Assembly: GCF_025847205.1 (NCBI RefSeq)
Contig: NZ_JAOYTH010000004.1
Location: 186,001-250,000 of the forward strand
Reading direction: 5' to 3'
From: Pararhizobium sp. YC-54
Lineage (GTDB): Bacteria; Pseudomonadota; Alphaproteobacteria; Rhizobiales; Rhizobiaceae
Length of the DNA stretch: 64,000 bases
Shown: positions 1 to 64,000 of the stretch, in pieces
Numbering within the stretch: position 1 is the stretch's first letter
Layout of the letters: each line of letters opens with the position of its first letter
Translations under genes and position numbers: made by a program
Notes under the pieces: generated by a model
The model's database searches: none
The model's input: the letters and a program-made list of their open reading frames with translations, nothing else
What the model was told of the DNA's origin: nothing

Positions 1-1218
1 CATCACGTCGCGCGGCTTGCCCATGTAGTTGACCAGCACGTAAGGGTGCGCCGACGGCACGGTCGGGTGTGCGAAGGCGCCCGGCGCTTTGCCTGGACGT
101 ACCGGCGCATCGATCCAGCCGCCGTCGAAGAAGCGGCGGGCGATATCGGCCATCTCCGGCGCAAAGCCGCTATAGGCCGACAGCACGGTTTCCTTGGCTG
201 CGCTCCACGGGATCAGCGTTGTCGGCGTTTCCGGCAGTGGCGCGTTGCGATCCCAGAATTCCATCTGTTCCATGCCGAGCCACTTGGCTTTCATCGCATA
301 ATAGCGGTGCGACAGGCGCGGATAGGCTTGCCTGACGGCGGCGGCGAGTGCATCGACCACGTCGCGCTCGACGCGGTTGGCCAGATGGCGGCTGTCGGCG
401 ATATCGGTAAAGCCGCGCCAGCGGTCGGAAATTTCCTTGTCCTTGGCGAGCGTGTTGGTGATCAGCGTGAAGGTGCGGATATTGTCCTTGAAGGTCTTGG
501 CCAGGGCCGTGGCGGCTTTCTTCCGTGTCGCGGGATCGGCTTCCTGCAGCATGCTCAGCGTCACTTCGAGCGGCAGCGCCTCGCCATCGATATCGAAGGT
601 CAACGACGCCATGGTCTCGTCGAACAGGCGGTTGAAGGCGCTGGCGCCGGTCATGGATTTTTCGAGGAACAGCTGCTCGATCTTGTCGTCGAGCTGGTAG
701 GGCTTGTCCATGCGCAGATCGACGATCCACGGCTTGTAATGCGCCGCCAGCACATCGATTTCGAGCGCTTTGTCGATGACGGCGTCATCGATCCGGTTCA
801 TTTCCAGCGCGAAGAACAGGAGATGGCTTGCCATGTCGGTGAGCTTGGCCTGGGCGTCACCATAGAGCTTGCCGTTGGCCGGATTGGAGGTGTCGGAGAA
901 ATAGGTGAGGCCGGCGAAGGAGCCGATCTTGCCCATCAGGTCCTCGAGGACTTCGTATTCCCGCACTGCCGCCCCGATGCCGCCGTCACCGGCAAGCGTT
1001 GCTGCATTCGCCAGCTTGCCCTTCCATTTGGTCTCGAACGCTTTGGACAGCGTGTCTGCCTTTTCGAGGTCGCCGAGATATTCCGTTGAGGTCGCCGAGG
1101 GGTAGAGATCTTCCAGCTTCCAGGAGGGCAGGTCGCCAAGTTCGGCCGCATGGGCGCCACCCGCCGAAGCGGCCATGGTGATGCGCGAGGATGTCTGGGA
1201 GCCGGGAAAATGATGCAT
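1..1218 (-). CDS. pepF: M3-family oligoendopeptidase F, C-terminus cut by window edge
   Basis: The first 406 codons of a minus-strand gene are present. The translation runs from MHHFPGSQTSS through LPSWKLEDLYPS and LTYFSDTSNPANGKLYGDAQ to HPYVLVNYMGKPRDV at the window edge. This is the N-terminal helical region and the start of the catalytic half of M3 (thimet-type) oligopeptidases. The HExxH zinc motif must lie beyond the window. The family cleaves short peptides in the cytoplasm. The ATG at 1218 follows a weak GAG-containing ribosome site; an in-frame ATG 14 codons later (MAASAGG) is an alternative start. It is divergent from the response regulator at 1423. The family call is good; the exact start is less sure. 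Confidence 0.85.
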   Translation of the reverse strand, partial: MHHFPGSQTSSRITMAASAGGAHAAELGDLPSWKLEDLYPSATSTEYLGDLEKADTLSKAFETKWKGKLANAATLAGDGGIGAAVREYEVLEDLMGKIGSFAGLTYFSDTSNPANGKLYGDAQAKLTDMASHLLFFALEMNRIDDAVIDKALEIDVLAAHYKPWIVDLRMDKPYQLDDKIEQLFLEKSMTGASAFNRLFDETMASLTFDIDGEALPLEVTLSMLQEADPATRKKAATALAKTFKDNIRTFTLITNTLAKDKEISDRWRGFTDIADSRHLANRVERDVVDALAAAVRQAYPRLSHRYYAMKAKWLGMEQMEFWDRNAPLPETPTTLIPWSAAKETVLSAYSGFAPEMADIARRFFDGGWIDAPVRPGKAPGAFAHPTVPSAHPYVLVNYMGKPRDVM

Positions 1219-1310
1219 GGACGGTCACTCTTTTTGTCGATGCCGGCCCGGTTTCGAGCGGCGAAGCAGAGGGCGGATATGGGGCCATGACCTAACGTCG
1301 GCAATGGATA

Positions 1311-1324
1311 AAATGCAAGCATTT
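1311..1324. promoter_or_regulatory. Inverted repeat in pepF / response-regulator intergenic region
   Basis: AAATGC-AA-GCATTT is a 14-bp dyad between the divergent pepF and sigma-54 regulator genes. It could be an operator. No -24/-12 promoter was recognised here. Speculative. Confidence 0.25.
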
Positions 1325-1422
1325 CTCAAAAGAGGATTTTCAGGCCTTTCTGACAGGAATGCTTCTCACGATACGGCACATGATGTGGCGATCGGGTTCT
1401 ACGCGGAAAGCAGGAGGCCTTC

Positions 1423-2970
1423 ATGACATCCCAAATTCTCGTCATCGATGACGATCCGGTCCAGCGCCGGCTGCTGACGAACATGATCGAGCGTCTCGGT
1501 CATATCGCCCATCTCGCCGACAATGGCCGCAGCGGACTTGAACTGCTGGAGCGCAAGCGCGGGCTGATCAGCGTCATCCTGCTCGACCTGATGATGCCGG
1601 AAATGAACGGCCACGGTTTTCTCGAAGCGATCGCCGAGCGCGGCATCGATACGCCGGTCATCGTGCAGACGGGGCAGGGCGGTATCGAAACCGTGGTCCT
1701 TGCCATGCAGGCCGGCGCCTTCGATTTCGTCGTCAAGCCGGTGTCGCCCGAGCGGCTCTCGGTCGCCATCACCAACGCGTTGAAAATGGACCACCGCGAA
1801 AGCAGGGGCCGTGCGCCAAAACGCTCGCGCAGCGGTTCCGTCGGCTTCGAGGATGTCGTTTCGGCAAGCCCGGCGATGATCCGCGTGCTCGACCTTGCGC
1901 GGCGCGCGGCGCAGTCCAACATCCCGATCGTGCTCGAAGGTGAATCCGGCGTCGGCAAGGAAATGGTCGCCCGCGCCATCCAGCATGCGAGCGAACGTGC
2001 CAGCAAGCCGTTCGTTACGGTCAATTGCGGCGCTATCCCGCACAATCTGGTCGAAAGCATTCTCTTCGGCCACGAGAAGGGTGCCTTTACCGGCGCCACG
2101 GAAAAACACGCCGGCAAGTTTGCCGATGCTGACGGTGGCACGCTGTTCCTCGACGAGATCGGCGACCTGCCGCTGGAGGTTCAGGTCAAGCTGCTCAGGG
2201 CCGTCCAGCAGGGCGAGATCGAAACGATCGGCGCGCGTCATCCGCAAAAGGTCAATGTCCGGCTGATCTCGGCCACCAACAAGGACCTGATCAACGAGGT
2301 GCGCGAAGGGCGCTTCCGCGAGGATCTCTACTACCGGCTGAATGTCTTCCCGATCGCCATTCCGGCTCTGCGCAGGCGCAAGGAAGATATCCCGGTACTG
2401 GTGCGCACGTTTGTCGAGCGTTTCGCGCTGGAGCAGCGGCTCGCGTCGCCGCTTACGGTCTCGAGCGGCGCCATGGCGCTTCTCACGGCCTATGACTGGC
2501 CGGGCAATATCCGCCAGCTGGAAAATGCGATCTTCCGGGCTGTCGTTCTTGCCGAAGGAGGCGAATTGACGGTGAAGGATTTCCCGCAGATCGCCACGCA
2601 GATCCCTGGCTATGTCGTCGCGGAGAAGGCGGGCTTCACCTGGGAGGAAACCGGGCCGGCAAGAGTGCCTGCCACCGAGGCCAATTATCTGCCGCCGGTC
2701 TACCCGCATTTCAGCGCTGCCGAGAAGGGTGACTTGCGCAATGCGGCGCCGGATCAACATCCCGACAATGCGATTGCCAGCGTTGATGATGGCGGAAATG
2801 TGCGAAAACTGGCCGACGTGGAAGAAGAACTGATTCGGTTCGCGCTGAAATTCTACCGCGGCCAGATGAGCCAGGTGGCGCGGAAACTCGGCATCGGGCG
2901 CTCGACATTGTACCGTAAACTCAAGGATTATGGCATTAATCCGGACGATCCGTTCAGCGAGGCCGCATAA
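1423..2970 (+). CDS. Sigma-54-dependent response regulator (NtrC family)
   Basis: The 515-aa protein has a receiver domain (about residues 4-120) with the acidic pocket VIDDD and the phospho-acceptor Asp in LLDLMMPEMNG. The central AAA+ sigma-54 activation domain (about 145-385) shows Walker A GESGVGKE, the sigma-54 contact loop GAFTGA, Walker B LFLDEIGDLP and the arginine-rich ALRRRKEDIP. The C-terminal Fis-type helix-turn-helix reads QVARKLGIGRSTLYRKLKDYGI. All key residues are present, so it should bind ATP and remodel RpoN-RNA polymerase once phosphorylated. No sensor kinase is adjacent, so it is an orphan regulator and its signal is unknown. The ATG follows a strong AGGAGG site. Confidence 0.93.
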   Translation: MTSQILVIDDDPVQRRLLTNMIERLGHIAHLADNGRSGLELLERKRGLISVILLDLMMPEMNGHGFLEAIAERGIDTPVIVQTGQGGIETVVLAMQAGAFDFVVKPVSPERLSVAITNALKMDHRESRGRAPKRSRSGSVGFEDVVSASPAMIRVLDLARRAAQSNIPIVLEGESGVGKEMVARAIQHASERASKPFVTVNCGAIPHNLVESILFGHEKGAFTGATEKHAGKFADADGGTLFLDEIGDLPLEVQVKLLRAVQQGEIETIGARHPQKVNVRLISATNKDLINEVREGRFREDLYYRLNVFPIAIPALRRRKEDIPVLVRTFVERFALEQRLASPLTVSSGAMALLTAYDWPGNIRQLENAIFRAVVLAEGGELTVKDFPQIATQIPGYVVAEKAGFTWEETGPARVPATEANYLPPVYPHFSAAEKGDLRNAAPDQHPDNAIASVDDGGNVRKLADVEEELIRFALKFYRGQMSQVARKLGIGRSTLYRKLKDYGINPDDPFSEAA

Positions 2971-3031
2971 AACTAGGGATAACAATCCGTAACGATCCGT
3001 CGCATTTGGCTGTTGTCGTTTAGACCTTGTT

Positions 3032-3111
3032 AGTGAACCATTCACTATATTATAAGGATAACCGATGACTGTGGCATATTTGCCATGCTGTTACCGCAAT
3101 TGACAGTCATC
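3032..3111 (+). promoter_or_regulatory. Leader with three inverted repeats upstream of the DUF882 gene
   Basis: AGTGAA-CCA-TTCACT (3032-3046) lies just before an AT-rich, -10-like stretch. It is followed by 9-bp arms GATGACTGT (3064-3072) and ACAGTCATC (3103-3111), which enclose TGGCA-TATT-TGCCA (3072-3085). The arms are exact in the sequence. Whether they act as operators or as an RNA hairpin is unknown. Confidence 0.4.
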
Positions 3112-3130
3112 TGAGCAGTCACGGGACGCA

Positions 3131-5020
3131 TTGTCCGTCGGACGGGGATTGAGTTTGCAAAATTTGTTCGGATTCAAGAAGCCTAACGGCTCCGTGATAG
3201 CCAGCTTTTGCGCCGCGGTTGCCGGTAAGGTGCCGCGTGTTCTCGCATCGGTTCTGATCGCAGCGTCCATGGTCACGCCTGGCTTTGCCCCGCCCGTCGA
3301 GGCGGCCGGCCAGACGCGCACGCTCAAGCTCTATTTCATCCACACCAAGGAAAAGGCGTCGATCACCTACAAGCGCAATGGTCGCTACGACGCCAAGGGC
3401 TTGCAGGAGGTCAACCGTTTCCTGCGCGACTGGCGTCGCAACGAACCGACGAAGATGGACCCGCGTCTTCTCGATCTCGTCTGGGAAGTCTATCAGAAGA
3501 GCGGTTCGCGCGATTACATCCACGTCGTCTCCGCCTATCGCTCGCCGGCCACGAACGGCATGCTGCGGTCGCGCTCCAAGGGGGTGGCCAAGAAAAGCCA
3601 GCATATGCTCGGCAAGGCGATGGATTTCTATCTGCCCGACGTCAAGCTGAAGACGGTGCGTGAAATCGGCATGAAGTTCCAGGTCGGCGGCGTCGGCTAT
3701 TATCCGACATCCGGTTCGCCCTTCATTCACATGGACGTCGGCGGCGTTCGCGCCTGGCCGCGCATGAGCCGCACCGAACTCGCCCGTCTTTTCCCCGATG
3801 GCAAGACCATGCACGTCCCGGCCGACGGCAAGCCGCTGCCGGGTTATGAGCTGGCCGTTGCAGACTACAAGCGTCGCGTCGGTGGCAGCGCCATCGAAGT
3901 GGCGGGTGGCGGCGCCAAGGGACCTGGCGACAAGGATACCAAGCGCAAGGGCAATCTGTTCGCCATGCTGTTCGGCGGCGGTGGCGACGAGGATGAAGAA
4001 CCAAACGCAATCGCCAGTGCCGATCTTGAAGGCGCTGACGAGCAGCCGGCGGCCAAAGCCCCGGCGGCCAAGGTCACGCAGGTTGCTGCGACCGAGCAGG
4101 CTCTCCCTGGCGTGGACAATTCCATTGCGCAGACAGCCGCCCAACAGGCGGATGCGGCTGCGCCCGTTCCCGGTGTCCGGCCCGCCTTCAAGGATGCCGA
4201 CGCCGGCATTCAGACGGCACTGGTTGCGCCGACCAAGGAAACATCGCAGGAAGCCTGGGCTGCGGCTTTGCCGGAACCGGCTGCGACCGAAAGCGAATAT
4301 GCCGATCTGACCGCCTACAAGATTCCGGTGCCGCAGATGCTCGGCAAGCGCGGTTCCAACGGCGATGCCGGCAGCGATACGCTGATGGCTTCGACCGACC
4401 CGAATGCGGCGGTGTTGCCTGAAGATGTTGCAGCGCTCGGCTTTGTACCGGTGCCCGGCGTACGGCCCGCAGGCGAGGAAGCGCTGATGGCCGTGGCAGA
4501 CGCCGATGTGGCTGTCCCGTCCTTTGCTGAACGGGTGCAGCCGCAGGCAGCCGCTCTGGCGCAGCAACCGGTGGAAGCCGTTGCCGAGGCGCAGACGCGG
4601 GTAGCCTTGGCCCAGCCGACGGAGCAACAGCAGCCGGTGGAAATGGCTGCATTCGTGCCGCAATCGGACGCCGCAGCGCGCGCCGCGATCTTTGACGATG
4701 CGTTCGAGGCCAATGTCGAAGCGCCGGCCAAGGGCAAGCGCCCGAAGAAGCAGGAGGCCGATGCGGCAACGCGTTCGTCCGTGCGCACCGAGCCGAAGCT
4801 GACGCAGCAGATCATTTCCTCCTGGGCTTTGACCAACGGCCGCATGGCGACCCTGTCCAAGCCGGTCAAGGCACCGCGCTTCGTCAGCAAGAGCCTGCGC
4901 GCTTCGCCAACGACAGTCTATTCCGCCGGCTTCACCAACGAGGCGGTGGCGGTCGATACGGCCCGGTTCAGCGGCAATGCCGTCAACTTCCTGGAAGTGA
5001 CGAAGTTCAGCACCAACTGA
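3131..5020 (+). CDS. Exported DUF882 / YcbK-like (M15-type) peptidoglycan endopeptidase homologue
   Basis: The 629-aa protein has a hydrophobic export segment near residues 38-58 (VLASVLIAASMVTPGFAPP). A DUF882/peptidase M15A-like domain follows (about 70-235), with the motif set SAYRSP, KSQHMLGKAMDFYLPD and SPFIHMDVGGVR. These supply the His and Asp metal ligands of MepK/YcbK-type murein endopeptidases. The remaining roughly 390 residues are Ala/Pro/Gln-rich, low complexity and without a recognised domain; they may span the periplasm or contact the wall. The first usable start is TTG at 3131. A GGGGA ribosome site suits another TTG at 3155 equally well, so the start is uncertain. A terminator follows. 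Confidence 0.75.
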   Translation: MSVGRGLSLQNLFGFKKPNGSVIASFCAAVAGKVPRVLASVLIAASMVTPGFAPPVEAAGQTRTLKLYFIHTKEKASITYKRNGRYDAKGLQEVNRFLRDWRRNEPTKMDPRLLDLVWEVYQKSGSRDYIHVVSAYRSPATNGMLRSRSKGVAKKSQHMLGKAMDFYLPDVKLKTVREIGMKFQVGGVGYYPTSGSPFIHMDVGGVRAWPRMSRTELARLFPDGKTMHVPADGKPLPGYELAVADYKRRVGGSAIEVAGGGAKGPGDKDTKRKGNLFAMLFGGGGDEDEEPNAIASADLEGADEQPAAKAPAAKVTQVAATEQALPGVDNSIAQTAAQQADAAAPVPGVRPAFKDADAGIQTALVAPTKETSQEAWAAALPEPAATESEYADLTAYKIPVPQMLGKRGSNGDAGSDTLMASTDPNAAVLPEDVAALGFVPVPGVRPAGEEALMAVADADVAVPSFAERVQPQAAALAQQPVEAVAEAQTRVALAQPTEQQQPVEMAAFVPQSDAAARAAIFDDAFEANVEAPAKGKRPKKQEADAATRSSVRTEPKLTQQIISSWALTNGRMATLSKPVKAPRFVSKSLRASPTTVYSAGFTNEAVAVDTARFSGNAVNFLEVTKFSTN

Positions 5021-5045
5021 AACCACCGGTAAGACAACAGGCAAG

Positions 5046-5070
5046 GCCCGCTATCGATGGCGGGCTTTTT
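5046..5070 (+). terminator. Rho-independent terminator after the DUF882 gene
   Basis: Stem GCCCGC/GCGGGC with an 8-nt loop, followed by five T, 25 bp after the DUF882 stop. Confidence 0.85.
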
Positions 5071-5317
5071 GCGTTTCTCCACGTCTGCCTGGACCCGCGG
5101 CATCACGCGAATGTGTGCATGATGTGCGGACTGGAAGGGATTTCCGTCTTTGACGGGCGTGGCGAAAACACATTCGCCTTCCTATATGCGCCTCATCTCT
5201 TTCGCTGGCCGCGTTTCTATCTCGCTGTTGTTCTCTGCACGACGTGTTACGCATGCAATCGAAGCCCGGAAAAGATGATGCCGTTTGCAACGGATAGAAC
5301 GGACAAGGAGTGTGCGA

Positions 5318-5764
5318 ATGCCCAGATACAGCAAGACCCCGGAAGCGATTGCGAAATTGTCTCCGGAACAGTATCGCGTCACGCAGGAGAATGGCACGGA
5401 ACGGCCGGGTACCGGGCTTTATAACGATAACAAGAAGCCGGGCATCTATGTCGATATCGTTTCGGGCGAACCGCTGTTTGCGTCGTCCGACAAGTTTGAA
5501 TCCGGCTGCGGCTGGCCGAGCTTCACCAAGCCGATCGAACCGGCTCACGTCGCCGAGCTGCGCGACGTGTCGCATGGAATGGTTCGCGTCGAGGTTCGCT
5601 CCGCGCATGGCGACAGCCATCTGGGGCATGTGTTTACCGACGGTCCGCGCGACCGCGGCGGGCTGCGCTACTGCATCAACTCGGCCTCGCTCCGTTTTGT
5701 CCCCCGCGACAAGATGGAAGCGGAAGGCTATGGTGATTATCTCGCTCAGGTGGAGGATATCTGA
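5318..5764 (+). CDS. msrB: Peptide-methionine (R)-S-oxide reductase
   Basis: The 148-aa enzyme reduces the R epimer of methionine sulfoxide in proteins using thioredoxin. The SelR fold is recognised from [20 protein letters not shown] and the catalytic-Cys motif GLRYCINS. The two CxxC zinc pairs found in many MsrB proteins are absent: the first site reads [13 protein letters not shown] and there is no CxxC before HLGHVF. This is therefore a zinc-free form. The ATG at 5318 has AAGGAG seven bases upstream; a longer in-frame start at 5285 lacks such a site. Its stop overlaps the msrA start by one base (TGATG), so the two reductases are probably translated together. Confidence 0.95.
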
Positions 5765-6282
5765 TGACAACGGAACGGGCAGTACTGGCCGGCGGCTGCT
5801 TCTGGGGCATGCAGGACCTCATTCGCCGTTATGACGGCGTGATCTCGACACGGGTCGGCTACACCGGCGGCGACGTCAAGAATGCGACTTACCGCAACCA
5901 TGGCAGCCATGCCGAAGGGATCGAAATCACGTTCGATCCCGCGCGGATCAGCTATCGGGACCTTTTGGAATTCTTTTTCCAGATCCATGATCCGTCGACA
6001 GCCAACCGCCAGGGCAACGACAGGGGCACCAGCTATCGTTCGGCGATCTATTACACCAGCGACGAGCAGAAGCGGGTTGCCCTGGAGACCATTGCCGATG
6101 TCGATGCGTCCGGCCTGTGGCCCGGCAAGGTGGTGACGGAAGTGGAGCCTGTTGGCGACTTCTGGGAAGCGGAGCCCGAACACCAGGATTATCTGGAACG
6201 CATTCCAAATGGCTATACCTGCCATTTCATCCGTCCGGGCTGGAAGCTGCCGCGCCGGGAGAAGAGCAGCGACGCCGCCTGA
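5764..6282 (+). CDS. msrA: Peptide-methionine (S)-S-oxide reductase
   Basis: The 172-aa enzyme reduces the S epimer of methionine sulfoxide and complements MsrB. The active-site motif GCFWG lies at residues 10-14, followed by RVGYTGG and [11 protein letters not shown], which are typical of MsrA. The downstream [12 protein letters not shown] segment also fits. It starts one base inside the msrB stop, making a two-gene oxidative-damage repair operon that ends at the hairpin at 6325-6350. Confidence 0.95.
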
Positions 6283-6324
6283 GGCGTTTTTCGCCGCTCA
6301 TCTTTCTATCGTTCCAGAATGATA

Positions 6325-6350
6325 AAAGGCCGGTCGTGACCGGCCTTTTT
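6325..6350. terminator. Bidirectional rho-independent terminator
   Basis: An 11-bp perfect stem AAAGGCCGGTC/GACCGGCCTTT with a GT loop has T-runs on both strands. It lies between the convergent msrA and gapR genes. Confidence 0.85.
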
Positions 6351-6404
6351 GATGGTCAATGCCGTCGATCGTCTGGATCAGGGCATCATCTGTGTGAGCA
6401 AGGT

Positions 6405-6668
6405 TTATTCGGCGTCCGGCGCGTCGATCATGCCAAGCGCTGCGAGATAGGTGTCGAGGATGGCTTCCTGTTCCATGCGCTCGTCCTTGTCCTGCTTGCG
6501 GATCGCGATGACCTTTTTCAGGATCTTCGTATCGAAGCCGGTTCCCTTTGCTTCGCCGTACACATCCTTGATGTCGTCGGCGATGGTCTTCTTTTCTTCT
6601 TCCAGCCGCTCGATGCGCTCGATGAACGAACGAAGCTGGTCGCGTGCGACGCCGTGGGCATCCGACAT
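6405..6668 (-). CDS. gapR: GapR-family nucleoid protein (DUF2312)
   Basis: The 87-aa protein reads [26 protein letters not shown], then [20 protein letters not shown] and [12 protein letters not shown]. This is the signature of DUF2312, the family of Caulobacter GapR, a coiled-coil protein that encircles overtwisted DNA and supports type II topoisomerases. Length and the two helical segments match. The ATG at 6668 has a good AAGGAG site; an upstream in-frame extension lacks one. Family assignment is strong; cellular role is by analogy. Confidence 0.87.
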
Positions 6669-6807
6669 GGTGTTCTCCTTGTTGGGGATATCAATGAGGG
6701 TGGGACTGAATTTGTCAGGCTGTGACCTGCCGCGAAGTGCGGTCGAGGTCAAGTGACATTGCGCAACATCGGGCGGATTTCCGAGCCCGAGCAGGCGGTG
6801 GCGGAGG

Positions 6808-7113
6808 TTATTCCTTGGGCTTGCTCGCTTCGAAGGCGGCCTTCTGTTCGCCGGATGCCTCCCGCTGGTTCAGCGTCCGCCATTCCTCGTAGGGCATGCC
6901 GTAGATGATCTCGCGCGATGCTTCCTTGTCCATGTCGACGCCTGCAGCATTGGCCGCGTCGCGGTACCAGTTGGACAGGCAGTTACGGCAAAAGCCGGCA
7001 AGGTTCATCAGGTCGATATTCTGCACATCGCTGCGTTCGCGCAGGTGCGTGACGAGACGGCGAAAGGCAGCGGCCTCGAATTCAAGCTGTTGTTGTGGTG
7101 TAAGGTCGCTCAT
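6808..7113 (-). CDS. DUF1244 family protein
   Basis: The 101-aa soluble protein carries the DUF1244 pattern: [33 protein letters not shown] followed, after a short gap, by IYGMPYEEW. Two Cys (FCRNC) sit in the core. The family is small, helical and widespread in alpha- and gammaproteobacteria, with no established function. It lies upstream of gapR on the same strand, with a 139-bp gap, and may share a transcript with it. Confidence 0.85.
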
Positions 7114-7142
7114 CGTCGTCTCTTTCAGCTGTCAGAACGCAT

Positions 7143-7247
7143 ACAGCGCCGCGCGTCATTCATGACGCGCAAAGGTCGCTGTAGCACTTAAAATTCGCTG
7201 CATAATTTTTCCTTAAATCGGATCCGATTCAAGGAATTGTGCAGTAG
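7143..7247. repeat. RIME-like interspersed two-palindrome element, copy 1
   Basis: This 105-bp element contains palindrome GCGCGTCATTCATGACGCGC, a conserved linker AAAGG..CGCTGTAGCACTT, and a second dyad TGCATAATTTTTCC...GGAATTGTGCA. It is closely similar to 18526-18629. Two-palindrome intergenic elements are known from rhizobia as RIMEs; the family name here is by resemblance. Its right end overlaps the last codons and stop of the gene at 7229-8029. Confidence 0.75.
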
Positions 7248-8029
7248 GGTCCGGTACGTGACGGATAGCGCCTGATTTCGTGCAATTCGGGGCGGGCGTT
7301 CAAATTTTCAAGGATAGGCCCAAGCCGGGCGTTCCATTCCGCAACACCGCTATCGTCGCCGATCAGGTCCTGACGCACCTCGATGAGCGCATGGGCAAGG
7401 CCGGTTTCCATGCAATGGCGAAACATCGTGTCGCCGCGCAGGGCGCCGTCATAGGGCTCGTTATCGCCGACGAGAATGTCGCCGGCAACCTCGAGCGCCT
7501 CGATCAGTGGAGTGGCCGCGCGCGGATCGCTGTCCCAGAGGACGGCGGCATGCCAGGGCCGGGGCACACCTTTCCAGGCGGGCGTGTAGGAATGAATGGA
7601 GATGACCAGCGGCGCCTTGCGGCTTGCGGTGCCAACGGCGGCGATGGTCTGCGAAACGGCGCGATGATAGGGGCGGTGGAACCTGTTGAGGCGCGCTTCC
7701 CATTCTTCCCGGCTGATCGGATGGTTTCCGGGGATGATGGCGCCGTCGGAAATCTTCATGATCAGTGTCGGATCGTCCTCGCCCCGGTTCGGATCGATCA
7801 GCAACCGCGAAAAGCAGCTGAGAACGGCGGGAACATTCAATCGCGCAGCCAGACGGCGAACCAGCGCCTCGACGCCGATGTCATAGGCAATGTGACGGCT
7901 GAATGCGCTTTCAGGTAGGCCGAGCCGCCCATATTCCGGCGGCAACCGGTTTGTGGCGTGATCGGCAAGAATGACCAGCCCGGTAGCCGGGTCGCCTTCA
8001 ATGATTTCGAAAGGTGAGGTTTGCAGCAT
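7229..8029 (-). CDS. N-formylglutamate amidohydrolase family protein
   Basis: The 266-aa protein of the N-formylglutamate deformylase (FGase) family shows the ordered motifs VILADHATNRLPPEY, AYDIGVE, SRLLIDPNRGEDDPTLI, ISIHSYTP and a C-terminal LIEVRQDLIGD. These match the zinc-site region of the family, which hydrolyses N-formyl-L-glutamate in histidine degradation. No hut genes are nearby, so the physiological substrate is uncertain. The last five residues (YCTIP) and the stop lie inside the interspersed repeat at 7143-7247, so that insertion probably reset the C-terminus. The ATG at 8029 has only a weak ribosome site. Confidence 0.85.
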   Translation of the reverse strand: MLQTSPFEIIEGDPATGLVILADHATNRLPPEYGRLGLPESAFSRHIAYDIGVEALVRRLAARLNVPAVLSCFSRLLIDPNRGEDDPTLIMKISDGAIIPGNHPISREEWEARLNRFHRPYHRAVSQTIAAVGTASRKAPLVISIHSYTPAWKGVPRPWHAAVLWDSDPRAATPLIEALEVAGDILVGDNEPYDGALRGDTMFRHCMETGLAHALIEVRQDLIGDDSGVAEWNARLGPILENLNARPELHEIRRYPSRTGPYCTIP

Positions 8030-8212
8030 ACAGTATCAACTTGTTTCATCCTTGACAAAATTTGATGGCATGCTGTCGCCGATATCGCAAGCCAATGGCG
8101 GATTTGCGATGTTTCGATCAACAAAAAGCCGGATGTAATCGATTAGAGTCGCGTTGACATTCAAGCCCCACCGTCGCAAGAAAGTCCCTCGACAAATCGC
8201 AACGGAGACCCA

Positions 8213-8698
8213 GTGGAAACCGTGTCCAGATATCCTCTTTCCAGGCTGACTCTGCGGAACTGGTCCTTAAGCACCATTCTCCTCTTCGTTCTAACCGCGT
8301 TTTCGCCGGCCCTGATCGCAAGTGAAGCCCGCGCTGAGTTCCGTGTTTGCAATGGCACTCAGAATCTGGTCGGCGTGGCTATCGGCTATCGCGCCAAGGA
8401 GGGCTGGATCACCGAAGGGTGGTGGCAGGTCCCCGCGACCACCTGCGCGACCCTGATCGAGGGCGAACTCCAATCACGATACTATTACCTCTATGCTGAA
8501 GATGCGGCCCGCGGCGGACGCTGGACAGGCGACGTCAATATGTGCGTTGCCGAAAACGAGTTCAAAGTGACCGGCGTGCAGGATTGCTTCGCGCGCGGCT
8601 TTCAGCGGATGGGGTTCAAGGAATACGACACGGGGCGTCAGGGAAGCTGGATGGTTCAGTTGTCCGATACCCCAGGCACCCAGGAAAGCCACAACTGA
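8213..8698 (+). CDS. Exported DUF1036 protein
   Basis: The 161-aa protein has an N-terminal hydrophobic signal segment (STILLFVLTAFSPALIASEARA, about residues 19-40) and a DUF1036 body: FRVCNGTQNLVGVAIGYR, EGWWQVPATTCATLI and RYYYLYAEDA. Cysteines at VCN, TTCA, MCV and DCF are probably disulfide-bonded in the periplasm. The family has no settled function. GTG at 8213 is the start because CGGAG sits just upstream. The stop shares one base with the pyk start (TGATG), so a periplasmic protein and pyruvate kinase appear translationally coupled. Confidence 0.85.
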   Translation: METVSRYPLSRLTLRNWSLSTILLFVLTAFSPALIASEARAEFRVCNGTQNLVGVAIGYRAKEGWITEGWWQVPATTCATLIEGELQSRYYYLYAEDAARGGRWTGDVNMCVAENEFKVTGVQDCFARGFQRMGFKEYDTGRQGSWMVQLSDTPGTQESHN

Positions 8699-10137
8699 TG
8701 AAGCGGAATAGAAAAGTCAAAATCCTTGCAACGCTCGGACCGGCATCGGGCGAAGAAGAGATGATCCAGAAGCTGCACGAGGCGGGGGCTGATCTTTTCC
8801 GGATCAACATGAGCCACGCCAGCCACGACATGATGCGCACGCTGATCAAGCGCATCCGCAGTGTCGAGGCGCGCTGTGGCCGTCCGATCGGCATTCTGGC
8901 CGACCTTCAGGGGCCGAAACTACGCGTTGGCAAGTTCGCCGCAGGCAAGGTCGATCTGGTCCCCGGCCAGACGTTTACACTCGACAACAAGGACGAGCCG
9001 GGCGACGCGACCCGTGTCTACCTTCCGCACCCGGAAATCCTTGAATCGGTCAAGGCCGGCCACCGGCTCTTGATCGATGACGGCAAGCTGCACCTGCGGG
9101 CTGACAAGGCCGATGGCAAGAGCATCGTCTGCACGGTCATCGCCGGCACCAAGATTTCCGACCGCAAGGGCGTCAGCCTTCCCGATACGCTGCTGAGTGT
9201 TGGCGCGCTGACGGAAAAAGACCGTGCCGACCTCGACGCCGTGCTCGAAACCGACGATGTCGATTGGGTCGCCCTGTCGTTCATCCAGCGTCCGGAAGAT
9301 CTCTCCGAAGTACGCAAGGTCTCGCGCGGCCGCGTCGGCCTGATGTCGAAGATCGAAAAGCCGCAGGCAATCGATCGGATCGACGAGATCATCGAGCTTT
9401 CCGATGCGCTGATGGTTGCCCGTGGCGACCTTGGCGTGGAAATGCCACTCGAGGCCGTTCCCGGTCTGCAGAAGCAGCTGATCCGCGCTGCCCGCCGCGC
9501 CGGCAAGCCGGTCGTTGTCGCCACCCAGATGCTGGAATCGATGATTTCGGCTCCGGTCCCGACCCGCGCTGAAGTGTCCGACGTTGCAACCGCCGTGTTT
9601 GAAGGTGCTGACGCGATCATGCTGTCGGCTGAATCGGCTTCCGGTGATTATCCGGTGGAATCGGTTGCCACCATGGCATCGATTGCCAGCAAGATCGAAA
9701 CCGATCCGCACTATCCGGGCATCATCTACGCCCAGCGTACTCCGCCGGAAGCAACCGGCGCCGATGCGATTTCGCTGGCTGCTCACCAGATCGCCGAGAC
9801 CCTGAACCTTTCGGCCATCGTCTGTTACACGTCGTCCGGCACGACCGGCCTGCGCGCGGCGCGCGAGCGTCCGCAGGTTCCGATCCTTGCCCTCTCGCCG
9901 GTGATCCAGACGGCACGCCGCCTGGCCGTGGTCTGGGGCCTGCACTGCGTCGTCACCTCCGATGCGACCGATCTTGACGACATGGTCAACCGCGCCTGCC
10001 GCATCGTTGCGACCGAAGGTTTTGGCAAGCCGGGCGACCGGGTGATCATCTCGGCCGGCGTGCCGCTCGGAACGCCGGGCGCCACCAATATGCTGCGCAT
10101 CGCCTATATCGGCTCTGACGGCCTCAGCGGCGTCTGA
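8698..10137 (+). CDS. pyk: Pyruvate kinase
   Basis: The 479-aa enzyme converts phosphoenolpyruvate and ADP to pyruvate and ATP, the last step of glycolysis. The N-terminal motif KILATLGPAS, the phosphate-binding RINMSHAS, the catalytic lysine region LMSKIEKPQAI and the metal-binding MVARGDLGVEMP are all present. The C-terminal domain follows after about residue 340. Length is normal for bacterial pyruvate kinase. The ATG overlaps the preceding DUF1036 stop by one base; a longer in-frame reading upstream is a shadow of that gene. A strong terminator follows. Confidence 0.98.
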   Translation: MKRNRKVKILATLGPASGEEEMIQKLHEAGADLFRINMSHASHDMMRTLIKRIRSVEARCGRPIGILADLQGPKLRVGKFAAGKVDLVPGQTFTLDNKDEPGDATRVYLPHPEILESVKAGHRLLIDDGKLHLRADKADGKSIVCTVIAGTKISDRKGVSLPDTLLSVGALTEKDRADLDAVLETDDVDWVALSFIQRPEDLSEVRKVSRGRVGLMSKIEKPQAIDRIDEIIELSDALMVARGDLGVEMPLEAVPGLQKQLIRAARRAGKPVVVATQMLESMISAPVPTRAEVSDVATAVFEGADAIMLSAESASGDYPVESVATMASIASKIETDPHYPGIIYAQRTPPEATGADAISLAAHQIAETLNLSAIVCYTSSGTTGLRAARERPQVPILALSPVIQTARRLAVVWGLHCVVTSDATDLDDMVNRACRIVATEGFGKPGDRVIISAGVPLGTPGATNMLRIAYIGSDGLSGV

Positions 10138-10160
10138 GCAAGCCTTGAACGCATGAAAGC

Positions 10161-10188
10161 ACCGCCGGAGCGATCCGGCGGTTTTTTT
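10161..10188 (+). terminator. Rho-independent terminator of pyk
   Basis: Perfect 9-bp stem ACCGCCGGA/TCCGGCGGT with GCGA loop and seven T, 23 bp after the pyk stop. Confidence 0.95.
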
Positions 10189-10259
10189 ATCCCTGCGCGT
10201 GCAGGTGAGAGTGTGATGCTAACGGGTTACGCGCCCTGCGGTTTCGCCGCAAAGCCAAA

Positions 10260-10865
10260 TTATGTGCGATTGCCGGCCAGCTTTTCCTCGAGGTCGCCAA
10301 GCTGCTCCTGTGCCTGGCGGTCGGCTGGATAGAGGTCGAGGAATTGCTCCAAGGCGCGCAGCGCCAGCTCGTCCTGTCCGGAGGATGTGAGGATCGCGGC
10401 CATTCCGGCAAGGGCTCCGAAATGACGTGGCTCGATCGCCAGAACCTGGTTGATGTCGGACATGGATTTGCGGTAGTTGCCCATCCGGAAATGCAGCGTG
10501 GCGCGCTGGTTCCAGCCTTCGACATAGTGCGGTGCAAGCGTGATGACCTGGTCGAAAATATCCAGCGCCGTTGCCTGGCGGTTGGTCTCGACCGCCTTGG
10601 ATGCCCATTGCATCAGGAGATTGACGGTGGCGCTACCGGAATCCTGCCACTCCACGCGGATCCGGTTGGAAATCTCGCGCGCCTTGTCCGAGTCGCGTTC
10701 CCGCTTCAATTCGGCAAAAAGCGTGTCGAGCCGCTGCTTGGGTGTCGTCAGTTCAGACGTCACCGAGGCCTGGCCTGCGTCAGCGGTAAGAGCAGGCGGG
10801 GCGCCGGCGAGAGATATAGCCAGCACACTGCCGAGAATCAAACGTGAAGACATGAGTTTAACCAT
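10260..10865 (-). CDS. Exported tetratricopeptide-repeat protein
   Basis: The 201-aa protein has a signal peptide (SSRLILGSVLAISLAGAPPALTADA) and about three TPR units. The clearest are VETNRQATALDIFDQVITLAPHYVEGW and YRKSMSDINQVLAIEPRHFGALAGM. TPR proteins act as periplasmic scaffolds; no enzymatic motif is visible. Starts at 10865 (MVKLMSS) and 10853 (MSS) are both possible and neither has a clear ribosome site. It is convergent with pyk, 122 bp apart. Confidence 0.8.
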   Translation of the reverse strand: MVKLMSSRLILGSVLAISLAGAPPALTADAGQASVTSELTTPKQRLDTLFAELKRERDSDKAREISNRIRVEWQDSGSATVNLLMQWASKAVETNRQATALDIFDQVITLAPHYVEGWNQRATLHFRMGNYRKSMSDINQVLAIEPRHFGALAGMAAILTSSGQDELALRALEQFLDLYPADRQAQEQLGDLEEKLAGNRT

Positions 10866-11023
10866 GGCAGATAAGGTAGTCCGCCATGGCCGAAGATCAA
10901 ATCAAATTTGAGACATCAAACTGATGAACCGGGAAGCAGGCTTTGTTGAAAGCAAGCTTGTCCGGACGCACTCAATCACATGTGATCGTTCCGGAAGCCA
11001 AAACTTCCGGCGCGCACGATGGA

Positions 11024-11149
11024 TCAGCCCTGACGGGCCTTGAAGCGCGGGTTCAGCTTGTTGATGATGTAGACGCGACCCTTGCGGCGAACCAGACGGT
11101 TTTCGCGATGACGGGCCTTCAGCGACTTAAGCGAATTTTTGATCTTCAT
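11024..11149 (-). CDS. rpmJ: 50S ribosomal protein L36, zinc-free type
   Basis: The 41-aa basic protein starts [18 protein letters not shown] and continues with [21 protein letters not shown]. This is ribosomal protein L36 of the form that lacks the four zinc-ligand cysteines. It is a stand-alone gene, as usual in alphaproteobacteria. Just past its 3' end lies a 7-bp hairpin (CCGGAAG/CTTCCGG, 10991-11010) with no clear T-run, possibly its terminator. Confidence 0.97.
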
Positions 11150-11330
11150 TTTTCTGATCCGCAGTTTCGGCGAATTTAAAATCGCCGGTCTTTAACAATC
11201 AAAAGCGCGCTTGCAGACCGTTAAGGCCGAGCGCGCTCTTAGGGTGGCAGGCAAATAACCCGGCGTCGTAAAAGTGTCAACCGCAGAGAGCCTGTTTTCG
11301 CAGCGGTTGGCGGCTTTTCTGTGGGTTAAT

Positions 11331-11380
11331 ACCAAGTCTCGACGATAGAAACCTATAGGTCTCTATCGTCGAGACTTGGT
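11331..11380. repeat. 50-bp palindromic repeat, ACCAAGTCTC family, copy 1
   Basis: Nineteen-base arms begin ACCAAGTCTCGACGATAGA (11331-11349) and are matched exactly by 11362-11380. The centre, ACCTATAGGT, is itself palindromic. The right half matches the repeat at 58677-58707 at 19 of 20 positions (CTCTATCgTCGAGACTTGGT). It lies 8 bp after the purK stop and may end the purEK transcript, though no long T-run follows. Confidence 0.8.
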
Positions 11381-11388
11381 GTAAACCC

Positions 11389-12438
11389 TCAGGCAAGCCA
11401 GGTGACATGGCCCATTTTACGCGCTGGCCGCGCTTCTGTCTTGCCGTAAAGGTGAATCAGCGTATTGGGCTGGGCAAGCCAGACCGGCAGGTCGTCGATA
11501 TCGTCGCCGATCAGGTTCTGCATCACGCAATCGGAGTGACGTGCGCCATCCGACAGAGCCAGTCCGGTGACGGCGCGGATGTGCTGTTCGAACTGCGAGA
11601 CCACGCAGGCGGCTTCCGTCCAGTGGCCGGAATTATGGACGCGCGGGGCGATCTCGTTGGCGATCAGCGTGCCGTCGGCAAGAACGAAAAATTCGACGCC
11701 GATGACGCCGGTATAATCAAGCGCCGTCAGGATCGCCGTGGCGGCAAGCCGTGCGGCCTCTGCCGTTGCCCCGTTGATCGACGCCGGAACGGTCGAGGTG
11801 TGGAGGATGCCGTGGCGATGGATGTTTTCGGCCGGGTCGTAGCAGGCGATCGTGCCGTCGGTGCCGCGCGCGGCAATGATCGAGATTTCTCGCTCGAACG
11901 GCACGAAGCTTTCAAGAATCGACGGAACGCCGCCGAGCGCAAGGTGAGCACCGGCCGGATCGTCGTTCTCGCTGCGGAACACCCGCTGGCCCTTGCCGTC
12001 ATAGCCGAGGCGGCGGGTTTTCAGCACGCCCTTGCCGGAGAAGTCGGCGAGTGCCCGCTCAAGATCGTCCTGGCTGTCGATCGCGTGAAAACGCGCGGTC
12101 TGAATGCCGCAACCATTGAGGAACTGTTTTTCGGTGACCCGGTCCTGCGAGACTTCCAGAGCCTTGGGAGGCGGAAAGACGGGGAGGGAGCGGGCAAGAC
12201 GTTCGGCTGCATCAACGGGAACATTCTCGAACTCGTAGGTGACCACATCGCAGGCGGCAGCGAGCTGTTCGAGTGCTGCCGCATCGTCATAGGCGGCAAC
12301 GATCTGGCCGTTGGCGACTTGGGCCGCCGGACAGTCGACCTGCGGTTCCAGAATGATGGTGCGGAAGTTCAGCCGGGCCGCCGCCATGGCAAGCATGCGG
12401 CCGAGCTGGCCGCCACCGATGATACCGATCGTTCTCAT
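11389..12438 (-). CDS. purK: 5-(carboxyamino)imidazole ribonucleotide synthase
   Basis: The 349-aa ATP-grasp enzyme carboxylates AIR to N5-CAIR with ATP and bicarbonate in purine synthesis. The N-terminal glycine-rich [17 protein letters not shown], the segment [10 protein letters not shown], the ATP-grasp core [11 protein letters not shown], and [26 protein letters not shown] are diagnostic. Its start overlaps the purE stop by four bases (ATGA), so it forms a purE-purK operon. A palindromic repeat follows the stop directly. Confidence 0.97.
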
Positions 12439-12935
12439 GCCTTGTCCACGGGGTATTCGGCGACTGCAGCGCTCTGCTGTTCGCGCCAGTCGTCGAGGCG
12501 GTCAGCCAGATCGGGGTCGCTCAGAGCGAGCACAGCGGCCGCAAGCAGGGCCGCATTGACGGCGCCGGCGCGGCCGATGGCCAAGGTGCCGACGGGAATG
12601 CCGGCCGGCATCTGGACGATAGACAGGAGGCTGTCCTGACCTGAAAGGGCCTTGGACTGGACGGGCACGCCGAACACCGGAAGGGGCGTCATCGCCGCCG
12701 TCATGCCGGGCAGGTGGGCGGCACCGCCGGCGCCGGCGATGATCACCTTGAAGCCTTCGTCACGGGCGCCGCGGGCAAAGTTGATCAACCTGTCCACCGT
12801 GCGATGTGCCGAAACGATGCGGGCATCATAGGCGATGTCGAGGGCGTCGAGCGTGTCGGCGGCATTCTTCATGGTTTCCCAGTCGGACTGGCTTCCCATG
12901 ATGATGGCGACGGGCGGGGTGGCTGCTTTCGTCAC
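12435..12935 (-). CDS. purE: N5-carboxyaminoimidazole ribonucleotide mutase
   Basis: The 166-aa class I PurE converts N5-CAIR to CAIR. Diagnostic motifs are [37 protein letters not shown] and [17 protein letters not shown]. It is translationally coupled to purK by a four-base overlap. Confidence 0.97.
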
Positions 12936-12965
12936 GTTGTTCGTTCCGCTCTTGAAAGGGTCGCT

Positions 12966-13169
12966 CTAGGCGATGATATCGGGAATGATCTGGTCCTCGA
13001 TCTTGGTGATCTTGTCCTTGATGACCAGTTTCTTCTTCTTCATCCGCTGGATGCGCAGGGCGTCACAGCCTGTCTGGATCATGGCATTGATCGCAACATC
13101 ATAGTCTTCATGTTCCTGCCTCAGACGCGCTACGCTCAGTCTGAGTTCGGCCTGATCCTGATCTGGCAT
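12966..13169 (-). CDS. YdcH-family (DUF465) small coiled-coil protein
   Basis: The 67-aa protein fits the DUF465 pattern: LRLSVARLRQEHEDYDVAINAM and the basic helix IQRMKKKKLVIKDKITKIED. Function is unknown in the family. The ATG at 13169 has GGGGA at a suitable distance; an in-frame ATG at 13217 would add 16 unlike residues and is rejected. It lies 30 bp upstream of purE on the same strand and may be co-transcribed. It is divergent from a second DUF465 gene at 13382. Confidence 0.8.
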   Translation of the reverse strand: MPDQDQAELRLSVARLRQEHEDYDVAINAMIQTGCDALRIQRMKKKKLVIKDKITKIEDQIIPDIIA

Positions 13170-13381
13170 GCAATGTTTCCCCGTCGGCGCCGGCAGCAGA
13201 TAGTCTGCTATCCGCATAAATCGAGCGTCGCTCTAGCACAGAATTGTTGGTAACGGGAAGTTATCCTTCGCCATGAATTCGCCTTCGACAAATGAAAAAT
13301 AGCATGGCACACTATCTCGGTTAATACGTGGAACACCCGGCATCTACCGATCGGGTGCAAGCAAAAGGAAGGGACTGCCAC

Positions 13382-13555
13382 ATGACCATTGAGGCTCATC
13401 TTGCAACGCTTGAGAAAAAACATGGTGTACTGGAGCAGGAGCTCCACTCGGCCCTGACCCAGCCGTCCGTCCAGGATCAGCACATCGCTGACATCAAGCG
13501 TCGGAAGTTGCGCTTGAAGGACGAAATCGAAAAGATTCGTTCTTCATCCCACTGA
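13382..13555 (+). CDS. YdcH-family (DUF465) small coiled-coil protein
   Basis: The 57-aa protein starts MTIEAHLATLEKKHGVLEQ and ends with the basic DUF465 helix IKRRKLRLKDEIEKI. A strong AAGGAAGGG ribosome site precedes the ATG. It is a paralogue of 12966-13169 and shares a 212-bp divergent promoter region with it. No function is established. Confidence 0.82.
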   Translation: MTIEAHLATLEKKHGVLEQELHSALTQPSVQDQHIADIKRRKLRLKDEIEKIRSSSH

Positions 13556-13751
13556 TTACGTAAAGCCAATCTCATTCATCGGGGGACTTGTGTTCCAGCG
13601 CATATAGTGATCACCGGAAAGCCAACGCGAAGTTTGAAGACCGGTTTCAAGCGCTGTTGATATGCGGACTTGGTTGATGCGGACATGACGTTCGCCAAAG
13701 TTCCGCAAGTATTGAGTTCCCCGATGACTGGCCCTTCACGGCCGAAATCCC

Positions 13752-14012
13752 TCACGACCAGAACTGATCCAGCCAGAGATTGACCCGGTCAAAGCCCGGC
13801 TTGTTGATGGCGTAAATCCGTTTCGTGCCGCTGGCCGACACGGAAACCAGGTTGGAATCCAGCAACGCCTTCAAATGCTGCGATACGGCAGGACGGCTGA
13901 TCGGCAATCCCTCGGCCAGTTCGTTCACCGTGCGTGGCGCACGCCGCAATTCCTCCAGCAGATATCGCCGGTTCGGATCCGAGATCGCATCGAAGGGATC
14001 AGCGTGTGACAT
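13752..14012 (-). CDS. ArsR-family winged-helix repressor
   Basis: The 86-aa protein has the ArsR/SmtB fold: DPFDAISDPNRRYLLEELRR, then recognition helix ISRPAVSQHLKALLDSNLVSV and wing ASGTKRIYAI. There are no Cys ligands, so it is probably not metal-responsive. It is shorter than typical members and ends LDQFWS. It lies 144 bp beyond the end of the TauE gene on the same strand; a small dyad GTAGAG-TTG-CTCTAC (14117-14131) sits in that gap. Confidence 0.87.
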   Translation of the reverse strand: MSHADPFDAISDPNRRYLLEELRRAPRTVNELAEGLPISRPAVSQHLKALLDSNLVSVSASGTKRIYAINKPGFDRVNLWLDQFWS

Positions 14013-14156
14013 AGGTAAAAGCTAGGAGAAATCAGGCCGCCCGGCAAGCAAATTGTGCAATGCGGCATAGAAATTTTGCCTCGCAGTATGCAAGCGCGGC
14101 GTGCAGAATTTCAGGAGTAGAGTTGCTCTACCCGAATCCCTGGCGGCGGTTGGGCG

Positions 14157-14933
14157 CTATCCCGCGGCAAGCGCGGCAAGTCCGTCATAGACGAGCTTCG
14201 ACCCAGCCAGGAATGCCATCGTATACATGAACGGGTAAAACACCTGCGGCTGCATGCGCCGGACCACCCAGGCGCCGGCCATGGTTGCCAGCATCGCCAG
14301 CGGAAACAGCGTCAGCGACGTCGTCAGGTTGCTGAGATCCAGCTGCCCGAGTGCAAAATAGGGAATGAGCTTGATGGCGTTGAGGATGGCGAAGAACCGG
14401 ACGATCGTGCCGGTATATTCGCGCGGCGGCAATTTCAGCGGCAGGGCGTAGATCTGGAACGGCGGGCCGCCGGCATGGGCCACAAAGCTGCCGTAACCCG
14501 CAAGACCGCCGAAGACCGTTGCCTGCACCGGTCTTTGCGGTTTGGCGGGTGTTATGATGCCCCGCCGCGCCCGCCAGAGATTATAGACGTAGCGCAGCAC
14601 GAAAAGAACGGTGATGGCGCCGATGATCAGTCTCAGCGCATCGCGCGGCACATAGGCTGCGGTTGCCCAGCCGATGGCGATGCCGACAAGGGCGCCGGGC
14701 AGCAGGATCGTCAGCGTCTTCATGTCGCCGTGCTTTCGCCATGTCCACAGCGCAACCAGATCCATGGCGATCAGGATCGGTAAAAGAAGCGCCGCCGCCT
14801 GCACCGGCGAGACGGCCAGCGACAGAAGCGGCACGCCCATCAGTGAAAGCGCCTCGCCCATGCCGCCCTTGCTGAAGCCGACGAGCAGGACCGCCGGAAT
14901 GGCGATGGCATAGAAGTGAAAATCGGGAAGCAT
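14157..14933 (-). CDS. TauE/SafE-family sulfite/organosulfonate permease-like protein
   Basis: The 258-aa integral membrane protein has about eight hydrophobic segments. The TauE/SafE hallmarks are VLLVGFSKGGMGEALSLMGVPLLSL near the N-terminus and the repeat-like GGLAGYGSFVAHAGGPPFQIYALPL in the second half. The family exports sulfite, sulfoacetate or related anions; the substrate here is unknown. The start at MLPDFHFYA (14933) is chosen because upstream in-frame sequence is not membrane-like. An ArsR regulator lies downstream. Confidence 0.88.
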   Translation of the reverse strand: MLPDFHFYAIAIPAVLLVGFSKGGMGEALSLMGVPLLSLAVSPVQAAALLLPILIAMDLVALWTWRKHGDMKTLTILLPGALVGIAIGWATAAYVPRDALRLIIGAITVLFVLRYVYNLWRARRGIITPAKPQRPVQATVFGGLAGYGSFVAHAGGPPFQIYALPLKLPPREYTGTIVRFFAILNAIKLIPYFALGQLDLSNLTTSLTLFPLAMLATMAGAWVVRRMQPQVFYPFMYTMAFLAGSKLVYDGLAALAAG

Positions 14934-15036
14934 GGGTATCGGTTGATCCTTTTGCTCGCAGGGTCTATCGCTTTTGCAGATCGAAATCGAGTAGGGATGG
15001 TGCGCGGTCGCGCATTTCACCCGGAACAGAGACATT

Positions 15037-15690
15037 ATGAGCAATACAGACAATCGCTGCCGCCTCGTCCTCATCGTGCCGGATATCGCCGATGTCGACA
15101 GCCGCGCGCAAATCCTCGGTGGCGCGCTGCGTGGCGGCGACGTCGCCTCGGTGATCGTGCCGCAATACGGGCTGGACGATCACACCTTCCAGAAACATGC
15201 CGAAGCACTGGTTCCGTTGATCCAGGACGCGGGCGCCGCGGCGCTGATTGCGGGTGACACGCGGGTTGCGGGCCGGGCGAAGGCCGATGGCCTGCACGTC
15301 ACCGGCAATGCCGCCGACCTTGCTGAAGCGATGGAAAAGTTTTCACCCAAGCTGATCGTCGGCGGTGGCAATGCGGCCGACCGTCACCACGCGCTGGAAA
15401 TCGGCGAAATCCGCCCGGACTATGTGTTTTTCGGCAAGGTCGATGGCGATATCAAGCCGGAAGCGCATCCGAAGAATGTGGCGCTGGCCGAATGGTGGGC
15501 CTCGATGATCGAAATCCCCTGCATCGTCATGGGCGGTACCGATCCGGAATCCGTGCTCGCCGTCGCCGAAAGCGGCGCGGAGTTCGTCGCGCTGCGGCTG
15601 GCCGTGTTTGCAGAACCGGAGCAGGCGCAGGCTATCGTTGCGAGCGTCAATGCGCTTCTTGACGAAAAAGCGCCACGGTTTGAAGCTTAA
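15037..15690 (+). CDS. thiE: Thiamine-phosphate synthase family protein
   Basis: The 217-aa TIM-barrel protein of the TMP-TENI superfamily joins HMP-PP and thiazole phosphate to thiamine phosphate in the canonical enzyme. Visible features are ALIAGDTRVAGRAKADGLHV, PDYVFFGKVDGD (in place of the usual gpvfxTxtK), EIPCIVMGGTDP and ESGAEFVALRLAVF. The divergence around the TxTK loop means a TenI-like or other role cannot be excluded. No other thi gene is nearby. It is 9 bp from the downstream Sel1-repeat gene, probably one transcript. Confidence 0.75.
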   Translation: MSNTDNRCRLVLIVPDIADVDSRAQILGGALRGGDVASVIVPQYGLDDHTFQKHAEALVPLIQDAGAAALIAGDTRVAGRAKADGLHVTGNAADLAEAMEKFSPKLIVGGGNAADRHHALEIGEIRPDYVFFGKVDGDIKPEAHPKNVALAEWWASMIEIPCIVMGGTDPESVLAVAESGAEFVALRLAVFAEPEQAQAIVASVNALLDEKAPRFEA

Positions 15691-15699
15691 GACATTTTC

Positions 15700-16902
15700 A
15701 TGCTGAACCGCCCTTATCCATCGCTGCGCCGTTTCCGGTTTCTTCTGCTGAACGTAGCCCTTCTGGCTTCGCCTTCTGCCCTTCACGCCGACGATGCGCT
15801 GCCGGGCGTGAACGGCGCTGCACCGGCCGTTGTGCAGGACGAAAACGACGAGGGCGTGGTTGCCAAGCGTGGCCGCATCACACCGTTCAACGGTGCGGCC
15901 CTGCCGGAGGGCGAAATCCCCCCATTGCAGTCTCCCGAGGAGGCCAGGAAGGCGGATGACGAGGCGAAGAAGGCCGATGCGAAAAAGCTGGAGCCTTCGA
16001 CCGGCGTCAACGTGCTGGAGCGAATGGGTGCCGAGCTGCCGGCCCTGCCGCAGGAAAAGCCGTTTGCAGGCAAGGCCGACGACGCCTATGGCGCGTTCCA
16101 GCGCGGCTACTATCTGACGGCGATGGAACTGGCTTTGCCACGGGCGCAGCTGGGTGATGCGGCAGCGCAGACGCTGGTCGCGGAAATCTTCTCGCAGGGG
16201 CTCGGCGTGGCCCGCAACAAGAAGGATGCGGCGTTCTGGTATGGCCAGGCGGCCAATTCCGGCGATCCCGCGGCCATGTTCAAATACGCGCTGCTGTTGA
16301 TGGAAGGCCGGGACGTTGCGCGCGACAAGAAAAAGTCGGAAGAGCTGATGAAGAAGGCTGCCGATCTCGGCAATTCTTCCGCGCAATTCAACTATGGTCA
16401 GCTGCTGGTCGCCGACATGCCCGGCGAAAAAGGCTTGAAGGCAGCGCTTCCTTATTATGAAAAATCGGCCGAGCAGGGCATTGCCGATGCGCAATATGCG
16501 CTGTCGCAAATCTATCTGAATGTCGATGGCATCGATGACAACAAGCGGGCGACGGCGCGCGACTGGTTGCAGAGGGCAGCGAAGGCCGGGTTCGATACCG
16601 CTCAGCTCGACCTTGCCATCTGGATGGTCGATGGCATTGGCGGTGAGCGCAATCTCGAGGAAGGCTTCAAGTGGATGTCGCGGGCGGCCGGAGGCGGCAA
16701 TGTGGTGGCGCAGAACAAGCTTTCGCATCTCTATGTCAACGCAATAGGCACGCGGCCCGACCCGATCGAGGCTGCCAAATGGTATGTATTGTCGCGCCGT
16801 GCCGGGTTGAAGGACGCGGCTCTGGAGGATTTCTACTTGGGGCTTACGGATGAACAGCAGAAGGCGGCGCTCAGTGCTGCCAACAAATACCGGTCGTCCT
16901 GA
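15700..16902 (+). CDS. Exported Sel1-like repeat protein
   Basis: The 400-aa protein has an N-terminal signal peptide (FLLLNVALLASPSALHA) and an acidic/Lys-Ala linker (about 30-120). About six Sel1 units follow, for example GDAAAQTLVAEIFSQGLGVARNKKDAAFWYGQAA and KSAEQGIADAQYALSQIYLN. Sel1 repeats form TPR-like solenoids used in protein-protein contacts, in rhizobia often in periplasmic regulation of envelope polysaccharide. No partner can be named from the sequence. The ribosome site is weak, suggesting coupling to thiE. Confidence 0.85.
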   Translation: MLNRPYPSLRRFRFLLLNVALLASPSALHADDALPGVNGAAPAVVQDENDEGVVAKRGRITPFNGAALPEGEIPPLQSPEEARKADDEAKKADAKKLEPSTGVNVLERMGAELPALPQEKPFAGKADDAYGAFQRGYYLTAMELALPRAQLGDAAAQTLVAEIFSQGLGVARNKKDAAFWYGQAANSGDPAAMFKYALLLMEGRDVARDKKKSEELMKKAADLGNSSAQFNYGQLLVADMPGEKGLKAALPYYEKSAEQGIADAQYALSQIYLNVDGIDDNKRATARDWLQRAAKAGFDTAQLDLAIWMVDGIGGERNLEEGFKWMSRAAGGGNVVAQNKLSHLYVNAIGTRPDPIEAAKWYVLSRRAGLKDAALEDFYLGLTDEQQKAALSAANKYRSS

Positions 16903-17007
16903 TCCTGTTTTTGCTGCAAGACTTGAACTTTCGGGGGTTTTGTGGTCTTGAAGCGCCGGATTGGCTGGCCGTCAGGGCGGCTCTCGGTTCTTTAGGGAAT
17001 GCTCCCC

Positions 17008-17571
17008 ATGAAAATCAACGGTAATGAAATTCGCCCCGGCAGCGTGGTTGAGCACAATGGCGGCCTTTGGGCTGCGGTGAAGTGCAATACCGTCAAGCCC
17101 GGCAAGGGCGGCGCTTTCAATCAGGTCGAACTGAAGAACCTGATCGATGGCACCAAGCTCAACGAGCGTTTTCGCTCGTCGGAAACCGTTGAACTCGTCA
17201 GCCTTGAACTCAAGGATTTCCAATTTCTCTATGAACAGGGCGATGCGCTGGTGTTCATGGACAATGAGAGCTATGAACAGCTGGAATTGCAGAAGGATTT
17301 TGTCGGCGATCGCGCCACCTTCCTGCAGGACGGCATGATGGTGACGGTCAAGCTTTACGACGAGAAGCCGATCGGCATCTCGCTGCCGGACCAGGTGGTT
17401 CTGACGATCGCGGAAGCCGATCCGGTGGTGAAGGGGCAGACGGCAGCGTCCTCCTACAAGCCGGCGATCATGGAAAATGGCGTTCGCGTCATGGTTCCGC
17501 CGTTCGTCGAGACTGGAGAGCGCATCCTGGTCGATACCAATGAAATTACCTATCTCCGCCGCGCGGACTGA
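17008..17571 (+). CDS. efp: Elongation factor P
   Basis: The 187-aa translation factor relieves ribosome stalling at polyproline. The N-terminal KOW-like domain has [11 protein letters not shown], with Lys33 at the tip that EpmA (PoxA) lysylates in Lys-type EF-P. The remaining OB domains include [20 protein letters not shown] and the C-terminal [21 protein letters not shown] suits ATG 17008; the ATG at 16999 overlaps that site and is rejected. A terminator follows. Confidence 0.96.
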
Positions 17572-17596
17572 TCCGCAGCGGCATATCTGAATTTCT

Positions 17597-17620
17597 CCGG
17601 CCGTTCCTGCGGCCGGTTTT
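17597..17620 (+). terminator. Rho-independent terminator of efp
   Basis: Stem CCGGCCG/CGGCCGG with a TTCCTG loop, then TTTT. Confidence 0.8.
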
Positions 17621-17640
17621 CTGTTCCGAAGGAAAGCCAA

Positions 17641-18441
17641 ATGGCACGCTCAGCTCTTCTTAATGTCATGGTTCAGGCCGCGTTCAAGGCCGGCAAGTCC
17701 CTGGCGCGCGATTTCGGCGAAGTGCAGAACCTGCAGGTCTCGCTGAAGGGGCCTGGCGATTATGTTTCGCAGGCCGACCGCAAGGCGGAAAAGCTGATCC
17801 GCGAGGAGCTTTTGAAGGCTCGCCCGACCTATGGCTTCCTCGGCGAGGAAAGCGAAGAGATCATCGGCACTGACGGCGCGCATCGCTGGATCGTCGATCC
17901 CTTGGATGGCACCACCAACTTCCTGCACGGCATTCCGCATTTCGCGATTTCGGTGGCGCTTGAGCGTCAGGGCGAAGTTGTCGCCGCTGTCATCCTCAAT
18001 CCGGCGACCGACGAACTCTATACGGCTGAGCGTGGCGGCGGAGCCTTCCTCAACGACCGCCGTTTGCGCGTTGCTGCCCGCAAGAACCTCTCCGATGCCG
18101 TCATCGGCACGGGCACGCCGCATCTGGGCGTTGCCAATCATGGCACCTATCTGGTCGAACTGCGCCACGTCATGGGCGAAGTGGCCGGCGTGCGCCGCAT
18201 GGGTGCTGCCTCGCTTGATCTCGCCTATGTCGCGGCTGGCCGGTTTGATGGGTTCTGGGAACGCGGCCTGATGCCGTGGGATCTGGCCGCGGGCATCCTT
18301 CTGATTCGCGAAGCCGGCGGCTGGGTTGCCGATATCGACGGCGGCAACAAGCCGATGGACGATGGTTCGATCGTCGCGGGCAACGAATATATCCGCAAGG
18401 CCCTGCATGACGTGCTGCACCGCCCCATTCCGGGCAAGTAA
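17641..18441 (+). CDS. suhB: Inositol-1-monophosphatase family protein SuhB
   Basis: The 266-aa Mg-dependent phosphatase has the metal-site motifs GFLGEESEE, WIVDPLDGTTNFLHGIPHF and, near the C-terminus, LMPWDLAAGILLIREAGG. These are the full signature of the IMPase/SuhB family, which dephosphorylates inositol-1-phosphate and in some bacteria affects rRNA processing. It is separated from efp by a terminator. A hairpin-forming 37-bp stretch (AACGGGC 18457-18463 / GCCCGTT 18487-18493) follows the stop. Confidence 0.94.
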   Translation: MARSALLNVMVQAAFKAGKSLARDFGEVQNLQVSLKGPGDYVSQADRKAEKLIREELLKARPTYGFLGEESEEIIGTDGAHRWIVDPLDGTTNFLHGIPHFAISVALERQGEVVAAVILNPATDELYTAERGGGAFLNDRRLRVAARKNLSDAVIGTGTPHLGVANHGTYLVELRHVMGEVAGVRRMGAASLDLAYVAAGRFDGFWERGLMPWDLAAGILLIREAGGWVADIDGGNKPMDDGSIVAGNEYIRKALHDVLHRPIPGK

Positions 18442-18525
18442 GCACAGAGCGGACTGAACGGGCGGCTGTTTCATCATGTTGGTGTTGCCCGTTGTTTCCA
18501 CTTCAATTTCGCGCAAAGTTCCTCT

Positions 18526-18629
18526 ACGGCGCCGCGCGTCATTCGTGACGCGCAAAGGCCGCTGTAGCACTTTGGTCTGCTGCATAATTTTTCCTTAAAT
18601 CGATTCCGATTTGAGGAATTATGCAGTAG
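18526..18629. repeat. RIME-like interspersed two-palindrome element, copy 2
   Basis: This 104-bp copy of the element at 7143-7247 shares GCCGCGCGTCATTC.TGACGCGC, CGCTGTAGCACTT and TGCATAATTTTTCCTTAAATCG. Differences in the second palindrome are partly compensatory (GGATCC versus GATTCC in the apical part). It lies in the gap between suhB and the MotA-like gene. Confidence 0.78.
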
Positions 18630-18703
18630 TCTCCGCCCCAGCGCCGCCCTACCTGTTTTTGCAGGCAAGGCCGCAGCACTGGCAAACCGGAGAGTAGAGC
18701 CCC

Positions 18704-19807
18704 ATGGCGAAATTGGAACTGTCGGGATGGGATACCGGCGGAGTTTTGAACGAGGGGTATAATCCCAACAAGCTGTCGAGCCCGATGGTCTTCTTCTGGA
18801 CCATGGTGATCTTCCTGATCATCGTCGGGTTCGTTGCGGCCATTCTGTTTCGCCAGGCACAGGCGGCTTTCCTCAGCAATCCCGGTCTGAACGGACTTAT
18901 TTTCGGCGTTTTGCTGATCGGTATTCTGCTGGTCTTCAACCATGTTTTCAGCTTGCGGCCGGAAGTTCGCTGGTTCAATTCCTTCCGTGCTGCCGGTAGT
19001 GCCGAGAAGGTTGGCCGCGATCCCGTGCTTCTGGCGCCGATGCGGGCGCTGATCGGTCCGCGCCATTCCATGTCGATCTCGACGACGGCGCTCAGGTCCA
19101 TTCTCGATTCGATTGCCACCCGGCTCGACGAATCACGCGACACCTCGCGATACATGATCGGCCTTCTGGTCTTTCTCGGTCTGCTCGGCACCTTCTGGGG
19201 TCTCCTCGGTACGATCGGCTCGATCAACACGGTCATCCAGTCGCTCGATGCCGGAACGGGAAGCACCGAGGATGTCCTTGCCGCCCTGAAATCCGGCCTG
19301 TCTGCGCCGTTGAGCGGCATGGGCACGGCGTTCTCGACATCGCTCTTCGGTCTGTCCGGATCGCTGATCCTCGGCTTTCTCGACCTTCAGGCCGGCCGGG
19401 CGCAAAACCGCTTTTATACTGAGCTCGAAAACTGGCTGTCATCGGTGACCGATGTCAGCTCCGACCACATGACGGCTTCCGGAAAACCCGGCACTGCGCC
19501 TGCCGAGGAGCTTCGCCAGCTGACGGAGCAGCTGGCCCGGCTCAATCAGGACGGCGGCATGAACCAGCGCACGACGGCGGCGATGGCCAGCCTTGCGGAA
19601 GGCATTCAGGGCCTGGTGAAAAACATGCGCGGAGAACAGCAGATGCTGCGCGACTGGATCGAAGCACAGCAGGAGGAAGCAAAGTCGATGCGCAAGACGC
19701 TCGACAAGCTTTCGGCGCGCATCGGACAAGCGGACAAGATCTCGACGCATCCGGACAGAACACCATCCAAGTTTGCCCGCGTTGAAGACACCGGAGGGAA
19801 TGACTGA
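18704..19807 (+). CDS. MotA/TolQ/ExbB-like proton-channel subunit
   Basis: The 367-aa membrane protein has hydrophobic segments near 28-50 and 64-84, then a third and fourth at about 145-170 and 205-230. The latter two carry the MotA/TolQ core GLLVFLGLLGTFWGLLGTIGSI and SGLSAPLSGMGTAFSTSLFGLSGSL. A long, charged, probably helical cytoplasmic tail follows (about 240-367). It is coupled by a one-base overlap to a MotB-like gene. It does not look like flagellar MotA (no flagellar neighbours) nor like tolQ, which is separately present at 62765. Its function is unknown. Confidence 0.82.
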   Translation: MAKLELSGWDTGGVLNEGYNPNKLSSPMVFFWTMVIFLIIVGFVAAILFRQAQAAFLSNPGLNGLIFGVLLIGILLVFNHVFSLRPEVRWFNSFRAAGSAEKVGRDPVLLAPMRALIGPRHSMSISTTALRSILDSIATRLDESRDTSRYMIGLLVFLGLLGTFWGLLGTIGSINTVIQSLDAGTGSTEDVLAALKSGLSAPLSGMGTAFSTSLFGLSGSLILGFLDLQAGRAQNRFYTELENWLSSVTDVSSDHMTASGKPGTAPAEELRQLTEQLARLNQDGGMNQRTTAAMASLAEGIQGLVKNMRGEQQMLRDWIEAQQEEAKSMRKTLDKLSARIGQADKISTHPDRTPSKFARVEDTGGND

Positions 19808-20838
19808 TGGCACTGGCGCGCAAGGGCCGCAGCCAGAGGACTGTCGATTACTGGCCGGGCTTTGTCGATGCCCTGTCGACGCTGCTCTTGTCCATCATGT
19901 TCCTGCTCTGCGTCTTTGTGCTGGGGCAGTTTCTGCTCAGCCGCGAAATCAGTGGCAAGGACGATGTGCTCAACCGGCTGAACAGCCAGATCAACGAACT
20001 GACCCAACTTCTGGCGCTGGAAAAGGGCGGCAAGCAGGATCTCGAGGATTCCCTTGCCAATCTGCAGGCATCGCTGGCAACGTCGGAAGGCGAGCGCTCG
20101 CGGTTGCAGGCGCTGCTGGAGCAGGGGGCCGGCAGTTCCGATACCGCAAACCAGCAGATCACTGACCTGACGGGCAAGCTCGATGCGGAAAAGCAGGTGA
20201 GCACCCGGGCCATGAGCCAGATCGATCTGCTCAACCAGCAGATTGCCGCGCTGCGCAGCCAGATTGCCGCCATCGAAGGGGCGCTGCAGGCGTCCGAGGC
20301 CAAGGACACAGCATCGCAAACGAAGATTGCCGATCTCGGCCGCCGCCTGAACGTGGCGTTGGCGCAGCGTGTCCAGGAACTCAACCGCTACCGGTCCGAC
20401 TTCTTCGGGCGGTTGCGTGAAATCCTGTCCGACCGCGAAAACATCCGTATTGTCGGCGACCGCTTTGTCTTCCAGTCGGAAGTGCTGTTTCCCTCTGGGG
20501 GCAATGAACTGAACCCCGCGGGGCAGGAGGAGATGGCCAAACTTGCTACGGCTCTGCTCGATCTTGCCAAGGAAATTCCCTCCGAGATCAACTGGGTGCT
20601 CCGCGTCGACGGGCATACGGACAATGTCCCGCTTTCCGGTACGGGACGTTACATCGACAACTGGGAGCTTTCGTCGGCGCGCGCGACCTCCGTCGTCAAG
20701 TACCTGATCTCGCGCGGCGTTCCGGCAGACAGGCTGGTTGCCGCCGGTTTCGGTGAGTTCCAGCCGATCGCCGAAGGTGGCAGTCCGGAGGCACGGTCCC
20801 AGAATCGCCGTATCGAGTTGAAGCTGACCGAGAAGTGA
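19807..20838 (+). CDS. MotB/OmpA-like peptidoglycan-binding stator subunit
   Basis: The 343-aa protein has one N-terminal transmembrane helix preceded by the conserved Asp (WPGFVDALSTLLLSIMFLL, Asp about residue 21; MotB-type channel acid). A long coiled coil (about 45-195) and a C-terminal OmpA domain follow, with VDGHTDNVPLSG, NWELSSARATSVVKYL and AGFGEFQPIAEG...SQNRRIELKL. The domain should anchor to peptidoglycan. With the upstream MotA-like protein it forms a predicted ion-driven stator of unknown task. Confidence 0.85.
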   Translation: MALARKGRSQRTVDYWPGFVDALSTLLLSIMFLLCVFVLGQFLLSREISGKDDVLNRLNSQINELTQLLALEKGGKQDLEDSLANLQASLATSEGERSRLQALLEQGAGSSDTANQQITDLTGKLDAEKQVSTRAMSQIDLLNQQIAALRSQIAAIEGALQASEAKDTASQTKIADLGRRLNVALAQRVQELNRYRSDFFGRLREILSDRENIRIVGDRFVFQSEVLFPSGGNELNPAGQEEMAKLATALLDLAKEIPSEINWVLRVDGHTDNVPLSGTGRYIDNWELSSARATSVVKYLISRGVPADRLVAAGFGEFQPIAEGGSPEARSQNRRIELKLTEK

Positions 20839-20968
20839 GCGCTTTGCCTTCCGGTTAACGCGGCATCCTGCAAGCAGTGATCCACTGTTTTCCGCCGGCG
20901 TTTCATCGTTGCCCTGACGTTTACGTGTGCGTAATGTCCGGTGAGGGTGGAATTGCAGGAGGGCGACG

Positions 20969-22612
20969 ATGGATTGCGATGTTCTGGTGATCGGGGCGGG
21001 TCTTGCGGGTCTCGTGACGGCGGTGGAGGCTGCCGACCGCGGTCTGCGGGTCATCGTGCTTGATCAGGAAGGCGAGCAGAATCTCGGCGGCCAGGCCTTC
21101 TGGTCGCTCGGTGGCCTTCTGTTTGTCGATAGCCCCGAGCAGCGTCGCATGCGCATTCGCGACACGCTCGATCTGGCGCGTCAGGACTGGATGGGGTCTG
21201 CGCAATTCGATCGCCCCGAGGATTTCTGGCCGCGCCGCTGGGCGGAGGCCTATCTCGATTTCGCCGCCGGCGAAAAGCGCGCCTGGCTTCATCGTCAAGG
21301 CATGCGCTGGTTTCCCGTTGTCGGTTGGGCAGAGCGCGGCGGCGGGCTCGCCGATGGTCACGGAAATTCGGTGCCGCGGTTCCATGTGACATGGGGAACG
21401 GGGCCGGGCGTGCTGGCGCCGTTTATCGCACGGGCACGGGCGTTGGAGGCAAGGGGTCGCATTCGCTTCCGTTTCCGCCATCAGGTGGACGAATTGATCG
21501 TGAGCAACGGCACTGTTACCGGCGCACGTGGCTCAGTGCTGAAAAGCGACGACGTGCCGCGCGGCCGGCGCAGTTCGCGCGAGGTGGTCGACGAGTTCTG
21601 GTTCGAGGCCGGCGCCGTTGTCGTCTCGTCCGGCGGCATCGGTGGCAATCATGATATGGTGCGCCGGCAATGGCCGGTCGATCGCCTGGGGCCGCCGCCG
21701 AACTTCATGGTCAGCGGTGTGCCCGACTATGTCGACGGGCGCATGGTCGAAATCGCCGAGCATGCGCGTGGCTCGGTCATCAACAAGGACCGCATGTGGC
21801 ACTATACCGAGGGCCTTCGGAACTTCCATCCGGTCTGGCCGAACCACGGCATCCGCATCCTGCCCGGTCCATCCTCGTTCTGGTGCGATGCCGACGGCAA
21901 CCGGTTCGCCGCACCCGCCATGCCAGGCTTCGATACGCTCGGCACCTTGAAGGCGATCCGCAGGGGCGGTGCCGACTACAGCTGGTTCATCCTGACGAAG
22001 GCGATCATCAAGAAGGAGTTCGCGCTGTCCGGTTCCGAGCAGAACCCGGATCTGACGAACAAGGACATTCCGCTGCTGTTAAAGAGGCTCGGCAAAAACC
22101 CACCAGGCCCGGTGCAATCCTTCATGGACAAGGGCGAGGACTTTATCGTTCGCGATCGGCTGGACGATCTGGTCGAGGCCATGAATACCCTGAGCGGCGA
22201 GGGGCGGCTTTCGCTGGAACACCTGCGTGGCCAGATCGAGGCGCGCGACCGCGAGATCGGCAATCCGTTCTCGAAGGATGCCCAGGTCACGGCCATCCGG
22301 GGGGCGCGAAACTATCTCGGCGACCGGCTGATGCGGACCGCCAGGCCGCATCGTCTGCTCGATCCGAAGGCCGGACCGCTGATTGCCGTCCGGCTGAATA
22401 TCCTCACCCGGAAAACGCTGGGCGGTCTGCAGACGGATCTGAATGGCCGGGTGCTGGAACTGTCAGGCGAACCGGTGCCGGGGCTCTATGCGGCTGGCGA
22501 GGTGGCGGGTTTCGGCGGCGGCGGCATGCATGGTTACAACGCGCTCGAAGGCACGTTTCTCGGCGGCTGCCTGTTTTCGGGACGAATTGCCGGGCGCAGC
22601 GTCGGCGCCTGA
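20969..22612 (+). CDS. FAD-binding dehydrogenase (fumarate reductase / ketosteroid-dehydrogenase type)
   Basis: The 547-aa flavoprotein has N-terminal dinucleotide motif VLVIGAGLAGLVTAVEAADRG and GGQAFWSLGG. The C-terminal FAD-contact segment reads PGLYAAGEVAGFGGGGMHGYNALEGTFLGG. This is the FAD-dependent dehydrogenase family with a fumarate-reductase-like fold; the substrate cannot be read from sequence. A strong AGGAGGG site precedes the ATG. It is convergent with the Bug-type gene; a 10-bp GC-rich hairpin separates them. Confidence 0.88.
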   Translation: MDCDVLVIGAGLAGLVTAVEAADRGLRVIVLDQEGEQNLGGQAFWSLGGLLFVDSPEQRRMRIRDTLDLARQDWMGSAQFDRPEDFWPRRWAEAYLDFAAGEKRAWLHRQGMRWFPVVGWAERGGGLADGHGNSVPRFHVTWGTGPGVLAPFIARARALEARGRIRFRFRHQVDELIVSNGTVTGARGSVLKSDDVPRGRRSSREVVDEFWFEAGAVVVSSGGIGGNHDMVRRQWPVDRLGPPPNFMVSGVPDYVDGRMVEIAEHARGSVINKDRMWHYTEGLRNFHPVWPNHGIRILPGPSSFWCDADGNRFAAPAMPGFDTLGTLKAIRRGGADYSWFILTKAIIKKEFALSGSEQNPDLTNKDIPLLLKRLGKNPPGPVQSFMDKGEDFIVRDRLDDLVEAMNTLSGEGRLSLEHLRGQIEARDREIGNPFSKDAQVTAIRGARNYLGDRLMRTARPHRLLDPKAGPLIAVRLNILTRKTLGGLQTDLNGRVLELSGEPVPGLYAAGEVAGFGGGGMHGYNALEGTFLGGCLFSGRIAGRSVGA

Positions 22613-22627
22613 TCGGGGTGTGGAAAC

Positions 22628-22652
22628 CGCTCCCCGGAGTGACCGGGGAGCG
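22628..22652. terminator. GC-rich hairpin between convergent genes
   Basis: A perfect 10-bp stem CGCTCCCCGG/CCGGGGAGCG with an AGTGA loop lies between the convergent FAD dehydrogenase and Bug genes. There is no T-run on either strand. Confidence 0.55.
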
Positions 22653-22660
22653 ACTGACGA

Positions 22661-23644
22661 TCAGTCCAGCTGAACGTTGGCGTCCTTGACGACCGGACTC
22701 CATTTTGCAAGTTCGGCCGTCACATGGGTGGCCAGTTCTTCCGGCGTCGAGGCGACGATGGTGGCGCTGAAATCCTTCATCTTCTCGGCCACCGTCGGGT
22801 CAGCCAGGGCTTTTTTGGCCGCAGCATTCAGCCGGTCGATGGCTTCCTTCGGTGTGCCGGCCGGGGCAAACAGCGCATTCCAGGTATAGGTCTCGTAGCC
22901 GGGGATGGTCTCGGCGATCGTCGGCACATCCGGGAAGGAGGCGGCACGCTCCTTCGTTGTCACGGCCAAGGCCCGCAAGGTGCCGGACTTGATATGACCG
23001 GAGGACGACGGCAGGTTGTCGAACATGATCGGCACCTGGTTGCCGATGACGTCGTTCAGCGCCGGGCCGGATCCCTTGTACGGCACGTGCTGCATGCTGA
23101 CGCCGGCCATCTTCTTGAACAGTTCGCCGGACAGATGCAACGGCGTGCCGTTTCCGGATGAGGCGTAGGAGTATTGGTCCGGCGCCGCCTTCAGCAAGGC
23201 CACGAGTTCAGCGACGTTCTTGGCCGGCAGTTCCGGGTTGACCACGAGCACGTTGGGCACCAGCACCAGCAGCGAGACCGGAGCGAAGTCCTTCTCCGGA
23301 TCGTAGGGCTTGGTCTTCAAAATCAACGGATTGAGCGCGTGTGTCGCAACCGTTCCCATTAGGATCGTATAGCCATCGGGTTCAGCCCGGGCCACCCGGT
23401 CGGCGCCGAGATTGCCGCCGGCGCCCGCGACGTTTTCAACCACGACCTGCTGGCCGAGATCGTCAGACATTTTCTGCCCGATGATGCGGGCAACGACGTC
23501 GGTCGAGCCGCCGGCGGCAAACGGAACCACCAGGGTCACCGGACGATCGGGGAACTCCTGCGCCTGTGCCGCCGTACCGAGGGCAAGCGCTGACGCTGCC
23601 ACCATTGCAAGGCCAAGTGCCGTCCGCCGTTTCAAAAACCTCAT
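22661..23644 (-). CDS. Bug/TctC-family periplasmic substrate-binding protein
   Basis: The 327-aa protein has a signal peptide (ALGLAMVAASALALGTAAQAQ). The Bug fold shows FPDRPVTLVVPFAAGGSTDVVARI, the ligand-cleft segment NVAGAGGNLGA, and the second-lobe motifs YKGSGPALNDVIGNQVPIMFDN and FAPAGTPKEAIDRLNAA. These proteins capture carboxylates for TctAB-type tripartite transporters or sense them. No tctA or tctB gene is present, so it is an orphan binding protein. Start and GGGAGGAG site are convincing. Confidence 0.92.
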   Translation of the reverse strand: MRFLKRRTALGLAMVAASALALGTAAQAQEFPDRPVTLVVPFAAGGSTDVVARIIGQKMSDDLGQQVVVENVAGAGGNLGADRVARAEPDGYTILMGTVATHALNPLILKTKPYDPEKDFAPVSLLVLVPNVLVVNPELPAKNVAELVALLKAAPDQYSYASSGNGTPLHLSGELFKKMAGVSMQHVPYKGSGPALNDVIGNQVPIMFDNLPSSSGHIKSGTLRALAVTTKERAASFPDVPTIAETIPGYETYTWNALFAPAGTPKEAIDRLNAAAKKALADPTVAEKMKDFSATIVASTPEELATHVTAELAKWSPVVKDANVQLD

Positions 23645-23763
23645 TCCAATCTCCTCCCAAAGCGTTCCTGTCCGGAAACAACACGAAGGCCGTTTCCGCG
23701 GGCAACAATAGCGCGGGATGTCCCAAGGGCAACCTTGGGACAGGAATTTAACGGTTAAACACG

Positions 23764-25569
23764 TCAGCCGAGCGTGACGACGTTGCTTGCCTCCGGAGAA
23801 TCATAGTCGAACTGCAGGCGGGCGAGCTTGGCGTAGAGCCCGCCGTGGCGGACGAGGGAGGCATGCGTGCCTTCCTCGACGATCCGGCCCTGATCCATGA
23901 CGAGGATGCGATCCGCCTTCAGAACGGTTGCGAGGCGATGGGCGATAACCAGTGTGGTGCGTTCGCGCATCAGACCATCCAGCGCCTTCTGGAGCAGTGT
24001 CTCGCTCTCGGCGTCGAGCGCGGAGGTCGCCTCGTCAAGCAGGAGCACGGGTGCGTTTTTCAGGATCGCACGGGCAATCGCGATGCGCTGCCGCTGGCCG
24101 CCCGACAGCGTGATGCCGCGTTCGCCTACCTGCGTGTCGTAGCCTTGATCGAGCCTGGCGATGAACTCGTCGGCCTGGGCGGCGACGGCTGCGGCCTTTA
24201 CCATCTCACGCGATGCCGACGGCAGGCCGAACGCGATGTTGTCGTGGATCGAAGCCGCAAAGATCGTCACGTCCTGCGGCACGATGGCGATGCGGCGGCG
24301 CAGGGCTTCCGGATCGACGGCGCGGATATCGGCGCCATCCACGCAGATTGCGCCCTTCACCGGATCGTAGAACCTCAGAAGCAGGGAGAAGACAGTGCTC
24401 TTGCCGGCGCCGGACGGGCCGACGATGGCAACCGTTTCGCCGGGCTTGACGGCAAAGCTCAGACCCTTGACGCTTTTGTAATTGGGTCTTGAGGGGTAGG
24501 CAAAGTGGACATCGTTGAAGGTCACGGCGCCCTGTGCCGGTTCCGGCATGGCAAGCGGATCGGCCGGTGCGGTTATGTCCGGCTGCTCCGCCAGCAATTC
24601 GCTCAGCCGTTCGGCAGCGCCCGCGGCCTGCGAGAGTTCGCCCCAGACTTCCGAAAGCGCGCCGAGGCTGCCTGCGGCAAAGACCGAGTAGAGCAGGAAC
24701 TGGCCGAGTGTTCCGGCCGACAGTGCGCCGGAGAGCACATCCTGCGCGCCGAACCACAACACGGCAACGACGCTGCCGAAGATCATGGTGATGGCAAAAG
24801 CCGTAAGGATGGAGCGGGCCTTGATGGCGGAGCGTGCCGCCTCATAGGCGCTTTCGACGGCGCCGCCGTAACGGGCCTGCGCCACGGCTTCGCCGTTGAA
24901 GGCCTGGACGGTGCGGGCGGCCGAAATCGCTTCGCCGGCATAGGCCGAGGCGGTAGCCAGCGTATCCTGCGCCTCGCGCGACCGGCGCCGTACCGAGCGG
25001 CCAAAACCGACCAGCGGGAAGACGATGACGGGGATGGCTGCAATCACCAGGCTCGACAGTTTCGGGCTGGTATAGACCATCATGCCGATGGCCCCGAGAC
25101 ACAGGATGATGTTGCGCAGCGCCACGGACGCTGTCGCGCCAACGGCGGACTTGATCTGCGTCGTATCGGCGGTCAGCCGTGAGACGATCTCGCCGGACTG
25201 GTTGACATCGAAGAAGGAGGGGGAAAGCCGGGTGACATGGTCGAAGACGTCGCGGCGCAGGTCAGAGACGATGCGTTCCCCGAGCGTGATGACGAAGTAG
25301 TAGCGGGCGGCACTCGCCAGAGCCAGAATGATCGCCAGGATCATCAGCATCGAGAAGTAGGTGTTGATGAAGCCGGAATCGGAATTCGAGAAGCCGTGGT
25401 CGATCATCCGGCGCACGGCCATCGGCAGCGTCAACGTCGTCACGGCGGCAGCGACCAGCGAAATGCCGGCGCCTATGACGAGATTGCGATAGCGCTGGAT
25501 GTACGGCAGCAGCTTGACCAGCGGGCGGACTGACTTTCGTCCCGCCGGTTGAACGACCTCATTCGACAC
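23764..25569 (-). CDS. Type IV ABC exporter half-transporter (MsbA/multidrug type)
   Basis: The 601-aa fusion has a six-helix ABC transmembrane domain (about 25-315) and a nucleotide-binding domain (about 350-590). The latter has Walker A GPSGAGKST, signature LSGGQRQRIAIARA, Walker B VLLLDEATSALD and switch His in IAHRLAT. It is expected to work as a homodimer exporting lipids or hydrophobic compounds; the substrate is unknown. GTG at 25569 is the start because GGAGG is correctly spaced. It is divergent from rpmE. Confidence 0.93.
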   Translation of the reverse strand: MSNEVVQPAGRKSVRPLVKLLPYIQRYRNLVIGAGISLVAAAVTTLTLPMAVRRMIDHGFSNSDSGFINTYFSMLMILAIILALASAARYYFVITLGERIVSDLRRDVFDHVTRLSPSFFDVNQSGEIVSRLTADTTQIKSAVGATASVALRNIILCLGAIGMMVYTSPKLSSLVIAAIPVIVFPLVGFGRSVRRRSREAQDTLATASAYAGEAISAARTVQAFNGEAVAQARYGGAVESAYEAARSAIKARSILTAFAITMIFGSVVAVLWFGAQDVLSGALSAGTLGQFLLYSVFAAGSLGALSEVWGELSQAAGAAERLSELLAEQPDITAPADPLAMPEPAQGAVTFNDVHFAYPSRPNYKSVKGLSFAVKPGETVAIVGPSGAGKSTVFSLLLRFYDPVKGAICVDGADIRAVDPEALRRRIAIVPQDVTIFAASIHDNIAFGLPSASREMVKAAAVAAQADEFIARLDQGYDTQVGERGITLSGGQRQRIAIARAILKNAPVLLLDEATSALDAESETLLQKALDGLMRERTTLVIAHRLATVLKADRILVMDQGRIVEEGTHASLVRHGGLYAKLARLQFDYDSPEASNVVTLG

Positions 25570-25786
25570 ATGACCTCCAATACCGGAAGAAGCTGCAAAA
25601 CTCGCATGAGTCTTCTCCGGCGGTACTTGTTATCCTAATGACCATCATGTATAGGCACGGCATCAAATTGGGAAGCCGTGGTCCCTTCAGTGGTCTGCGG
25701 CTTCATTTACGTGTTCGGTCCCCATGCCGCAATGGCCCGCAAATGGCTTGCGACAATTGGACCCTGGAACTTGCAGGAAGATTGTT

Positions 25787-26008
25787 ATGAAGGCTGATAT
25801 CCATCCCGCTTACCACATGATCAAAGTCGTCATGACAGACGGCACCTCCTACGAAACCCGCTCGACCTGGGGTTCGGAAGGCCAGACCATGAACCTCGAA
25901 ATCGACCCGAAGTCGCATCCGGCATGGACCGGTGGCAACCAGCAGATGATGGACCGCGGCGGCCGCGTTTCCAAGTTCAAGAAGCGCTTCGAAGGCCTCG
26001 GCCTTTAA
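25787..26008 (+). CDS. rpmE: 50S ribosomal protein L31, zinc-free type
   Basis: The 73-aa protein starts [19 protein letters not shown] and ends [15 protein letters not shown], characteristic of L31. It has no cysteines, so it is the zinc-independent form. AGGAAG precedes the ATG at 25787; an in-frame extension to 25724 is not protein-like. A strong terminator follows. Confidence 0.97.
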
Positions 26009-26036
26009 GTTTTTCCTGCTGGAAGATGATTTTGAG

Positions 26037-26061
26037 AAGCCCGGTTTTCCCGGGCTTTTTT
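26037..26061 (+). terminator. Rho-independent terminator of rpmE
   Basis: Stem AAGCCCGG/CCGGGCTT with a TTTTC loop and a run of six T. Confidence 0.93.
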
Positions 26062-26139
26062 GCGTTTGGGGCCGAGGTCACGCCTCTCCTGAGCGGCAGT
26101 ACTTCCTGCCGCATTGTCCCGATCCAAAAAACAATAGTG

Positions 26140-26168
26140 TTGACTAATCAATTAGTCTCGACTATTTA
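26140..26168 (+). promoter_or_regulatory. Promoter with embedded dyad for the ArsR-SRPBCC operon
   Basis: A -35-like TTGACT (26140-26145) and -10-like TATTTA (26163-26168) are 17 bp apart. The dyad ACTAAT-CA-ATTAGT (26143-26156) overlaps the -35 and spacer, the expected place for an autoregulatory ArsR operator. The ATG at 26176 would lie at or next to the transcription start and lacks a ribosome site. Confidence 0.6.
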
Positions 26169-26175
26169 AATAGGC

Positions 26176-26505
26176 ATGTTCGAAGCTACCCACATCACCA
26201 CTGTCCTGCGTACCCTCGCTGATCCGACGCGGCGCGCCGTTTTCGAGCGGGTCGTCGGTTGCGACGAAATATCCGTGGTCGAGCTGACGCGCGGCAGCGG
26301 CGTGACGCAGGGCGCCATCTCGCAGCATCTCAAGTCGCTGAAGCAGGCCGGCCTTGTCGTCGAGCGCCCGGAAGGCCGCAACGTCTATTACCGGGCCCGG
26401 CCGGAAGGTCTCGAGCCGCTTGCCGATTGGATGAGCCATTACGGCGTCTTCTGGCGTGACCGCTTTGCCAATCTTAGAACCTTGCTCAAGGAGATCGATC
26501 CATGA
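26176..26505 (+). CDS. ArsR-family winged-helix repressor
   Basis: The 109-aa protein has an ArsR fold: VLRTLADPTRRAVFERV, recognition helix SGVTQGAISQHLKSLKQAGLV and wing PEGRNVYYRARPEGL. It lacks a CxC metal site. It belongs to the group of ArsR proteins paired with SRPBCC/AHSA1 partners; the partner gene follows with a four-base overlap (ATGA at 26502). A dyad overlaps its promoter, suggesting autoregulation. Confidence 0.9.
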   Translation: MFEATHITTVLRTLADPTRRAVFERVVGCDEISVVELTRGSGVTQGAISQHLKSLKQAGLVVERPEGRNVYYRARPEGLEPLADWMSHYGVFWRDRFANLRTLLKEIDP

Positions 26506-26984
26506 ACGATGCTGCATTGAAATCCGACATTCAGGATATTGTCGTCGATGAGGTCTTTCCGCATGCGCCCGAGACGATCTGGAGGGCGTTGACATCCGGC
26601 GACCTGATCGCCCGCTGGATGATGGCGCCGACGGGGTTCGCTGCGGTTGAGGGCACGCACTTTACCTACCAGACGACGCCCGCCGGTGAATGGGATGGGG
26701 TCATCCGTTGCCAGGTGCTGCAGGTGATCCCCAACCAGCGTCTGGCCTATGCCTGGAAAGGCGGGCATGATGGAAACGTCGGCTACGGCTCGCTGCTCGA
26801 TACCGTCGTTACCTGGGTGCTTACCAGCGTCGAGAACGGCACGCGTGTCCGCCTTGTCCACTCCGGCTTCGTGCTGCCGAGGAATGATACTGCCTACCAG
26901 AACATGAGCAACGGCTGGAAAAAGGTTGTCCGAAATCTGGACGCTGTTGCCGCTGAACAGGATGGTACGAAACCCCTGCAGTGA
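26502..26984 (+). CDS. SRPBCC (AHSA1-like) ligand-binding domain protein
   Basis: The 160-aa protein has the START/AHSA1 pattern: VDEVFPHAPETIWRALTSGDLIARWMM near the N-terminus, GVIRCQVLQVIPNQRLAYAWKGG in the middle, and the C-terminal helix GWKKVVRNLDAVA. The family forms a hydrophobic ligand pocket. Pairing with ArsR repressors is common but the ligand is unknown. Translation is coupled to the regulator. Confidence 0.88.
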   Translation: MNDAALKSDIQDIVVDEVFPHAPETIWRALTSGDLIARWMMAPTGFAAVEGTHFTYQTTPAGEWDGVIRCQVLQVIPNQRLAYAWKGGHDGNVGYGSLLDTVVTWVLTSVENGTRVRLVHSGFVLPRNDTAYQNMSNGWKKVVRNLDAVAAEQDGTKPLQ

Positions 26985-27075
26985 CCGCGTCGCGGATTGA
27001 CGGCGCCTTGGGCAGGTCTTGCTGCTGACGTTTCGTCCTGCGCGCTTCGCTGAAATCAGAACACCGCTGCCGAAA

Positions 27076-27104
27076 CGAGGCTTCCCGGTCTGCCGGGAGC
27101 CTCG
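27076..27104. terminator. Long GC-rich hairpin between the SRPBCC and GFA genes
   Basis: CGAGGCTTCCCGG (27076-27088) pairs with CCGGGAGCCTCG (27093-27104), with one bulged T and a TCTG loop. Only TTT follows on the minus strand and nothing on the plus strand, so terminator function is tentative. Confidence 0.5.
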
Positions 27105-27163
27105 AATGAGAACCTGCGCGCGGGCAATATTTGCTTTCCAACTGCATCTTGAGGAGAACAGAG

Positions 27164-27580
27164 ATGACCAAGGCTTTTAAGGGTGGATGCGCCTGCGGCG
27201 CGATCCGGTATGAAATCACCGCAGAACCGGTTTTCATGAATGAGTGCCAGTGCCGGCACTGCCAGCACAGGAGTGGAACGGGACACGGCTCCTACCTGAC
27301 ATTCTCCGGCAGGAAGGATGTAAAGCTTGAAGGGGAGGCGACGGAATGGGAGGTCGCCGGCGATAGCGGCGGTATCAAGAGCCACGCCTTTTGCCCCACC
27401 TGCGGCGCGCCGGTCTATCTGACCTTCGCGGCGATGCCGGATTTCTTCACGGTGCATGCGGCAAGCCTTGACGATCCAGGCCGGTTTAAACCGCAAGCGG
27501 TGACTTACCATCTGCGCGGTTATGCATGGGACCACCTCGATCCGGCTCTGCCGAAATTCGACAAAATGCCACCGGCCTAA
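27164..27580 (+). CDS. GFA-family (glutathione-dependent formaldehyde-activating-like) zinc protein
   Basis: The 138-aa protein carries the GFA cysteine pattern: GGCACGAIRYE, NECQCRHCQHRSGTGHGSYLTF and HAFCPTCGAPVYL. The two zinc sites are intact. The name derives from Gfa, which was proposed to conjugate formaldehyde to glutathione; most homologues have no proven activity. GAGGAG lies upstream of the ATG at 27164. Confidence 0.88.
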   Translation: MTKAFKGGCACGAIRYEITAEPVFMNECQCRHCQHRSGTGHGSYLTFSGRKDVKLEGEATEWEVAGDSGGIKSHAFCPTCGAPVYLTFAAMPDFFTVHAASLDDPGRFKPQAVTYHLRGYAWDHLDPALPKFDKMPPA

Positions 27581-27735
27581 AATCACTCGGCTTCGGTGAC
27601 AGGTGGGGCTTGAGGTTTTGCCCGCCTGCCAGCTTACCATGCGTTGCATCTGAAACATGAATGGGCGCTTCCCTCACAGCGCAACCGCCGCTAGAGTTCC
27701 ATCAGCGTCACTAAGTTGACGGGGGTGGGGTCCGG

Positions 27736-28380
27736 ATGAAAATCTTGTTTGCGGAGATCGCTGCGGCGGCCTTCGTTCTGTTTGCCCGCGCGATCACTGC
27801 AGTTCGTGCCATCTGGCCGGAGCATGGATTGCCATCGCGGCCCTGCGTCTATTTTGCCAATCATTCCAGCCACGGCGATTTCGTCCTGGTCTGGGCGGTG
27901 CTGCCGCCGAGACTGCGCAATCAGGCCCGTCCGGTGGCCGGTGCCGAATACTGGCTGAAATCCAAGGTCAGCACATTCATCGGCCGCGACGTCTTCAACG
28001 CCGTGCTGATCGAGCGTGAGCGGGAGAAGCGGACGCAGGATCCGATCGAGCTGATGACCACGGCAATCGATGACGGTTCGTCGCTGATCCTCTTTCCAGA
28101 GGGCACGCGAAACCTGACCGACGCGCGGCTCCTTCCCTTCAAAAGCGGCCTCTTTCATCTGGTTTCGGCGCGCCCGGACGTCGATCTCGTGCCGGTATGG
28201 ATCAACAATCTCAACCGCGTCATGCCGAAAGGCGAGATCGTGCCGATCCCGCTGATCTGCACCGTTACCTTCGGCGATGCCCTGCGTTTGACGCCCAACG
28301 AGGGCAAGGACGTCTTTCTTGAGCGAATGCAGGCCGCGCTTTTGGCTTTATCTCCAAAACCATTGGGAAGCGGCGAATGA
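27736..28380 (+). CDS. PlsC-like 1-acylglycerol-3-phosphate acyltransferase
   Basis: The 214-aa protein has an N-terminal hydrophobic helix and acyltransferase motif I NHSSHGD (HxxxxD) near residue 43. Motif III, LILFPEGTRN, lies near 119 and the later VPVWINNLNR fits motif IV. It should transfer an acyl group to lysophosphatidate or a related acceptor at the inner membrane. It is the first gene of a tightly overlapped four-gene lipid operon; its stop overlaps the cdsA-like start by four bases. It is probably a specialised paralogue. Confidence 0.88.
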   Translation: MKILFAEIAAAAFVLFARAITAVRAIWPEHGLPSRPCVYFANHSSHGDFVLVWAVLPPRLRNQARPVAGAEYWLKSKVSTFIGRDVFNAVLIEREREKRTQDPIELMTTAIDDGSSLILFPEGTRNLTDARLLPFKSGLFHLVSARPDVDLVPVWINNLNRVMPKGEIVPIPLICTVTFGDALRLTPNEGKDVFLERMQAALLALSPKPLGSGE

Positions 28381-29327
28381 ATACGGCAAGCTCTGACCTT
28401 CTCACTCTGGTCCTCGGTATCGTCGGCGTCCTGATCTTCGCGTCTGCGATCGGCTATATGCTGCAGCGGCGCTTTTCCGCCAATGGGCCGAATGCTGCGG
28501 TGGAAAACCTCAACGCCCGCATCAAGGCCTGGTGGATCATGGTCATCCTGATCGGCATCGCTTTCATCGCGGGCCGGATCGGCGTCCTCATTCTCTTCGC
28601 CTTCTGCTCCTTTGCCGCTCTGCGCGAATTCGTCACCCTGATCAATACCCGGCGTGCCGATCACTGGGCGCTGGCCTTAGCCTTCTTCGTCGTCCTGCCG
28701 ATCCAGTACTATCTGCTCTGGGCGGAAGAGTATGGCATCTTCGCCATCTTCATTCCGGTCTACGCCTTCCTGCTGATGCCGATCATTTCCGTGTTGAGGG
28801 GCGATACCGAACGTTTCCTCCTTCGCGTCGCCGAGGTGCAATGGGCGCTGATGATCTGCGTTTTCTGCGCCTCGCATGTGCCGGCACTGCTGACCCTGAC
28901 CATCCCCGGCTTCGAGGGGCGCAATGTGCTTCTGATCGCCTTCCTTGTGATTGTCGTGCAGTTGAGCGATGTGCTGCAATATGTCTGGGGCAAGCTGTTC
29001 GGGCGCACCAAGATCGCCCCGAACCTGTCGCCGTCGAAGACGGTCGAGGGCTTTGTGGGCGGTGTGGCGAGTGCCACCTTGATCGGGGCATCGCTGTGGT
29101 GGATCACGCCGTTTACCCCGTTCCAGGCGGGCCTCCTTGCCCTCATCATTACCCTCATGGGCTTTTTCGGCGGTCTGGTGATGTCGGCGGTCAAGCGCGA
29201 CCGCGGCGTCAAGGACTGGGGCAATCTTATCGAAGGCCATGGCGGGCTGATCGACAGGCTGGATTCCGTCGTCTTTTCGGCGCCGATCTTCTTCCACATC
29301 GTGCGCTACTGGTGGTCGCTCTCGTGA
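28377..29327 (+). CDS. CdsA-like phosphatidate cytidylyltransferase
   Basis: The 316-aa polytopic membrane protein has about eight hydrophobic segments. The family signature is present near the C-terminus: NLSPSKTVEGFVGGV and KRDRGVKDWGNLIEGHGGLIDRLDS. It should make CDP-diacylglycerol from phosphatidate and CTP. It resembles the YnbB-type paralogues that sit with a CDP-alcohol phosphatidyltransferase rather than the essential cdsA of the bam/dxr locus. Its stop overlaps the next start (GTGA). Confidence 0.88.
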   Translation: MNTASSDLLTLVLGIVGVLIFASAIGYMLQRRFSANGPNAAVENLNARIKAWWIMVILIGIAFIAGRIGVLILFAFCSFAALREFVTLINTRRADHWALALAFFVVLPIQYYLLWAEEYGIFAIFIPVYAFLLMPIISVLRGDTERFLLRVAEVQWALMICVFCASHVPALLTLTIPGFEGRNVLLIAFLVIVVQLSDVLQYVWGKLFGRTKIAPNLSPSKTVEGFVGGVASATLIGASLWWITPFTPFQAGLLALIITLMGFFGGLVMSAVKRDRGVKDWGNLIEGHGGLIDRLDSVVFSAPIFFHIVRYWWSLS

Positions 29328-29719
29328 CGGCGATGCTCCGGCGGTGGGCGGGCAGCGGCCGGGTGCATGTCCTCATCGCCTTTCTGGCCATGGGCGGCTG
29401 GGCGGTCTTTGCCAACCGCGGTCATGCCATGCCGCAGCGGTTTTATTCCGGGCTTCTGCAGGGCGTGCTGTCGGCCTGCCTGACACTGTTCCTGAAATCC
29501 GTGGTTGACGCCCTGTCCAAGCGCTTCAGCGGCCTTGCGCGATTGTGGGCGCCGCCACTGTTGGCCTGCCTCGGCTCTGCAAGCCTGCTTACGGCGCTGC
29601 ATGCATTGATCGGGACGCCCGAAATCGCCAGGACGATCGCGGTGCCGCTGCTGGTGTCGACCAGCTACGCATCGATTTACAATTATTCGATTTCCAAGAG
29701 AAAAGGTGCGGGAACATGA
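29324..29719 (+). CDS. Small membrane protein of the lipid operon, function unknown
   Basis: The 131-aa protein begins VTAMLRRWAGSGRVHVLIAF with GTG at 29324, overlapping the cdsA-like stop by four bases. It ends SISKRKGAGT, overlapping the next start by four bases. Three or four hydrophobic segments are visible (VLIAFLAMGGWAVFA, SGLLQGVLSACLTLFL, APPLLACLGSASLLTAL, IAVPLLVSTSYASI). I recognise no domain. The strict overlaps on both sides argue that it is a real gene working with its lipid-enzyme neighbours. ATG 29333 is an alternative start. Confidence 0.75.
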   Translation: MTAMLRRWAGSGRVHVLIAFLAMGGWAVFANRGHAMPQRFYSGLLQGVLSACLTLFLKSVVDALSKRFSGLARLWAPPLLACLGSASLLTALHALIGTPEIARTIAVPLLVSTSYASIYNYSISKRKGAGT

Positions 29720-30366
29720 CGGATACGGGCGACAGGCGGCCTCTGGCAAGCCGCAACACCCGATGGGCCGGCGCCATCGCCCGATGGCTGGCAGCCCGGA
29801 CGATCACGCCCAACCAGATTTCCCAGGCAAGTATGGTGGCCGCAGCGCTGGCCGGCGGCACCTTCGTGTTGGCCGGGCAGAGTACCGGCAGCCTGCGGAT
29901 TGTTTGCCTGCTCCTGGCGATCCTGTTCTGCCAGCTCCGGCTCTTGTGCAATCTGTTCGACGGCATGGTCGCCGTGGAAGGGGGCAAGGGTGCGCCGGAT
30001 GGACCCTTCTGGAACGAGTTTCCCGATCGGGTCGCCGATCTCCTGATTTTTGCCGGTGCCGGTTATGGCATCGGCATGCCGGGGCTCGGCTGGGCGGCTG
30101 GTGCCTTTGCCGTCCTCACCGCCTATGTCCGTGAACTGGGGCGCGCCACGGGGCAGCCCAGCGATTTCTCCGGCCCGATGGCCAAGCAGCATCGCATGGC
30201 GGCAATCACCGCGGCTGCAGCCATATCCATCCTGGAGCCATTGTGGGGAGGTCACAACCAGGTGCTGATGGCGGCGCTGTGGATCGTTGCTGTCGGAGCG
30301 TTGCTCACGGCAGTCCGCCGGAGCCGGACATTGATCCTTCGGTTGAAAGAGGCCGGCAAGCAATAG
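29716..30366 (+). CDS. CDP-alcohol phosphatidyltransferase family protein (variant active site)
   Basis: The 216-aa membrane protein has about six hydrophobic segments. The family motif DxxDGxxAR...GxxxDxxxD is recognisable as NLFDGMVAV...NEFPDRVAD. The second, third and fourth acidic positions are kept, but the first Asp is Asn, the Arg is Val and the Gly before the last pair is Asn. It should condense a CDP-activated lipid with an alcohol, but the acceptor is unknown. It ends the operon before the terminator at 30392. Confidence 0.82.
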   Translation: MTDTGDRRPLASRNTRWAGAIARWLAARTITPNQISQASMVAAALAGGTFVLAGQSTGSLRIVCLLLAILFCQLRLLCNLFDGMVAVEGGKGAPDGPFWNEFPDRVADLLIFAGAGYGIGMPGLGWAAGAFAVLTAYVRELGRATGQPSDFSGPMAKQHRMAAITAAAAISILEPLWGGHNQVLMAALWIVAVGALLTAVRRSRTLILRLKEAGKQ

Positions 30367-30391
30367 CTTCGCAGATATCGACAGAAAACAA

Positions 30392-30413
30392 AAACCCGGC
30401 AATGGCCGGGTTT
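30392..30413. terminator. Bidirectional terminator between lipid operon and rcdA
   Basis: Stem AAACCCGGC/GCCGGGTTT with an AATG loop lies between convergent genes. A-rich and T-rich flanks occur on both strands. Confidence 0.8.
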
Positions 30414-30442
30414 AACGTTTGGACTGCCTGTGGCTCTAAAGA

Positions 30443-30961
30443 TCAGTTCGTGCCGAAGGCCGTCTGCAGCAGGGTGAGCTGGGCCTTGACGCCGTTCTGG
30501 TTGTCGGGCGTGAAGTTCTGGGCTTCCTGCGGGCGGTAGATTTCGCGGTCGAGCAGGGCGACGCGGTTCTGCAGGCGCAGCGAACGGTCGATCAGGTCGC
30601 GGAAACCTTCCGGCAGGTCGTTCCAGCCCGGTGCGGTGCGATCGACGTTGAAGCTGTCGAGGCGAACCTTGTTCTTTTCCGACAGCACCTGTTCGCGGTT
30701 CATCTCGCCATTGTTGACGGCGCGCTGCAGCAGAAGCCAGGAGGCCATCTGCATCAGGCGGGTGGTGAGGCGCATCGATTCAGCCGCATAGAGCACCGAT
30801 GCCATGCGCGGCAGAACCTTGGAGGCGGCGCGGCCGGGACCGTCGAGATAGCTTGCGGTTTCTTCAACCAGGCCCATGCCTTCCGCATAAAGGGTTTTGA
30901 ACTGCGCCGAAGACGCAGCGTGCCCCGCGAAGCTCACAGTATTCAATCCCCGTTCGGACAT
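30443..30961 (-). CDS. rcdA: RcdA-like protease adaptor (DUF1465)
   Basis: The 172-aa helical protein matches DUF1465: FKTLYAEGMGLVEETASYLDGPGR, LYAAESMRLTTRLMQMASWLLLQRAV and LPEGFRDLIDRSLRLQNRVALLDRE. In Caulobacter the family member RcdA helps deliver CtrA to ClpXP for cell-cycle-dependent degradation. The same role here is by homology. AGGGAA precedes the ATG. A perfect CtrA-type box lies about 120 bp upstream. Confidence 0.8.
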   Translation of the reverse strand: MSERGLNTVSFAGHAASSAQFKTLYAEGMGLVEETASYLDGPGRAASKVLPRMASVLYAAESMRLTTRLMQMASWLLLQRAVNNGEMNREQVLSEKNKVRLDSFNVDRTAPGWNDLPEGFRDLIDRSLRLQNRVALLDREIYRPQEAQNFTPDNQNGVKAQLTLLQTAFGTN

Positions 30962-31082
30962 GGTTTGATTCCCTGGTTAAACGCATCGACTTGGTCAGGT
31001 AACGGACGGGTTAACAAAAAGTTTCCCGCCGCCCGTCTATGTTGGAACATGATCCCATAGCGCATTCCGCGCAAGCCTATTC

Positions 31083-31097
31083 TTAAGAAAGGGTTAA
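31083..31097. promoter_or_regulatory. CtrA-type binding site upstream of rcdA
   Basis: TTAA-GAAAGGG-TTAA matches the TTAA-N7-TTAA consensus for the master cell-cycle regulator CtrA exactly, about 120 bp upstream of the rcdA start. Confidence 0.6.
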
Positions 31098-31133
31098 TCT
31101 CCACACTTCTTTGCAAATTGTGGAAAAAAGGAC

Positions 31134-31158
31134 AAAAAAAGAGCCGCAAAAGCGGCTC
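31134..31158 (-). terminator. Rho-independent terminator, minus strand
   Basis: Stem GAGCCGC/GCGGCTC with a four-base loop, followed on the minus strand by seven T. It ends transcription arriving from the MFS-DUF1192 operon. Confidence 0.9.
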
Positions 31159-31341
31159 TCAAGGTAAAACAGGGAGAAAAATCAGACCATTCGCAAATGC
31201 GGAAATGCCTGAGTCCAGAGCGATCCGGATAGCCTAGTAATACCTTGTAATGCTTAATGATGCGTTACAACGGCCAGCTTTAGACTGCATCCTGTCTTGT
31301 TTTAAGGGCCGACAAGCGGGGCTTTGCTTTGCAACCGGAAA

Positions 31342-31533
31342 CTATGAACGGAATAAGCCTTCCGCCGCTGATTTGCTTGCGGACTTCCTGGCCTTCTCGG
31401 CTTCCAGCCGCTCGATCTCCTGTTTCAGCAAGTCAATCCGCAAGGAAAGCTCATCGACTGACAGCAATGCCAGATCGGCGCCGATCTCATGGGCCGGTTG
31501 CTTCTTCGGACGGTCATCATCAAACAGGCTCAT
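31342..31533 (-). CDS. DUF1192 family protein
   Basis: The 63-aa protein starts MSLFDDDRPKKQPAHEIGADL and continues LSVDELSLRIDLLKQEIERLEAE, the DUF1192 pattern of a small coiled-coil protein of alphaproteobacteria. The C-terminus is Lys/Ala/Ser-rich. GGGAGG precedes the ATG, and the start overlaps the upstream MFS stop by four bases. Function is unknown. Confidence 0.85.
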   Translation of the reverse strand: MSLFDDDRPKKQPAHEIGADLALLSVDELSLRIDLLKQEIERLEAEKARKSASKSAAEGLFRS

Positions 31534-32810
31534 TGCGGCCTCCCTGTTGGCTCCTCGCCATTTGGTTCCTCGTCGAACGGCGCTGCGCGCGGCGAGAGCT
31601 GCAGGCTTTCCGGCGTCGTCAGCGTGCCGGGGTTGATGGTCGAGTAGGCGTCGCGTTCGGACGCCGGCACGGCAGCGCGCATGCGGCTGCGGAAGATTGC
31701 GTAGGCGGTGATCAGCAGGTGGGCGCAGGCCGTGATCATGAACAGGCCGTAGGGGCCGGTGACGGTCATGATCGGGCCGCCGATGGTCGGGCCGATGATC
31801 GTGCCGATGCCGTAGAGCAAGAGCAGTCCGCCGGAAATCTTGACGAAATCCTCGGGCGTCGCAAAGTCGTTGGCGTGCGACACGGCGATCGGATAGAGCG
31901 CGTTGGCGGTGGCGCCATAAATCCCGACAAGCGTGATCAGCATGATCACATGCGTCGGCTCGATCAGGAAGATCAGCGTCCCGGCGACGGCTGCGACGGC
32001 CGCAAGGGCCGCGAGAACATAACGGCGGTCGATCATGTCGGAGAGGCGGCCGGCGGGGAACTGCATCACCGCGCCGGCAAAGATCGTCGTACTCATCATC
32101 AATGCGACATTGCTGTCCGTCAGCCCGACCTGCCGCCCGAAGACGGCGCCGAGCGTGCCGTAGGCGCCATTGGCGATGCCGACCAGCAGGATGCCGAGAA
32201 AGGAGATCGGCGAGTTGCGATAGAGCCCACGCAGATCGAGACTGACCTGTTTCAGCGGCTGCGGCGAGGCGGCCGTCGAGAGCAGTGTCGGCAGCATGGC
32301 AAGGCAATAGACAATGCCGCAGATCATGAAGAATGTCGTCGTCGCGGTATCGCCGAACGGGATCATCAACTGGCCGCCGACGACGCCCATCAGCGTGATG
32401 GCGATATAGAGCGAGAAGATCGCGCCGCGGCTTTCATTGGTGGCGCGCTCGTTCAGCCAGCTTTCGATGATCATCGATGTGCCGGCTGTCGAGAAACCGG
32501 TGAAGGCGCGCAAGACGACCCACCAGATCGGATCAACGAGGAGGCCGGTCAAAAGTGCGATGATCGCCAGAATGGCGGCAAAGCAGCTGAAGGCGCGCAC
32601 ATGGCCGGCGCGCTTGACGATCGTCGGCGCCAGCAGGCAACCCAGAACGAAGCCGCTGGCCCAGGACGTGCCGAGCAGACCGAGCAGCGTCGTCGAATAC
32701 CCTTCCGTCGTGCCGCGCACCGGCAGCAGCAGGCTGTGCAGGCCGTTGCCCAGGAAAAGAAACAGCGTTCCAAGCAGGAGGGAGGCAACGGGAAGAAGGT
32801 TTTTTCGCAT
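31530..32810 (-). CDS. MFS transporter (YcaD-like)
   Basis: The 426-aa protein has 12 hydrophobic segments and ends in a hydrophilic tail. MFS features include GLLGTSWASGFVLGCLLAPTIVKRAGHVR (the loop 2-3 region), RAFTGFSTAGTSMIIESWLNERA and FPAGRLSDMIDRR in the second half. The IESWLN segment is typical of the YcaD/sugar-phosphate-like MFS group. Substrate unknown. It forms an operon with the DUF1192 gene. Confidence 0.88.
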   Translation of the reverse strand: MRKNLLPVASLLLGTLFLFLGNGLHSLLLPVRGTTEGYSTTLLGLLGTSWASGFVLGCLLAPTIVKRAGHVRAFSCFAAILAIIALLTGLLVDPIWWVVLRAFTGFSTAGTSMIIESWLNERATNESRGAIFSLYIAITLMGVVGGQLMIPFGDTATTTFFMICGIVYCLAMLPTLLSTAASPQPLKQVSLDLRGLYRNSPISFLGILLVGIANGAYGTLGAVFGRQVGLTDSNVALMMSTTIFAGAVMQFPAGRLSDMIDRRYVLAALAAVAAVAGTLIFLIEPTHVIMLITLVGIYGATANALYPIAVSHANDFATPEDFVKISGGLLLLYGIGTIIGPTIGGPIMTVTGPYGLFMITACAHLLITAYAIFRSRMRAAVPASERDAYSTINPGTLTTPESLQLSPRAAPFDEEPNGEEPTGRPQ

Positions 32811-32989
32811 GTGAAATCCGCTGGTTCCGGGCTACGGCAAAACGTAGGGCCATGCCGCGGCAATTGCCAGCCGGAATTTTTCATTGAGTGAGCTTGCAAA
32901 AGACGCTCTAACCCAGATGGCGCGCAAAAGTGACGCGCGTGTGACGGGCCGGAAGCGCTGCTAAGCTCTTTTCAACAAACGAGAAAACA

Positions 32990-33145
32990 ATGTCGAAAGC
33001 GTTAACGGTCATCCTGCTTTTGGCCATGCTGATCCAGGTCCTGAAACCGCTCAACCTGCCTGGGCTGCGCCACCGCCGGGATTTCTGGAAAATCGCCGTG
33101 TTTGCGATCGCGGTGATGATGGTAACGATACTGATCCGCCCCTGA
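32990..33145 (+). CDS. Small membrane protein (51 aa), unknown function
   Basis: MSKALTVILLLAMLIQVLKPL is followed by a basic hinge NLPGLRHRRDFWK and a second hydrophobic helix IAVFAIAVMMVTILIRP. A two-helix hairpin with a positively charged loop is a sensible membrane topology. A short GAG-type ribosome site precedes the ATG. The gene is isolated between divergent/convergent neighbours. I do not recognise a named family. Confidence 0.55.
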   Translation: MSKALTVILLLAMLIQVLKPLNLPGLRHRRDFWKIAVFAIAVMMVTILIRP

Positions 33146-33245
33146 AGCGCGCCGCGATCTTCCAGATTCGCTTCCCGCGCTTCAGGCCTTTGATTTTGCG
33201 CATGTCGTTATCGCAAAACCGCTGCGCATTTTTGCGCGGCATACT

Positions 33246-34166
33246 CTAGAGAAGGATCGAGCCGCTCATCACAGCGGCGCATTGTCCGGCAATCCGGATG
33301 CTGTGAACCTGGCCGTTCGACTTGCGGGCGGTCACGCGGATTACACTTCTTCGCCCCATCTCGACGCCTTGTTCAATGGTGATATCGACATTGGCGTCCC
33401 TGGCCGGCAGCAGCGATGTCAAAAGCGCCCCGACTGCGCCCGAGGCGCTTCCGGTCGCCGGGTCTTCGATGACATTGTCGAGCGGGGCAAACATCCGGGC
33501 GCGCAAATGCCACGGGTTTTCCGGCTGGCGCGTGTAAAGAAACAGGGCAAACTGGTCGTCTTCCGGCTGATATCGCCTGCCGGCTTCGGCAAAGGCCGCG
33601 GTGTTGGGGCAGGCACGGGCGAGTGTTTCGATATCCGCGACCTCGGCGATCGCGAAAGGCAGGCCGACAGAGCCGATAACGGGGGCGTGGGTTGTGATAC
33701 ATATCGCCTGCGCCTCGATCGAGGCGCAGCGGGCGATGGTATCGCTATCGACCTGCGGTCCCAGCGATAGCGGTTGCGGGGCGAAAATGCCCGCGCCGAT
33801 CACATGCCCGCCCGCGTCGCGTGTCAGGGCCGCCTCGACGATACCTGCCTTTTCTTCGAACCGAAGCACGTCCCCGGCCAGTCTGCCGAATATGCCGGGC
33901 TGATTGCCGAGAACAAAGGCGGTGCCGACATTCGGATGCCCGGCGAACGGGATTTCCATCGTCGGCGTGAATATCCTGACATGTGCCGTGTTAAGAGGAT
34001 CTTCCGGCGGCAGCACGAAGGTGACTTCGGAATAGCGGAATTCGGCGGCGATATTCTGCATCTGCGCACCGGACAGGCCGCGCGCATCCGGGATGACAGC
34101 CAGTTGGTTGCCGGCAAACCGCTCGCTGGTGAAAACATCCACGGTGACATACGCGACGCTGTGCAT
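33246..34166 (-). CDS. PhzF-family isomerase/epimerase-like protein
   Basis: The 306-aa protein has the PhzF two-lobe pattern. [24 protein letters not shown] and [13 protein letters not shown] (with the catalytic Glu) begin the first lobe, which continues [21 protein letters not shown]. The second-lobe motif is [15 protein letters not shown]. Family members resemble diaminopimelate epimerase and PhzF of phenazine synthesis; no phz genes are present and the substrate is unknown. The start at 34166 has AAGG upstream. Confidence 0.92.
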
Positions 34167-34338
34167 TTCGATTACCTTCGGTCCCGTTGAGATCTGTCTT
34201 GAGGGATATCGCGGAGAGGCGGGGATGCGAACCACGATCTTGTCACCCTGACAATCAAAGGCGGAACCTGCCGGATGGATGGCTGGAGGATGATCAAAAG
34301 GCGCTGGGCACGCTATCAGCCTGCTTCTGCGCGCCACG

Positions 34339-34371
34339 AAAAAAGCCCGGCCGCTTGCGCGCGTCGGGCTT
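34339..34371 (-). terminator. Terminator of the aldolase gene
   Basis: On the minus strand AAGCCCG...CGGGCTT forms a stem with an inner GC-rich loop and ends in six T, 26 bp after the aldolase stop. Confidence 0.85.
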
Positions 34372-34397
34372 CCTCCTCTCCCTCCGTAACTTTGATA

Positions 34398-35423
34398 TTA
34401 CGCGGCTTTTTCGAGTTCTTTCTTCCATCCGCCCTTGGCGGCAAGGCTGCACATCTCGGCGCGGTGGCTAAACGCGCGCTGGCCGGCCGCGACGTTTTCC
34501 GGCTTGCCGCTCCAGGCACTGAGTGCCTCGGACTGGAGAGCCCGGCCGTAGGAGAAGGTCATGCCCCAGGGCAGGTCGTAGCCGGCATTCATGGCGGAGA
34601 GATGCGCTGTCGCTTCTTCGGTGGACTGGCCGCCGGAGAGGAAGGCGATGCCCGGAACGGCTGATGGAACCGTGCGCTTCAAAACCTTGACGGTGCGCTC
34701 GGCGACTTCATCGACCGAAGCCTTTCGGGCCTTCTTGCCGTCGATGACCATGCTCGGCTTCAGGATCATGCCTTCGAGGCTGACGCGGGCGTCGCTCAGT
34801 TCTTCGAAGACGATGCGCAGCGTCTCTTCGGTCACCTCTTCCGAGCGCTCGATCGAGTGGGTTCCCGGTGCGCCGTCCATCAGCACTTCCGGCTCGACGA
34901 TCGGCACGATGCCGGCTTCCTGGCAAAGGGCAGCGTAGCGGGCAAGCGCCTGGGCGTTGGCCTTGATGGCGCCGAAGCTCGGCAGCACGTCGGAGACCGA
35001 GATCACGCCGCGCCATTTGGCAAACCGGGCACCGGCGTCGTAGTAGGTCTTCAAGCGGGCGGCGAGGCCATCGAGGCCTTCGGTGATCGTCTCGCCCGGG
35101 AATTTTGCCATCGGCTTTGCGCCGGTATCGACCTTGATGCCGGGTACCGCGCCGGCGGCGCGGATGAGGTCGACGAGCGGCGTGCCGTCGGCTGCCTTCT
35201 GGAACAGGGTTTCCTCATAGAGGATGACGCCGGAGATATAGGCCTTCATTGCCTCGTCGGCGCGAAACAACATCTCGCGGTAATCGCGGCGCGATGTTTC
35301 CGTCGATGTCAGGCTAATCGTCTCGAAGCGTTTGCCGATCGTCGCGGTGGACTCGTCGGCGGCCAGCAGGCCCTTGCCGGTGGCGACCATGGCGGCTGCG
35401 ATGTCTTCCAGTCTTTCGCTCAT
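34398..35423 (-). CDS. fbaB: Class I fructose-bisphosphate aldolase
   Basis: The 341-aa enzyme cleaves fructose-1,6-bisphosphate through a Schiff base. Characteristic motifs are GKGLLAADESTATIGKRF near the N-terminus, VLPSFGAIKANAQALARYA, the Schiff-base lysine region SLEGMILKPSMV, and FLSGGQSTEEAT. It is the metazoan-like class I type. It lies downstream of pgk on the same strand with its own 209-bp leader, completing the lower-glycolysis block. The symbol follows common rhizobial usage and is less certain than the function. Confidence 0.93.
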   Translation of the reverse strand: MSERLEDIAAAMVATGKGLLAADESTATIGKRFETISLTSTETSRRDYREMLFRADEAMKAYISGVILYEETLFQKAADGTPLVDLIRAAGAVPGIKVDTGAKPMAKFPGETITEGLDGLAARLKTYYDAGARFAKWRGVISVSDVLPSFGAIKANAQALARYAALCQEAGIVPIVEPEVLMDGAPGTHSIERSEEVTEETLRIVFEELSDARVSLEGMILKPSMVIDGKKARKASVDEVAERTVKVLKRTVPSAVPGIAFLSGGQSTEEATAHLSAMNAGYDLPWGMTFSYGRALQSEALSAWSGKPENVAAGQRAFSHRAEMCSLAAKGGWKKELEKAA

Positions 35424-35577
35424 ATGCGTTCTCCTTGTCCTGATAGATCGCGGATAGCAGAAGAATACGGCAACGAAAATGGAAATTAAATTGTTTAAAA
35501 CGATTGAAATAAATTTAATCGTTTGAAAGATTGAGATTATTTTTGCGGTTCGTTCAAATATGGGTGGGCTGCAACGG

Positions 35578-35600
35578 AAAACCCCGGCACGAGGCCGGGG
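35578..35600 (-). terminator. Terminator of pgk
   Basis: On the minus strand a CCCCGGC/GCCGGGG stem is followed by TTTT, about 30 bp after the pgk stop. Confidence 0.85.
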
Positions 35601-35632
35601 CTGAAAGAGATGATTGGCGTCAATTCAGGCCG

Positions 35633-36832
35633 TTACTTCTGCTGGTGCAGGATATCGACGCCCGGCAGCGGCTTGCCTTCCATCCATTCGAGGAAGGCGC
35701 CGCCGGCGGTGGAGACATAGGTGAGGTCATCGGCAACGCCGGCATGGTTCATCGCCGAAACCGTATCGCCGCCGCCGGCGACGGAAACCAGGGCGCCGCT
35801 CTTGGTGCGGCTTGCGGCATGCTTGGCCACGGCGACTGTGGCCTTGTCGAACGGAGCGATTTCAAACGCGCCGAGAGGGCCGTTCCAGACCAGCGTTTCC
35901 GCCCTGCTCACCCAGTCATTGACGGCGGCGATGGACTTCGGACCGACATCGAGCACCATGGCATCGGCCGGGATGGCTTCGATATCGACCACTTCATTGT
36001 CGGCACCGGCCTTGAACTCGCGGGCAACGACGCCGTCGACCGGCAGAACGATGGCGCAACCGGCCGTCGCTGCTTCGATCATGATCTGCTTGGCGGTATC
36101 GGCAAGGTCATGCTCGCACAGCGACTTGCCGACATTGGTGCCGCGCGCCGCGATGAAGGTGTTGGCCATGCCACCGCCGATGACGAGGGCATCGACCTTC
36201 TTCACGAGGTTCATCAAAAGGTCGATCTTGGTGGAGACCTTGGCACCGCCGACAATGGCGACGACCGGCCGCTTCGGATTGCCGAGGCCCTTTTCCAGCG
36301 CCTCAAGCTCGGCCTGCATGGTGCGGCCGGCATAGGCGGGCAGCAAACGGGCAAGGCCTTCGGTGGATGCGTGGGCACGGTGCGTGGCGGAGAAGGCGTC
36401 GTTGACATAGATGTCGCCATTGGCGGCCAGCGCCTTGGTGAACTCGGCGTCGTTCTTTTCCTCGCCCTTGTGGAAGCGGGTGTTTTCCAGCAGCAGCACA
36501 TCGCCGTCATTCATGCCGGCAATTGCTGTCGCAGCCTTCTCGCCGATGCAATCGGCAGAAAAGTGGACGCGCTGGTCGAGAATGTCTTCGACGGCAGGGG
36601 CGATCAGCGACAGCGACATGTCGGCGGCCGGTTCGCCCTTCGGGCGGCCGAAATGGGCGAGCAGGATGACCTTGGCACCCTTTTCGGAAAGTTCGCGGAT
36701 GGTCGGCACGACGCGTTCGATGCGGGTCGCATCCGTTACCTGGCCGTCCTTGACCGGCACATTGAGATCGACGCGCACAAGCACGCGCTTGCCGGCGATA
36801 TCGGTGAGGTCGTCGAGGGTCTTGAAAGTCAT
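35633..36832 (-). CDS. pgk: Phosphoglycerate kinase
   Basis: The 399-aa monomeric kinase converts 1,3-bisphosphoglycerate and ADP to 3-phosphoglycerate and ATP. Motifs include [58 protein letters not shown] and the nucleotide-site [14 protein letters not shown]. Length is standard. It lies 13 bp downstream of the glycolipid-binding-like gene, which itself follows gap. Confidence 0.98.
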
Positions 36833-36845
36833 GGATGGTCTCCGG

Positions 36846-37409
36846 TCACAGTCTTAGGAAAAGGGTGGGATAATCCATCACCAGCCCGTCCTCGTCCACC
36901 GGCAGGTCGGCGGTGAAGGAGCGGTCCTGGGCCTCGTATCGATAGAGCCTGTCTTCTTCGAGGCAGGTATAATTCTGGCCATCGGGAAAGGGCTCGAACG
37001 TATCGAAGGGGACATAGAGCATGGTGAGTCTGGCGGTGCCGTGTTCAGGCTTCAGGCCGAGGCGGCGAATGGGCAGGGTATTGGTAAAGGGTGTTCCGGC
37101 AAGATCGATATCGATGCATCCGTCAAAGGCAGAAAGGTGGGTGCCGGCGGCATCGCGCCAATGCCCCTTGCCATCGGAAGCCAGGGAAAGCCGCCGGCCA
37201 TCTGTCGTGTCGATGCTGAAGGACATCACTGTCCAGGCCGCATCGCAATCGATTATGTAGCGGACGCCGTAAGGGCGGCCGCCGCGTTCGCCGATCAGGA
37301 CACTTGAAGCACGGATACCAGCCTCAAAAGGTCCAATCGTCAGGTGTTCGAGCCCTTCCCCTTCGAGCGGACGCCAGCGTACCGTCTTGAGGGAAGGGCG
37401 CGCAAACAT
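36846..37409 (-). CDS. Putative glycolipid-binding family protein
   Basis: The 187-aa protein matches the putative glycolipid-binding family (PF06475-like). It runs [30 protein letters not shown], then [53 protein letters not shown] and a C-terminal [25 protein letters not shown]. It has no signal peptide. It is wedged between gap (4 bp upstream) and pgk (13 bp downstream), so it is almost certainly co-expressed with glycolytic enzymes. Its biochemical role is not established. Confidence 0.82.
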
Positions 37410-37413
37410 GGCT

Positions 37414-38424
37414 TTAGATCAGCTTGGCCATTGCAACGGCCGTGTCGGCCATGCGGTTGGAGAAGCCCCATTCATTGTCGTACCAGGAGAGGATACGCAC
37501 GAACTTGCCTTCCATGACCTTGGTCTGGTCGTTGGCGAAGATCGAGGAATGGCTGTCATGGTTGAAGTCGCGCGAAACCAGCGGCTCGTCGGTGTAGCCA
37601 AGGATACCCTTGAGCGCGCCGTCGGCGGCTGCCTTGATCGCGCCGTTGATTTCCGCAACCGTCGTGTCGCGCTTGGCGACGAACTTGAAGTCGACGACCG
37701 AGACGTTCGGGGTCGGAACGCGGATCGAGGTACCGTCGAGCTTGCCCTTGAGGTGGGGCAGGACGAGGCCGACGGCCTTGGCAGCGCCGGTCGAGGTCGG
37801 GATCATCGACAGGGCGGCTGCGCGGGCGCGATAGAGATCCTTGTGCATCGTGTCGAGCGTCGGCTGGTCGCCGGTATAGGAGTGGATCGTCGTCATGAAG
37901 CCATGATCGATGCCGACGGCGTCGTCCAGGGTCTTGACCACCGGAACCAGGCAGTTGGTGGTGCAGGATGCGTTGGAAATGACCAGGTGTTCCTTGGTCA
38001 GTTCGTTGTGGTTGACACCGAAGACGACGGTCAGGTCAGCACCGTCGGCAGGGGCCGAAACGATGACGCGCTTGGCGCCAGCCTGCAGGTGCAGGGCAGC
38101 CTTGTCGCGGGCGGTGAAGATGCCGGTGCATTCGAGCGCGATATCGACGCCCATTGCGGCATGCGGCAGGGTTGCCGGGTCCTTGATTGCCGTGACCTTG
38201 ATCGGCTTGCCGCCGGCAACGCTGATCGTGTCGCCTTCGACCTTCACGTCGGCCGGAAACTTGCCGTGGATCGAATCGTAGCGCAAGAGGTGGGCATTGG
38301 TCTCGACAGGGCCGAGATCGTTGATGGCAACGACTTCAATATCAGTACGGCCGGATTCGACGATGGCGCGAAGGACGTTGCGGCCGATGCGGCCAAAGCC
38401 GTTGATGGCAACTTTTACAGTCAT
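37414..38424 (-). CDS. gap: Glyceraldehyde-3-phosphate dehydrogenase
   Basis: The 336-aa enzyme has the NAD-binding [12 protein letters not shown], the catalytic cysteine in [22 protein letters not shown] and the C-terminal [13 protein letters not shown]. It oxidises glyceraldehyde-3-phosphate with phosphate and NAD. It is 72 bp downstream of tkt across a terminator-like hairpin, and is followed by the glycolipid-binding-like gene and pgk. Confidence 0.98.
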
Positions 38425-38458
38425 TTCAGGTCTCTCCCTGTCTAAGGTCTCGAGGTGG

Positions 38459-38486
38459 AAAACGCAGCGCGTTGGGACGCGCTGCG
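38459..38486 (-). terminator. Hairpin between tkt and gap
   Basis: A perfect 10-bp stem CGCAGCGCGT/ACGCGCTGCG with a TGGG loop is followed by TTTT on the minus strand, about 10 bp after the tkt stop. It may be an attenuating terminator between tkt and gap. Confidence 0.75.
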
Positions 38487-38496
38487 AAGGGGAAAA

Positions 38497-40479
38497 TCAG
38501 CCGAGCTTCTTTTCGGCGGCCGCGACGATGGCGTCCGAGGTGATGCCGAAATGCTTGAACAGATCCTTGGCCGGGGCGGAGGCGCCGAAGGAATGCATGC
38601 CGACGAAATCGCCATCGTTGCCGATGAAGTAATCCCAGCCCTGGCGGACTGCGGCTTCTGCGGCGATCTTGACCGGTGCATTGCCGATGACGGCCTTGCG
38701 ATAGGCGTCCGGCTGCTCCTGGAAGAGCTCGAAGCAGGGAACCGACACGACGCGGGTCGCGATGCCCTTGCCGTTCAGCTCGGCAGCAGCCTTGACGGCC
38801 AGTTCGACTTCCGAGCCCGATGCGAAGATCGAGACCTTGGCATTGTCGGCGGCGACCAGCTCGTAAGCGCCCTTGGCGCAGAGGTTTTCAGCCGAATAGG
38901 TCAGGCGCGACGGCGCCAGGTTCTGACGGGTCAGCGCCAGGCCGGACGGACGATGCTGTTCCTTGAGCGCCTGCTGCCAGCACTCGGCGGTTTCCACCGC
39001 GTCGGCCGGACGGAACATCAGAAGGTTCGGAATGGCGCGAAGTGCGGCCATATGCTCGACAGGCTCGTGCGTCGGGCCATCTTCGCCGACGCCGATCGAA
39101 TCGTGCGTCAGGACGTGGATGACGCGGATGCCCATCAAGGCAGCGAGACGGATCGACGGACGGCAGTAGTCCGAGAAGATCATGAAGCCGCCGGAATAGG
39201 GGATCAGACCGCCGTGCAGCGCGATGCCGTTCATGGCGGCCGCCATGCCGTGTTCGCGGATGCCCCAGTGCATGTAGCGGCCGGAGAAATCGGTCGGGGT
39301 GATCGATTTCATCTGGCTGGTCTTGGTGTTGTTGGACGGCGTCAGGTCGGCCGAACCGCCAAGCGTTTCCGGGACGATGCCGTTGATGACTTCAAGCGCA
39401 TCTTCGGACGCCTTGCGGGTGGCGACCGTCGGCGGAGCCTCGGCCAGCTTCTTCTTGTAGCTGTCGATGGCGGCGTCGAGATCGCCGGGCAGCGCGCCGG
39501 TAAAGCGGCGGACGAATTCGGACTTCTTGGCGGCGTCGGTCGAAGCCAGGCGGCCTTCCCAGGCCTTGTGTGCGTCGGCCGAGCGGCCACCGACCGTGCG
39601 CCAGGCGTCAAGAACGTCTGCCGGGACGGTAAAGGCTTCGGCTTCCCAGTTGAGCGCCTTGCGGGTCGCAGCAATTTCCTCAGCACCCAGCGGCGCGCCA
39701 TGGACCTTGTGGGTGCCCTGCTTGTTGGGTGCGCCGAAGCCGATGATGGTCTTGCAGGCGATGAACGTCGGGCGGTCGGACTTCTGGGCCGCTTCGATGG
39801 CAGCCGCGATCTGCTCAGGGTCATGACCGTCAACACGGATCGTGTTCCAGTGAACGGCCTGGAAGCGGGCGATCTGGTCGGTCGAGTCCGACAGCGAGAC
39901 AGCACCGTCGATGGTGATGTTGTTATCGTCCCAGAACAGCACCAGCTTGTTGAGCTTGAGGTGGCCGGCAAGCGCGATGGCTTCGTGGCTGATACCTTCC
40001 ATCAGGCAGCCGTCGCCGCAGAGTACATAGGTGAAGTGGTTCTGCAGGTCGCTGCCGAACTCTTCCTCGAGCTTGCGCTCGGCGATCGCCATGCCGACGG
40101 CATTGGCGATGCCCTGGCCGAGCGGACCGGTGGTGGTTTCGATGCCGGAGGCATGACCGTATTCGGGGTGACCGGCAGTCTTGGAGCCGAGCTGGCGGAA
40201 CTGCTTGAGGTCTTCCATCGTCATGTCTTCGTAGCCCGTCAGATAGAGCAGCGAATAAATGAGCATGGAGCCATGGCCGGCCGATAGCACGAACCGGTCG
40301 CGGTCTGCCCAGAGCGGCGCCTTCGGATCGAACTTCAGGTAACGGGAGAATAGGACCGTTGCCACGTCGGCAGCACCCATGGGCAGGCCCGGATGGCCGG
40401 AATTGGCCTTTTCAACGGCATCCATGGAGAGGAATCGGATTGCATTTGCCATCCGGTCGTGTTTTTCGCGAGAGATCAT
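38497..40479 (-). CDS. tkt: Transketolase
   Basis: The 660-aa thiamine-diphosphate enzyme of the pentose-phosphate pathway has [33 protein letters not shown], the ThDP motif [13 protein letters not shown]...DDNNITIDG and the pyrimidine-domain [19 protein letters not shown]. Size is typical for bacterial transketolase. It starts the tkt-gap-pgk block and is divergent from the DUF4164-zapA pair. Confidence 0.98.
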
Positions 40480-40818
40480 TGTCTGTTCCGCTTGAGTTCG
40501 GTGGACAGGGAACGGTCTCTATCCTCCAAAGACCGTATGAGAAGCGGCTACCACATAGCACCTGCTTCGAGGGAGTCAACAAATACGGGCCTTTTGCCTG
40601 GGGTTGCGGAGACTTTTTGGCCACGCTTTGCCGCCGGCATTTCAAATCTGCGCAGACGCGCAAATACCTTTAAAATGCCGGTGATCCACAGCTTCTATTC
40701 GCTGGGCAAGTGGTTATCGTTGTAGAGACTTGCCGAATGGGTCTAATAATGTGCTTGGCTTGAAATCCAAGCGCCGGGCGGCGATTCGACGTTGCCCGGT
40801 GTGCATCGGGAAAGCGTG
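40480..40818. other. 339-bp divergent promoter region, tkt / DUF4164-zapA
   Basis: Non-coding region holding the predicted tkt promoter (40552-40579, minus strand) and presumably a promoter for DUF4164-zapA near its right end. The imperfect repeat CTTGGCTTGAAATCCAAG lies at about 40754-40771. No convincing open reading frame was seen. Confidence 0.5.
40552..40579 (-). promoter_or_regulatory. Predicted tkt promoter
   Basis: On the minus strand TTGACT (-35, 40579-40574) and TATGTG (-10, 40557-40552) are separated by 16 bp, about 73-78 bp upstream of the tkt start. Confidence 0.4.
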
Positions 40819-41091
40819 ATGGCGGCAGGAAAGACAGTCAAGGCGGCGATCGAAGAGTTGCGTGGTGCCGTCGGCAGCCTCGAAAATGCTATTGACGGAC
40901 GCTTCGACCAGGAGCGCGACCGCAGCGAAATCGAAGGCGAGGTTCGCCGCGTCAATACGGACCGGTCACGGCTCGCACAGGAGCTCGACCAGTCGCAATT
41001 CCGGGCAAACCGCCTCGAGGAAGTCAACCGCGAAGTCTCGCGCCGTCTGGTGACGGCCATGGAAACGATAAGGGCAGTGCTGGACCGCTGA
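40819..41091 (+). CDS. DUF4164 coiled-coil protein
   Basis: The 90-aa protein is almost entirely a predicted coiled coil: VKAAIEELRGAVGSLENAIDGRFDQERDRSEIEGEVRRV...RLEEVNREVSRRLVTAMETIRAVLDR. The DUF4164 family is found next to zapA in Rhizobiales, suggesting a division-associated role, but none is proven. ATG 40819 has GGGAAAG at a suitable distance. zapA starts 31 bp downstream. Confidence 0.8.
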   Translation: MAAGKTVKAAIEELRGAVGSLENAIDGRFDQERDRSEIEGEVRRVNTDRSRLAQELDQSQFRANRLEEVNREVSRRLVTAMETIRAVLDR

Positions 41092-41122
41092 GGCGTGGTC
41101 CGCCTGCGGGCAGGTGACGTGT

Positions 41123-41500
41123 ATGGCACAAGTAACGGTGATGATCGACGGCAAGGCCTATCGCATGGCCTGCGAGGAGGGCCAGGAAGATCATCTGACC
41201 GAACTGGCCACCCGCTTCGACCAGTATGTCAGCCACCTGAAGAGCCAGTTCGGCGAAATCGGCGACCTGCGCCTGACCGTGATGGCCGGCATCATGGTGA
41301 TGGACGAACTCAGCGAAGTGAACCGCAAGCTGAAAAATCTCGAGGAAGAGACCAACAGCCTGAGGCAGGGCCGCGCCGCGACGCTGTCGGATCAGCAGAA
41401 GAACGAGGAGGCGATTGCCTCGGCGCTGTCCGAGGTAACCTCGCAGATTCACGGGATTGCGCTGAAGCTCAGCGGCAAGGCTGCGCCGGCTTCCAACTGA
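41123..41500 (+). CDS. zapA: Cell division protein ZapA
   Basis: The 125-aa protein starts MAQVTVMIDGKAYRMACEEGQEDHLTELATRFD, the ZapA globular head, followed by a C-terminal coiled coil (VNRKLKNLEEETNSLRQ). ZapA promotes FtsZ bundling at mid-cell. It sits between DUF4164 and the 6S RNA, the usual alphaproteobacterial arrangement. A GTG nine bases upstream is a possible alternative start. Confidence 0.92.
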   Translation: MAQVTVMIDGKAYRMACEEGQEDHLTELATRFDQYVSHLKSQFGEIGDLRLTVMAGIMVMDELSEVNRKLKNLEEETNSLRQGRAATLSDQQKNEEAIASALSEVTSQIHGIALKLSGKAAPASN

Positions 41501-41561
41501 AATTTTGACAAGTTGGGCGCATGCCACTGGCGCAAGCCATCGATGCACTCTATATTCGAAC

Positions 41562-41712
41562 TGCGGTCTGCGCTTCCCGACAGGACACCACAATCCCTGG
41601 GGCCATACTCGATCCAAAGGGAGCTGTCCCTGACCTGGCCCGTGGGCTAGGTCACATGGCGCCCACCTACGTTTGTAGGCACCCAGGATCGTAAACCGTC
41701 CACCGGTTGTGT
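41562..41712 (+). ncRNA. ssrS: 6S RNA
   Basis: About 150 bp directly after zapA have 6S features. A -10-like TATATT lies at 41551-41556. A terminal helix pairs CCTGGG.GCC (41596-41604) with GGC.CCCAGG (41678-41687), enclosing GGGAGCTGTCCCTG, CCTGGCCCGTGGGCTAGG and CCTACGTTTGTAGG hairpins. The zapA-6S-ygfA order is the classical location. Both ends are estimates. 6S RNA binds housekeeping RNA polymerase holoenzyme. Confidence 0.72.
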
Positions 41713-42116
41713 GGATCGCACCTTATTCCCTTTGATTTTCAATGTTTTCGGCTCGCGGCCACCGGTGTCAGGACGATGTTTCCCGAATGTCGTTAATCTA
41801 TATTGATTATTTTCATGGTCTTTTACATCCAGTTAGCATCATTTTTAACGATTGCCCAAAATGAGCATTAACCTTCGTCTGCTATCCGAGCGGGGAAACG
41901 GGGAGTAGTCGATGCGCCATCATCAGTCTGAGAAAAACCACAACGCCGTTCTCGCAAAGTGCCGGCTTCGGCTTTGGATTTGTAGGCAGGGTGCTCGCCG
42001 CCTTCTTCAGAAACGCGTGTGGCGGGATTCCGCGAATTGCAATTATCACGAGACATGTCATGTTAATTAGGTAAGTCTAAAATAACCTGCTATTTTTCAG
42101 AATTCAATTTTAACGG
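41713..42116. other. Non-coding AT-rich stretch after 6S RNA
   Basis: It is clearly AT-richer than the surroundings, especially 41795-41875 and 42050-42120. It contains one small possible reading frame, 41912-42070 (53 codons with stop, MRHHQSEKNHN..., preceded by GGGGAG), which is Cys/Arg-rich and has no recognised family. I do not call it a gene. Confidence 0.4.
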
Positions 42117-42344
42117 ATGCTTCCGATGATAATCGACGTCACCACTCTCAAGCTGAAGAAATCGCATTTGATGCCTTTGTCGAAAGAACCCTTGGCGGGT
42201 TTACTGACGCTGGAGACTGACCAGGGGCAGGTGCGCTTTGAAATCAATGAAGACAGCGCAAACAATCTTCTTGACGAGGTCCTGGCACTCTTTGGCGTAC
42301 CTCGCCCGCCATCAGCGGACTTGAAGACCGGCGCGGGCCTTTGA
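42117..42344 (+). CDS. Small hypothetical protein
   Basis: The 75-aa protein reads MLPMIIDVTTLKLKKSHLMPLS...GLLTLETDQGQVRFEINEDSANNLLDEVLALFGVP. The alternating pattern suggests a small beta-strand/helix domain. ATG 42126 has ACGGA eight bases upstream and may be the true start. It is isolated at the edge of an AT-rich region. Family not recognised. Confidence 0.55.
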   Translation: MLPMIIDVTTLKLKKSHLMPLSKEPLAGLLTLETDQGQVRFEINEDSANNLLDEVLALFGVPRPPSADLKTGAGL

Positions 42345-42401
42345 CAGCGAGAGGCTGATCTCAAAGGTTCTTGGCGTCGCTCATTTCCTGTCTGAAAACA
42401 C

Positions 42402-43289
42402 CTACCCCTGCGCCGGCGGCCGAAAGGCCTCGCGGATGGCGTTGGACATGCTTTCGACGATCCGCCTGTTGCCCCGTGGTCTGGTTTTCATCACGACGTT
42501 GGAAAAATCGATGACGTCGTAACCGTCGGCGGTCGTCAGTTCCCGGCATCCGGCGGGGATGCTGCTGCGGGTCAGGGGCGCGATGGCAAGGCCTGACGTG
42601 ACCGCGGCGATCAGGCCGCTGCTGGTGCGGCTGATATAGGCGACGCGGCTTTCCCTGTTGCGCTTCGTCAGGCTCCTGAGCGCCAGTTCATCGCACCATC
42701 CGTTCTTCAGATAGGTGTAGGTGGCGATCGGCAGCGGCTGGCGTGTGTGGGCGCAGTGCTGCTCGGAGGTCACCCAGACCGTCGGGTCCACCATCAGCAC
42801 TTCGTTGCGCGTCGGGCCGCCCGGCTCGAAGACAACGGCGATATCGATTTCGCCTGCATCGAGCGCTGCGAGGTTGGACATCGAGACACCCTGCTGCACG
42901 GTGACCTCGACGCCCGGATGAACGGCAGCAAAGGCGCCCAGCGCCTTCGGCAACGTCGAGTTGATATATTCCTCCGAAATGCCGATCCTGACCGAGCCAT
43001 CAAGGGCGGGAAGCCGGATCGATGCGGCCGTATCGTCCAACAGCGTGACGATGCGGCGGGCATTGTCCAGCAGCCGTATTCCGTGGCCTGTCATGTTGAC
43101 GCCGCGCGACCCGCGCTCGAACAGCGTCTCGCCCAAGATATCCTCGAGCTTCTTGATCTGCATGCTGACGGCCGACTGCGTCCGGCCAACGGTCTCGCCC
43201 GCCTTGGTGAAATTGCCGCTTTCGGCAACGGCCACGAAGGTGCGCAGGAGGTCGCTTTCGAGAGGAGGAAACATCGTGCCAGCCATCAT
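42402..43289 (-). CDS. LysR-family transcriptional regulator
   Basis: The 295-aa protein has the N-terminal LysR helix-turn-helix (ESDLLRTFVAVAESGNFTKAGETVGRTQSAVSMQIKKLEDILGETLFERG) and a C-terminal substrate-binding fold (SVRIGISEEYI...IDIAVVFEPGG). The effector is unknown. It is divergent from a DUF1127 gene at 43379, a frequent rhizobial pairing. Starts at 43289 (MMAGT), 43286 and 43274 (MFPPLE) are all possible; none has a strong ribosome site. Confidence 0.92.
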   Translation of the reverse strand: MMAGTMFPPLESDLLRTFVAVAESGNFTKAGETVGRTQSAVSMQIKKLEDILGETLFERGSRGVNMTGHGIRLLDNARRIVTLLDDTAASIRLPALDGSVRIGISEEYINSTLPKALGAFAAVHPGVEVTVQQGVSMSNLAALDAGEIDIAVVFEPGGPTRNEVLMVDPTVWVTSEQHCAHTRQPLPIATYTYLKNGWCDELALRSLTKRNRESRVAYISRTSSGLIAAVTSGLAIAPLTRSSIPAGCRELTTADGYDVIDFSNVVMKTRPRGNRRIVESMSNAIREAFRPPAQG

Positions 43290-43378
43290 GTTTTCTGATG
43301 ATAGGCATATTCGCAATTCGTTGGATTGATGTCAATGAACGTCCGATACTCCATGCGAACACGTCGGAGTTTCCGGAT

Positions 43379-43600
43379 ATGAAGCACGATTACAGAACGC
43401 GCAATTGGCACGGCAGACTGAGCAGATGGGTTTGGCACGCGCTTGGGCGATGGCGGCAGAAGCGTCTGGCCCGACTGGCCTTCACAGGGATATTGCGGTG
43501 CAAAAACGCGCATCTGCTCGATGATATCGGTGTGAACAGCATGGATGCCGGCCGCGAACCGGCGCATAGCGCCGGGCGGCATCGTTTCTGGATGCTATGA
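43379..43600 (+). CDS. DUF1127 small basic protein
   Basis: The 73-aa Arg/Trp-rich protein contains LGRWRQKRLARLAFTGILRCKNAHLLDDIGV, the DUF1127 pattern (basic helix ending in L.DIG). Members of this family affect RNA and phosphate/polyamine metabolism in some alphaproteobacteria; function here is unknown. CGGAG is nine bases before the ATG. The 3' end overlaps the convergent LuxR-type gene by six bases. Confidence 0.8.
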   Translation: MKHDYRTRNWHGRLSRWVWHALGRWRQKRLARLAFTGILRCKNAHLLDDIGVNSMDAGREPAHSAGRHRFWML

Positions 43601-43813
43601 GATCAGGTCCATTCGGGCAGCGCGGAAGATTGCCTCGGCAACGTTGCCCGCCTGCAGCTTGCGCATCGCGGAGGCGAATGCCTGTTCGACCCTCTCGTGA
43701 CAAATATCTGTTTCGCGGGTGATGTCTTCCCGGGTCCTGCCGCGCGCGGCCAGTGACAGGCAACGCAGTTCCAGGGGGTCGAGCTCCTGTAGCATCTTGT
43801 CCTTCATGGACAT
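43595..43813 (-). CDS. Stand-alone LuxR-type helix-turn-helix protein
   Basis: The 72-aa protein reads MSMKDKMLQELDPLELRCLSLAARGRTREDITRETDICHERVEQAFASAMRKL: a GerE/LuxR four-helix DNA-binding domain without receiver or autoinducer domain. GGAG precedes ATG 43813; an in-frame ATG at 43900 would add an unstructured extension. Its stop overlaps the DUF1127 3' end by six bases, so the two mRNAs are antisense at their ends. Confidence 0.78.
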   Translation of the reverse strand: MSMKDKMLQELDPLELRCLSLAARGRTREDITRETDICHERVEQAFASAMRKLQAGNVAEAIFRAARMDLIS

Positions 43814-44080
43814 ATCCGGCTCCGTCTTAAAGCTGAACAGTTCCCCCGCATCGCCGGAAGCGGGCATCGAACTGTTTCCTGTCGCGGCTCTCTCTTGCAC
43901 TGAGGCAAGAAGGCGCGAAAGGGGAACCGGTTTGCATCATGAACAGACCTCTAAGATCGTGCCAGTTTGGGAAAATGCGCGGGTTTCGTCGCAAAAAGTC
44001 GCATATGCGCCGGCTGAGCGGTTTCCTTGTCCCGGCTTGATGCACTAGACATGGACACTGGCAGACGGGAGAGCATGGGC

Positions 44081-44692
44081 ATGACACCGAGGGAACTGAA
44101 AGCCACGTTGCGTTTGGAACGTCTGGCACTGCGCGATTCGATGACGGAGGAGGCGCGCATCGGTGGCAGTCTGGCGATGCTCGACCATGCCGGCGACACG
44201 ATCGAATTTGACCCTGGGCAGGTGATTTCCGGCTTCTGGCCGATCCGTTCGGAGGTCGATATCCGGCCGTTGATGGCGCGCCTGCGCGAGCGCGGCGCCC
44301 GGCTTTGCCTGCCGGTCATCCTGGACAAAAAGACAATCGTTTTCCGCGAACTCGTACCTGGCGCACCTATCGTGGAAACGGGATTTGGCACCACCGGACC
44401 GGCTGCGGATGCACCGGTTCTCGATCCCGACATCATGCTGGTGCCCTTGTCCGCCTTCGACAGGACGGGTCACCGGATCGGCTATGGGGCTGGATATTAC
44501 GACCGCGCCATCGAGCGCTTGCGCTTGAAAGGCCATATGCCAAGGCTGATCGGGATTGCATTTGACTGCCAGGAAGTGGCATCAGTGCCGGCGGAGCCGC
44601 ATGATGTGGCGCTGGATGCCCTGCTGACCGAAAGCGGGCTCCGGATCTTCGGGCTAGGAATAAGCAAATATGAGACTTTTGTTTCTGGGTGA
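44081..44692 (+). CDS. ygfA: 5-formyltetrahydrofolate cyclo-ligase
   Basis: The 203-aa enzyme converts 5-formyl-THF to 5,10-methenyl-THF with ATP. Typical segments are TPRELKATLRLERLALRD, ISGFWPIRSEVDIRPLM, LCLPVILDKKTIVFREL and the ATP-site DRTGHRIGYGAGYYDRAIERL. Start 44081 has GGGAG upstream; ATG 44075 and 44051 are alternatives. It belongs to the zapA-6S-ygfA synteny, here spread apart by about 2.3 kb. It overlaps the next gene by 23 bp. Confidence 0.93.
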   Translation: MTPRELKATLRLERLALRDSMTEEARIGGSLAMLDHAGDTIEFDPGQVISGFWPIRSEVDIRPLMARLRERGARLCLPVILDKKTIVFRELVPGAPIVETGFGTTGPAADAPVLDPDIMLVPLSAFDRTGHRIGYGAGYYDRAIERLRLKGHMPRLIGIAFDCQEVASVPAEPHDVALDALLTESGLRIFGLGISKYETFVSG

Positions 44693-45494
44693 CATGGTTG
44701 GCAAGACTGGCCGGACGGCGGTCTGGGAAAAACTGCCTGGCCTGATCAGCGACCTGAAACTCGATTTCGTCATCGTCAACGGCGAGAATGCCGCCGGCGG
44801 GTTCGGCATCACCGAAGATATCTTCCTCGAGACCATCAATGCCGGCGCCGATGTGGTCACCACCGGCAACCATGTCTGGGATCAGAAGGAGGCGGTCTCC
44901 TTCTGCCAGCGGCACGACCAGTTCCTGCGCCCGGCGAATTACCCGGCCGGAACCCCCGGACGCGGCTCAAACCTCTATTTCGCCCGCAATGGCGCCCGCG
45001 TGCTTGTCGCCAACGTGATGGGCCGCGTCTTCATGCATCCGGAACTCGACGATCCCTTCAAGGCGGCGGAAAGCATTCTGGCTGCCTGCCCGTTGAAAGA
45101 GCAGGCCGACGCGATCGTCTTCGATTTCCATGCGGAGGCGACCAGCGAAAAACAGTGTTTTGGCCATTTCGTCGATGGCCGCGCCAGCTTCGTTGTCGGT
45201 ACGCATACCCATGTGCCGACAGCCGACGCGCAGATCCTCAATGGCGGCACGGCCTATATGTCGGATGCCGGCATGTGCGGCGATTACGATTCGTCGCTTG
45301 GCATGGAAAAGGAAGAGCCGCTCAACCGCTTCATCTCAAAAATGCCGAAGGGCCGCTTCGAGGCCGCCTCCGGGCCAGCGACCCTCTGCGGCGTCGGGGT
45401 CGAGATTTCCGATCGCACGGGTTTGGCCGAGCACATTGCACCGCTCAGGATCGGGCCGCGGCTGTCTGAAACCATCCCGGCGTTCTGGGGCTGA
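44670..45494 (+). CDS. YmdB-type (TIGR00282) metallophosphoesterase
   Basis: The 274-aa protein has the dimetal phosphoesterase motifs in order: FLGDMVGKTGR, VNGENAAGGFGI, TTGNHVWDQKE, FDFHAEATSEKQ and GTHTHVPTADAQ. These match the YmdB family of phosphodiesterases acting on 2',3'-cyclic nucleotides or cAMP in Bacillus. It starts inside the end of ygfA (23-bp overlap), so it is co-translated with it. Substrate here unproven. Confidence 0.92.
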   Translation: MRLLFLGDMVGKTGRTAVWEKLPGLISDLKLDFVIVNGENAAGGFGITEDIFLETINAGADVVTTGNHVWDQKEAVSFCQRHDQFLRPANYPAGTPGRGSNLYFARNGARVLVANVMGRVFMHPELDDPFKAAESILAACPLKEQADAIVFDFHAEATSEKQCFGHFVDGRASFVVGTHTHVPTADAQILNGGTAYMSDAGMCGDYDSSLGMEKEEPLNRFISKMPKGRFEAASGPATLCGVGVEISDRTGLAEHIAPLRIGPRLSETIPAFWG

Positions 45495-45638
45495 TGCAGG
45501 TTTCCGTCGTCAATCTGTCGAGGCGAGCAACATGGGCAGATGACGCGATTGTGAGCGGCGGTCTTGCAATCCGGGCTGGACCTCGCGCCTGACCTGCCTA
45601 TCCTCAAGGCCCATGCAAATCCTTGAACTGCGAGGTGC

Positions 45639-46478
45639 ATGATGCCGCGATTGATCCTGCTTGCATTTGCCGCCATCGCTCTTCTGCATGCCCTCTGGCC
45701 GATGCCCGCCCATGCGCAGAGTGCCCGCCCGCCGGTCAGCCAATGCCAGGCGATCGCGCAGTCTTTCCCCGGCGTCACCTTTGCGAGCTTCAAGCCGTCA
45801 CCGGCCCTTGGCGTTCAGGCGGCTGCCGGCGACGAAGTGACAATCACCTATGTCGGCCATTCGACATTCCTCATCGAAACACCCGGCGGTGTGTCGATCG
45901 CCACGGATTATAGCGGCTGGTATGCACCACCGAAGGTGCCGGACGTGGTGACGATGAACAAGGCGCATTCCAGCCATTATACACTGACACCGGATCCGGC
46001 GATCAAGCACGTGCTGCATGGATGGGGCGACAACGGCCAGCCGGTGGATCACGATGTCGTCGTTGGTGACGCCTATATCCGCAATGTCACGACGGATATC
46101 CGCTCGTTCGGCGGAGCGATGGAGCCTGACGGCAATTCGATCTTCATCTTCGAGATCGCCGGCCTCTGCATCGGCCATCTCGGTCATTTGCACCATGAGC
46201 TCGACGACACGGACTATGCGGAGATCGGGCGTCTGGATGTGTTGATGGTTCCGGTCGATGGCGGCCTGACAATGGGGGCGGAAAGCATGAGCCGGGTGGT
46301 GACGCGGCTGCGCTCGTCGCTGATCCTGCCGATGCACCGGCGCGGTCCGCCGGTCACCAGTTTCCTTCAGATGTTCGGCGATGGTTTCGACAAGAGTTTC
46401 GCGGCGCAGGCCAGCGTGACGGTCTCCATGCGTTCCTTGCCAAGCAAGCCGCTGATTTATATCCTGCAGGGTGTGTGA
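45639..46478 (+). CDS. Exported MBL-fold protein with altered metal site
   Basis: The 279-aa protein has a signal peptide (LILLAFAAIALLHALWPMPAHAQ) and a UlaG-like metallo-beta-lactamase fold (VTITYVGHSTFLIETPGGVSIATDYSG). The usual THxHxDH motif reads MNKAHSSHYT, so the first His and the Asp are replaced by Lys and Ser. IGHLGHLHHELDD and LILPMHRRGPP retain later His positions. It is either a single-metal or non-catalytic variant, or a subfamily with a changed site. Start 45639 or 45642. Confidence 0.82.
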   Translation: MMPRLILLAFAAIALLHALWPMPAHAQSARPPVSQCQAIAQSFPGVTFASFKPSPALGVQAAAGDEVTITYVGHSTFLIETPGGVSIATDYSGWYAPPKVPDVVTMNKAHSSHYTLTPDPAIKHVLHGWGDNGQPVDHDVVVGDAYIRNVTTDIRSFGGAMEPDGNSIFIFEIAGLCIGHLGHLHHELDDTDYAEIGRLDVLMVPVDGGLTMGAESMSRVVTRLRSSLILPMHRRGPPVTSFLQMFGDGFDKSFAAQASVTVSMRSLPSKPLIYILQGV

Positions 46479-46494
46479 CCCTGGGATTCATGGA

Positions 46495-46974
46495 ATGAAG
46501 TTTTTCGCAACCTGCCTTCTTACCGTTCTTTCCATGACAAATCAGGTTCTGGCCGATGGCGCACCGCCACCGCGATTGCCGATGGCGGAAGGCGACAAGA
46601 AGCCTGTGACGGTGCCGGAAACCAAATCGTTCGGTCGGCAAGAGGCGTTCGTGCTGCCCTCCGGCAATATCGGCTGCATCTATACGCCTGAAGGCGGGAC
46701 TAAGGTTTACCAGCCCGCGGACGGCGGTCCGGAACTGTCCTGCGACCGCATCGAACCGCGGTATGTGCGCGCAACGCTCCCCCGCAAAGGGGATGCGACG
46801 CTCGTCAAGGATGTCGGTGACCAGAGCTGCTGTCCGGCAGGTCCCGTGCTCGACTATGGCCAGACCTGGACTGCAGGACCGTTCTCCTGCCTTTCGACCC
46901 GCACCGGCCTGTCCTGCGAACGAAATGACGGCCATTCATTCTTCCTCAGCCGCAAGCGCCTTGCCGCCAACTAA
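46495..46974 (+). CDS. Exported Cys-rich DUF6636-like protein
   Basis: The 159-aa protein has a signal peptide (KFFATCLLTVLSMTNQVLA). The body carries VLPSGNIGCIYTP and, near the end, GPFSCLSTRTGLSCERNDGHSFFLSR. The arrangement (SGNIxC ... GLxCxNxxGHxFxLSR) is that of the DUF6636 family of small disulfide-bonded secreted proteins. Function unknown. It lies 16 bp after the MBL-fold gene, probably co-transcribed. Confidence 0.72.
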   Translation: MKFFATCLLTVLSMTNQVLADGAPPPRLPMAEGDKKPVTVPETKSFGRQEAFVLPSGNIGCIYTPEGGTKVYQPADGGPELSCDRIEPRYVRATLPRKGDATLVKDVGDQSCCPAGPVLDYGQTWTAGPFSCLSTRTGLSCERNDGHSFFLSRKRLAAN

Positions 46975-46976
46975 AA

Positions 46977-47005
46977 GCCCGCCAACTGAAAAAAGGCGGG
47001 CCCTT
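46977..47005 (+). terminator. Rho-independent-like terminator
   Basis: Stem GCCCGCC (46977-46983) / GGCGGGC (46995-47001) with an 11-nt loop and a short T/C-rich tail, just after the DUF6636-like gene. Confidence 0.65.
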
Positions 47006-47076
47006 CTGGACGCAAAGCCTCAATGAAACTATAAGGCGCCCAATTCCAAACATGACTAGCATGAGAAGAGGGCGCC

Positions 47077-47823
47077 ATGGCCGGCCATTCACAGTTTAAA
47101 AACATCATGCACCGCAAGGGCCGTCAGGATGCCGTGCGGTCGAAAATGTTCTCCAAGCTCGCGCGCGAAATTACCGTTGCGGTCAAGGGCGGCCTGCCCG
47201 ACCCGACGATGAATGCGCGCCTGCGCCTGGCGATCCAGAATGCCAAGGCACAGTCGATGCCGAAGGACAATATCGAGCGCGCCATCAAGAAGGGCTCCGG
47301 TGCCGACGGCGAGAACTACGAAGAAGTCCGCTACGAAGGCTATGGTCCGGGCGGCGTTGCCGTCATCGTCGAGGCCTTGACCGACAATCGCAACCGCACC
47401 GCCTCCAACGTCCGCTCGACCTTCACCAAGGCCGGCGGCGCGCTTGGCGAAACAGGCTCGGTGTCCTTCTCCTTCGATCGCGTCGGCGAAATCTCCTACA
47501 AGCTTTCGGCCGGCGATGGCGACACGGTGATGGAAGCGGCAATCGAAGCCGGCGCCGATGACGTCACCACCGACGAGGACGGCCACTTCATCATCTGCGG
47601 TTTCGAGGCGATCGGTGACGTTTCCAAGGCGCTTGAATCCACGCTCGGCGAAGCCGATACCGTCAAGGCGATCTGGAAGGCCCAGAACACCGTTCCGGTC
47701 GATGAAGAGCGGGCCCAGTCGCTGATGAAGCTGATCGATACGCTGGAAGACGATGACGACGTGCAGAACGTCTACACCAACTTCGAAGTTTCCGACGAAG
47801 TGATGGCCAAGCTTTCGGCCTAA
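47077..47823 (+). CDS. yebC: YebC/TACO1-family translation/transcription regulator
   Basis: The 248-aa protein shows [66 protein letters not shown] and [25 protein letters not shown]. The three-domain YebC/PmpR family includes DNA-binding regulators and ribosome-associated factors that ease polyproline stalling. In many bacteria it lies near ruvCAB, as here (3 kb away). Confidence 0.96.
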
Positions 47824-47927
47824 ACCAGACTGCATTGCGCCGGTTCACGTCATCGCCTGTCGGAATTGGCAAGCCAGTTCCGGCAACTGGGCATTAGGCT
47901 CCTCTTTATTTCAAGAGGATGTTGACC

Positions 47928-48278
47928 ATGCAGACTGTGACGAAACTTGCGGCGCCTGTGCCTGCGGAGGGTGATCCGGCAACACTGGATGGCTGGGTCG
48001 TCGTGGCCGGTACGCCGTCGATGAAAACCTGGGCGCTGCATACATCGTCGGACGGTTCGATGGTTTCCGGTTATTGGGAAGCGACGCCCGGCACCTATCA
48101 CGCGACCTACACAGCCTATGAATTCGTGCACATGATTGCCGGCAAGATCATCATCACGCCGGATGGCGGCACCCCGGTTACGGTCGCCGCTGGCGATGCC
48201 TTCGTCGTCGAGGCCGATTTCAAAGGCACATGGGAAATCCTTGAAACGGTACGCAAGCACTTCGATTTCAAGGTCTGA
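47928..48278 (+). CDS. Cupin-domain protein
   Basis: The 116-aa single-cupin protein has the beta-barrel motifs WEATPGTYHATYTAYEFVHMIAGKIIITPDGG and VTVAAGDAFVVEADFKGTWEI. This is the RmlC-like, DUF861-type layout. Metal ligands are only partly conserved. AGAGGA precedes the ATG at 47928. Substrate unknown. A good terminator follows. Confidence 0.85.
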   Translation: MQTVTKLAAPVPAEGDPATLDGWVVVAGTPSMKTWALHTSSDGSMVSGYWEATPGTYHATYTAYEFVHMIAGKIIITPDGGTPVTVAAGDAFVVEADFKGTWEILETVRKHFDFKV

Positions 48279-48305
48279 AGCCCCATCCAAAATTGCGTAA
48301 AATTG

Positions 48306-48334
48306 ATACCCTGGAATTTCTCCGGGGTATTTTT
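48306..48334 (+). terminator. Terminator between the cupin and SDR genes
   Basis: Stem ATACCC (48306-48311) / GGGTAT (48325-48330), extended inside by GGA/TCC, followed by T's to 48334. Confidence 0.85.
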
Positions 48335-48352
48335 ATGCCGCCTTTGCCAGTT
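48333..48352. repeat. 20-bp direct repeat, left copy
   Basis: TTATGCCGCCTTTGCCAGTT is identical to 49375-49394. The pair flanks a 1.02-kb segment carrying the SDR gene. Confidence 0.85.
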
Positions 48353-48392
48353 GCTGCGCGTGTTTTCGTTCGGCTGTTTTGTGATGGCACCC
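48333..48392 (-). pseudogene. Relic 3' end of a luciferase-like monooxygenase gene
   Basis: On the minus strand the sequence just past the SDR stop reads KTAERKHAQQLAKAA then stop. The intact monooxygenase at 49375 ends [10 protein letters not shown] then stop. The last 20 bases (48333-48352) are identical to 49375-49394 and similarity fades upstream. This looks like a leftover C-terminus. Confidence 0.55.
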
Positions 48393-48395
48393 TTC

Positions 48396-49304
48396 CTACC
48401 GATAGCCGGTCGCGTCCGCCGGTTTGCCGGCGTCCTGGACTTCACGGATATAACGCCAGCAGTCGGGCCTCGATCCGTCAAGATCGTTGAAGCTGTACAG
48501 CTTTGCCAGTTCGCCGCTGGACACGGCGGTGCCATTCCATCGGGCGCGGTCCGGATCTTTGGCGAGTGCTGCAACGGCCCGCCCGATGAACCTCGGTGTC
48601 TCCGATATGATGAAATGCGGCACCTTTTCTGTCGCATCGCGCCAGTTGCCTTCGGTCACGCCAAATGCTTCCAGCATGATTTCCGATCGTAGCCAGCCCG
48701 GTGTCATGCAGACCGATGTGGAGCCGTGCGGCGCGAGGTCCTTGGAATGCGCCCATGCCATGCGCGTGATGGCCGTCTTGCAAAGGTCGTAGAAGGGCGA
48801 GATCCGGTAGGTCGCGGCGTTATACTCCGGGGTCCCATCGGTGACTTCGACCAGAAGCCCTCCCGACTGGGCAATAAGCAACGGAAGGGCGTAGTGGGCC
48901 GTTATCAGATGCGTGTCGAGCGACAGCCGCAGCATGCGCAGACCCTTTTCCAGGTCATGCTCCCATACCGGTTTGTTCCACTCGATCAGGTGTTCGCCGC
49001 CCCATATGTCATTGACGAGAATGTCCAGCCGTCCTTCATCCCTTTGGATACGCGAAACGAGATCGCTCACCTCGGCCGGGACGAGATGATCGACACGCAC
49101 GGCGATGCCGCGGCCGCCTGCGGCGGTCACCTGTTCGGCAGTCTCTTCTATGGTTTCCGGGCGGCCATATTCAGATTGCTGGGCGCGAGTGGTGCGGCCC
49201 GTTACATAGACCGTCGCGCCGGCGGCGCCGAGTTCGACGGCTATACCGCGTCCGGCACCACGGGTCCCGCCCGCTACCAGGGCGATTTTTCCTTTCAACG
49301 ACAT
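48396..49304 (-). CDS. SDR-family oxidoreductase
   Basis: The 302-aa short-chain dehydrogenase has the cofactor motif VAGGTRGAGRGIAVELG and catalytic YxxxK as ISPFYDLCKTAI. A later PGWLRSEIMLE segment is typical of the family. ARWNGTAVSSGELAKLY is near the C-terminus. The substrate is unknown. GGGAGGGA precedes the ATG at 49304. The gene lies between two copies of a 20-bp direct repeat. Confidence 0.9.
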   Translation of the reverse strand: MSLKGKIALVAGGTRGAGRGIAVELGAAGATVYVTGRTTRAQQSEYGRPETIEETAEQVTAAGGRGIAVRVDHLVPAEVSDLVSRIQRDEGRLDILVNDIWGGEHLIEWNKPVWEHDLEKGLRMLRLSLDTHLITAHYALPLLIAQSGGLLVEVTDGTPEYNAATYRISPFYDLCKTAITRMAWAHSKDLAPHGSTSVCMTPGWLRSEIMLEAFGVTEGNWRDATEKVPHFIISETPRFIGRAVAALAKDPDRARWNGTAVSSGELAKLYSFNDLDGSRPDCWRYIREVQDAGKPADATGYR

Positions 49305-49374
49305 TCGTCCCTCCCTGAACCATTCTGGTGTTGCCGGATGCATGGGGGTCTGTAAATAACGCTCCGGCTCTGTG

Positions 49375-49394
49375 TTATGCCGCCTTTGCCAGTT
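49375..49394. repeat. 20-bp direct repeat, right copy
   Basis: Identical to 48333-48352. It forms the last six codons and the stop of the luciferase-like monooxygenase gene. Confidence 0.85.
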
Positions 49395-50376
49395 CTTGCC
49401 GTGCTTCTGCGAAAAGCCGCACCGATTTCAGCCGGGCATCCATGTCGTAGATCGGCATGGAGACGATCACTTCATCCGCGTTGGTCTGATCGATGAACCG
49501 GTCGAGCTTCGTCTTGATCGTTTCCGGCCCGCCGACGACCGCATAGGTCATGGCGTGATCGACGAAGATCTTTTCATTGTCGCTCCACAGGCCATCCATC
49601 GAATCCACGGGTGGCGGAAACTGGCCGCGGGCGTTGCGGCGCAGCGCCACGAAAGACTGCTGCATCGAGGTGAAGAGGTGGTTGGCCTCGTCGTCGGTAT
49701 CGGCAGCGACGCCCATGATGCCGACCATGGCATGCGGCTTGTCAAGATATTGCGACGGTTCGAAACGCTCGCGATAGATTTCCAGCGCCGACAGCAACAT
49801 GTCCGGCGCGAAATGCGAGGCAAAAGCGAAGGGCAGGCCGAGCATGCCGGCCAGATGCGCGCTGAAATGGCTGGAACCCAGCAGCCAGATCGGCACGTTG
49901 CTATCGGCGCCGGGCACGGCGATCAGGTCCTGGCCGTCCTTGACCGGCCCGAGCAGGGCCTGCAGTTCGACCACATCGTTTGGAAAATTGTTGGCGCTGG
50001 CTTCCATGTTGCGGCGAAGTGCTGACGCGGTGCGCATGTCCGTTCCCGGCGCGCGGCCAAGGCCGAGATCGATGCGGTCGGGATAGAGTGCTGCCAGCGT
50101 GCCGAACTGCTCGGCGATCACCAGCGGCGAATGGTTCGGCAGCATGATGCCGCCGGAACCGACGCGGATGGTCTTGGTTCCAGCCGCCACATGGGAAATG
50201 ACGATGGATGTTGCCGCGCTGGCGATCCCCTTCATGCCGTGATGTTCGGCGAGCCAAAAGCGCTTGTAGCCAAACGCTTCCGCCTCCTGCGCCAGCCGCC
50301 GGGAATTCTGCAGGGCATGGGAGGCGTTCGATCCTTGCGTGATCGGGGAAAGGTCGAGGATCGAAAAGGGCACCAT
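49375..50376 (-). CDS. LLM-class flavin-dependent oxidoreductase
   Basis: The 333-aa protein has the bacterial-luciferase-like TIM barrel of the MsnO8/YhbW type: [81 protein letters not shown] and VPIWLLGSS. It is expected to use FMNH2 and oxygen; substrate unknown. Start ATG 50376 (MVPFSILDL); longer in-frame sequence runs into the opposite-strand ruvC. It is divergent from ruvC, 177 bp apart. Confidence 0.92.
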
Positions 50377-50553
50377 GGGAAAAGCCTTCGATGAATGGAG
50401 CTGATAGAAGCCTATGTAAGATCGAATTCTGTAAATCCAAGTCTCAGTGGTGAAATGCGGCACCTGAGGCATGGCTCTCAAATTACTACGGATGTTTTTG
50501 TTTTGTTCACATTTTGCTGGCAGCGTCCGGGCATGAGTATTAAGCTTCCCACC

Positions 50554-51066
50554 ATGCACAATACGATTCGTATCATCGGTATCGATCCAGGCCTCCGGCG
50601 TACCGGTTGGGGCATCATCGATACGCTTGGCAACTCGCTGCGCTTTATCGCTTCCGGCACGGTCACTTCCGATGGTGATATGGATCTGGCCTCGCGGCTC
50701 TGCCAGCTGCATGACGGCCTGGCCGATGTGATCCACACCCATAAGCCCGACGAGGCAGCCGTCGAGCAGACCTTCGTCAACAAGGATGCGGTGGCGACGC
50801 TGAAGCTCGGCCAGGCACGCGGCATCGCCATGCTGGTGCCGGCACGCGCCGGTCTTCAGGTGGCCGAGTATGCGCCGAATGCGGTGAAAAAGGCCGTGAT
50901 CGGCGTCGGTCACGGTGAAAAGCAGCAGATCCACATGATGCTGAAAATCCTGATGCCGAAGGCCGAATTCAAGGGCAACGATGCCGCCGACGCCTTGGCG
51001 ATTGCCATCTGCCACGCCCATAACCGTGGCGGCGCAAGGATGCGCATGGCGGCGCTGGCGGGCTGA
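50554..51066 (+). CDS. ruvC: Holliday junction resolvase RuvC
   Basis: The 170-aa endonuclease resolves Holliday junctions held by RuvAB. The catalytic acids appear in [14 protein letters not shown] (Asp7-equivalent), [11 protein letters not shown] (Glu) and [14 protein letters not shown] (two Asp). [20 protein letters not shown] is the usual basic segment. The start at 50554 fits the family N-terminus; ATG 50533 is an alternative. It is separated from ruvA by a toxin-antitoxin module. Confidence 0.96.
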
Positions 51067-51073
51067 TTTGTTC

Positions 51074-51107
51074 TTGACTTGTTCTTTTGGTAAGGATATT
51101 TCTTACC
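51074..51107 (+). promoter_or_regulatory. Promoter and operator of the first AbrB-PIN module
   Basis: -35 TTGACT (51074-51079), 17-bp spacer and -10 TATTTC (51097-51102) are overlapped by a dyad GGTAAG (51089-51094) ... CTTACC (51102-51107). This is the expected layout for autorepression by an AbrB-type antitoxin. Confidence 0.6.
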
Positions 51108-51123
51108 TTGAAGGAGCAAGACC

Positions 51124-51375
51124 ATGCGTGTCACATCAAAAGGCCAGGTAACCATTCCTCGGGATCTGCGGGAACTGGCGGGCATAGCGCCCAACAGCGA
51201 GGTCATTTTCGCAATGGAAGGTGGCAAGCTCACGATCGCTCCGAAGGACGGAAAACAGGAGCTTGAAGAGCGCATTCGCCTGGAGCGGTTCCTTGAAACT
51301 TTGCAGCGCCTGGAGGGCACGGGCAATCAGGAGATTGATGCTGACAGGCTCATGGAAATGACGCGGGATCGTTGA
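51124..51375 (+). CDS. AbrB/MazE/SpoVT-type antitoxin (VapB-like), module 1
   Basis: The 83-aa protein starts MRVTSKGQVTIPRDLRELAGI...SEVIFAMEGGKLTIAP, the swapped-hairpin AbrB DNA-binding domain. A charged C-terminal helix follows (about 42-83), likely wrapping the toxin. GAAGGAGC precedes the ATG. The PIN toxin starts 5 bp downstream. The promoter dyad at 51089-51107 suggests autorepression. Confidence 0.9.
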   Translation: MRVTSKGQVTIPRDLRELAGIAPNSEVIFAMEGGKLTIAPKDGKQELEERIRLERFLETLQRLEGTGNQEIDADRLMEMTRDR

Positions 51376-51379
51376 TCGG

Positions 51380-51793
51380 ATGGCGACCTTGGTGGATACG
51401 AATGTCCTGGTCGATATTGCCGTTCGGGATCCAAATTGGCACATTTGGTCCAAAGCCCAGGTCCTTGCAGCGGTAAAACGGGGTGCGGTTGTTATCAACC
51501 CGGTCATCTATTCGGAGTTTTCCGTGCGTTACGAGCGTATGGAAGACGTCGATTATCTCCTCCCTGAAACGGACTATAGCCGCGAGAACCTGCCCTGGAG
51601 TGCGGCGTTTGCGGCAGGCGTTGCGTTTCGCAGATACAGGTCGGCTGGTGGCGGGCGTGAGCGGGTGCTGCCGGATTTTCTCATCGGCGCGCATGCCGCC
51701 ATCCGGGGGCATAGCCTTTTGACCAGAGATCCAAAAGGCTACCGGATGTATTTCCCCTCCGTCGAACTGATCACGCCGGAAACTCACCCATGA
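51380..51793 (+). CDS. PIN-domain ribonuclease toxin (VapC-like), module 1
   Basis: The 137-aa PIN protein has all four acidic positions: [11 protein letters not shown] (Asp), [13 protein letters not shown] (Glu), [12 protein letters not shown] (Asp) and [14 protein letters not shown] (Asp). VapC toxins cleave tRNA or rRNA. It is coupled to its antitoxin and ends 13 bp before the ruvA ATG, so the module sits inside the ruv operon. Confidence 0.9.
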
Positions 51794-51806
51794 AGGATGT
51801 TGCGCC

Positions 51807-52424
51807 ATGATCGGCAAGCTCAAGGGAACGATCGACGAGATCGGTGACGACCATGTCGTCGTGGATGTGCATGGCGTCGGCTATGTCGCTCATTGCTCGT
51901 CACGGACATTGTCGAAGATCGGCTCGCCCGGCGAGGCTGTCGTGCTGTTTATCGAGACCTATGTGCGCGAGGATCAGTTGCGGTTGTTCGGTTTCCTCTC
52001 AGTGCTGGAGCGGGAATGGTTCCGGCTGCTGCAGAGCGTGCAGGGCGTCGGCTCCAAGGTGGCCCTGGCGGTTCTCTCCGTGCTGACGCCGGGCGAATTG
52101 GCCAATGCCATCGCGCTGCAGGACAAGACGGCCGTTTCGCGGGCGCCGGGCGTGGGGCCAAAGGTTGCCGTGCGCATTGTTACCGAACTCAAGAACAAGG
52201 CGCCGGCCTTTGCCGGCGAAGCGAGTGCCAATATCGGATTGAAGCAGGAACTGGGCGAGGGCGTTGCCTCCGCGCCGGTCTCCGACGCGGTCTCGGCGCT
52301 GAGCAATCTCGGCTATTCGCGCGACCAGGCGGCCAATGCGGTGGCCGCGGCGCTGAAGAATGGCGGCGAGGGGCTGGACAGTGCCAAGCTGATCCGGCTG
52401 GGGCTGAAGGAACTGGCGCGGTGA
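51807..52424 (+). CDS. ruvA: Holliday junction branch-migration protein RuvA
   Basis: The 205-aa protein has an N-terminal OB fold ([27 protein letters not shown]) and the tandem helix-hairpin-helix domain ([17 protein letters not shown] and [20 protein letters not shown]). The C-terminal RuvB-contact domain ends [29 protein letters not shown] is upstream, right after the PIN toxin stop. It binds the four-way junction and loads RuvB. Confidence 0.97.
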
Positions 52425-52436
52425 CTTGGAGGAATT

Positions 52437-52468
52437 TTGAAATTTCCGCCAAATCTGATATTGTCAGC
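52437..52468 (+). promoter_or_regulatory. Promoter and possible operator of the second AbrB-PIN module
   Basis: TTGAAA (52437-52442), 17-bp spacer and TATTGT (52460-52465), with a small dyad CTGA-TATTG-TCAG (52456-52468) over the -10. Weaker match than the first module's promoter. Confidence 0.4.
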
Positions 52469-52498
52469 TAAATTTAATTTTTTCCGAAGGATCCGCCG

Positions 52499-52783
52499 AT
52501 GCAGTGGGAAATGACCATTTCCGCCAAGGGGCAAGTCACCATCCCGAAAGAGATGCGTGAATTGCTTGATCTGCGGCCGGGGGATCAATTGATCTACAGC
52601 ATTATCGATGGGCACGTTGCCGTTACACCGAAGAATGTCGATTTCAACGATCTGGCCGGTCTTTTGGGCAAGGCACCAAATGGTCCGGCCAGCTTGGAGG
52701 AAATTGGCCAGACGGTACTGAAGGCTGCGGGTGCAAATGTGACGGATGTGAAGGACGATGCGGCGACGGGCGTTGCGGCATGA
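52499..52783 (+). CDS. AbrB/MazE/SpoVT-type antitoxin (VapB-like), module 2
   Basis: The 94-aa protein reads MQWEMTISAKGQVTIPKEMRELLDLRPGDQLIYSIIDGHVAVTP, an AbrB-type domain. A C-terminal tail follows, with DFNDLAGLLGKAPNGPASLEEIGQ. GAAGGA precedes the ATG. It overlaps the toxin start by four bases. It is only distantly similar to the module 1 antitoxin, so the two modules did not arise by recent local duplication. Confidence 0.9.
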   Translation: MQWEMTISAKGQVTIPKEMRELLDLRPGDQLIYSIIDGHVAVTPKNVDFNDLAGLLGKAPNGPASLEEIGQTVLKAAGANVTDVKDDAATGVAA

Positions 52784-53184
52784 AGACCTTTGGTCTGGAC
52801 ACCAATATCGTTCTGCGGCTCATCGTTGATGATGATCCCGATCAGCGTCGTGCCGCTTTGACCTTTGGCGCTGGCCTTGGCCGGGAACACAATGCTTTTC
52901 TGTCGTTGATCAGCCTGGTTGAGCTGGACTGGGCGCTGCGATCACAATACGGATTTCAGAAAACAGATGTGGCAACAGCGATTGGCAAGCTTTTGCATAC
53001 GCGCGGATTGACTGTAGAACAGCACAGCACGGTCATTCAGGCTCTCAGGCTGGTGGAGATCCACAATGCGGATTTTGCCGATACCTTGATCGCCTGCCGC
53101 TCGCTGGACGAAGGCTGCGTGTCCGTCAAGACATTCGATAAAAAGGCCGCAGGGAAAATACCCGGAATGGAACTTCTCGCATGA
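52780..53184 (+). CDS. PIN-domain ribonuclease toxin (VapC-like), module 2
   Basis: The 134-aa PIN protein has catalytic acids in [41 protein letters not shown] and SVKTFDKKA. It is intact and of normal length. Its start overlaps the antitoxin stop and its own stop overlaps the ruvB start, each by four bases (ATGA). ruvB translation therefore probably depends on ribosomes leaving this toxin gene. Confidence 0.9.
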
Positions 53185-54221
53185 CCGATGCCGCACGTTT
53201 GATCACGCCTGAAAAGCGCGGCGAGGACCTCGATACAACGCTGCGGCCGCAGACGCTGGACGAGTTTACCGGCCAGGCGGAAGCGCGTGCCAATCTGAAA
53301 GTGTTCATCGAGGCGGCAAAGAACCGCGGCGAGGCGCTGGATCATGTGCTGTTCGTCGGCCCGCCCGGTCTCGGCAAGACGACGCTGGCGCAGATCATGG
53401 CCAAGGAGCTGGGCGTCAATTTCCGTTCGACGTCCGGCCCGGTGATCGCCAAGGCGGGAGATCTTGCGGCACTTTTGACCAATCTTGAAGACCGCGACGT
53501 GCTGTTCATCGATGAAATCCACCGGCTCAATCCGGCGGTCGAGGAAATCCTCTATCCGGCGATGGAGGATTTTCAGCTCGACCTGATCATCGGCGAGGGG
53601 CCGGCGGCACGTTCGGTAAAGATCGATCTGTCGAAATTCACGCTGGTCGCGGCCACCACCCGGCTCGGACTTTTGACGACCCCGCTGCGCGACCGCTTCG
53701 GCATTCCGGTGCGCCTGAGCTTCTACACCGTCGAGGAACTGGAGCTGATCGTCCGGCGCGGCGCCCGCCTGATGGGGCTTGGCATCACCGATGACGGGGC
53801 GCGTGAAATCGCCCGCCGGGCGCGCGGCACGCCGCGTATCGCCGGGCGGCTGTTGCGCCGTGTGCGCGATTTTGCCGAAGTCGCCAGGGTCGAAGCCGTC
53901 ACCAAGCAGATCGCCGACGAGGCGCTGACCCGGCTTTTGGTCGACAATATGGGGCTTGATCAGCTCGACAAGCGCTACCTGACCATGATCGCGCTCAATT
54001 TCGGCGGCGGTCCGGTCGGCATCGAAACCATTGCCGCAGGGCTTTCCGAACCCCGCGATGCGATCGAGGACATCATCGAGCCCTACATGATTCAGCAGGG
54101 GTTCATCCAGCGGACACCGCGCGGGCGTATTTTGACCGCAAATGCATGGAAACACCTAGGACTGCAGGTGCCAAAAGATCTGGAAGCCACCCAGTTCCGC
54201 CTGTTCCAAGAGGATGATTGA
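53181..54221 (+). CDS. ruvB: Holliday junction DNA helicase RuvB
   Basis: The 346-aa AAA+ motor drives branch migration. It has [12 protein letters not shown], Walker [16 protein letters not shown], Walker [12 protein letters not shown], sensor [10 protein letters not shown] and the C-terminal winged helix [18 protein letters not shown]. Length is normal. Its ATG overlaps the stop of the PIN toxin by four bases; no separate ribosome site is evident. Confidence 0.98.
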
Positions 54222-55094
54222 TTGATTTCCCGGCGCGGCTTTTTAAGGACGGTTGGAAGCCTGATGCTGACCGGCATAGCGACTGGCGCTTATGCCGTTG
54301 GCATCGAGCCGGTCCGGCAGCCGCGCGTCCAGCGCTATGCCCTCGTGCCGGACAGGTGGCCGGCCGGACTGAAGCTGAAGCTTGTTGTCCTCGCCGACAT
54401 TCACGCCTGCACTCCCTGGATGCCGCCACAGCGGATTGGCGAGATCTGCAGGCAGGCCAATGCGCTGGGCGGTGACATGATCCTGCTTTTAGGGGACTTT
54501 CTATCCGGCATGCGGATAAGGACAGGTCATGTGGCACCGGAAGACTGGGCGCGTGAGCTTGCCGCGCTGTCGGCGCCGCTCGGCGTTCACGCCGTCATGG
54601 GCAACCATGACTGGTTCGATGATCCCGGTGCAATGCTGGCCGGGAAAGGACCGACACTCGTTCATACGGCGCTCTCATCCATCAATATCCCTGTCTATGA
54701 CAACCGCTCCAGCCGTTTCGAAAAGGATGGCGAGGGCTTTTGGCTAGCAGGCCTGGCCGATCAGATAGGCCCCTGGCCGGGCCTCGACGATCTGCCTGCC
54801 ACCATGGCGCAGATCGCGGATGACGCGCCTGTCATCCTGATGGCGCATGAGCCGGACGTGTTTCCGCAAGTGCCTGCCCGGGTGTCGCTGACGCTTTCGG
54901 GGCATACGCATGGCGGACAGATCCGCCTGTTTGGCTATTACCCTTTCGTTCCTTCCCGTTTCCACAGCCGTTACGCCTATGGCCATATCGTCGAGAATGA
55001 TCGCAACCTGATTGTTTCCGGCGGTCTCGGCTGCTCGATCCTGCCTATTCGTTTGGGTTCACCGCCGGAAATCGTCGTCATTGATCTTGGATAG
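54222..55094 (+). CDS. Tat-exported metallophosphoesterase (YkuE/YaeI-like)
   Basis: The 290-aa protein starts at TTG 54222, directly after the ruvB stop, with AAGAGGA correctly spaced. The N-terminus SRRGFLRTVGSLMLTGIATG is a twin-arginine signal. The calcineurin-like motifs are present: VVLADIHAC, LLLGDFLSG, VMGNHDWFDD, LMAHEPDV and LSGHTHGGQIRL. YkuE-type enzymes are surface phosphodiesterases; substrate here unknown. Co-transcribed with ruvB. Confidence 0.9.
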   Translation: MISRRGFLRTVGSLMLTGIATGAYAVGIEPVRQPRVQRYALVPDRWPAGLKLKLVVLADIHACTPWMPPQRIGEICRQANALGGDMILLLGDFLSGMRIRTGHVAPEDWARELAALSAPLGVHAVMGNHDWFDDPGAMLAGKGPTLVHTALSSINIPVYDNRSSRFEKDGEGFWLAGLADQIGPWPGLDDLPATMAQIADDAPVILMAHEPDVFPQVPARVSLTLSGHTHGGQIRLFGYYPFVPSRFHSRYAYGHIVENDRNLIVSGGLGCSILPIRLGSPPEIVVIDLG

Positions 55095-55116
55095 TCCATG
55101 TCTCACAAGGTGCCTG

Positions 55117-56004
55117 TCAGGCCAGGTTTTCAACCGTCTGCCGCAGCAGTTCCATGCCGCCGGGCTTCCAGCCCAGCGCCTCGATCTTGCAGGTGCCCAT
55201 CGGGTTGCAGGCGGCCATATCGCCGGCGGCGGGCAGGGGGTGGGGACAGTGCGTGACCTGCTGCAGGATCGACAGGATTTCCCGGTTGCCGGTCAAACTG
55301 TCCGAAACGTTGAAGGTCTCGCCATTGATCCGAGCGGCGTCTGATTCAAGCATCAGCCGTACTGCCCGGGCGGCATCGTCACCATGCACTTCGGTGCCGG
55401 CCCGGGGCGCGATGGGCTTGCCTGCCAGGTAGTCTTCGAAGAGCCTGGCCCATTTGTGCTGCCGGCCGGGTCCCGCTGGCCCATATATGCCGGTTGCCCG
55501 CAGGCTTGCGGTGACGAAGCCGTGACCGCACAGCGAGAGCAGACTGCGCTCCGCCTGCAGCTTGACCTCGCCGTAAAGCGTGTCCGGCTTGCCGGGCATG
55601 TCCTCCTTCAGCACGGTGCCTGACGGCTGCGGGCCGTAGGCGGCGCGGCTGGAGAGGAAAACGCAACGGCGCACACCGGCATCGCGGGCGGTTTCGAAAA
55701 GCCGCACGGTGCCGTCCAGATTGGTCCGCTGAAACCCCTTGGGATCATCGCCTTCGCCGCCGCGATATTTGCCGGGCACGTGGTCGAAGGCGGCATGGAC
55801 AAAATAATAGACGCGATCGAAAGCCTCGATCTGGTCCGCTTCCGGATCGAGCCGCAGCGGCACGAAAGCAACATCCTTCGAAAAGAAGCCGGGATTGGGC
55901 GCGGTACGGCCGCCGACGGTGACCTTGTAACCGTTGGCCAGCAGGTGCTCGACGATGAAGCGGCCGGCATAGCCGGTGCCGCCGGAAACGAGAACGCTTG
56001 TCAT
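55117..56004 (-). CDS. sqdC: SqdC-like NAD-dependent epimerase/reductase of the sulfolipid operon
   Basis: The 295-aa extended-SDR protein has VLVSGGTGYAGRFIVEHLL and a catalytic-type Tyr/Lys in DTLYGEVKLQAE. Other segments are RRCVFLSSRAAYGP and ATGIYGPAGPGRQ. It is the third gene after sqdB and sqdD, in the same order as the sqdBDC operon of Sinorhizobium and Rhodobacter. SqdC is a small reductase-like protein needed for normal sulfoquinovosyl lipid metabolism. The symbol rests on both sequence class and order. Confidence 0.85.
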   Translation of the reverse strand: MTSVLVSGGTGYAGRFIVEHLLANGYKVTVGGRTAPNPGFFSKDVAFVPLRLDPEADQIEAFDRVYYFVHAAFDHVPGKYRGGEGDDPKGFQRTNLDGTVRLFETARDAGVRRCVFLSSRAAYGPQPSGTVLKEDMPGKPDTLYGEVKLQAERSLLSLCGHGFVTASLRATGIYGPAGPGRQHKWARLFEDYLAGKPIAPRAGTEVHGDDAARAVRLMLESDAARINGETFNVSDSLTGNREILSILQQVTHCPHPLPAAGDMAACNPMGTCKIEALGWKPGGMELLRQTVENLA

Positions 56005-56017
56005 GAGCTTCCTGATT

Positions 56018-56890
56018 TCAGTCCGGATTTGGCAGGCTCGGATTGGACAGATCGGCAATGTCCGGAATATCCTCGCCACTGAAGAAAGCATGCCAGAGAT
56101 TGATCAGCGGGCGCAGCTTTTCTACTTTCGGATGGTCCTTTTCCCACGGTTTTTCGTACTGATAGTGCAGGACGCCGATCGATGGCCAATCCCAGAGCGC
56201 CGGCATGTTGAACCAGACATATTGCAGCATGTTCATCGTGACAGGGAGGCCATGCCATTCCGGGAAGAAATTCTGCAGAAAAGTCTGGTCGGTTCGCGGC
56301 CAGAAGGCATCGGGCGTATCCAGGTGCGCCAGCATGGCTTTGAACGTCTGAAGCGACGGCGTGGCGACAAAGACCCCGGAGTTCAGCCGATGGAAGTCGG
56401 CAAGGCTCTCATAGACATTAGGGGCTGCGGAAAATTCTGGATAGTCGAAGTAACGGTCGATGTTTTTCAGCACCAGCGCATCGGCGTCGATGAAGATGCA
56501 GCGTTCGTATTCGGTCAATTGCCAAAGCCGAAGCTTGCAGAAATTGTCGAGCGGTGAATGAAAATCCGGCTTGCGCCCCTTGGTGAAGGGGGCTGCATTG
56601 TGAACGTTCTTGCGGGCATGGCGTTCATTGAAGCCGTCCGACAGCGGCAGCAGGCCGGTTGCAACCAGCCGGCAGCCAAATTCGCCAAGCGGTGCAAGAG
56701 CGTGCCCGTCGATGCCGCCGGTGTGGAGAACGACGATATCGGCCGTAGTCCCGGTCATCCTGATCGAGCGGGCCAGAGCCGTTGCGCCCATTGCGTAATC
56801 GGCATTCGTCACCAGCGTCACGAATGCGTGCCGCGATCCGGCAGGGCCGGAGGGCGCGACACCTTCTGGAGCACAATCGGGCTGCGTCAT
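56018..56890 (-). CDS. sqdD: SqdD, glycogenin-like (GT8) glycosyltransferase
   Basis: The 290-aa protein starts with AFVTLVTNADYAMGATALARSIRMTGT and has the GT8 DxD motif in RCIFIDADALVLKNIDRYF, then FNSGVFV-like LNSGVFVATPS. SqdD is the glycosyltransferase thought to move sulfoquinovose from UDP to diacylglycerol or an intermediate. It is coupled to sqdB by a four-base overlap and is followed 13 bp later by sqdC. Confidence 0.88.
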   Translation of the reverse strand: MTQPDCAPEGVAPSGPAGSRHAFVTLVTNADYAMGATALARSIRMTGTTADIVVLHTGGIDGHALAPLGEFGCRLVATGLLPLSDGFNERHARKNVHNAAPFTKGRKPDFHSPLDNFCKLRLWQLTEYERCIFIDADALVLKNIDRYFDYPEFSAAPNVYESLADFHRLNSGVFVATPSLQTFKAMLAHLDTPDAFWPRTDQTFLQNFFPEWHGLPVTMNMLQYVWFNMPALWDWPSIGVLHYQYEKPWEKDHPKVEKLRPLINLWHAFFSGEDIPDIADLSNPSLPNPD

Positions 56891-58107
56891 GAAACCGATT
56901 TCAGCCTTCTTCCTTCCGGATCATGGTTGATCTTGGCAGCAATATCCCTGGTCCAGGCCGAAACGGCCGGCACGCGGCTGCGATCGACGCGGTAGGCGTA
57001 TTTCTTGCCGACATCGACGATTTCCGCAAGCAGGCCGTCCTGTAGCGTCGTCGGCTTGAGGCCAAGTTCGCGGAACTTTTCGTTGCGCACGACCAGATCG
57101 TTTTCCGCTGCTTCCTTGCGCGGATTGGGCAGCCAGGCGATGCCGGAACCGGTGAGGCCGGCGATCATCTCGGCAAGGTCGCGAATCCTGTGCGTCTCGG
57201 TCATCTGGTTGAAGATCTCGACGCGGGCACCGCGCTGCGGAGGTTTTTTCAGTGCCAGCTCGATGCAGCGCACCGAATCCTGGATGTGGATGAAGGCGCG
57301 GGTCTGGCCGCCGGTGCCGTGCACGGTCAGCGGATAGCCGATGGCCGCCTGGATGAGAAAGCGGTTGAGCACCGTGCCATAGTCTCCGTCATAGTCGAAA
57401 CGGTTGATCAGCTGTTCGTGGCGGCGGGTCTGCTCGGTGTGGGTGCCCCAGACGATACCCTGGTGCAGGTCGGTGATCCGCATGCCGTCGTTCTTGGCGT
57501 AGAACTGGAACAAGAGCTGATCGAGGCACTTGGTCATGTGATAGATCGAGCCGGGATTGGCCGGATAGAGAATATCCTGTGTCGCCGTCTCGCCGCTTTC
57601 GGTCTCGATGCCAACAGGCAGATAGCCTTCCGGAATAGCGGCGCCGACCGTCGAATAACCGTAGACCCCCATCGTGCCGAGATGGACGAGATGAGCATCG
57701 AGGCCGATTTCGACCAGAGCGTTCAACAGGTTATGGGTGGCGTTGACATTGTTGTTGACGGTGTAGTTCTTGTGCCTGTCGCTCTTCATCGAATAAGGCG
57801 CTGCGCGCTGCTCGGCAAAATGGATGACGGCGTCCGGGCGATTGTCAGCGAGCCAGTTTTTCAAGAGTTCGTAGTCGCGGGCGAGGTCGATCAGGTGGAA
57901 ATGGATGCGGCGGCCGGTCTCGGCATGCCAGATGCGGGTGCGTTCCTGAATGGAGTCCATCGGGGTCAGCGATTGCACGCCGAGTTCCGTATCGATCCAG
58001 CGGCGCGACAGATTGTCGAGAATGTGGATATCGTGTCCTAAATCGGACAGATGCAAGGCTGTCGGCCAGCCGACAAAGCCGTCACCGCCAAGGACTGCAA
58101 TCTTCAT
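56887..58107 (-). CDS. sqdB: UDP-sulfoquinovose synthase
   Basis: The 406-aa SQD1/SqdB-type enzyme makes UDP-sulfoquinovose from UDP-glucose and sulfite. Diagnostic segments are AVLGGDGFVGWPTALHLS, DNLSRRWIDTELGVQSLTPM, VIHFAEQRAAPYSMKS, NNNVNATHNLLNALVE and the catalytic YHMTKC. AGGAG precedes the ATG at 58107. First gene of sqdBDC for sulfolipid, which can replace phospholipid under phosphate limitation. No Pho box was recognised with confidence. Confidence 0.95.
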   Translation of the reverse strand: MKIAVLGGDGFVGWPTALHLSDLGHDIHILDNLSRRWIDTELGVQSLTPMDSIQERTRIWHAETGRRIHFHLIDLARDYELLKNWLADNRPDAVIHFAEQRAAPYSMKSDRHKNYTVNNNVNATHNLLNALVEIGLDAHLVHLGTMGVYGYSTVGAAIPEGYLPVGIETESGETATQDILYPANPGSIYHMTKCLDQLLFQFYAKNDGMRITDLHQGIVWGTHTEQTRRHEQLINRFDYDGDYGTVLNRFLIQAAIGYPLTVHGTGGQTRAFIHIQDSVRCIELALKKPPQRGARVEIFNQMTETHRIRDLAEMIAGLTGSGIAWLPNPRKEAAENDLVVRNEKFRELGLKPTTLQDGLLAEIVDVGKKYAYRVDRSRVPAVSAWTRDIAAKINHDPEGRRLKSVS

Positions 58108-58233
58108 GCGCCAATCTCCTGTGGGATGGGAAGTGATGCGCTGGTGATAGGAGAACATTGTGACAAACCTGCAATGCTTGCAAAACCCGTTTGGTTCCTG
58201 CACAGGAAAAAGAATAATTTTGCGAGGACGCGC

Positions 58234-58677
58234 ATGACTTTGATTTCTCTGGCTGGTGAGCTGTCAGATGGCGGGCACCGGCTCGTTCAACGGGTCTATT
58301 ACGAGGACACCGACTTTTCCGGCGTCGTCTATCACGCCCGTTACCTGCATTTCATGGAGCGGGGCCGCACCGACTATTTGCGCCTGCTTGGGGTCGAACA
58401 GGCGACGCTGGCAATCGAGGGCGATACGGAAGGCCTGGTTTTCGTCGTCCACCGCATGGAGATCGATTTCAGGCAGCCGGCGCGCATGGACGATATCCTG
58501 ACGATCACCACCGCGACGGAAAAGGCCGGTGGCGCCAAGATGGTGCTGAACCAGGAAATCCGCCGTGAGGGCACGTTGTTGATTGCCGCCAAGGTGATCA
58601 TCGCCGTCATCAACGGACAGGGGCGGCCGCGGCGCTTGCCGGAGAGGCTGGGCAAGAAGTTTCTCGGGCAGGGCTGA
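58234..58677 (+). CDS. ybgC: Tol-Pal-associated acyl-CoA thioesterase
   Basis: The 147-aa hotdog-fold thioesterase has the YbgC signature RVYYEDTDFSGVVYHARYLHFMERGRTDYLR with the catalytic Asp. It usually opens the tol-pal operon. Here tolQ lies 4 kb further on, with ku and ligD between them on the opposite strand. GAGGA precedes the ATG. The stop touches the first base of a palindromic repeat. Confidence 0.95.
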   Translation: MTLISLAGELSDGGHRLVQRVYYEDTDFSGVVYHARYLHFMERGRTDYLRLLGVEQATLAIEGDTEGLVFVVHRMEIDFRQPARMDDILTITTATEKAGGAKMVLNQEIRREGTLLIAAKVIIAVINGQGRPRRLPERLGKKFLGQG

Positions 58678-58707
58678 TACCAAGTCTCTATCATCGAGAC
58701 TTGGTAT
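58677..58707. repeat. Palindromic repeat, ACCAAGTCTC family, copy 2
   Basis: Arms ATACCAAGTCTC (58677-58688) and GAGACTTGGTAT (58696-58707) with a TATCATC loop lie between the convergent 3' ends of ybgC and ligD. It matches the right half of 11331-11380 at 19 of 20 positions and looks like a shortened version. It may act as a two-way terminator. Confidence 0.8.
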
Positions 58708-58712
58708 GAGTT

Positions 58713-61307
58713 TCAGCCCTTAGCCTCGACTGCTTTCAGCATCGCCTTGGTCAGGCTCTGTTTCCAGTCCTTCGCCTCGGCCCAGGGATCGATGCCGCTC
58801 TCCAGGCGTTCGATGATGCCGGGAATGTGGAACCCGTTGGCGGCGTCGAGATCGTCAAGTTCGTCCCAGCTGACGGGCGTGGCGACCGGTCCGCCGGCGC
58901 GGGCACGCACCGAATAGGGCGCAACGGCGGTAGAACCGCGCTCGTTGCGCAGCCAGTCGATGAAGATGCGGCCCTTGCGCTTGGCCTTGGACATGGTCGC
59001 GATGTAATTCTCGGGATCGCTATCGGCGATTTTTGCCGAAAGACCCTTGGCGAAGGCCTTGGCGTCCTCCCACGGCGCGCGGCGCGACAGCGGCACGATC
59101 ACATGGATGCCCTTGCCGCCGGAGACCATCGCGACTGATTTCAGGCCCAGCGTCTCCAGCGCGCCGCGAAGCGAGACGGCGGCCTGCTTGACTGTTTGGA
59201 AGGTGACGCTCGGATCCGGATCGAGATCGAAGACGAGCCGGTCGGCGGCGTCGAGCCTGTCGATGGTCGAACCCCAGATGTGAAGCTCGACCGTGCCCAT
59301 CTGCACGGCGGCCACCAGGCCCTTCGCATCATCGACGTAAAGATAGTTGGCGATATCGCCATCGGATTCCTTGATCGGCACCTGATGGATTTCGTCCGGA
59401 AAACCGTCGCCGGCGTGTTTCTGGTAGAAGCACTGATGATCCGGTCCCTGCGGGCAGCGCAGGATCGAGGCGGGGTGATTGGCGGCGAAGGGCAGCATCC
59501 GGTCGGCCACGACCCCGTAGTAGCGGGCAAGATCGATCTTGGTAATGTCGGGATTGGAAAAGAGCAGGCGGCCGGCATGGGTGATGCGGATGCCAAGTAC
59601 TTCGCCGTCGGCATCCCTTTCCTTGCTGGCCGGGCGTTTCTTGTGCGCAGCCGGCTCGGATTTTTCGGCGGGCGCCGGTGCTTTGTTGGTCTCGGGTATC
59701 ACGGCGGAAGCCTCCTTGTCCTCGCGCAGGCCCTGAAAGGACCCGTGGCGGATATGACCGTCATCGGTAAACTCGGCGAAATCGATTTCCGCCACAAGCT
59801 CCGGCGTCAGCCAGACCACATCGCGGGCAATGTCGTTCGGAACGGCAGAGAACGGTGACGTCTTGCGTTTCAGCTTGGAAAACCGGCCGGCCAGGTCAGC
59901 CATCGTGTCTTCATCGAAACCGGTGCCGACGCGGCCCTGATAGATGAAATTGCCACTGACATAGGCGCCGAGCAGCAGGGAGGCGAAGGCGCGGCCGCGC
60001 TTGTCGGAGGGTGAATAGCCGCCGATGACGAATTCCTGCCTCCTGGTGCATTTGATCTTCAGCCAGCTGCCGACGCGACCTTCGCGATAGGGCGCACTGG
60101 CCTTTTTGGCGATGATGCCTTCCTGCCCGGCCTTGCACATCGCCTGGAATACCTTTTCGCCATTGCCGCGGACATGCTCGCTGTATTGAACCGCACGGCT
60201 TGGGCCCAGCGTTTCCAGCAGGGTTTTCAATGCCTGCTTGCGTTCAATCAACGGTTCCTTGCGCAAATCCTTGCCGTCAAGGTGCAGCAGATCGAAGGCG
60301 TAAAACCGGGTCTCACCACCGGTCTTGATCGCCTTCTGCAGGGCGGAGAATTTCGAGCCTTCTTCTGAAGCCGCCACGGCTTCTCCGTCGATCAGTGCGC
60401 TGTCGCAATCCAGCTTGGCAAAGCCGTGGGCGATGTCGGGGAATTTTTCAGTCCAGTCGAGCCCCGTGCGGGTGAAGCAGGTAACGCCCTCCTTGCCGAT
60501 GGCGATCATCAGCCGGTAGCCGTCGAACTTGGCTTCGTTCAGCCAGCCGTCACCGGCGGGTGCATCGGCGGTGAGGGTGGCGAGTTGCGGTTTGAGGAAA
60601 GCGGGCGACTTGCCTTTCCGCTCACGGCGTGCCGGCGGCACGGACTTTTCCTTTGCAATGGCACCCGCCTTGACATTGGCGGCAGCACTTTTCCTGGATT
60701 CCCAGATATGGGCCTTCTTTTCCCCCTGTCCGGCGGCAATCTCCTGCATCGAGCGGCCGGTTTTCACGCTGGTCAGGTTTTCCGTCAAGAGGCTTTCGCC
60801 GTCGTCGCTTGTCTCGCCGTCATGCTCCTTGATCAGCAGCCAGTTCTCGCGTTTTTCACCGTCGCGCGGCTTCATCCGCACCAGCGTCCAGCCGCCTTGC
60901 ATGCGCTGACCGTGAATATGGAATTTCAGCTTGCCTTCCTTCAGGCCCTGGTCGGGATCGTTGTCCGGCTCCCACCAGCCGGTGTCCCACAGCATGACGG
61001 TGCCGCCGCCATATTGTTTCTTGGGGATCGTACCTTCGAAGTCGCCATAGGCCAGCGGATGATCTTCGGTGCGCACGGCAAGACGTTTGTCTTCCGGGTT
61101 GATACTCGGGCCGCGCGTCACCGCCCAGCTTTTCAATACGCCCTTCCATTCCAGCCGGAAATCATAGTGCAGCCGCGTCGCGTCATGTTTCTGCACCAGG
61201 AAGAGCTTTCCCGTCTTGGACCGTTTTGGTGCGCCCTTCGGTTCGGTGGTCTTGGTGAAATCGCGCTTGCGGTTGTATTCGGAAAGGGGGGCTTGATGCT
61301 CGGCCAT
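58713..61307 (-). CDS. ligD: DNA ligase D (phosphoesterase-ligase-polymerase)
   Basis: The 864-aa NHEJ ligase has three domains in Pseudomonas-type order. The 3'-phosphoesterase (about 1-165) has QKHDATRLHYDFRLE, with His41, His47 and Asp49. The ATP-dependent ligase (about 235-535) has nucleophile Lys260 in EAKFDGYRLM, then DGEAVA and GIIAKKAS. The primase/polymerase (about 565-860) has RLVFDLDPDP. All three appear complete. Ku is 9 bp upstream. Together they repair double-strand breaks by end joining. Confidence 0.97.
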   Translation of the reverse strand: MAEHQAPLSEYNRKRDFTKTTEPKGAPKRSKTGKLFLVQKHDATRLHYDFRLEWKGVLKSWAVTRGPSINPEDKRLAVRTEDHPLAYGDFEGTIPKKQYGGGTVMLWDTGWWEPDNDPDQGLKEGKLKFHIHGQRMQGGWTLVRMKPRDGEKRENWLLIKEHDGETSDDGESLLTENLTSVKTGRSMQEIAAGQGEKKAHIWESRKSAAANVKAGAIAKEKSVPPARRERKGKSPAFLKPQLATLTADAPAGDGWLNEAKFDGYRLMIAIGKEGVTCFTRTGLDWTEKFPDIAHGFAKLDCDSALIDGEAVAASEEGSKFSALQKAIKTGGETRFYAFDLLHLDGKDLRKEPLIERKQALKTLLETLGPSRAVQYSEHVRGNGEKVFQAMCKAGQEGIIAKKASAPYREGRVGSWLKIKCTRRQEFVIGGYSPSDKRGRAFASLLLGAYVSGNFIYQGRVGTGFDEDTMADLAGRFSKLKRKTSPFSAVPNDIARDVVWLTPELVAEIDFAEFTDDGHIRHGSFQGLREDKEASAVIPETNKAPAPAEKSEPAAHKKRPASKERDADGEVLGIRITHAGRLLFSNPDITKIDLARYYGVVADRMLPFAANHPASILRCPQGPDHQCFYQKHAGDGFPDEIHQVPIKESDGDIANYLYVDDAKGLVAAVQMGTVELHIWGSTIDRLDAADRLVFDLDPDPSVTFQTVKQAAVSLRGALETLGLKSVAMVSGGKGIHVIVPLSRRAPWEDAKAFAKGLSAKIADSDPENYIATMSKAKRKGRIFIDWLRNERGSTAVAPYSVRARAGGPVATPVSWDELDDLDAANGFHIPGIIERLESGIDPWAEAKDWKQSLTKAMLKAVEAKG

Positions 61308-61316
61308 GGCGGTGCC

Positions 61317-62156
61317 TCAGGCGGACTTTTTCTTCGAGGCGGCTTTCTTCGGCGCAGCCTTCTCGCCGCTGCCTTCGAGGCTCTTCTTCAGCGCCGACAT
61401 CAGGTCGACGACATTGTCGCCACGCTTGCCTGTGTCTTTCTCTTCCTCAACCTCGATCTTTGCCTTCTTGCCCTTCAGCTTTCTCTGTACGAGCTCCTTG
61501 AGCGCCAACGAATAATTGTCCTTGAACGTCGTTGCGTCGAACGGTGCCGTCTTCTTGTCGATCAGCGCCGTTGCGACCTCCAGGAGGTCCGCATCCGAGG
61601 TTTTGCCGGAAAGGCCGTGGAACATCGGGCCGGCCTTGTGCAGCTCATCGGCGTAGTGCAGCGTTTCCAGAAGAAGTCCGTCATCACAGGGTTTGATGGC
61701 GGCGATATATTCGTGTCCCCGCAACGTCAGCTGGCCAAGCCCCACCTTGCCCGACTTGCGCAGGGCATCCCGCACCACCCGATAGGCGTCTTCGGCGAGG
61801 TCGTCGGCCGGAACGACGTAGTAAGGTTTGTCATAGTAGATCGGCGAAATTTCCGAGGCATCGACGAACTGGATCAGTTCCAGCGTCTTCTTCGTTTCAA
61901 GCTTGACGGCATCGATTTCCTCCTGCTCGAGCAGGACATACTTGCCGCTTTCATACTCGTAGCCCTTGACGATCTCGCCGGTATCGACGGGTCCAATTCC
62001 CTCGACGACCTTGTCATAGTGAATGGGCTTGCCTGAGGGTTCGTGGATTTGGCGAAACGCAAAGCGCGCGCCGGTCCTGGTGGCGCTGAACACTTCGATG
62101 GGTATGGAAACGAGGGAGAGGCGCAACTGCCCTTTCCACAATGCACGCGATACCAT
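61317..62156 (-). CDS. ku: Bacterial Ku protein
   Basis: The 279-aa protein starts MVSRALWKGQLRLSLVSIPIEVFSATR and has FRQIHEPSGKPIHYDKVVEG, YEYESGKYVLLEQEEID and YDKPYYVVPADDLAEDAYRVVRDAL. This is the bacterial Ku core. The Lys/Ala-rich C-terminal tail probably aids DNA threading and LigD contact. It is encoded with ligD in one transcript. Confidence 0.97.
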   Translation of the reverse strand: MVSRALWKGQLRLSLVSIPIEVFSATRTGARFAFRQIHEPSGKPIHYDKVVEGIGPVDTGEIVKGYEYESGKYVLLEQEEIDAVKLETKKTLELIQFVDASEISPIYYDKPYYVVPADDLAEDAYRVVRDALRKSGKVGLGQLTLRGHEYIAAIKPCDDGLLLETLHYADELHKAGPMFHGLSGKTSDADLLEVATALIDKKTAPFDATTFKDNYSLALKELVQRKLKGKKAKIEVEEEKDTGKRGDNVVDLMSALKKSLEGSGEKAAPKKAASKKKSA

Positions 62157-62183
62157 GTCTCCACCTCTTCCATATGCCGAGTT

Positions 62184-62456
62184 TTAGTGCGGAATATTCG
62201 TAGCGGTCGTACCGCGGGCAAGCAGGCGCTCCAGCGCCGCCACGTCCTCGCTGGTGATGACCGGGACGGGATCGGACACCATGGCCTGTAGCACGTCCGG
62301 CGAGATGGCGCCGTTTTCGATTGCCCATTCCAGCGCTTCGCGGGTTTCGCGCTCAGCCCTCAGCTGCGCGTAAAGCGCAAGGATGAGGCGGTCGCGATGA
62401 TCGAAATGCGGCCCGGAGGGACGTTTGGACGGTTTTTTCGGCGTGATGGTGCTCAT
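62184..62456 (-). CDS. Small hypothetical protein upstream of ku
   Basis: The 90-aa protein reads MSTITPKKPSKRPSGPHFDHRDRLILALYAQLRAERETREALEWAIENG...ERLLARG. It has a basic N-terminus and two predicted helices. No family recognised. It lies 27 bp upstream of ku on the same strand, so it may be part of the NHEJ transcript, but this is position-based inference only. Confidence 0.55.
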   Translation of the reverse strand: MSTITPKKPSKRPSGPHFDHRDRLILALYAQLRAERETREALEWAIENGAISPDVLQAMVSDPVPVITSEDVAALERLLARGTTATNIPH

Positions 62457-62764
62457 GGCCGCCTAACGCGGCGCGAAGCGGATTGTTCCGGCGAGCAAGT
62501 CGTTGGCAAGACTTCATTGCAGTGCAGTATAGTAACACTCCCTTAACCATAATGATGTCTTAATGCCCATATTAGGGTTTTGTGCAGTGCACGTCATCCT
62601 TTCACCAAGATTGAACGCAAGAAGGCAGACAGGAAGCTTAAAGACCGGCATGAGGCCGGTTATCGGCAGCTGCCGGGTCAATCTTGCAACAATGACGTTT
62701 GAGCACCCTGGCTGTGAGCATGAGACTGCTCTTGCCGGGCGTTTGGATTCGGGGATTTGAGACT
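62457..62764. other. 308-bp divergent intergenic region, NHEJ genes / tolQ
   Basis: It contains AT-rich promoter-like sequence around 62520-62570 and an inverted repeat GTGCA-G-TGCAC near 62582. No convincing reading frame was seen. It should hold both the tolQR promoter and the minus-strand promoter of the small gene-ku-ligD transcript. Confidence 0.5.
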
Positions 62765-63484
62765 ATGGAACAGGTTGGATTGGCTGCGGCGACGACAGAC
62801 GTAACGCTGTGGTCGCTATTCATGGAGGCGGGCTTCGTGGTGAAGCTCGTCATGCTGGGACTGATTGGCGCTTCGGTCTGGACCTGGGCGATCGTCGTCG
62901 ACAAGACGCTGAAATTCGGCAAGGTGCGCCGCCAGCTGGACGCCTTCGAACAGGTGTTCTGGTCCGGCCAGTCGCTGGAAGAGCTTTACCGGACCCTGTC
63001 CGACCGGGCGACATCCGGCATGGGCGCGATCTTCGTCTCCGCCATGCGTGAATGGAAGAAATCCTTCGAACGCGGCGCCCGCTCGCCGATCGGCTTGCAG
63101 ATGCGTATCGACCGGGCGATGGATGTCACCCTGTCGCGCGAAGCCGAAACGCTGGAAGCGCGGCTCGGCTCGCTGGCCACCATCGGTTCGGCCGGCCCGT
63201 TCGTCGGCCTGTTCGGTACGGTCGTCGGGATCATGACCTCGTTCCAGGCGATCGCCGGCTCGAAATCGACCAACCTTGCAGTCGTTGCCCCCGGTATTGC
63301 CGAGGCGCTTCTCGCCACTGCGATCGGCCTTCTCGCCGCTATTCCGGCGGTTATCGCCTACAACAAATTCTCCGCCGATGCCGGCAAGTTGACGGCCCGC
63401 ATGGAAGGTTTTGCCGACGAATTCTCGGCCATTCTTTCGCGCCAGATCGATGAGAAGCTGCAGCCGCGCCAAGCTGCACAGTGA
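62765..63484 (+). CDS. tolQ: Tol-Pal system proton-channel subunit TolQ
   Basis: The 239-aa inner-membrane protein has three hydrophobic segments (about 22-44, 140-165, 175-200). The core is LATIGSAGPFVGLFGTVVGIMTSF and VAPGIAEALLATAIGLLAAIPAVIAYN. It forms the force-generating channel with TolR that keeps the outer membrane tethered during division. The MEQVGLAA start is family-like; upstream in-frame residues are rejected. Confidence 0.96.
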   Translation: MEQVGLAAATTDVTLWSLFMEAGFVVKLVMLGLIGASVWTWAIVVDKTLKFGKVRRQLDAFEQVFWSGQSLEELYRTLSDRATSGMGAIFVSAMREWKKSFERGARSPIGLQMRIDRAMDVTLSREAETLEARLGSLATIGSAGPFVGLFGTVVGIMTSFQAIAGSKSTNLAVVAPGIAEALLATAIGLLAAIPAVIAYNKFSADAGKLTARMEGFADEFSAILSRQIDEKLQPRQAAQ

Positions 63485-63530
63485 TGGCCGCGCAGTAACA
63501 GCCTGAGCGGCACGAAGACGGAGATAGACC

Positions 63531-63989
63531 ATGGGTATGTCAGCAGCAGGTGGATCGAAGGGTGGCGGTAGGCGCCGTGGCGGCCGCGGCCGTGGCGGCA
63601 AGGCCGTCATGAGCGAAATCAACGTCACGCCGTTCGTCGACGTCATGCTGGTTCTCCTGATCATCTTCATGGTTGCCGCCCCGATGATGACCGTCGGCGT
63701 GCCGATCGATCTGCCGGAAACGCAGGCCAAGGCGCTGAATGCCGAAACGCAGCCGATCACCATTTCTGTGAAGAGCGACGGCCAGGTCTTCCTGCAGGAA
63801 ACACCGATCCCGGTCGAAGAGGTCGCAGCCAAGCTCGAGGCCATCGCCACGACGGGCTACAGCGAGCGCATCTTCGTGCGCGGTGACGCGACATCGCCTT
63901 ACGGCGTGATTGCCGATGTCATGTCGCGCATCCAGGAAGCCGGGTTCAAGAATATCGGTCTCGTGACCCAGCCGAAGAAGGGCCAGTAG
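63531..63989 (+). CDS. tolR: Tol-Pal system protein TolR
   Basis: The 152-aa ExbD/TolR-type protein has a Gly/Arg-rich N-terminal tail and the channel helix SEINVTPFVDVMLVLLIIFMVAAPMM, with the key Asp of VDV. The periplasmic domain follows. It partners TolQ. tolA, tolB and pal are expected beyond the window edge. Confidence 0.96.
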   Translation: MGMSAAGGSKGGGRRRGGRGRGGKAVMSEINVTPFVDVMLVLLIIFMVAAPMMTVGVPIDLPETQAKALNAETQPITISVKSDGQVFLQETPIPVEEVAAKLEAIATTGYSERIFVRGDATSPYGVIADVMSRIQEAGFKNIGLVTQPKKGQ

Positions 63990-64000
63990 AGCGCGTCCGA

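Follow-up and report, generated by a model that had tools for sequence, protein, structure and literature searches.

Exchangeable toxin-antitoxin modules and an internal LexA-type box in the ruvCAB operon of Pararhizobium sp. YC-54 and its relatives

Anatomy of the locus

The window analysed here is a stretch of 64,000 nucleotides from Pararhizobium sp. YC-54 (contig NZ_JAOYTH010000004.1, Rhizobiaceae), numbered from its first letter. Its ruvCAB locus is organized in the order ruvC, vapBC1 (51124-51793), ruvA, vapBC2 (52499-53184) and ruvB, so the gene order and coordinates proposed by a previous sequence-only reading were right. Junction 1 (J1) denotes the ruvC/ruvA boundary and junction 2 (J2) the ruvA/ruvB boundary. 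The end of vapC2 overlaps the start of ruvB by 4 nt, and no transposase or integrase gene is found between ruvC and ruvB at this locus. The features are as follows:

50494 to 50508, + strand: LexA-like box of the ruvC promoter, GTTTTTGTTTTGTTC, one mismatch to GTTC-N7-GTTC
50554 to 51066, + strand: ruvC (PF02075, 154.9 bits)
51070 to 51084, + strand: internal LexA/SOS-type box, GTTCTTGACTTGTTC, exact GTTC-N7-GTTC, upstream of vapB1
51089 to 51107, + strand: dyad GGTAAG-N7-CTTACC, read by eye, over a putative -10 TATTTC (51097-51102)
51124 to 51375, + strand: vapB1, AbrB/MazE-type antitoxin, 83 aa (PF04014, 44.0 bits)
51380 to 51793, + strand: vapC1, PIN toxin, 137 aa (PF01850, 39.0 bits)
51807 to 52424, + strand: ruvA (TIGR00084, 195.4 bits)
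52437 to 52464, + strand: module 2 promoter candidate from a consensus scan, sigma70-like TTGAAA-16-TATTGT
52499 to 52783, + strand: vapB2, AbrB antitoxin, 94 aa (PF04014, 40.7 bits)
52780 to 53184, + strand: vapC2, PIN toxin, 134 aa (PF01850, 32.5 bits)
53164 to 53172, + strand: GGAATGGAA, within the 3' end of vapC2, probable ribosome-binding site of ruvB and fixed 3' anchor
53181 to 54221, + strand: ruvB (NF000868, 511.6 bits)

Both toxins carry a PIN domain above the Pfam cut-off of 23.6 bits, and the antitoxins adjoining them upstream both exceed the AbrB/MazE cut-off of 24.7 bits, bearing out the AbrB domain that had been read in each. The NCBI VapC equivalog model gave VapC1 only 20.4 bits, below its cut-off of 80, and none of these equivalog models for VapC matched VapC2; both pairs are therefore called VapBC-type from their Pfam domains and gene order alone and are not assigned to the equivalog. 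PADLOC returned no match for any of the four module proteins, and a search of solved structures with both toxins returned none for either. The catalytic acids, already read as intact, are present at the window locus and in aligned relatives: D6, E46, D99 and D117 of VapC1 are kept in 50/50 J1 toxins, D7, E48 and D120 of VapC2 in 44/44 J2 toxins, and D101 of VapC2 in 42/44, with G in the other two. Median dN/dS is 0.07 for vapC1 (74 pairs) and 0.095 for vapC2, and by this measure the toxins are under purifying selection. RNase activity is predicted for both. The two modules are only distantly alike, as had been proposed: BLASTP yields no alignment between VapC1 and VapC2, and VapB1 and VapB2 share 38% identity over 42 aa. 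A recent duplication, or one insert doubled, was ruled out by the unalignable toxins together with the junction-specific families.

Occurrence among relatives

The sequence-only reading had staked its proposal on linkage of these genes to ruv in related genomes, and such linkage recurs. Of 26 genomes in the genus, 23 have a module at J1 and 16 have one at J2; occupied junctions are seen again across the family, and J1 modules are also found in other families of the order. The same two positions in relatives may be filled, empty or hold other pairs. Roughly one in two of the first 99 loci has no J1 module, so the module is dispensable; J2 is empty with an intact ruvB start in 54/100 loci. In the first 100 loci every J1 toxin is VapC1-like, and these toxin genes share one strand and an almost constant offset. 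Occupancy of the two junctions shows a weak association (Fisher p 0.044, without correction for relatedness). Some loci are decayed (L149, L166, L175 and L207), of which L149 and L207 count as J2-filled by gap length. The J1 counts omit L178, whose stretch has no ruvC match. Toxin classes cover 49/50 J1 loci (L156 yielded no toxin), with the module nearer ruvA taken at loci that have two, and J2 toxins cover 44/46 loci (L149 and L203 dropped); antitoxins were extracted from 48/50 J1 and 43/46 J2 loci.

A LexA-type box at J1 modules

The exact internal box upstream of vapB1 is present in 50/50 J1-filled loci versus 3/49 J1-empty loci, the two sets having been selected independently of the box. 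Across 297 genomes of the family, 113 of the 119 occurrences of the window's 15-mer lie directly upstream of ruvA. The box upstream of ruvC, allowing up to one mismatch, is found at J1-filled and J1-empty loci alike (43/50 and 48/49, mostly at about -59; 8.6 and 7.9 expected from shuffles). VapC1 relatives occur at 80 named loci. Of these, 35 are linked to ruv, and GTTC-N7-GTTC stands at -300 to -333 of vapC1 in 35/35 of them, versus 0/45 of the non-ruv loci, two of which have fewer than 300 bases upstream. At the order level, the box is found in 17/17 ruv-linked loci (nine exact, eight with one mismatch) at -301 to -307, retained while its N7 spacer has drifted, and in 0/12 non-ruv loci with VapC1 relatives. 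Within the genus, an exact box is absent from the 600 bases upstream of all 45 non-ruv PIN loci, including the 14 VapC1-like ones. GTTC-N7-GTTC is the alphaproteobacterial LexA motif, and LexA sites have been stated for alphaproteobacterial ruvCAB (PMC3323433); the promoter of this genome's own lexA carries GAACACATATGGAAC and GTTCTTGATTTGTTT. No exact box was found in 46 J2 promoter regions. Because the box accompanies every J1 module in these sets and is absent from non-ruv VapC1 relatives, vapBC1-ruvA-(vapBC2)-ruvB probably constitutes an SOS-inducible unit that has its own internal promoter, and the earlier suggestion of a link to DNA damage gains support at the sequence level. The box also occurs without a J1 toxin match, in the 3/49 J1-empty loci above and in 16/74 loci selected by the box, two of them with a solo antitoxin; given these box-only loci, it may serve ruvAB rather than the toxin.

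Promoters, operators and the vapC2 3' end

Each module had been credited with its own -35/-10 pair and a dyad over the -10, which holds in part. The J1 dyad is clear, is seen again in same-class relatives and is the likely VapBC1 operator; the J1 promoter is, however, missed by the consensus scan, whose single match in the region (the J2 candidate) is uninformative against 1.6 expected in shuffles. The dyad over the J2 -10 (CTGA...TCAG) has arms of just 4 bp, and a repeat finder requiring arms of at least 10 reported no inverted repeat at either site. The internal box contains a -35-like TTGACT (51074-51079); this LexA-type direct repeat, which overlaps the putative J1 -35, was absent from the sequence-only reading.

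At J2, ATGGAA/G lies within 16 nt of ruvB in 46/46 filled versus 8/54 empty loci. Codon identity at P128, G129 and E131 of vapC2 reaches 0.86, 0.76 and 0.86, compared with an average of 0.41 for 23 conserved positions upstream of the final 12 codons; the vapC1 3' end is less well conserved (0.52 against 0.41). The last codons of vapC2 hold the probable ruvB ribosome-binding site, so module 2 would be translationally coupled to ruvB. The ATGA overlap was rejected as a diagnostic, since an ATGA or GTGA start is also found in 53/54 J2-empty loci.

Exchange, loss and origin of the modules

One relative (G010) matches the window at 99% identity in each of RuvC, RuvA and RuvB, while its VapC1 is 54% and its VapC2 36% identical. 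On a ruvA plus ruvB tree of 25 genomes, which left out G015 (L126; broken ruvC/ruvA reading, 78%-complete genome), the class changes 11 times at J1 and 11 times at J2, and by these sequence comparisons the two junctions exchange modules independently. Compared pairs show sharp identity edges at the box and at the last 30 nt of vapC. Across J1 loci, operator type tracks the class of the antitoxin and of the toxin, with no mixtures (three loci lack an operator type, two an antitoxin type and one a toxin class). Judged from these alignments, the operator is exchanged together with its antitoxin and toxin, while the box and the final ~30 nt of vapC hardly change. The J1 classes resemble one another at about 50% and fall into a single cluster at 55% identity; they therefore represent one family rather than unrelated toxins, and the frequency of swapping implies that no particular toxin is required.

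Three loci carry tandem arrangements (L139, L218 and L219), with an own box at each module start; L218 and L219 show a box, a solo vapB, a second box and a module. In L139 the tandem modules come with a duplicated ruvC tail, 30/40 bases of which are identical (shuffles: mean 11.6, at most 21), pointing to exchange between ruv loci. Loss has left scars with solo antitoxins at L214, L215 and L249. What the earlier reading called 'repeated insertion' is more accurately the repeated replacement of modules at two fixed sites, together with loss; in one clear case the DNA came from another ruv locus. Recent plasmid capture as the main origin was ruled out, as the plasmid relatives (130 and 41 records for the two toxins) are all less than 60% identical to the window toxins.

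Interpretation and alternatives

Modules are swapped or lost as units within ruvCAB, and we consider it likely that the J1 module stands behind an internal LexA operator and that vapBC1-ruvA-(vapBC2)-ruvB is SOS-inducible. In an unstressed cell, LexA at the -35 and a VapBC1 complex on the -10 dyad would jointly repress the J1 promoter; upon DNA damage, LexA cleavage would lead to co-production of the RuvAB branch-migration motor with both members of the toxin-antitoxin pair. Since such antitoxins are as a rule labile, the resulting pulse could dampen translation through RNA cleavage for as long as recombination repair is under way. Module 2, with no exact LexA box at its start, would be coupled to ruvB translation instead. 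Exchange replaces the block that is bounded by the invariant LexA box on one side and by the nearly invariant 3' end of vapC on the other; homologous recombination with the ruv loci of other strains is the most likely route. The layout of the operon, the pairing of box and module, the exchanges and losses of modules and the purifying selection are read directly from sequence; the physiological role in this scheme is inferred, as is LexA binding.

The closest competitor, to which we give somewhat less than even chances, is that the box belongs to ruvAB alone and keeps it SOS-inducible when a module separates it from the ruvC promoter, the toxin pair being a tolerated passenger. The box-less copies of the same toxin family outside ruv fit this, as do J1 loci with a box and no module, and Vibrionaceae with an interrupted ruvCAB lost the ruvC site while apparently keeping SOS regulation of ruvAB (PMC3323433). 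However, 46/49 J1-empty loci have no box, the box precedes vapB1 rather than ruvA, each module of the three tandem loci starts with its own, and the toxins are under purifying selection. The modules could also be selfish addiction elements persisting in a conserved operon, spread by homologous flanks and protected because deletion tends to disturb downstream ruv. Patchy presence, frequent replacement, the solo-antitoxin scars and the probable ruvB ribosome-binding site in the toxin tail agree with such elements, but neither the constant LexA box nor the junction-specific families is predicted by selfishness itself, and many J2-empty loci have an intact ruvB start; we regard this account as rather unlikely.

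Many independent insertions of free mobile units into ruv as a hot spot appear improbable: although both toxins have plasmid relatives, these are distant, the uniform family, strand and offset at J1 would not be expected, and the ruvC tail in the L139 tandem derives it from a ruv locus. Inactive relics kept by chance would account for the decayed loci and are very improbable in the face of the retained catalytic acids and low dN/dS medians.

Comparison with known systems and significance

Like VapBC type II systems, the modules have the antitoxin gene first, a PIN toxin second, four acids and, at J1, an operator-like dyad. Unlike such systems generally, two dissimilar modules here occupy fixed ruvCAB positions, with a LexA box before module 1 and a vapC2 3' end that doubles as the probable ruvB ribosome-binding site. 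In Escherichia coli, LexA controls the toxin-antitoxin genes tisB, yafNO and dinJ-yafQ, and one SOS-induced toxin gene lies in the dinB operon; these share SOS induction (predicted in our case) and differ in toxin family and genomic place. SOS-controlled toxin-antitoxin pairs are thus already known, and what is new here is the LexA-type box at every J1 module.

The higBA pair of Caulobacter crescentus is SOS-controlled from a promoter with a strong LexA site (PMC13384398). As at J1, where the site is predicted, the toxin-antitoxin promoter carries a LexA site, and this site falls within the segment that distinguishes strains having the module from those lacking it; unlike the modules here, higBA is of another toxin family and adjoins higX rather than ruvCAB, and it is described as restricted to one lineage (PMC13384398), whereas the present modules recur in the order and swap. 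In R. leguminosarum 3841, vapC, ruvA and ruvB fall into one insertion-phenotype class (PMC11406972), which fits co-transcription but could reflect polarity on ruvAB. The RL3987-RL3988 vapBC beside ruvA has the J1 arrangement already in print, and the available text of that account does not mention LexA control, a second module or conservation of the arrangement (PMC11406972). The arrangement described here offers a possible explanation for those common phenotypes.

The roles of chromosomal toxin-antitoxin modules are disputed, partly because many are strain-specific. Here such modules are tied recurrently to one repair operon and a LexA operator in several families of one order, and the natural filled, empty, swapped, box-only and antitoxin-only versions make the purpose of chromosomal pairs testable. 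A core repair operon would have its internal SOS promoter and a ribosome-binding site, both predicted, entangled with exchangeable toxin modules. More speculatively, and in our estimate rather unlikely, the ruv junctions may be standing allele-exchange slots: ruv genes that are nearly identical within a genus would carry alternative, distant toxin-antitoxin alleles turning over independently in each slot, a tentative reading that likens the junctions to immunity-type polymorphic loci. If it were true, rare modules would be favoured, as in defence against phages or rival plasmids that bring antitoxins, and SOS control would turn the slot-1 toxin into a defence or checkpoint that damage triggers and that is linked to Holliday-junction processing.

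Organization of the ruv locus

Both junctions of the ruvC-ruvA-ruvB operon carry a toxin-antitoxin module composed of an AbrB antitoxin and a PIN toxin, namely vapBC1 at the ruvC/ruvA junction (J1) and vapBC2 at the ruvA/ruvB junction (J2). This order, the AbrB and PIN domains and the unlikeness of the two modules had been claimed in the sequence-only reading and were borne out: all genes lie on the + strand at 50554-54221, the domains give Pfam matches above cut-offs, and BLASTP of the two window toxins against each other returned no alignment.

Features of the ruv locus in the window (coordinates, strand, description)
50554-51066, +, ruvC
51124-51375 and 51380-51793, +, AbrB-PIN pair 1 (J1); Pfam MazE/AbrB and PIN above cut-offs
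51807-52424, +, ruvA
52499-52783 and 52780-53184, +, AbrB-PIN pair 2 (J2); Pfam MazE/AbrB and PIN above cut-offs
53181-54221, +, ruvB

PIN genes are common in this genome (at least 21 matches in a profile search, 20 over the cut-off, a lower bound since the window's second toxin is absent from that list), and their location in the ruv operon is the notable part. Upstream of vapB1 lies an alphaproteobacterial SOS-type motif, GTTC-N7-GTTC (51070-51084; hereafter the LexA box), and the genome's lexA promoter has a box of this type as well. The box and the ruvC stop codon both belong to a tandem direct repeat of 11 nt at 51064-51085 (TGATTTGTTCT/TGACTTGTTCT). A VapC1 paralogue (53%) outside ruv, at G000:C10:184815-185213 (G, genome handles), has an AbrB gene and no box, and related copies occur in many genomes of the genus.

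Occurrence in relatives

Linkage to ruv in relatives had been set beforehand as a test, and module-filled junctions do recur in the family and, for J1, in the order. In a first set of 100 family genomes (all 26 available from the genus and the 74 closest by RuvA identity), gaps at either junction were mostly short (0-281 bases) or contained a single AbrB-PIN module, roughly 700 bases long, in the same orientation as the operon and at a nearly fixed offset; the exceptions were L139 (L, individual ruv loci), with two J1 modules, and L149 and L207, with decayed J2 modules. Of the 99 loci in which ruvC could be detected, 50 had J1 filled, and J2 was filled in 46 of 100, L149 and L207 included (23/26 and 16/26 within the genus), and throughout this set J1 modules were VapC1-like and J2 modules VapC2-like. 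In an alignment search covering 249 genomes of the order, 31 had matches, and the 29 loci fetched included J1 modules linked to ruv from three families besides this one. Named J1 carriers include Rhizobium herbae, R. tropici, R. lentis, R. rhizogenes, Ciceribacter, Hoeflea, Pseudorhizobium, Mesorhizobium and Aurantimonas.

Other genes were also observed at the junctions. A gene of about 300 codons separates ruvC from an internal LexA box in four loci (L285, L286, L230, L231; the L285 copy matches PF11927, haem-dependent oxidative N-demethylase alpha-like), and J1 thus takes other genes upstream of the box. L250 and L253 have an antisense gene of the sodium/bile-acid symporter family in the interval from ruvC to the box (the L250 copy matches PF01758). 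At J2, a hydrophobic reading frame of about 145-155 amino acids stands alone in L278, L279 and L261 and with a module in L231; a Pfam search of the L278 copy gave no match. L126 has broken ruvC and ruvA frames, possibly through sequencing error, in a 78%-complete genome (G015).

Association of the LexA box with the module

In the first set, which was picked without regard to the box, the exact box was found in 50/50 J1-filled loci, 5 to 120 bases past the ruvC end, and in 3/49 J1-empty loci. Both groups, by contrast, show a weaker box near position -59 of ruvC: with at most one mismatch, a box occurs upstream of ruvC in 43/50 filled and 48/49 empty loci (shuffle expectation 8.6 and 7.9). Allowing C or T at one position, the exact 15-mer was detected in 115 of 297 family genomes, and its reversed control in 2. 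Of its 119 places, 113 lay directly upstream of ruvA, including two at loci without a detected ruvC, and the remaining six had no ruvA within the fetched stretch. Because the 74 further ruv loci gathered by the 15-mer (58 with a J1 toxin match, 16 without) have the box by selection, the box-to-module association rests on the first set of 100 loci, together with toxin-chosen and non-ruv control sets.

Among the best 80 of at least 584 loci by VapC1 similarity, the exact box was present in 35/35 ruv-linked loci and in 0/45 located elsewhere, the latter including two with less than 300 bases upstream and many from other phyla with other LexA motifs. The within-order comparison is a cleaner control: the box occurs in 17/17 ruv-linked loci, exact in 9 and with one mismatch in 8, always between -301 and -307 relative to vapC1, and in 0/12 non-ruv loci. 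The spacer differs among these loci (e.g. GTTCCGCAATTGTTC, GTTTGTGTAATGTTC), a pattern that points to constraint acting on the half-sites rather than on a -35 element alone. Within the genus, 45 PIN loci outside ruv (14 VapC1-like) were examined for up to 600 bases upstream, and none had an exact box.

Exchange, arrival and loss of modules

Genus median pair identities are 95% for RuvA and 97% for RuvB, whereas toxin identities follow multimodal distributions and do not correlate with that of ruvAB (Spearman 0.07 for VapC1, 0.14 for VapC2). Compared with the window, G010 has RuvC/A/B at 99/99/99% but VapC1 at 54% and VapC2 at 36%; G023 keeps VapC2 (88%) and not VapC1 (48%), and G018 keeps VapC1 (84%) and not VapC2 (36%). 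Pairwise DNA comparison with the window in seven cases showed that, when the class differs, identity falls right behind the box and recovers to 90-97% over the last 30 nt of vapC. With single linkage at 60% identity, the toxins of the first 100 loci fell into three classes at J1 and sixteen at J2; lowering the threshold to 55% merged every J1 toxin into a single cluster. The ruvA+ruvB tree of 25 genomes requires at least 11 state changes at each junction, and the fully supported sister pair G009/G010 differs in J1 class. J1 labels, the only ones in this control, were barely more clustered than shuffled labels (as low in 20/200 shuffles). Operator, antitoxin and toxin types were unmixed (19 loci with one combination and 26 with the other, where all three were determined, of 50).

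L139 carries two J1 modules with 42% identity. Each is preceded by a separate box, and the stretch separating them contains a duplicated ruvC tail: the 40 bases leading up to the two boxes agree at 30 positions (2000 shuffles: mean 11.6, maximum 21). This duplication indicates that the incoming DNA comprised ruvC tail, box and module and came from another ruv locus. L218 and L219 have the J1 order box, solo antitoxin, box, complete module. Module loss is seen as well. Searching 58 gaps at J1 and 78 at J2 for remnants produced 12 matches at E <= 0.05 versus a shuffle mean of 3.8, and we therefore rely on the five strong ones (E <= 7e-7): at J1, L214 and L215 retain just a box and an antitoxin, and at J2 what is left is a toxin tail in L166 and L175 and an antitoxin in L249. 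L149 has a weak toxin-tail match (E 0.03) next to an apparent eroded box.

Proposed coupling to ruv and possible function

ATGGAA/G occurs in the vapC2 3' end, within 16 nt of ruvB, in 46/46 J2-filled and 8/54 J2-empty loci. The codons of this vapC2 end are conserved beyond the amino-acid level: codon identity at P128/G129/E131 is 0.86/0.76/0.86, whereas other conserved positions average 0.41. The tail mean is 0.58 for vapC2 and just 0.52 versus 0.41 for vapC1. Both toxins are under purifying selection, with median dN/dS of 0.07 (0.02-0.56, 74 pairs) for VapC1 and 0.095 (0.04-0.30, 26 pairs) for VapC2, in pairs at least 80% identical, many with dS above 1. Passages of PMC11406972 report that vapB, vapC, ruvA and ruvB of R. 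leguminosarum 3841 are needed for root attachment at every pH tested, with vapC/ruvA/ruvB in one class and vapB in another; the shared class is consistent with a common transcript, and polarity could also explain it.

SOS-controlled toxin-antitoxin modules are known, as in passages on Caulobacter higBA (PMC13384398), and one J1 instance adjoining ruvA has been published (PMC11406972), in passages that do not mention LexA control of the pair. In searches of open-licence PMC full text, we found no paper naming both vapBC and ruvCAB and none presenting the arrangement as recurring or LexA-linked. Against that literature, what appears new is this recurring, LexA-linked arrangement, a variant of something known.

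In the chief rival reading, the box acts for ruvAB, with the toxin pair as a passenger. The loci with a box and no module and the box-free non-ruv relatives of the toxin favour it; evidence against it is that most module-free loci lack the box and that tandem loci have one box for each module. LexA binding, induction and RNase activity are predicted here from families and motifs. We consider an SOS-controlled toxin-antitoxin pair co-made with RuvAB most likely, in which the joint production of the pair and RuvAB under SOS control would slow growth while repair runs.
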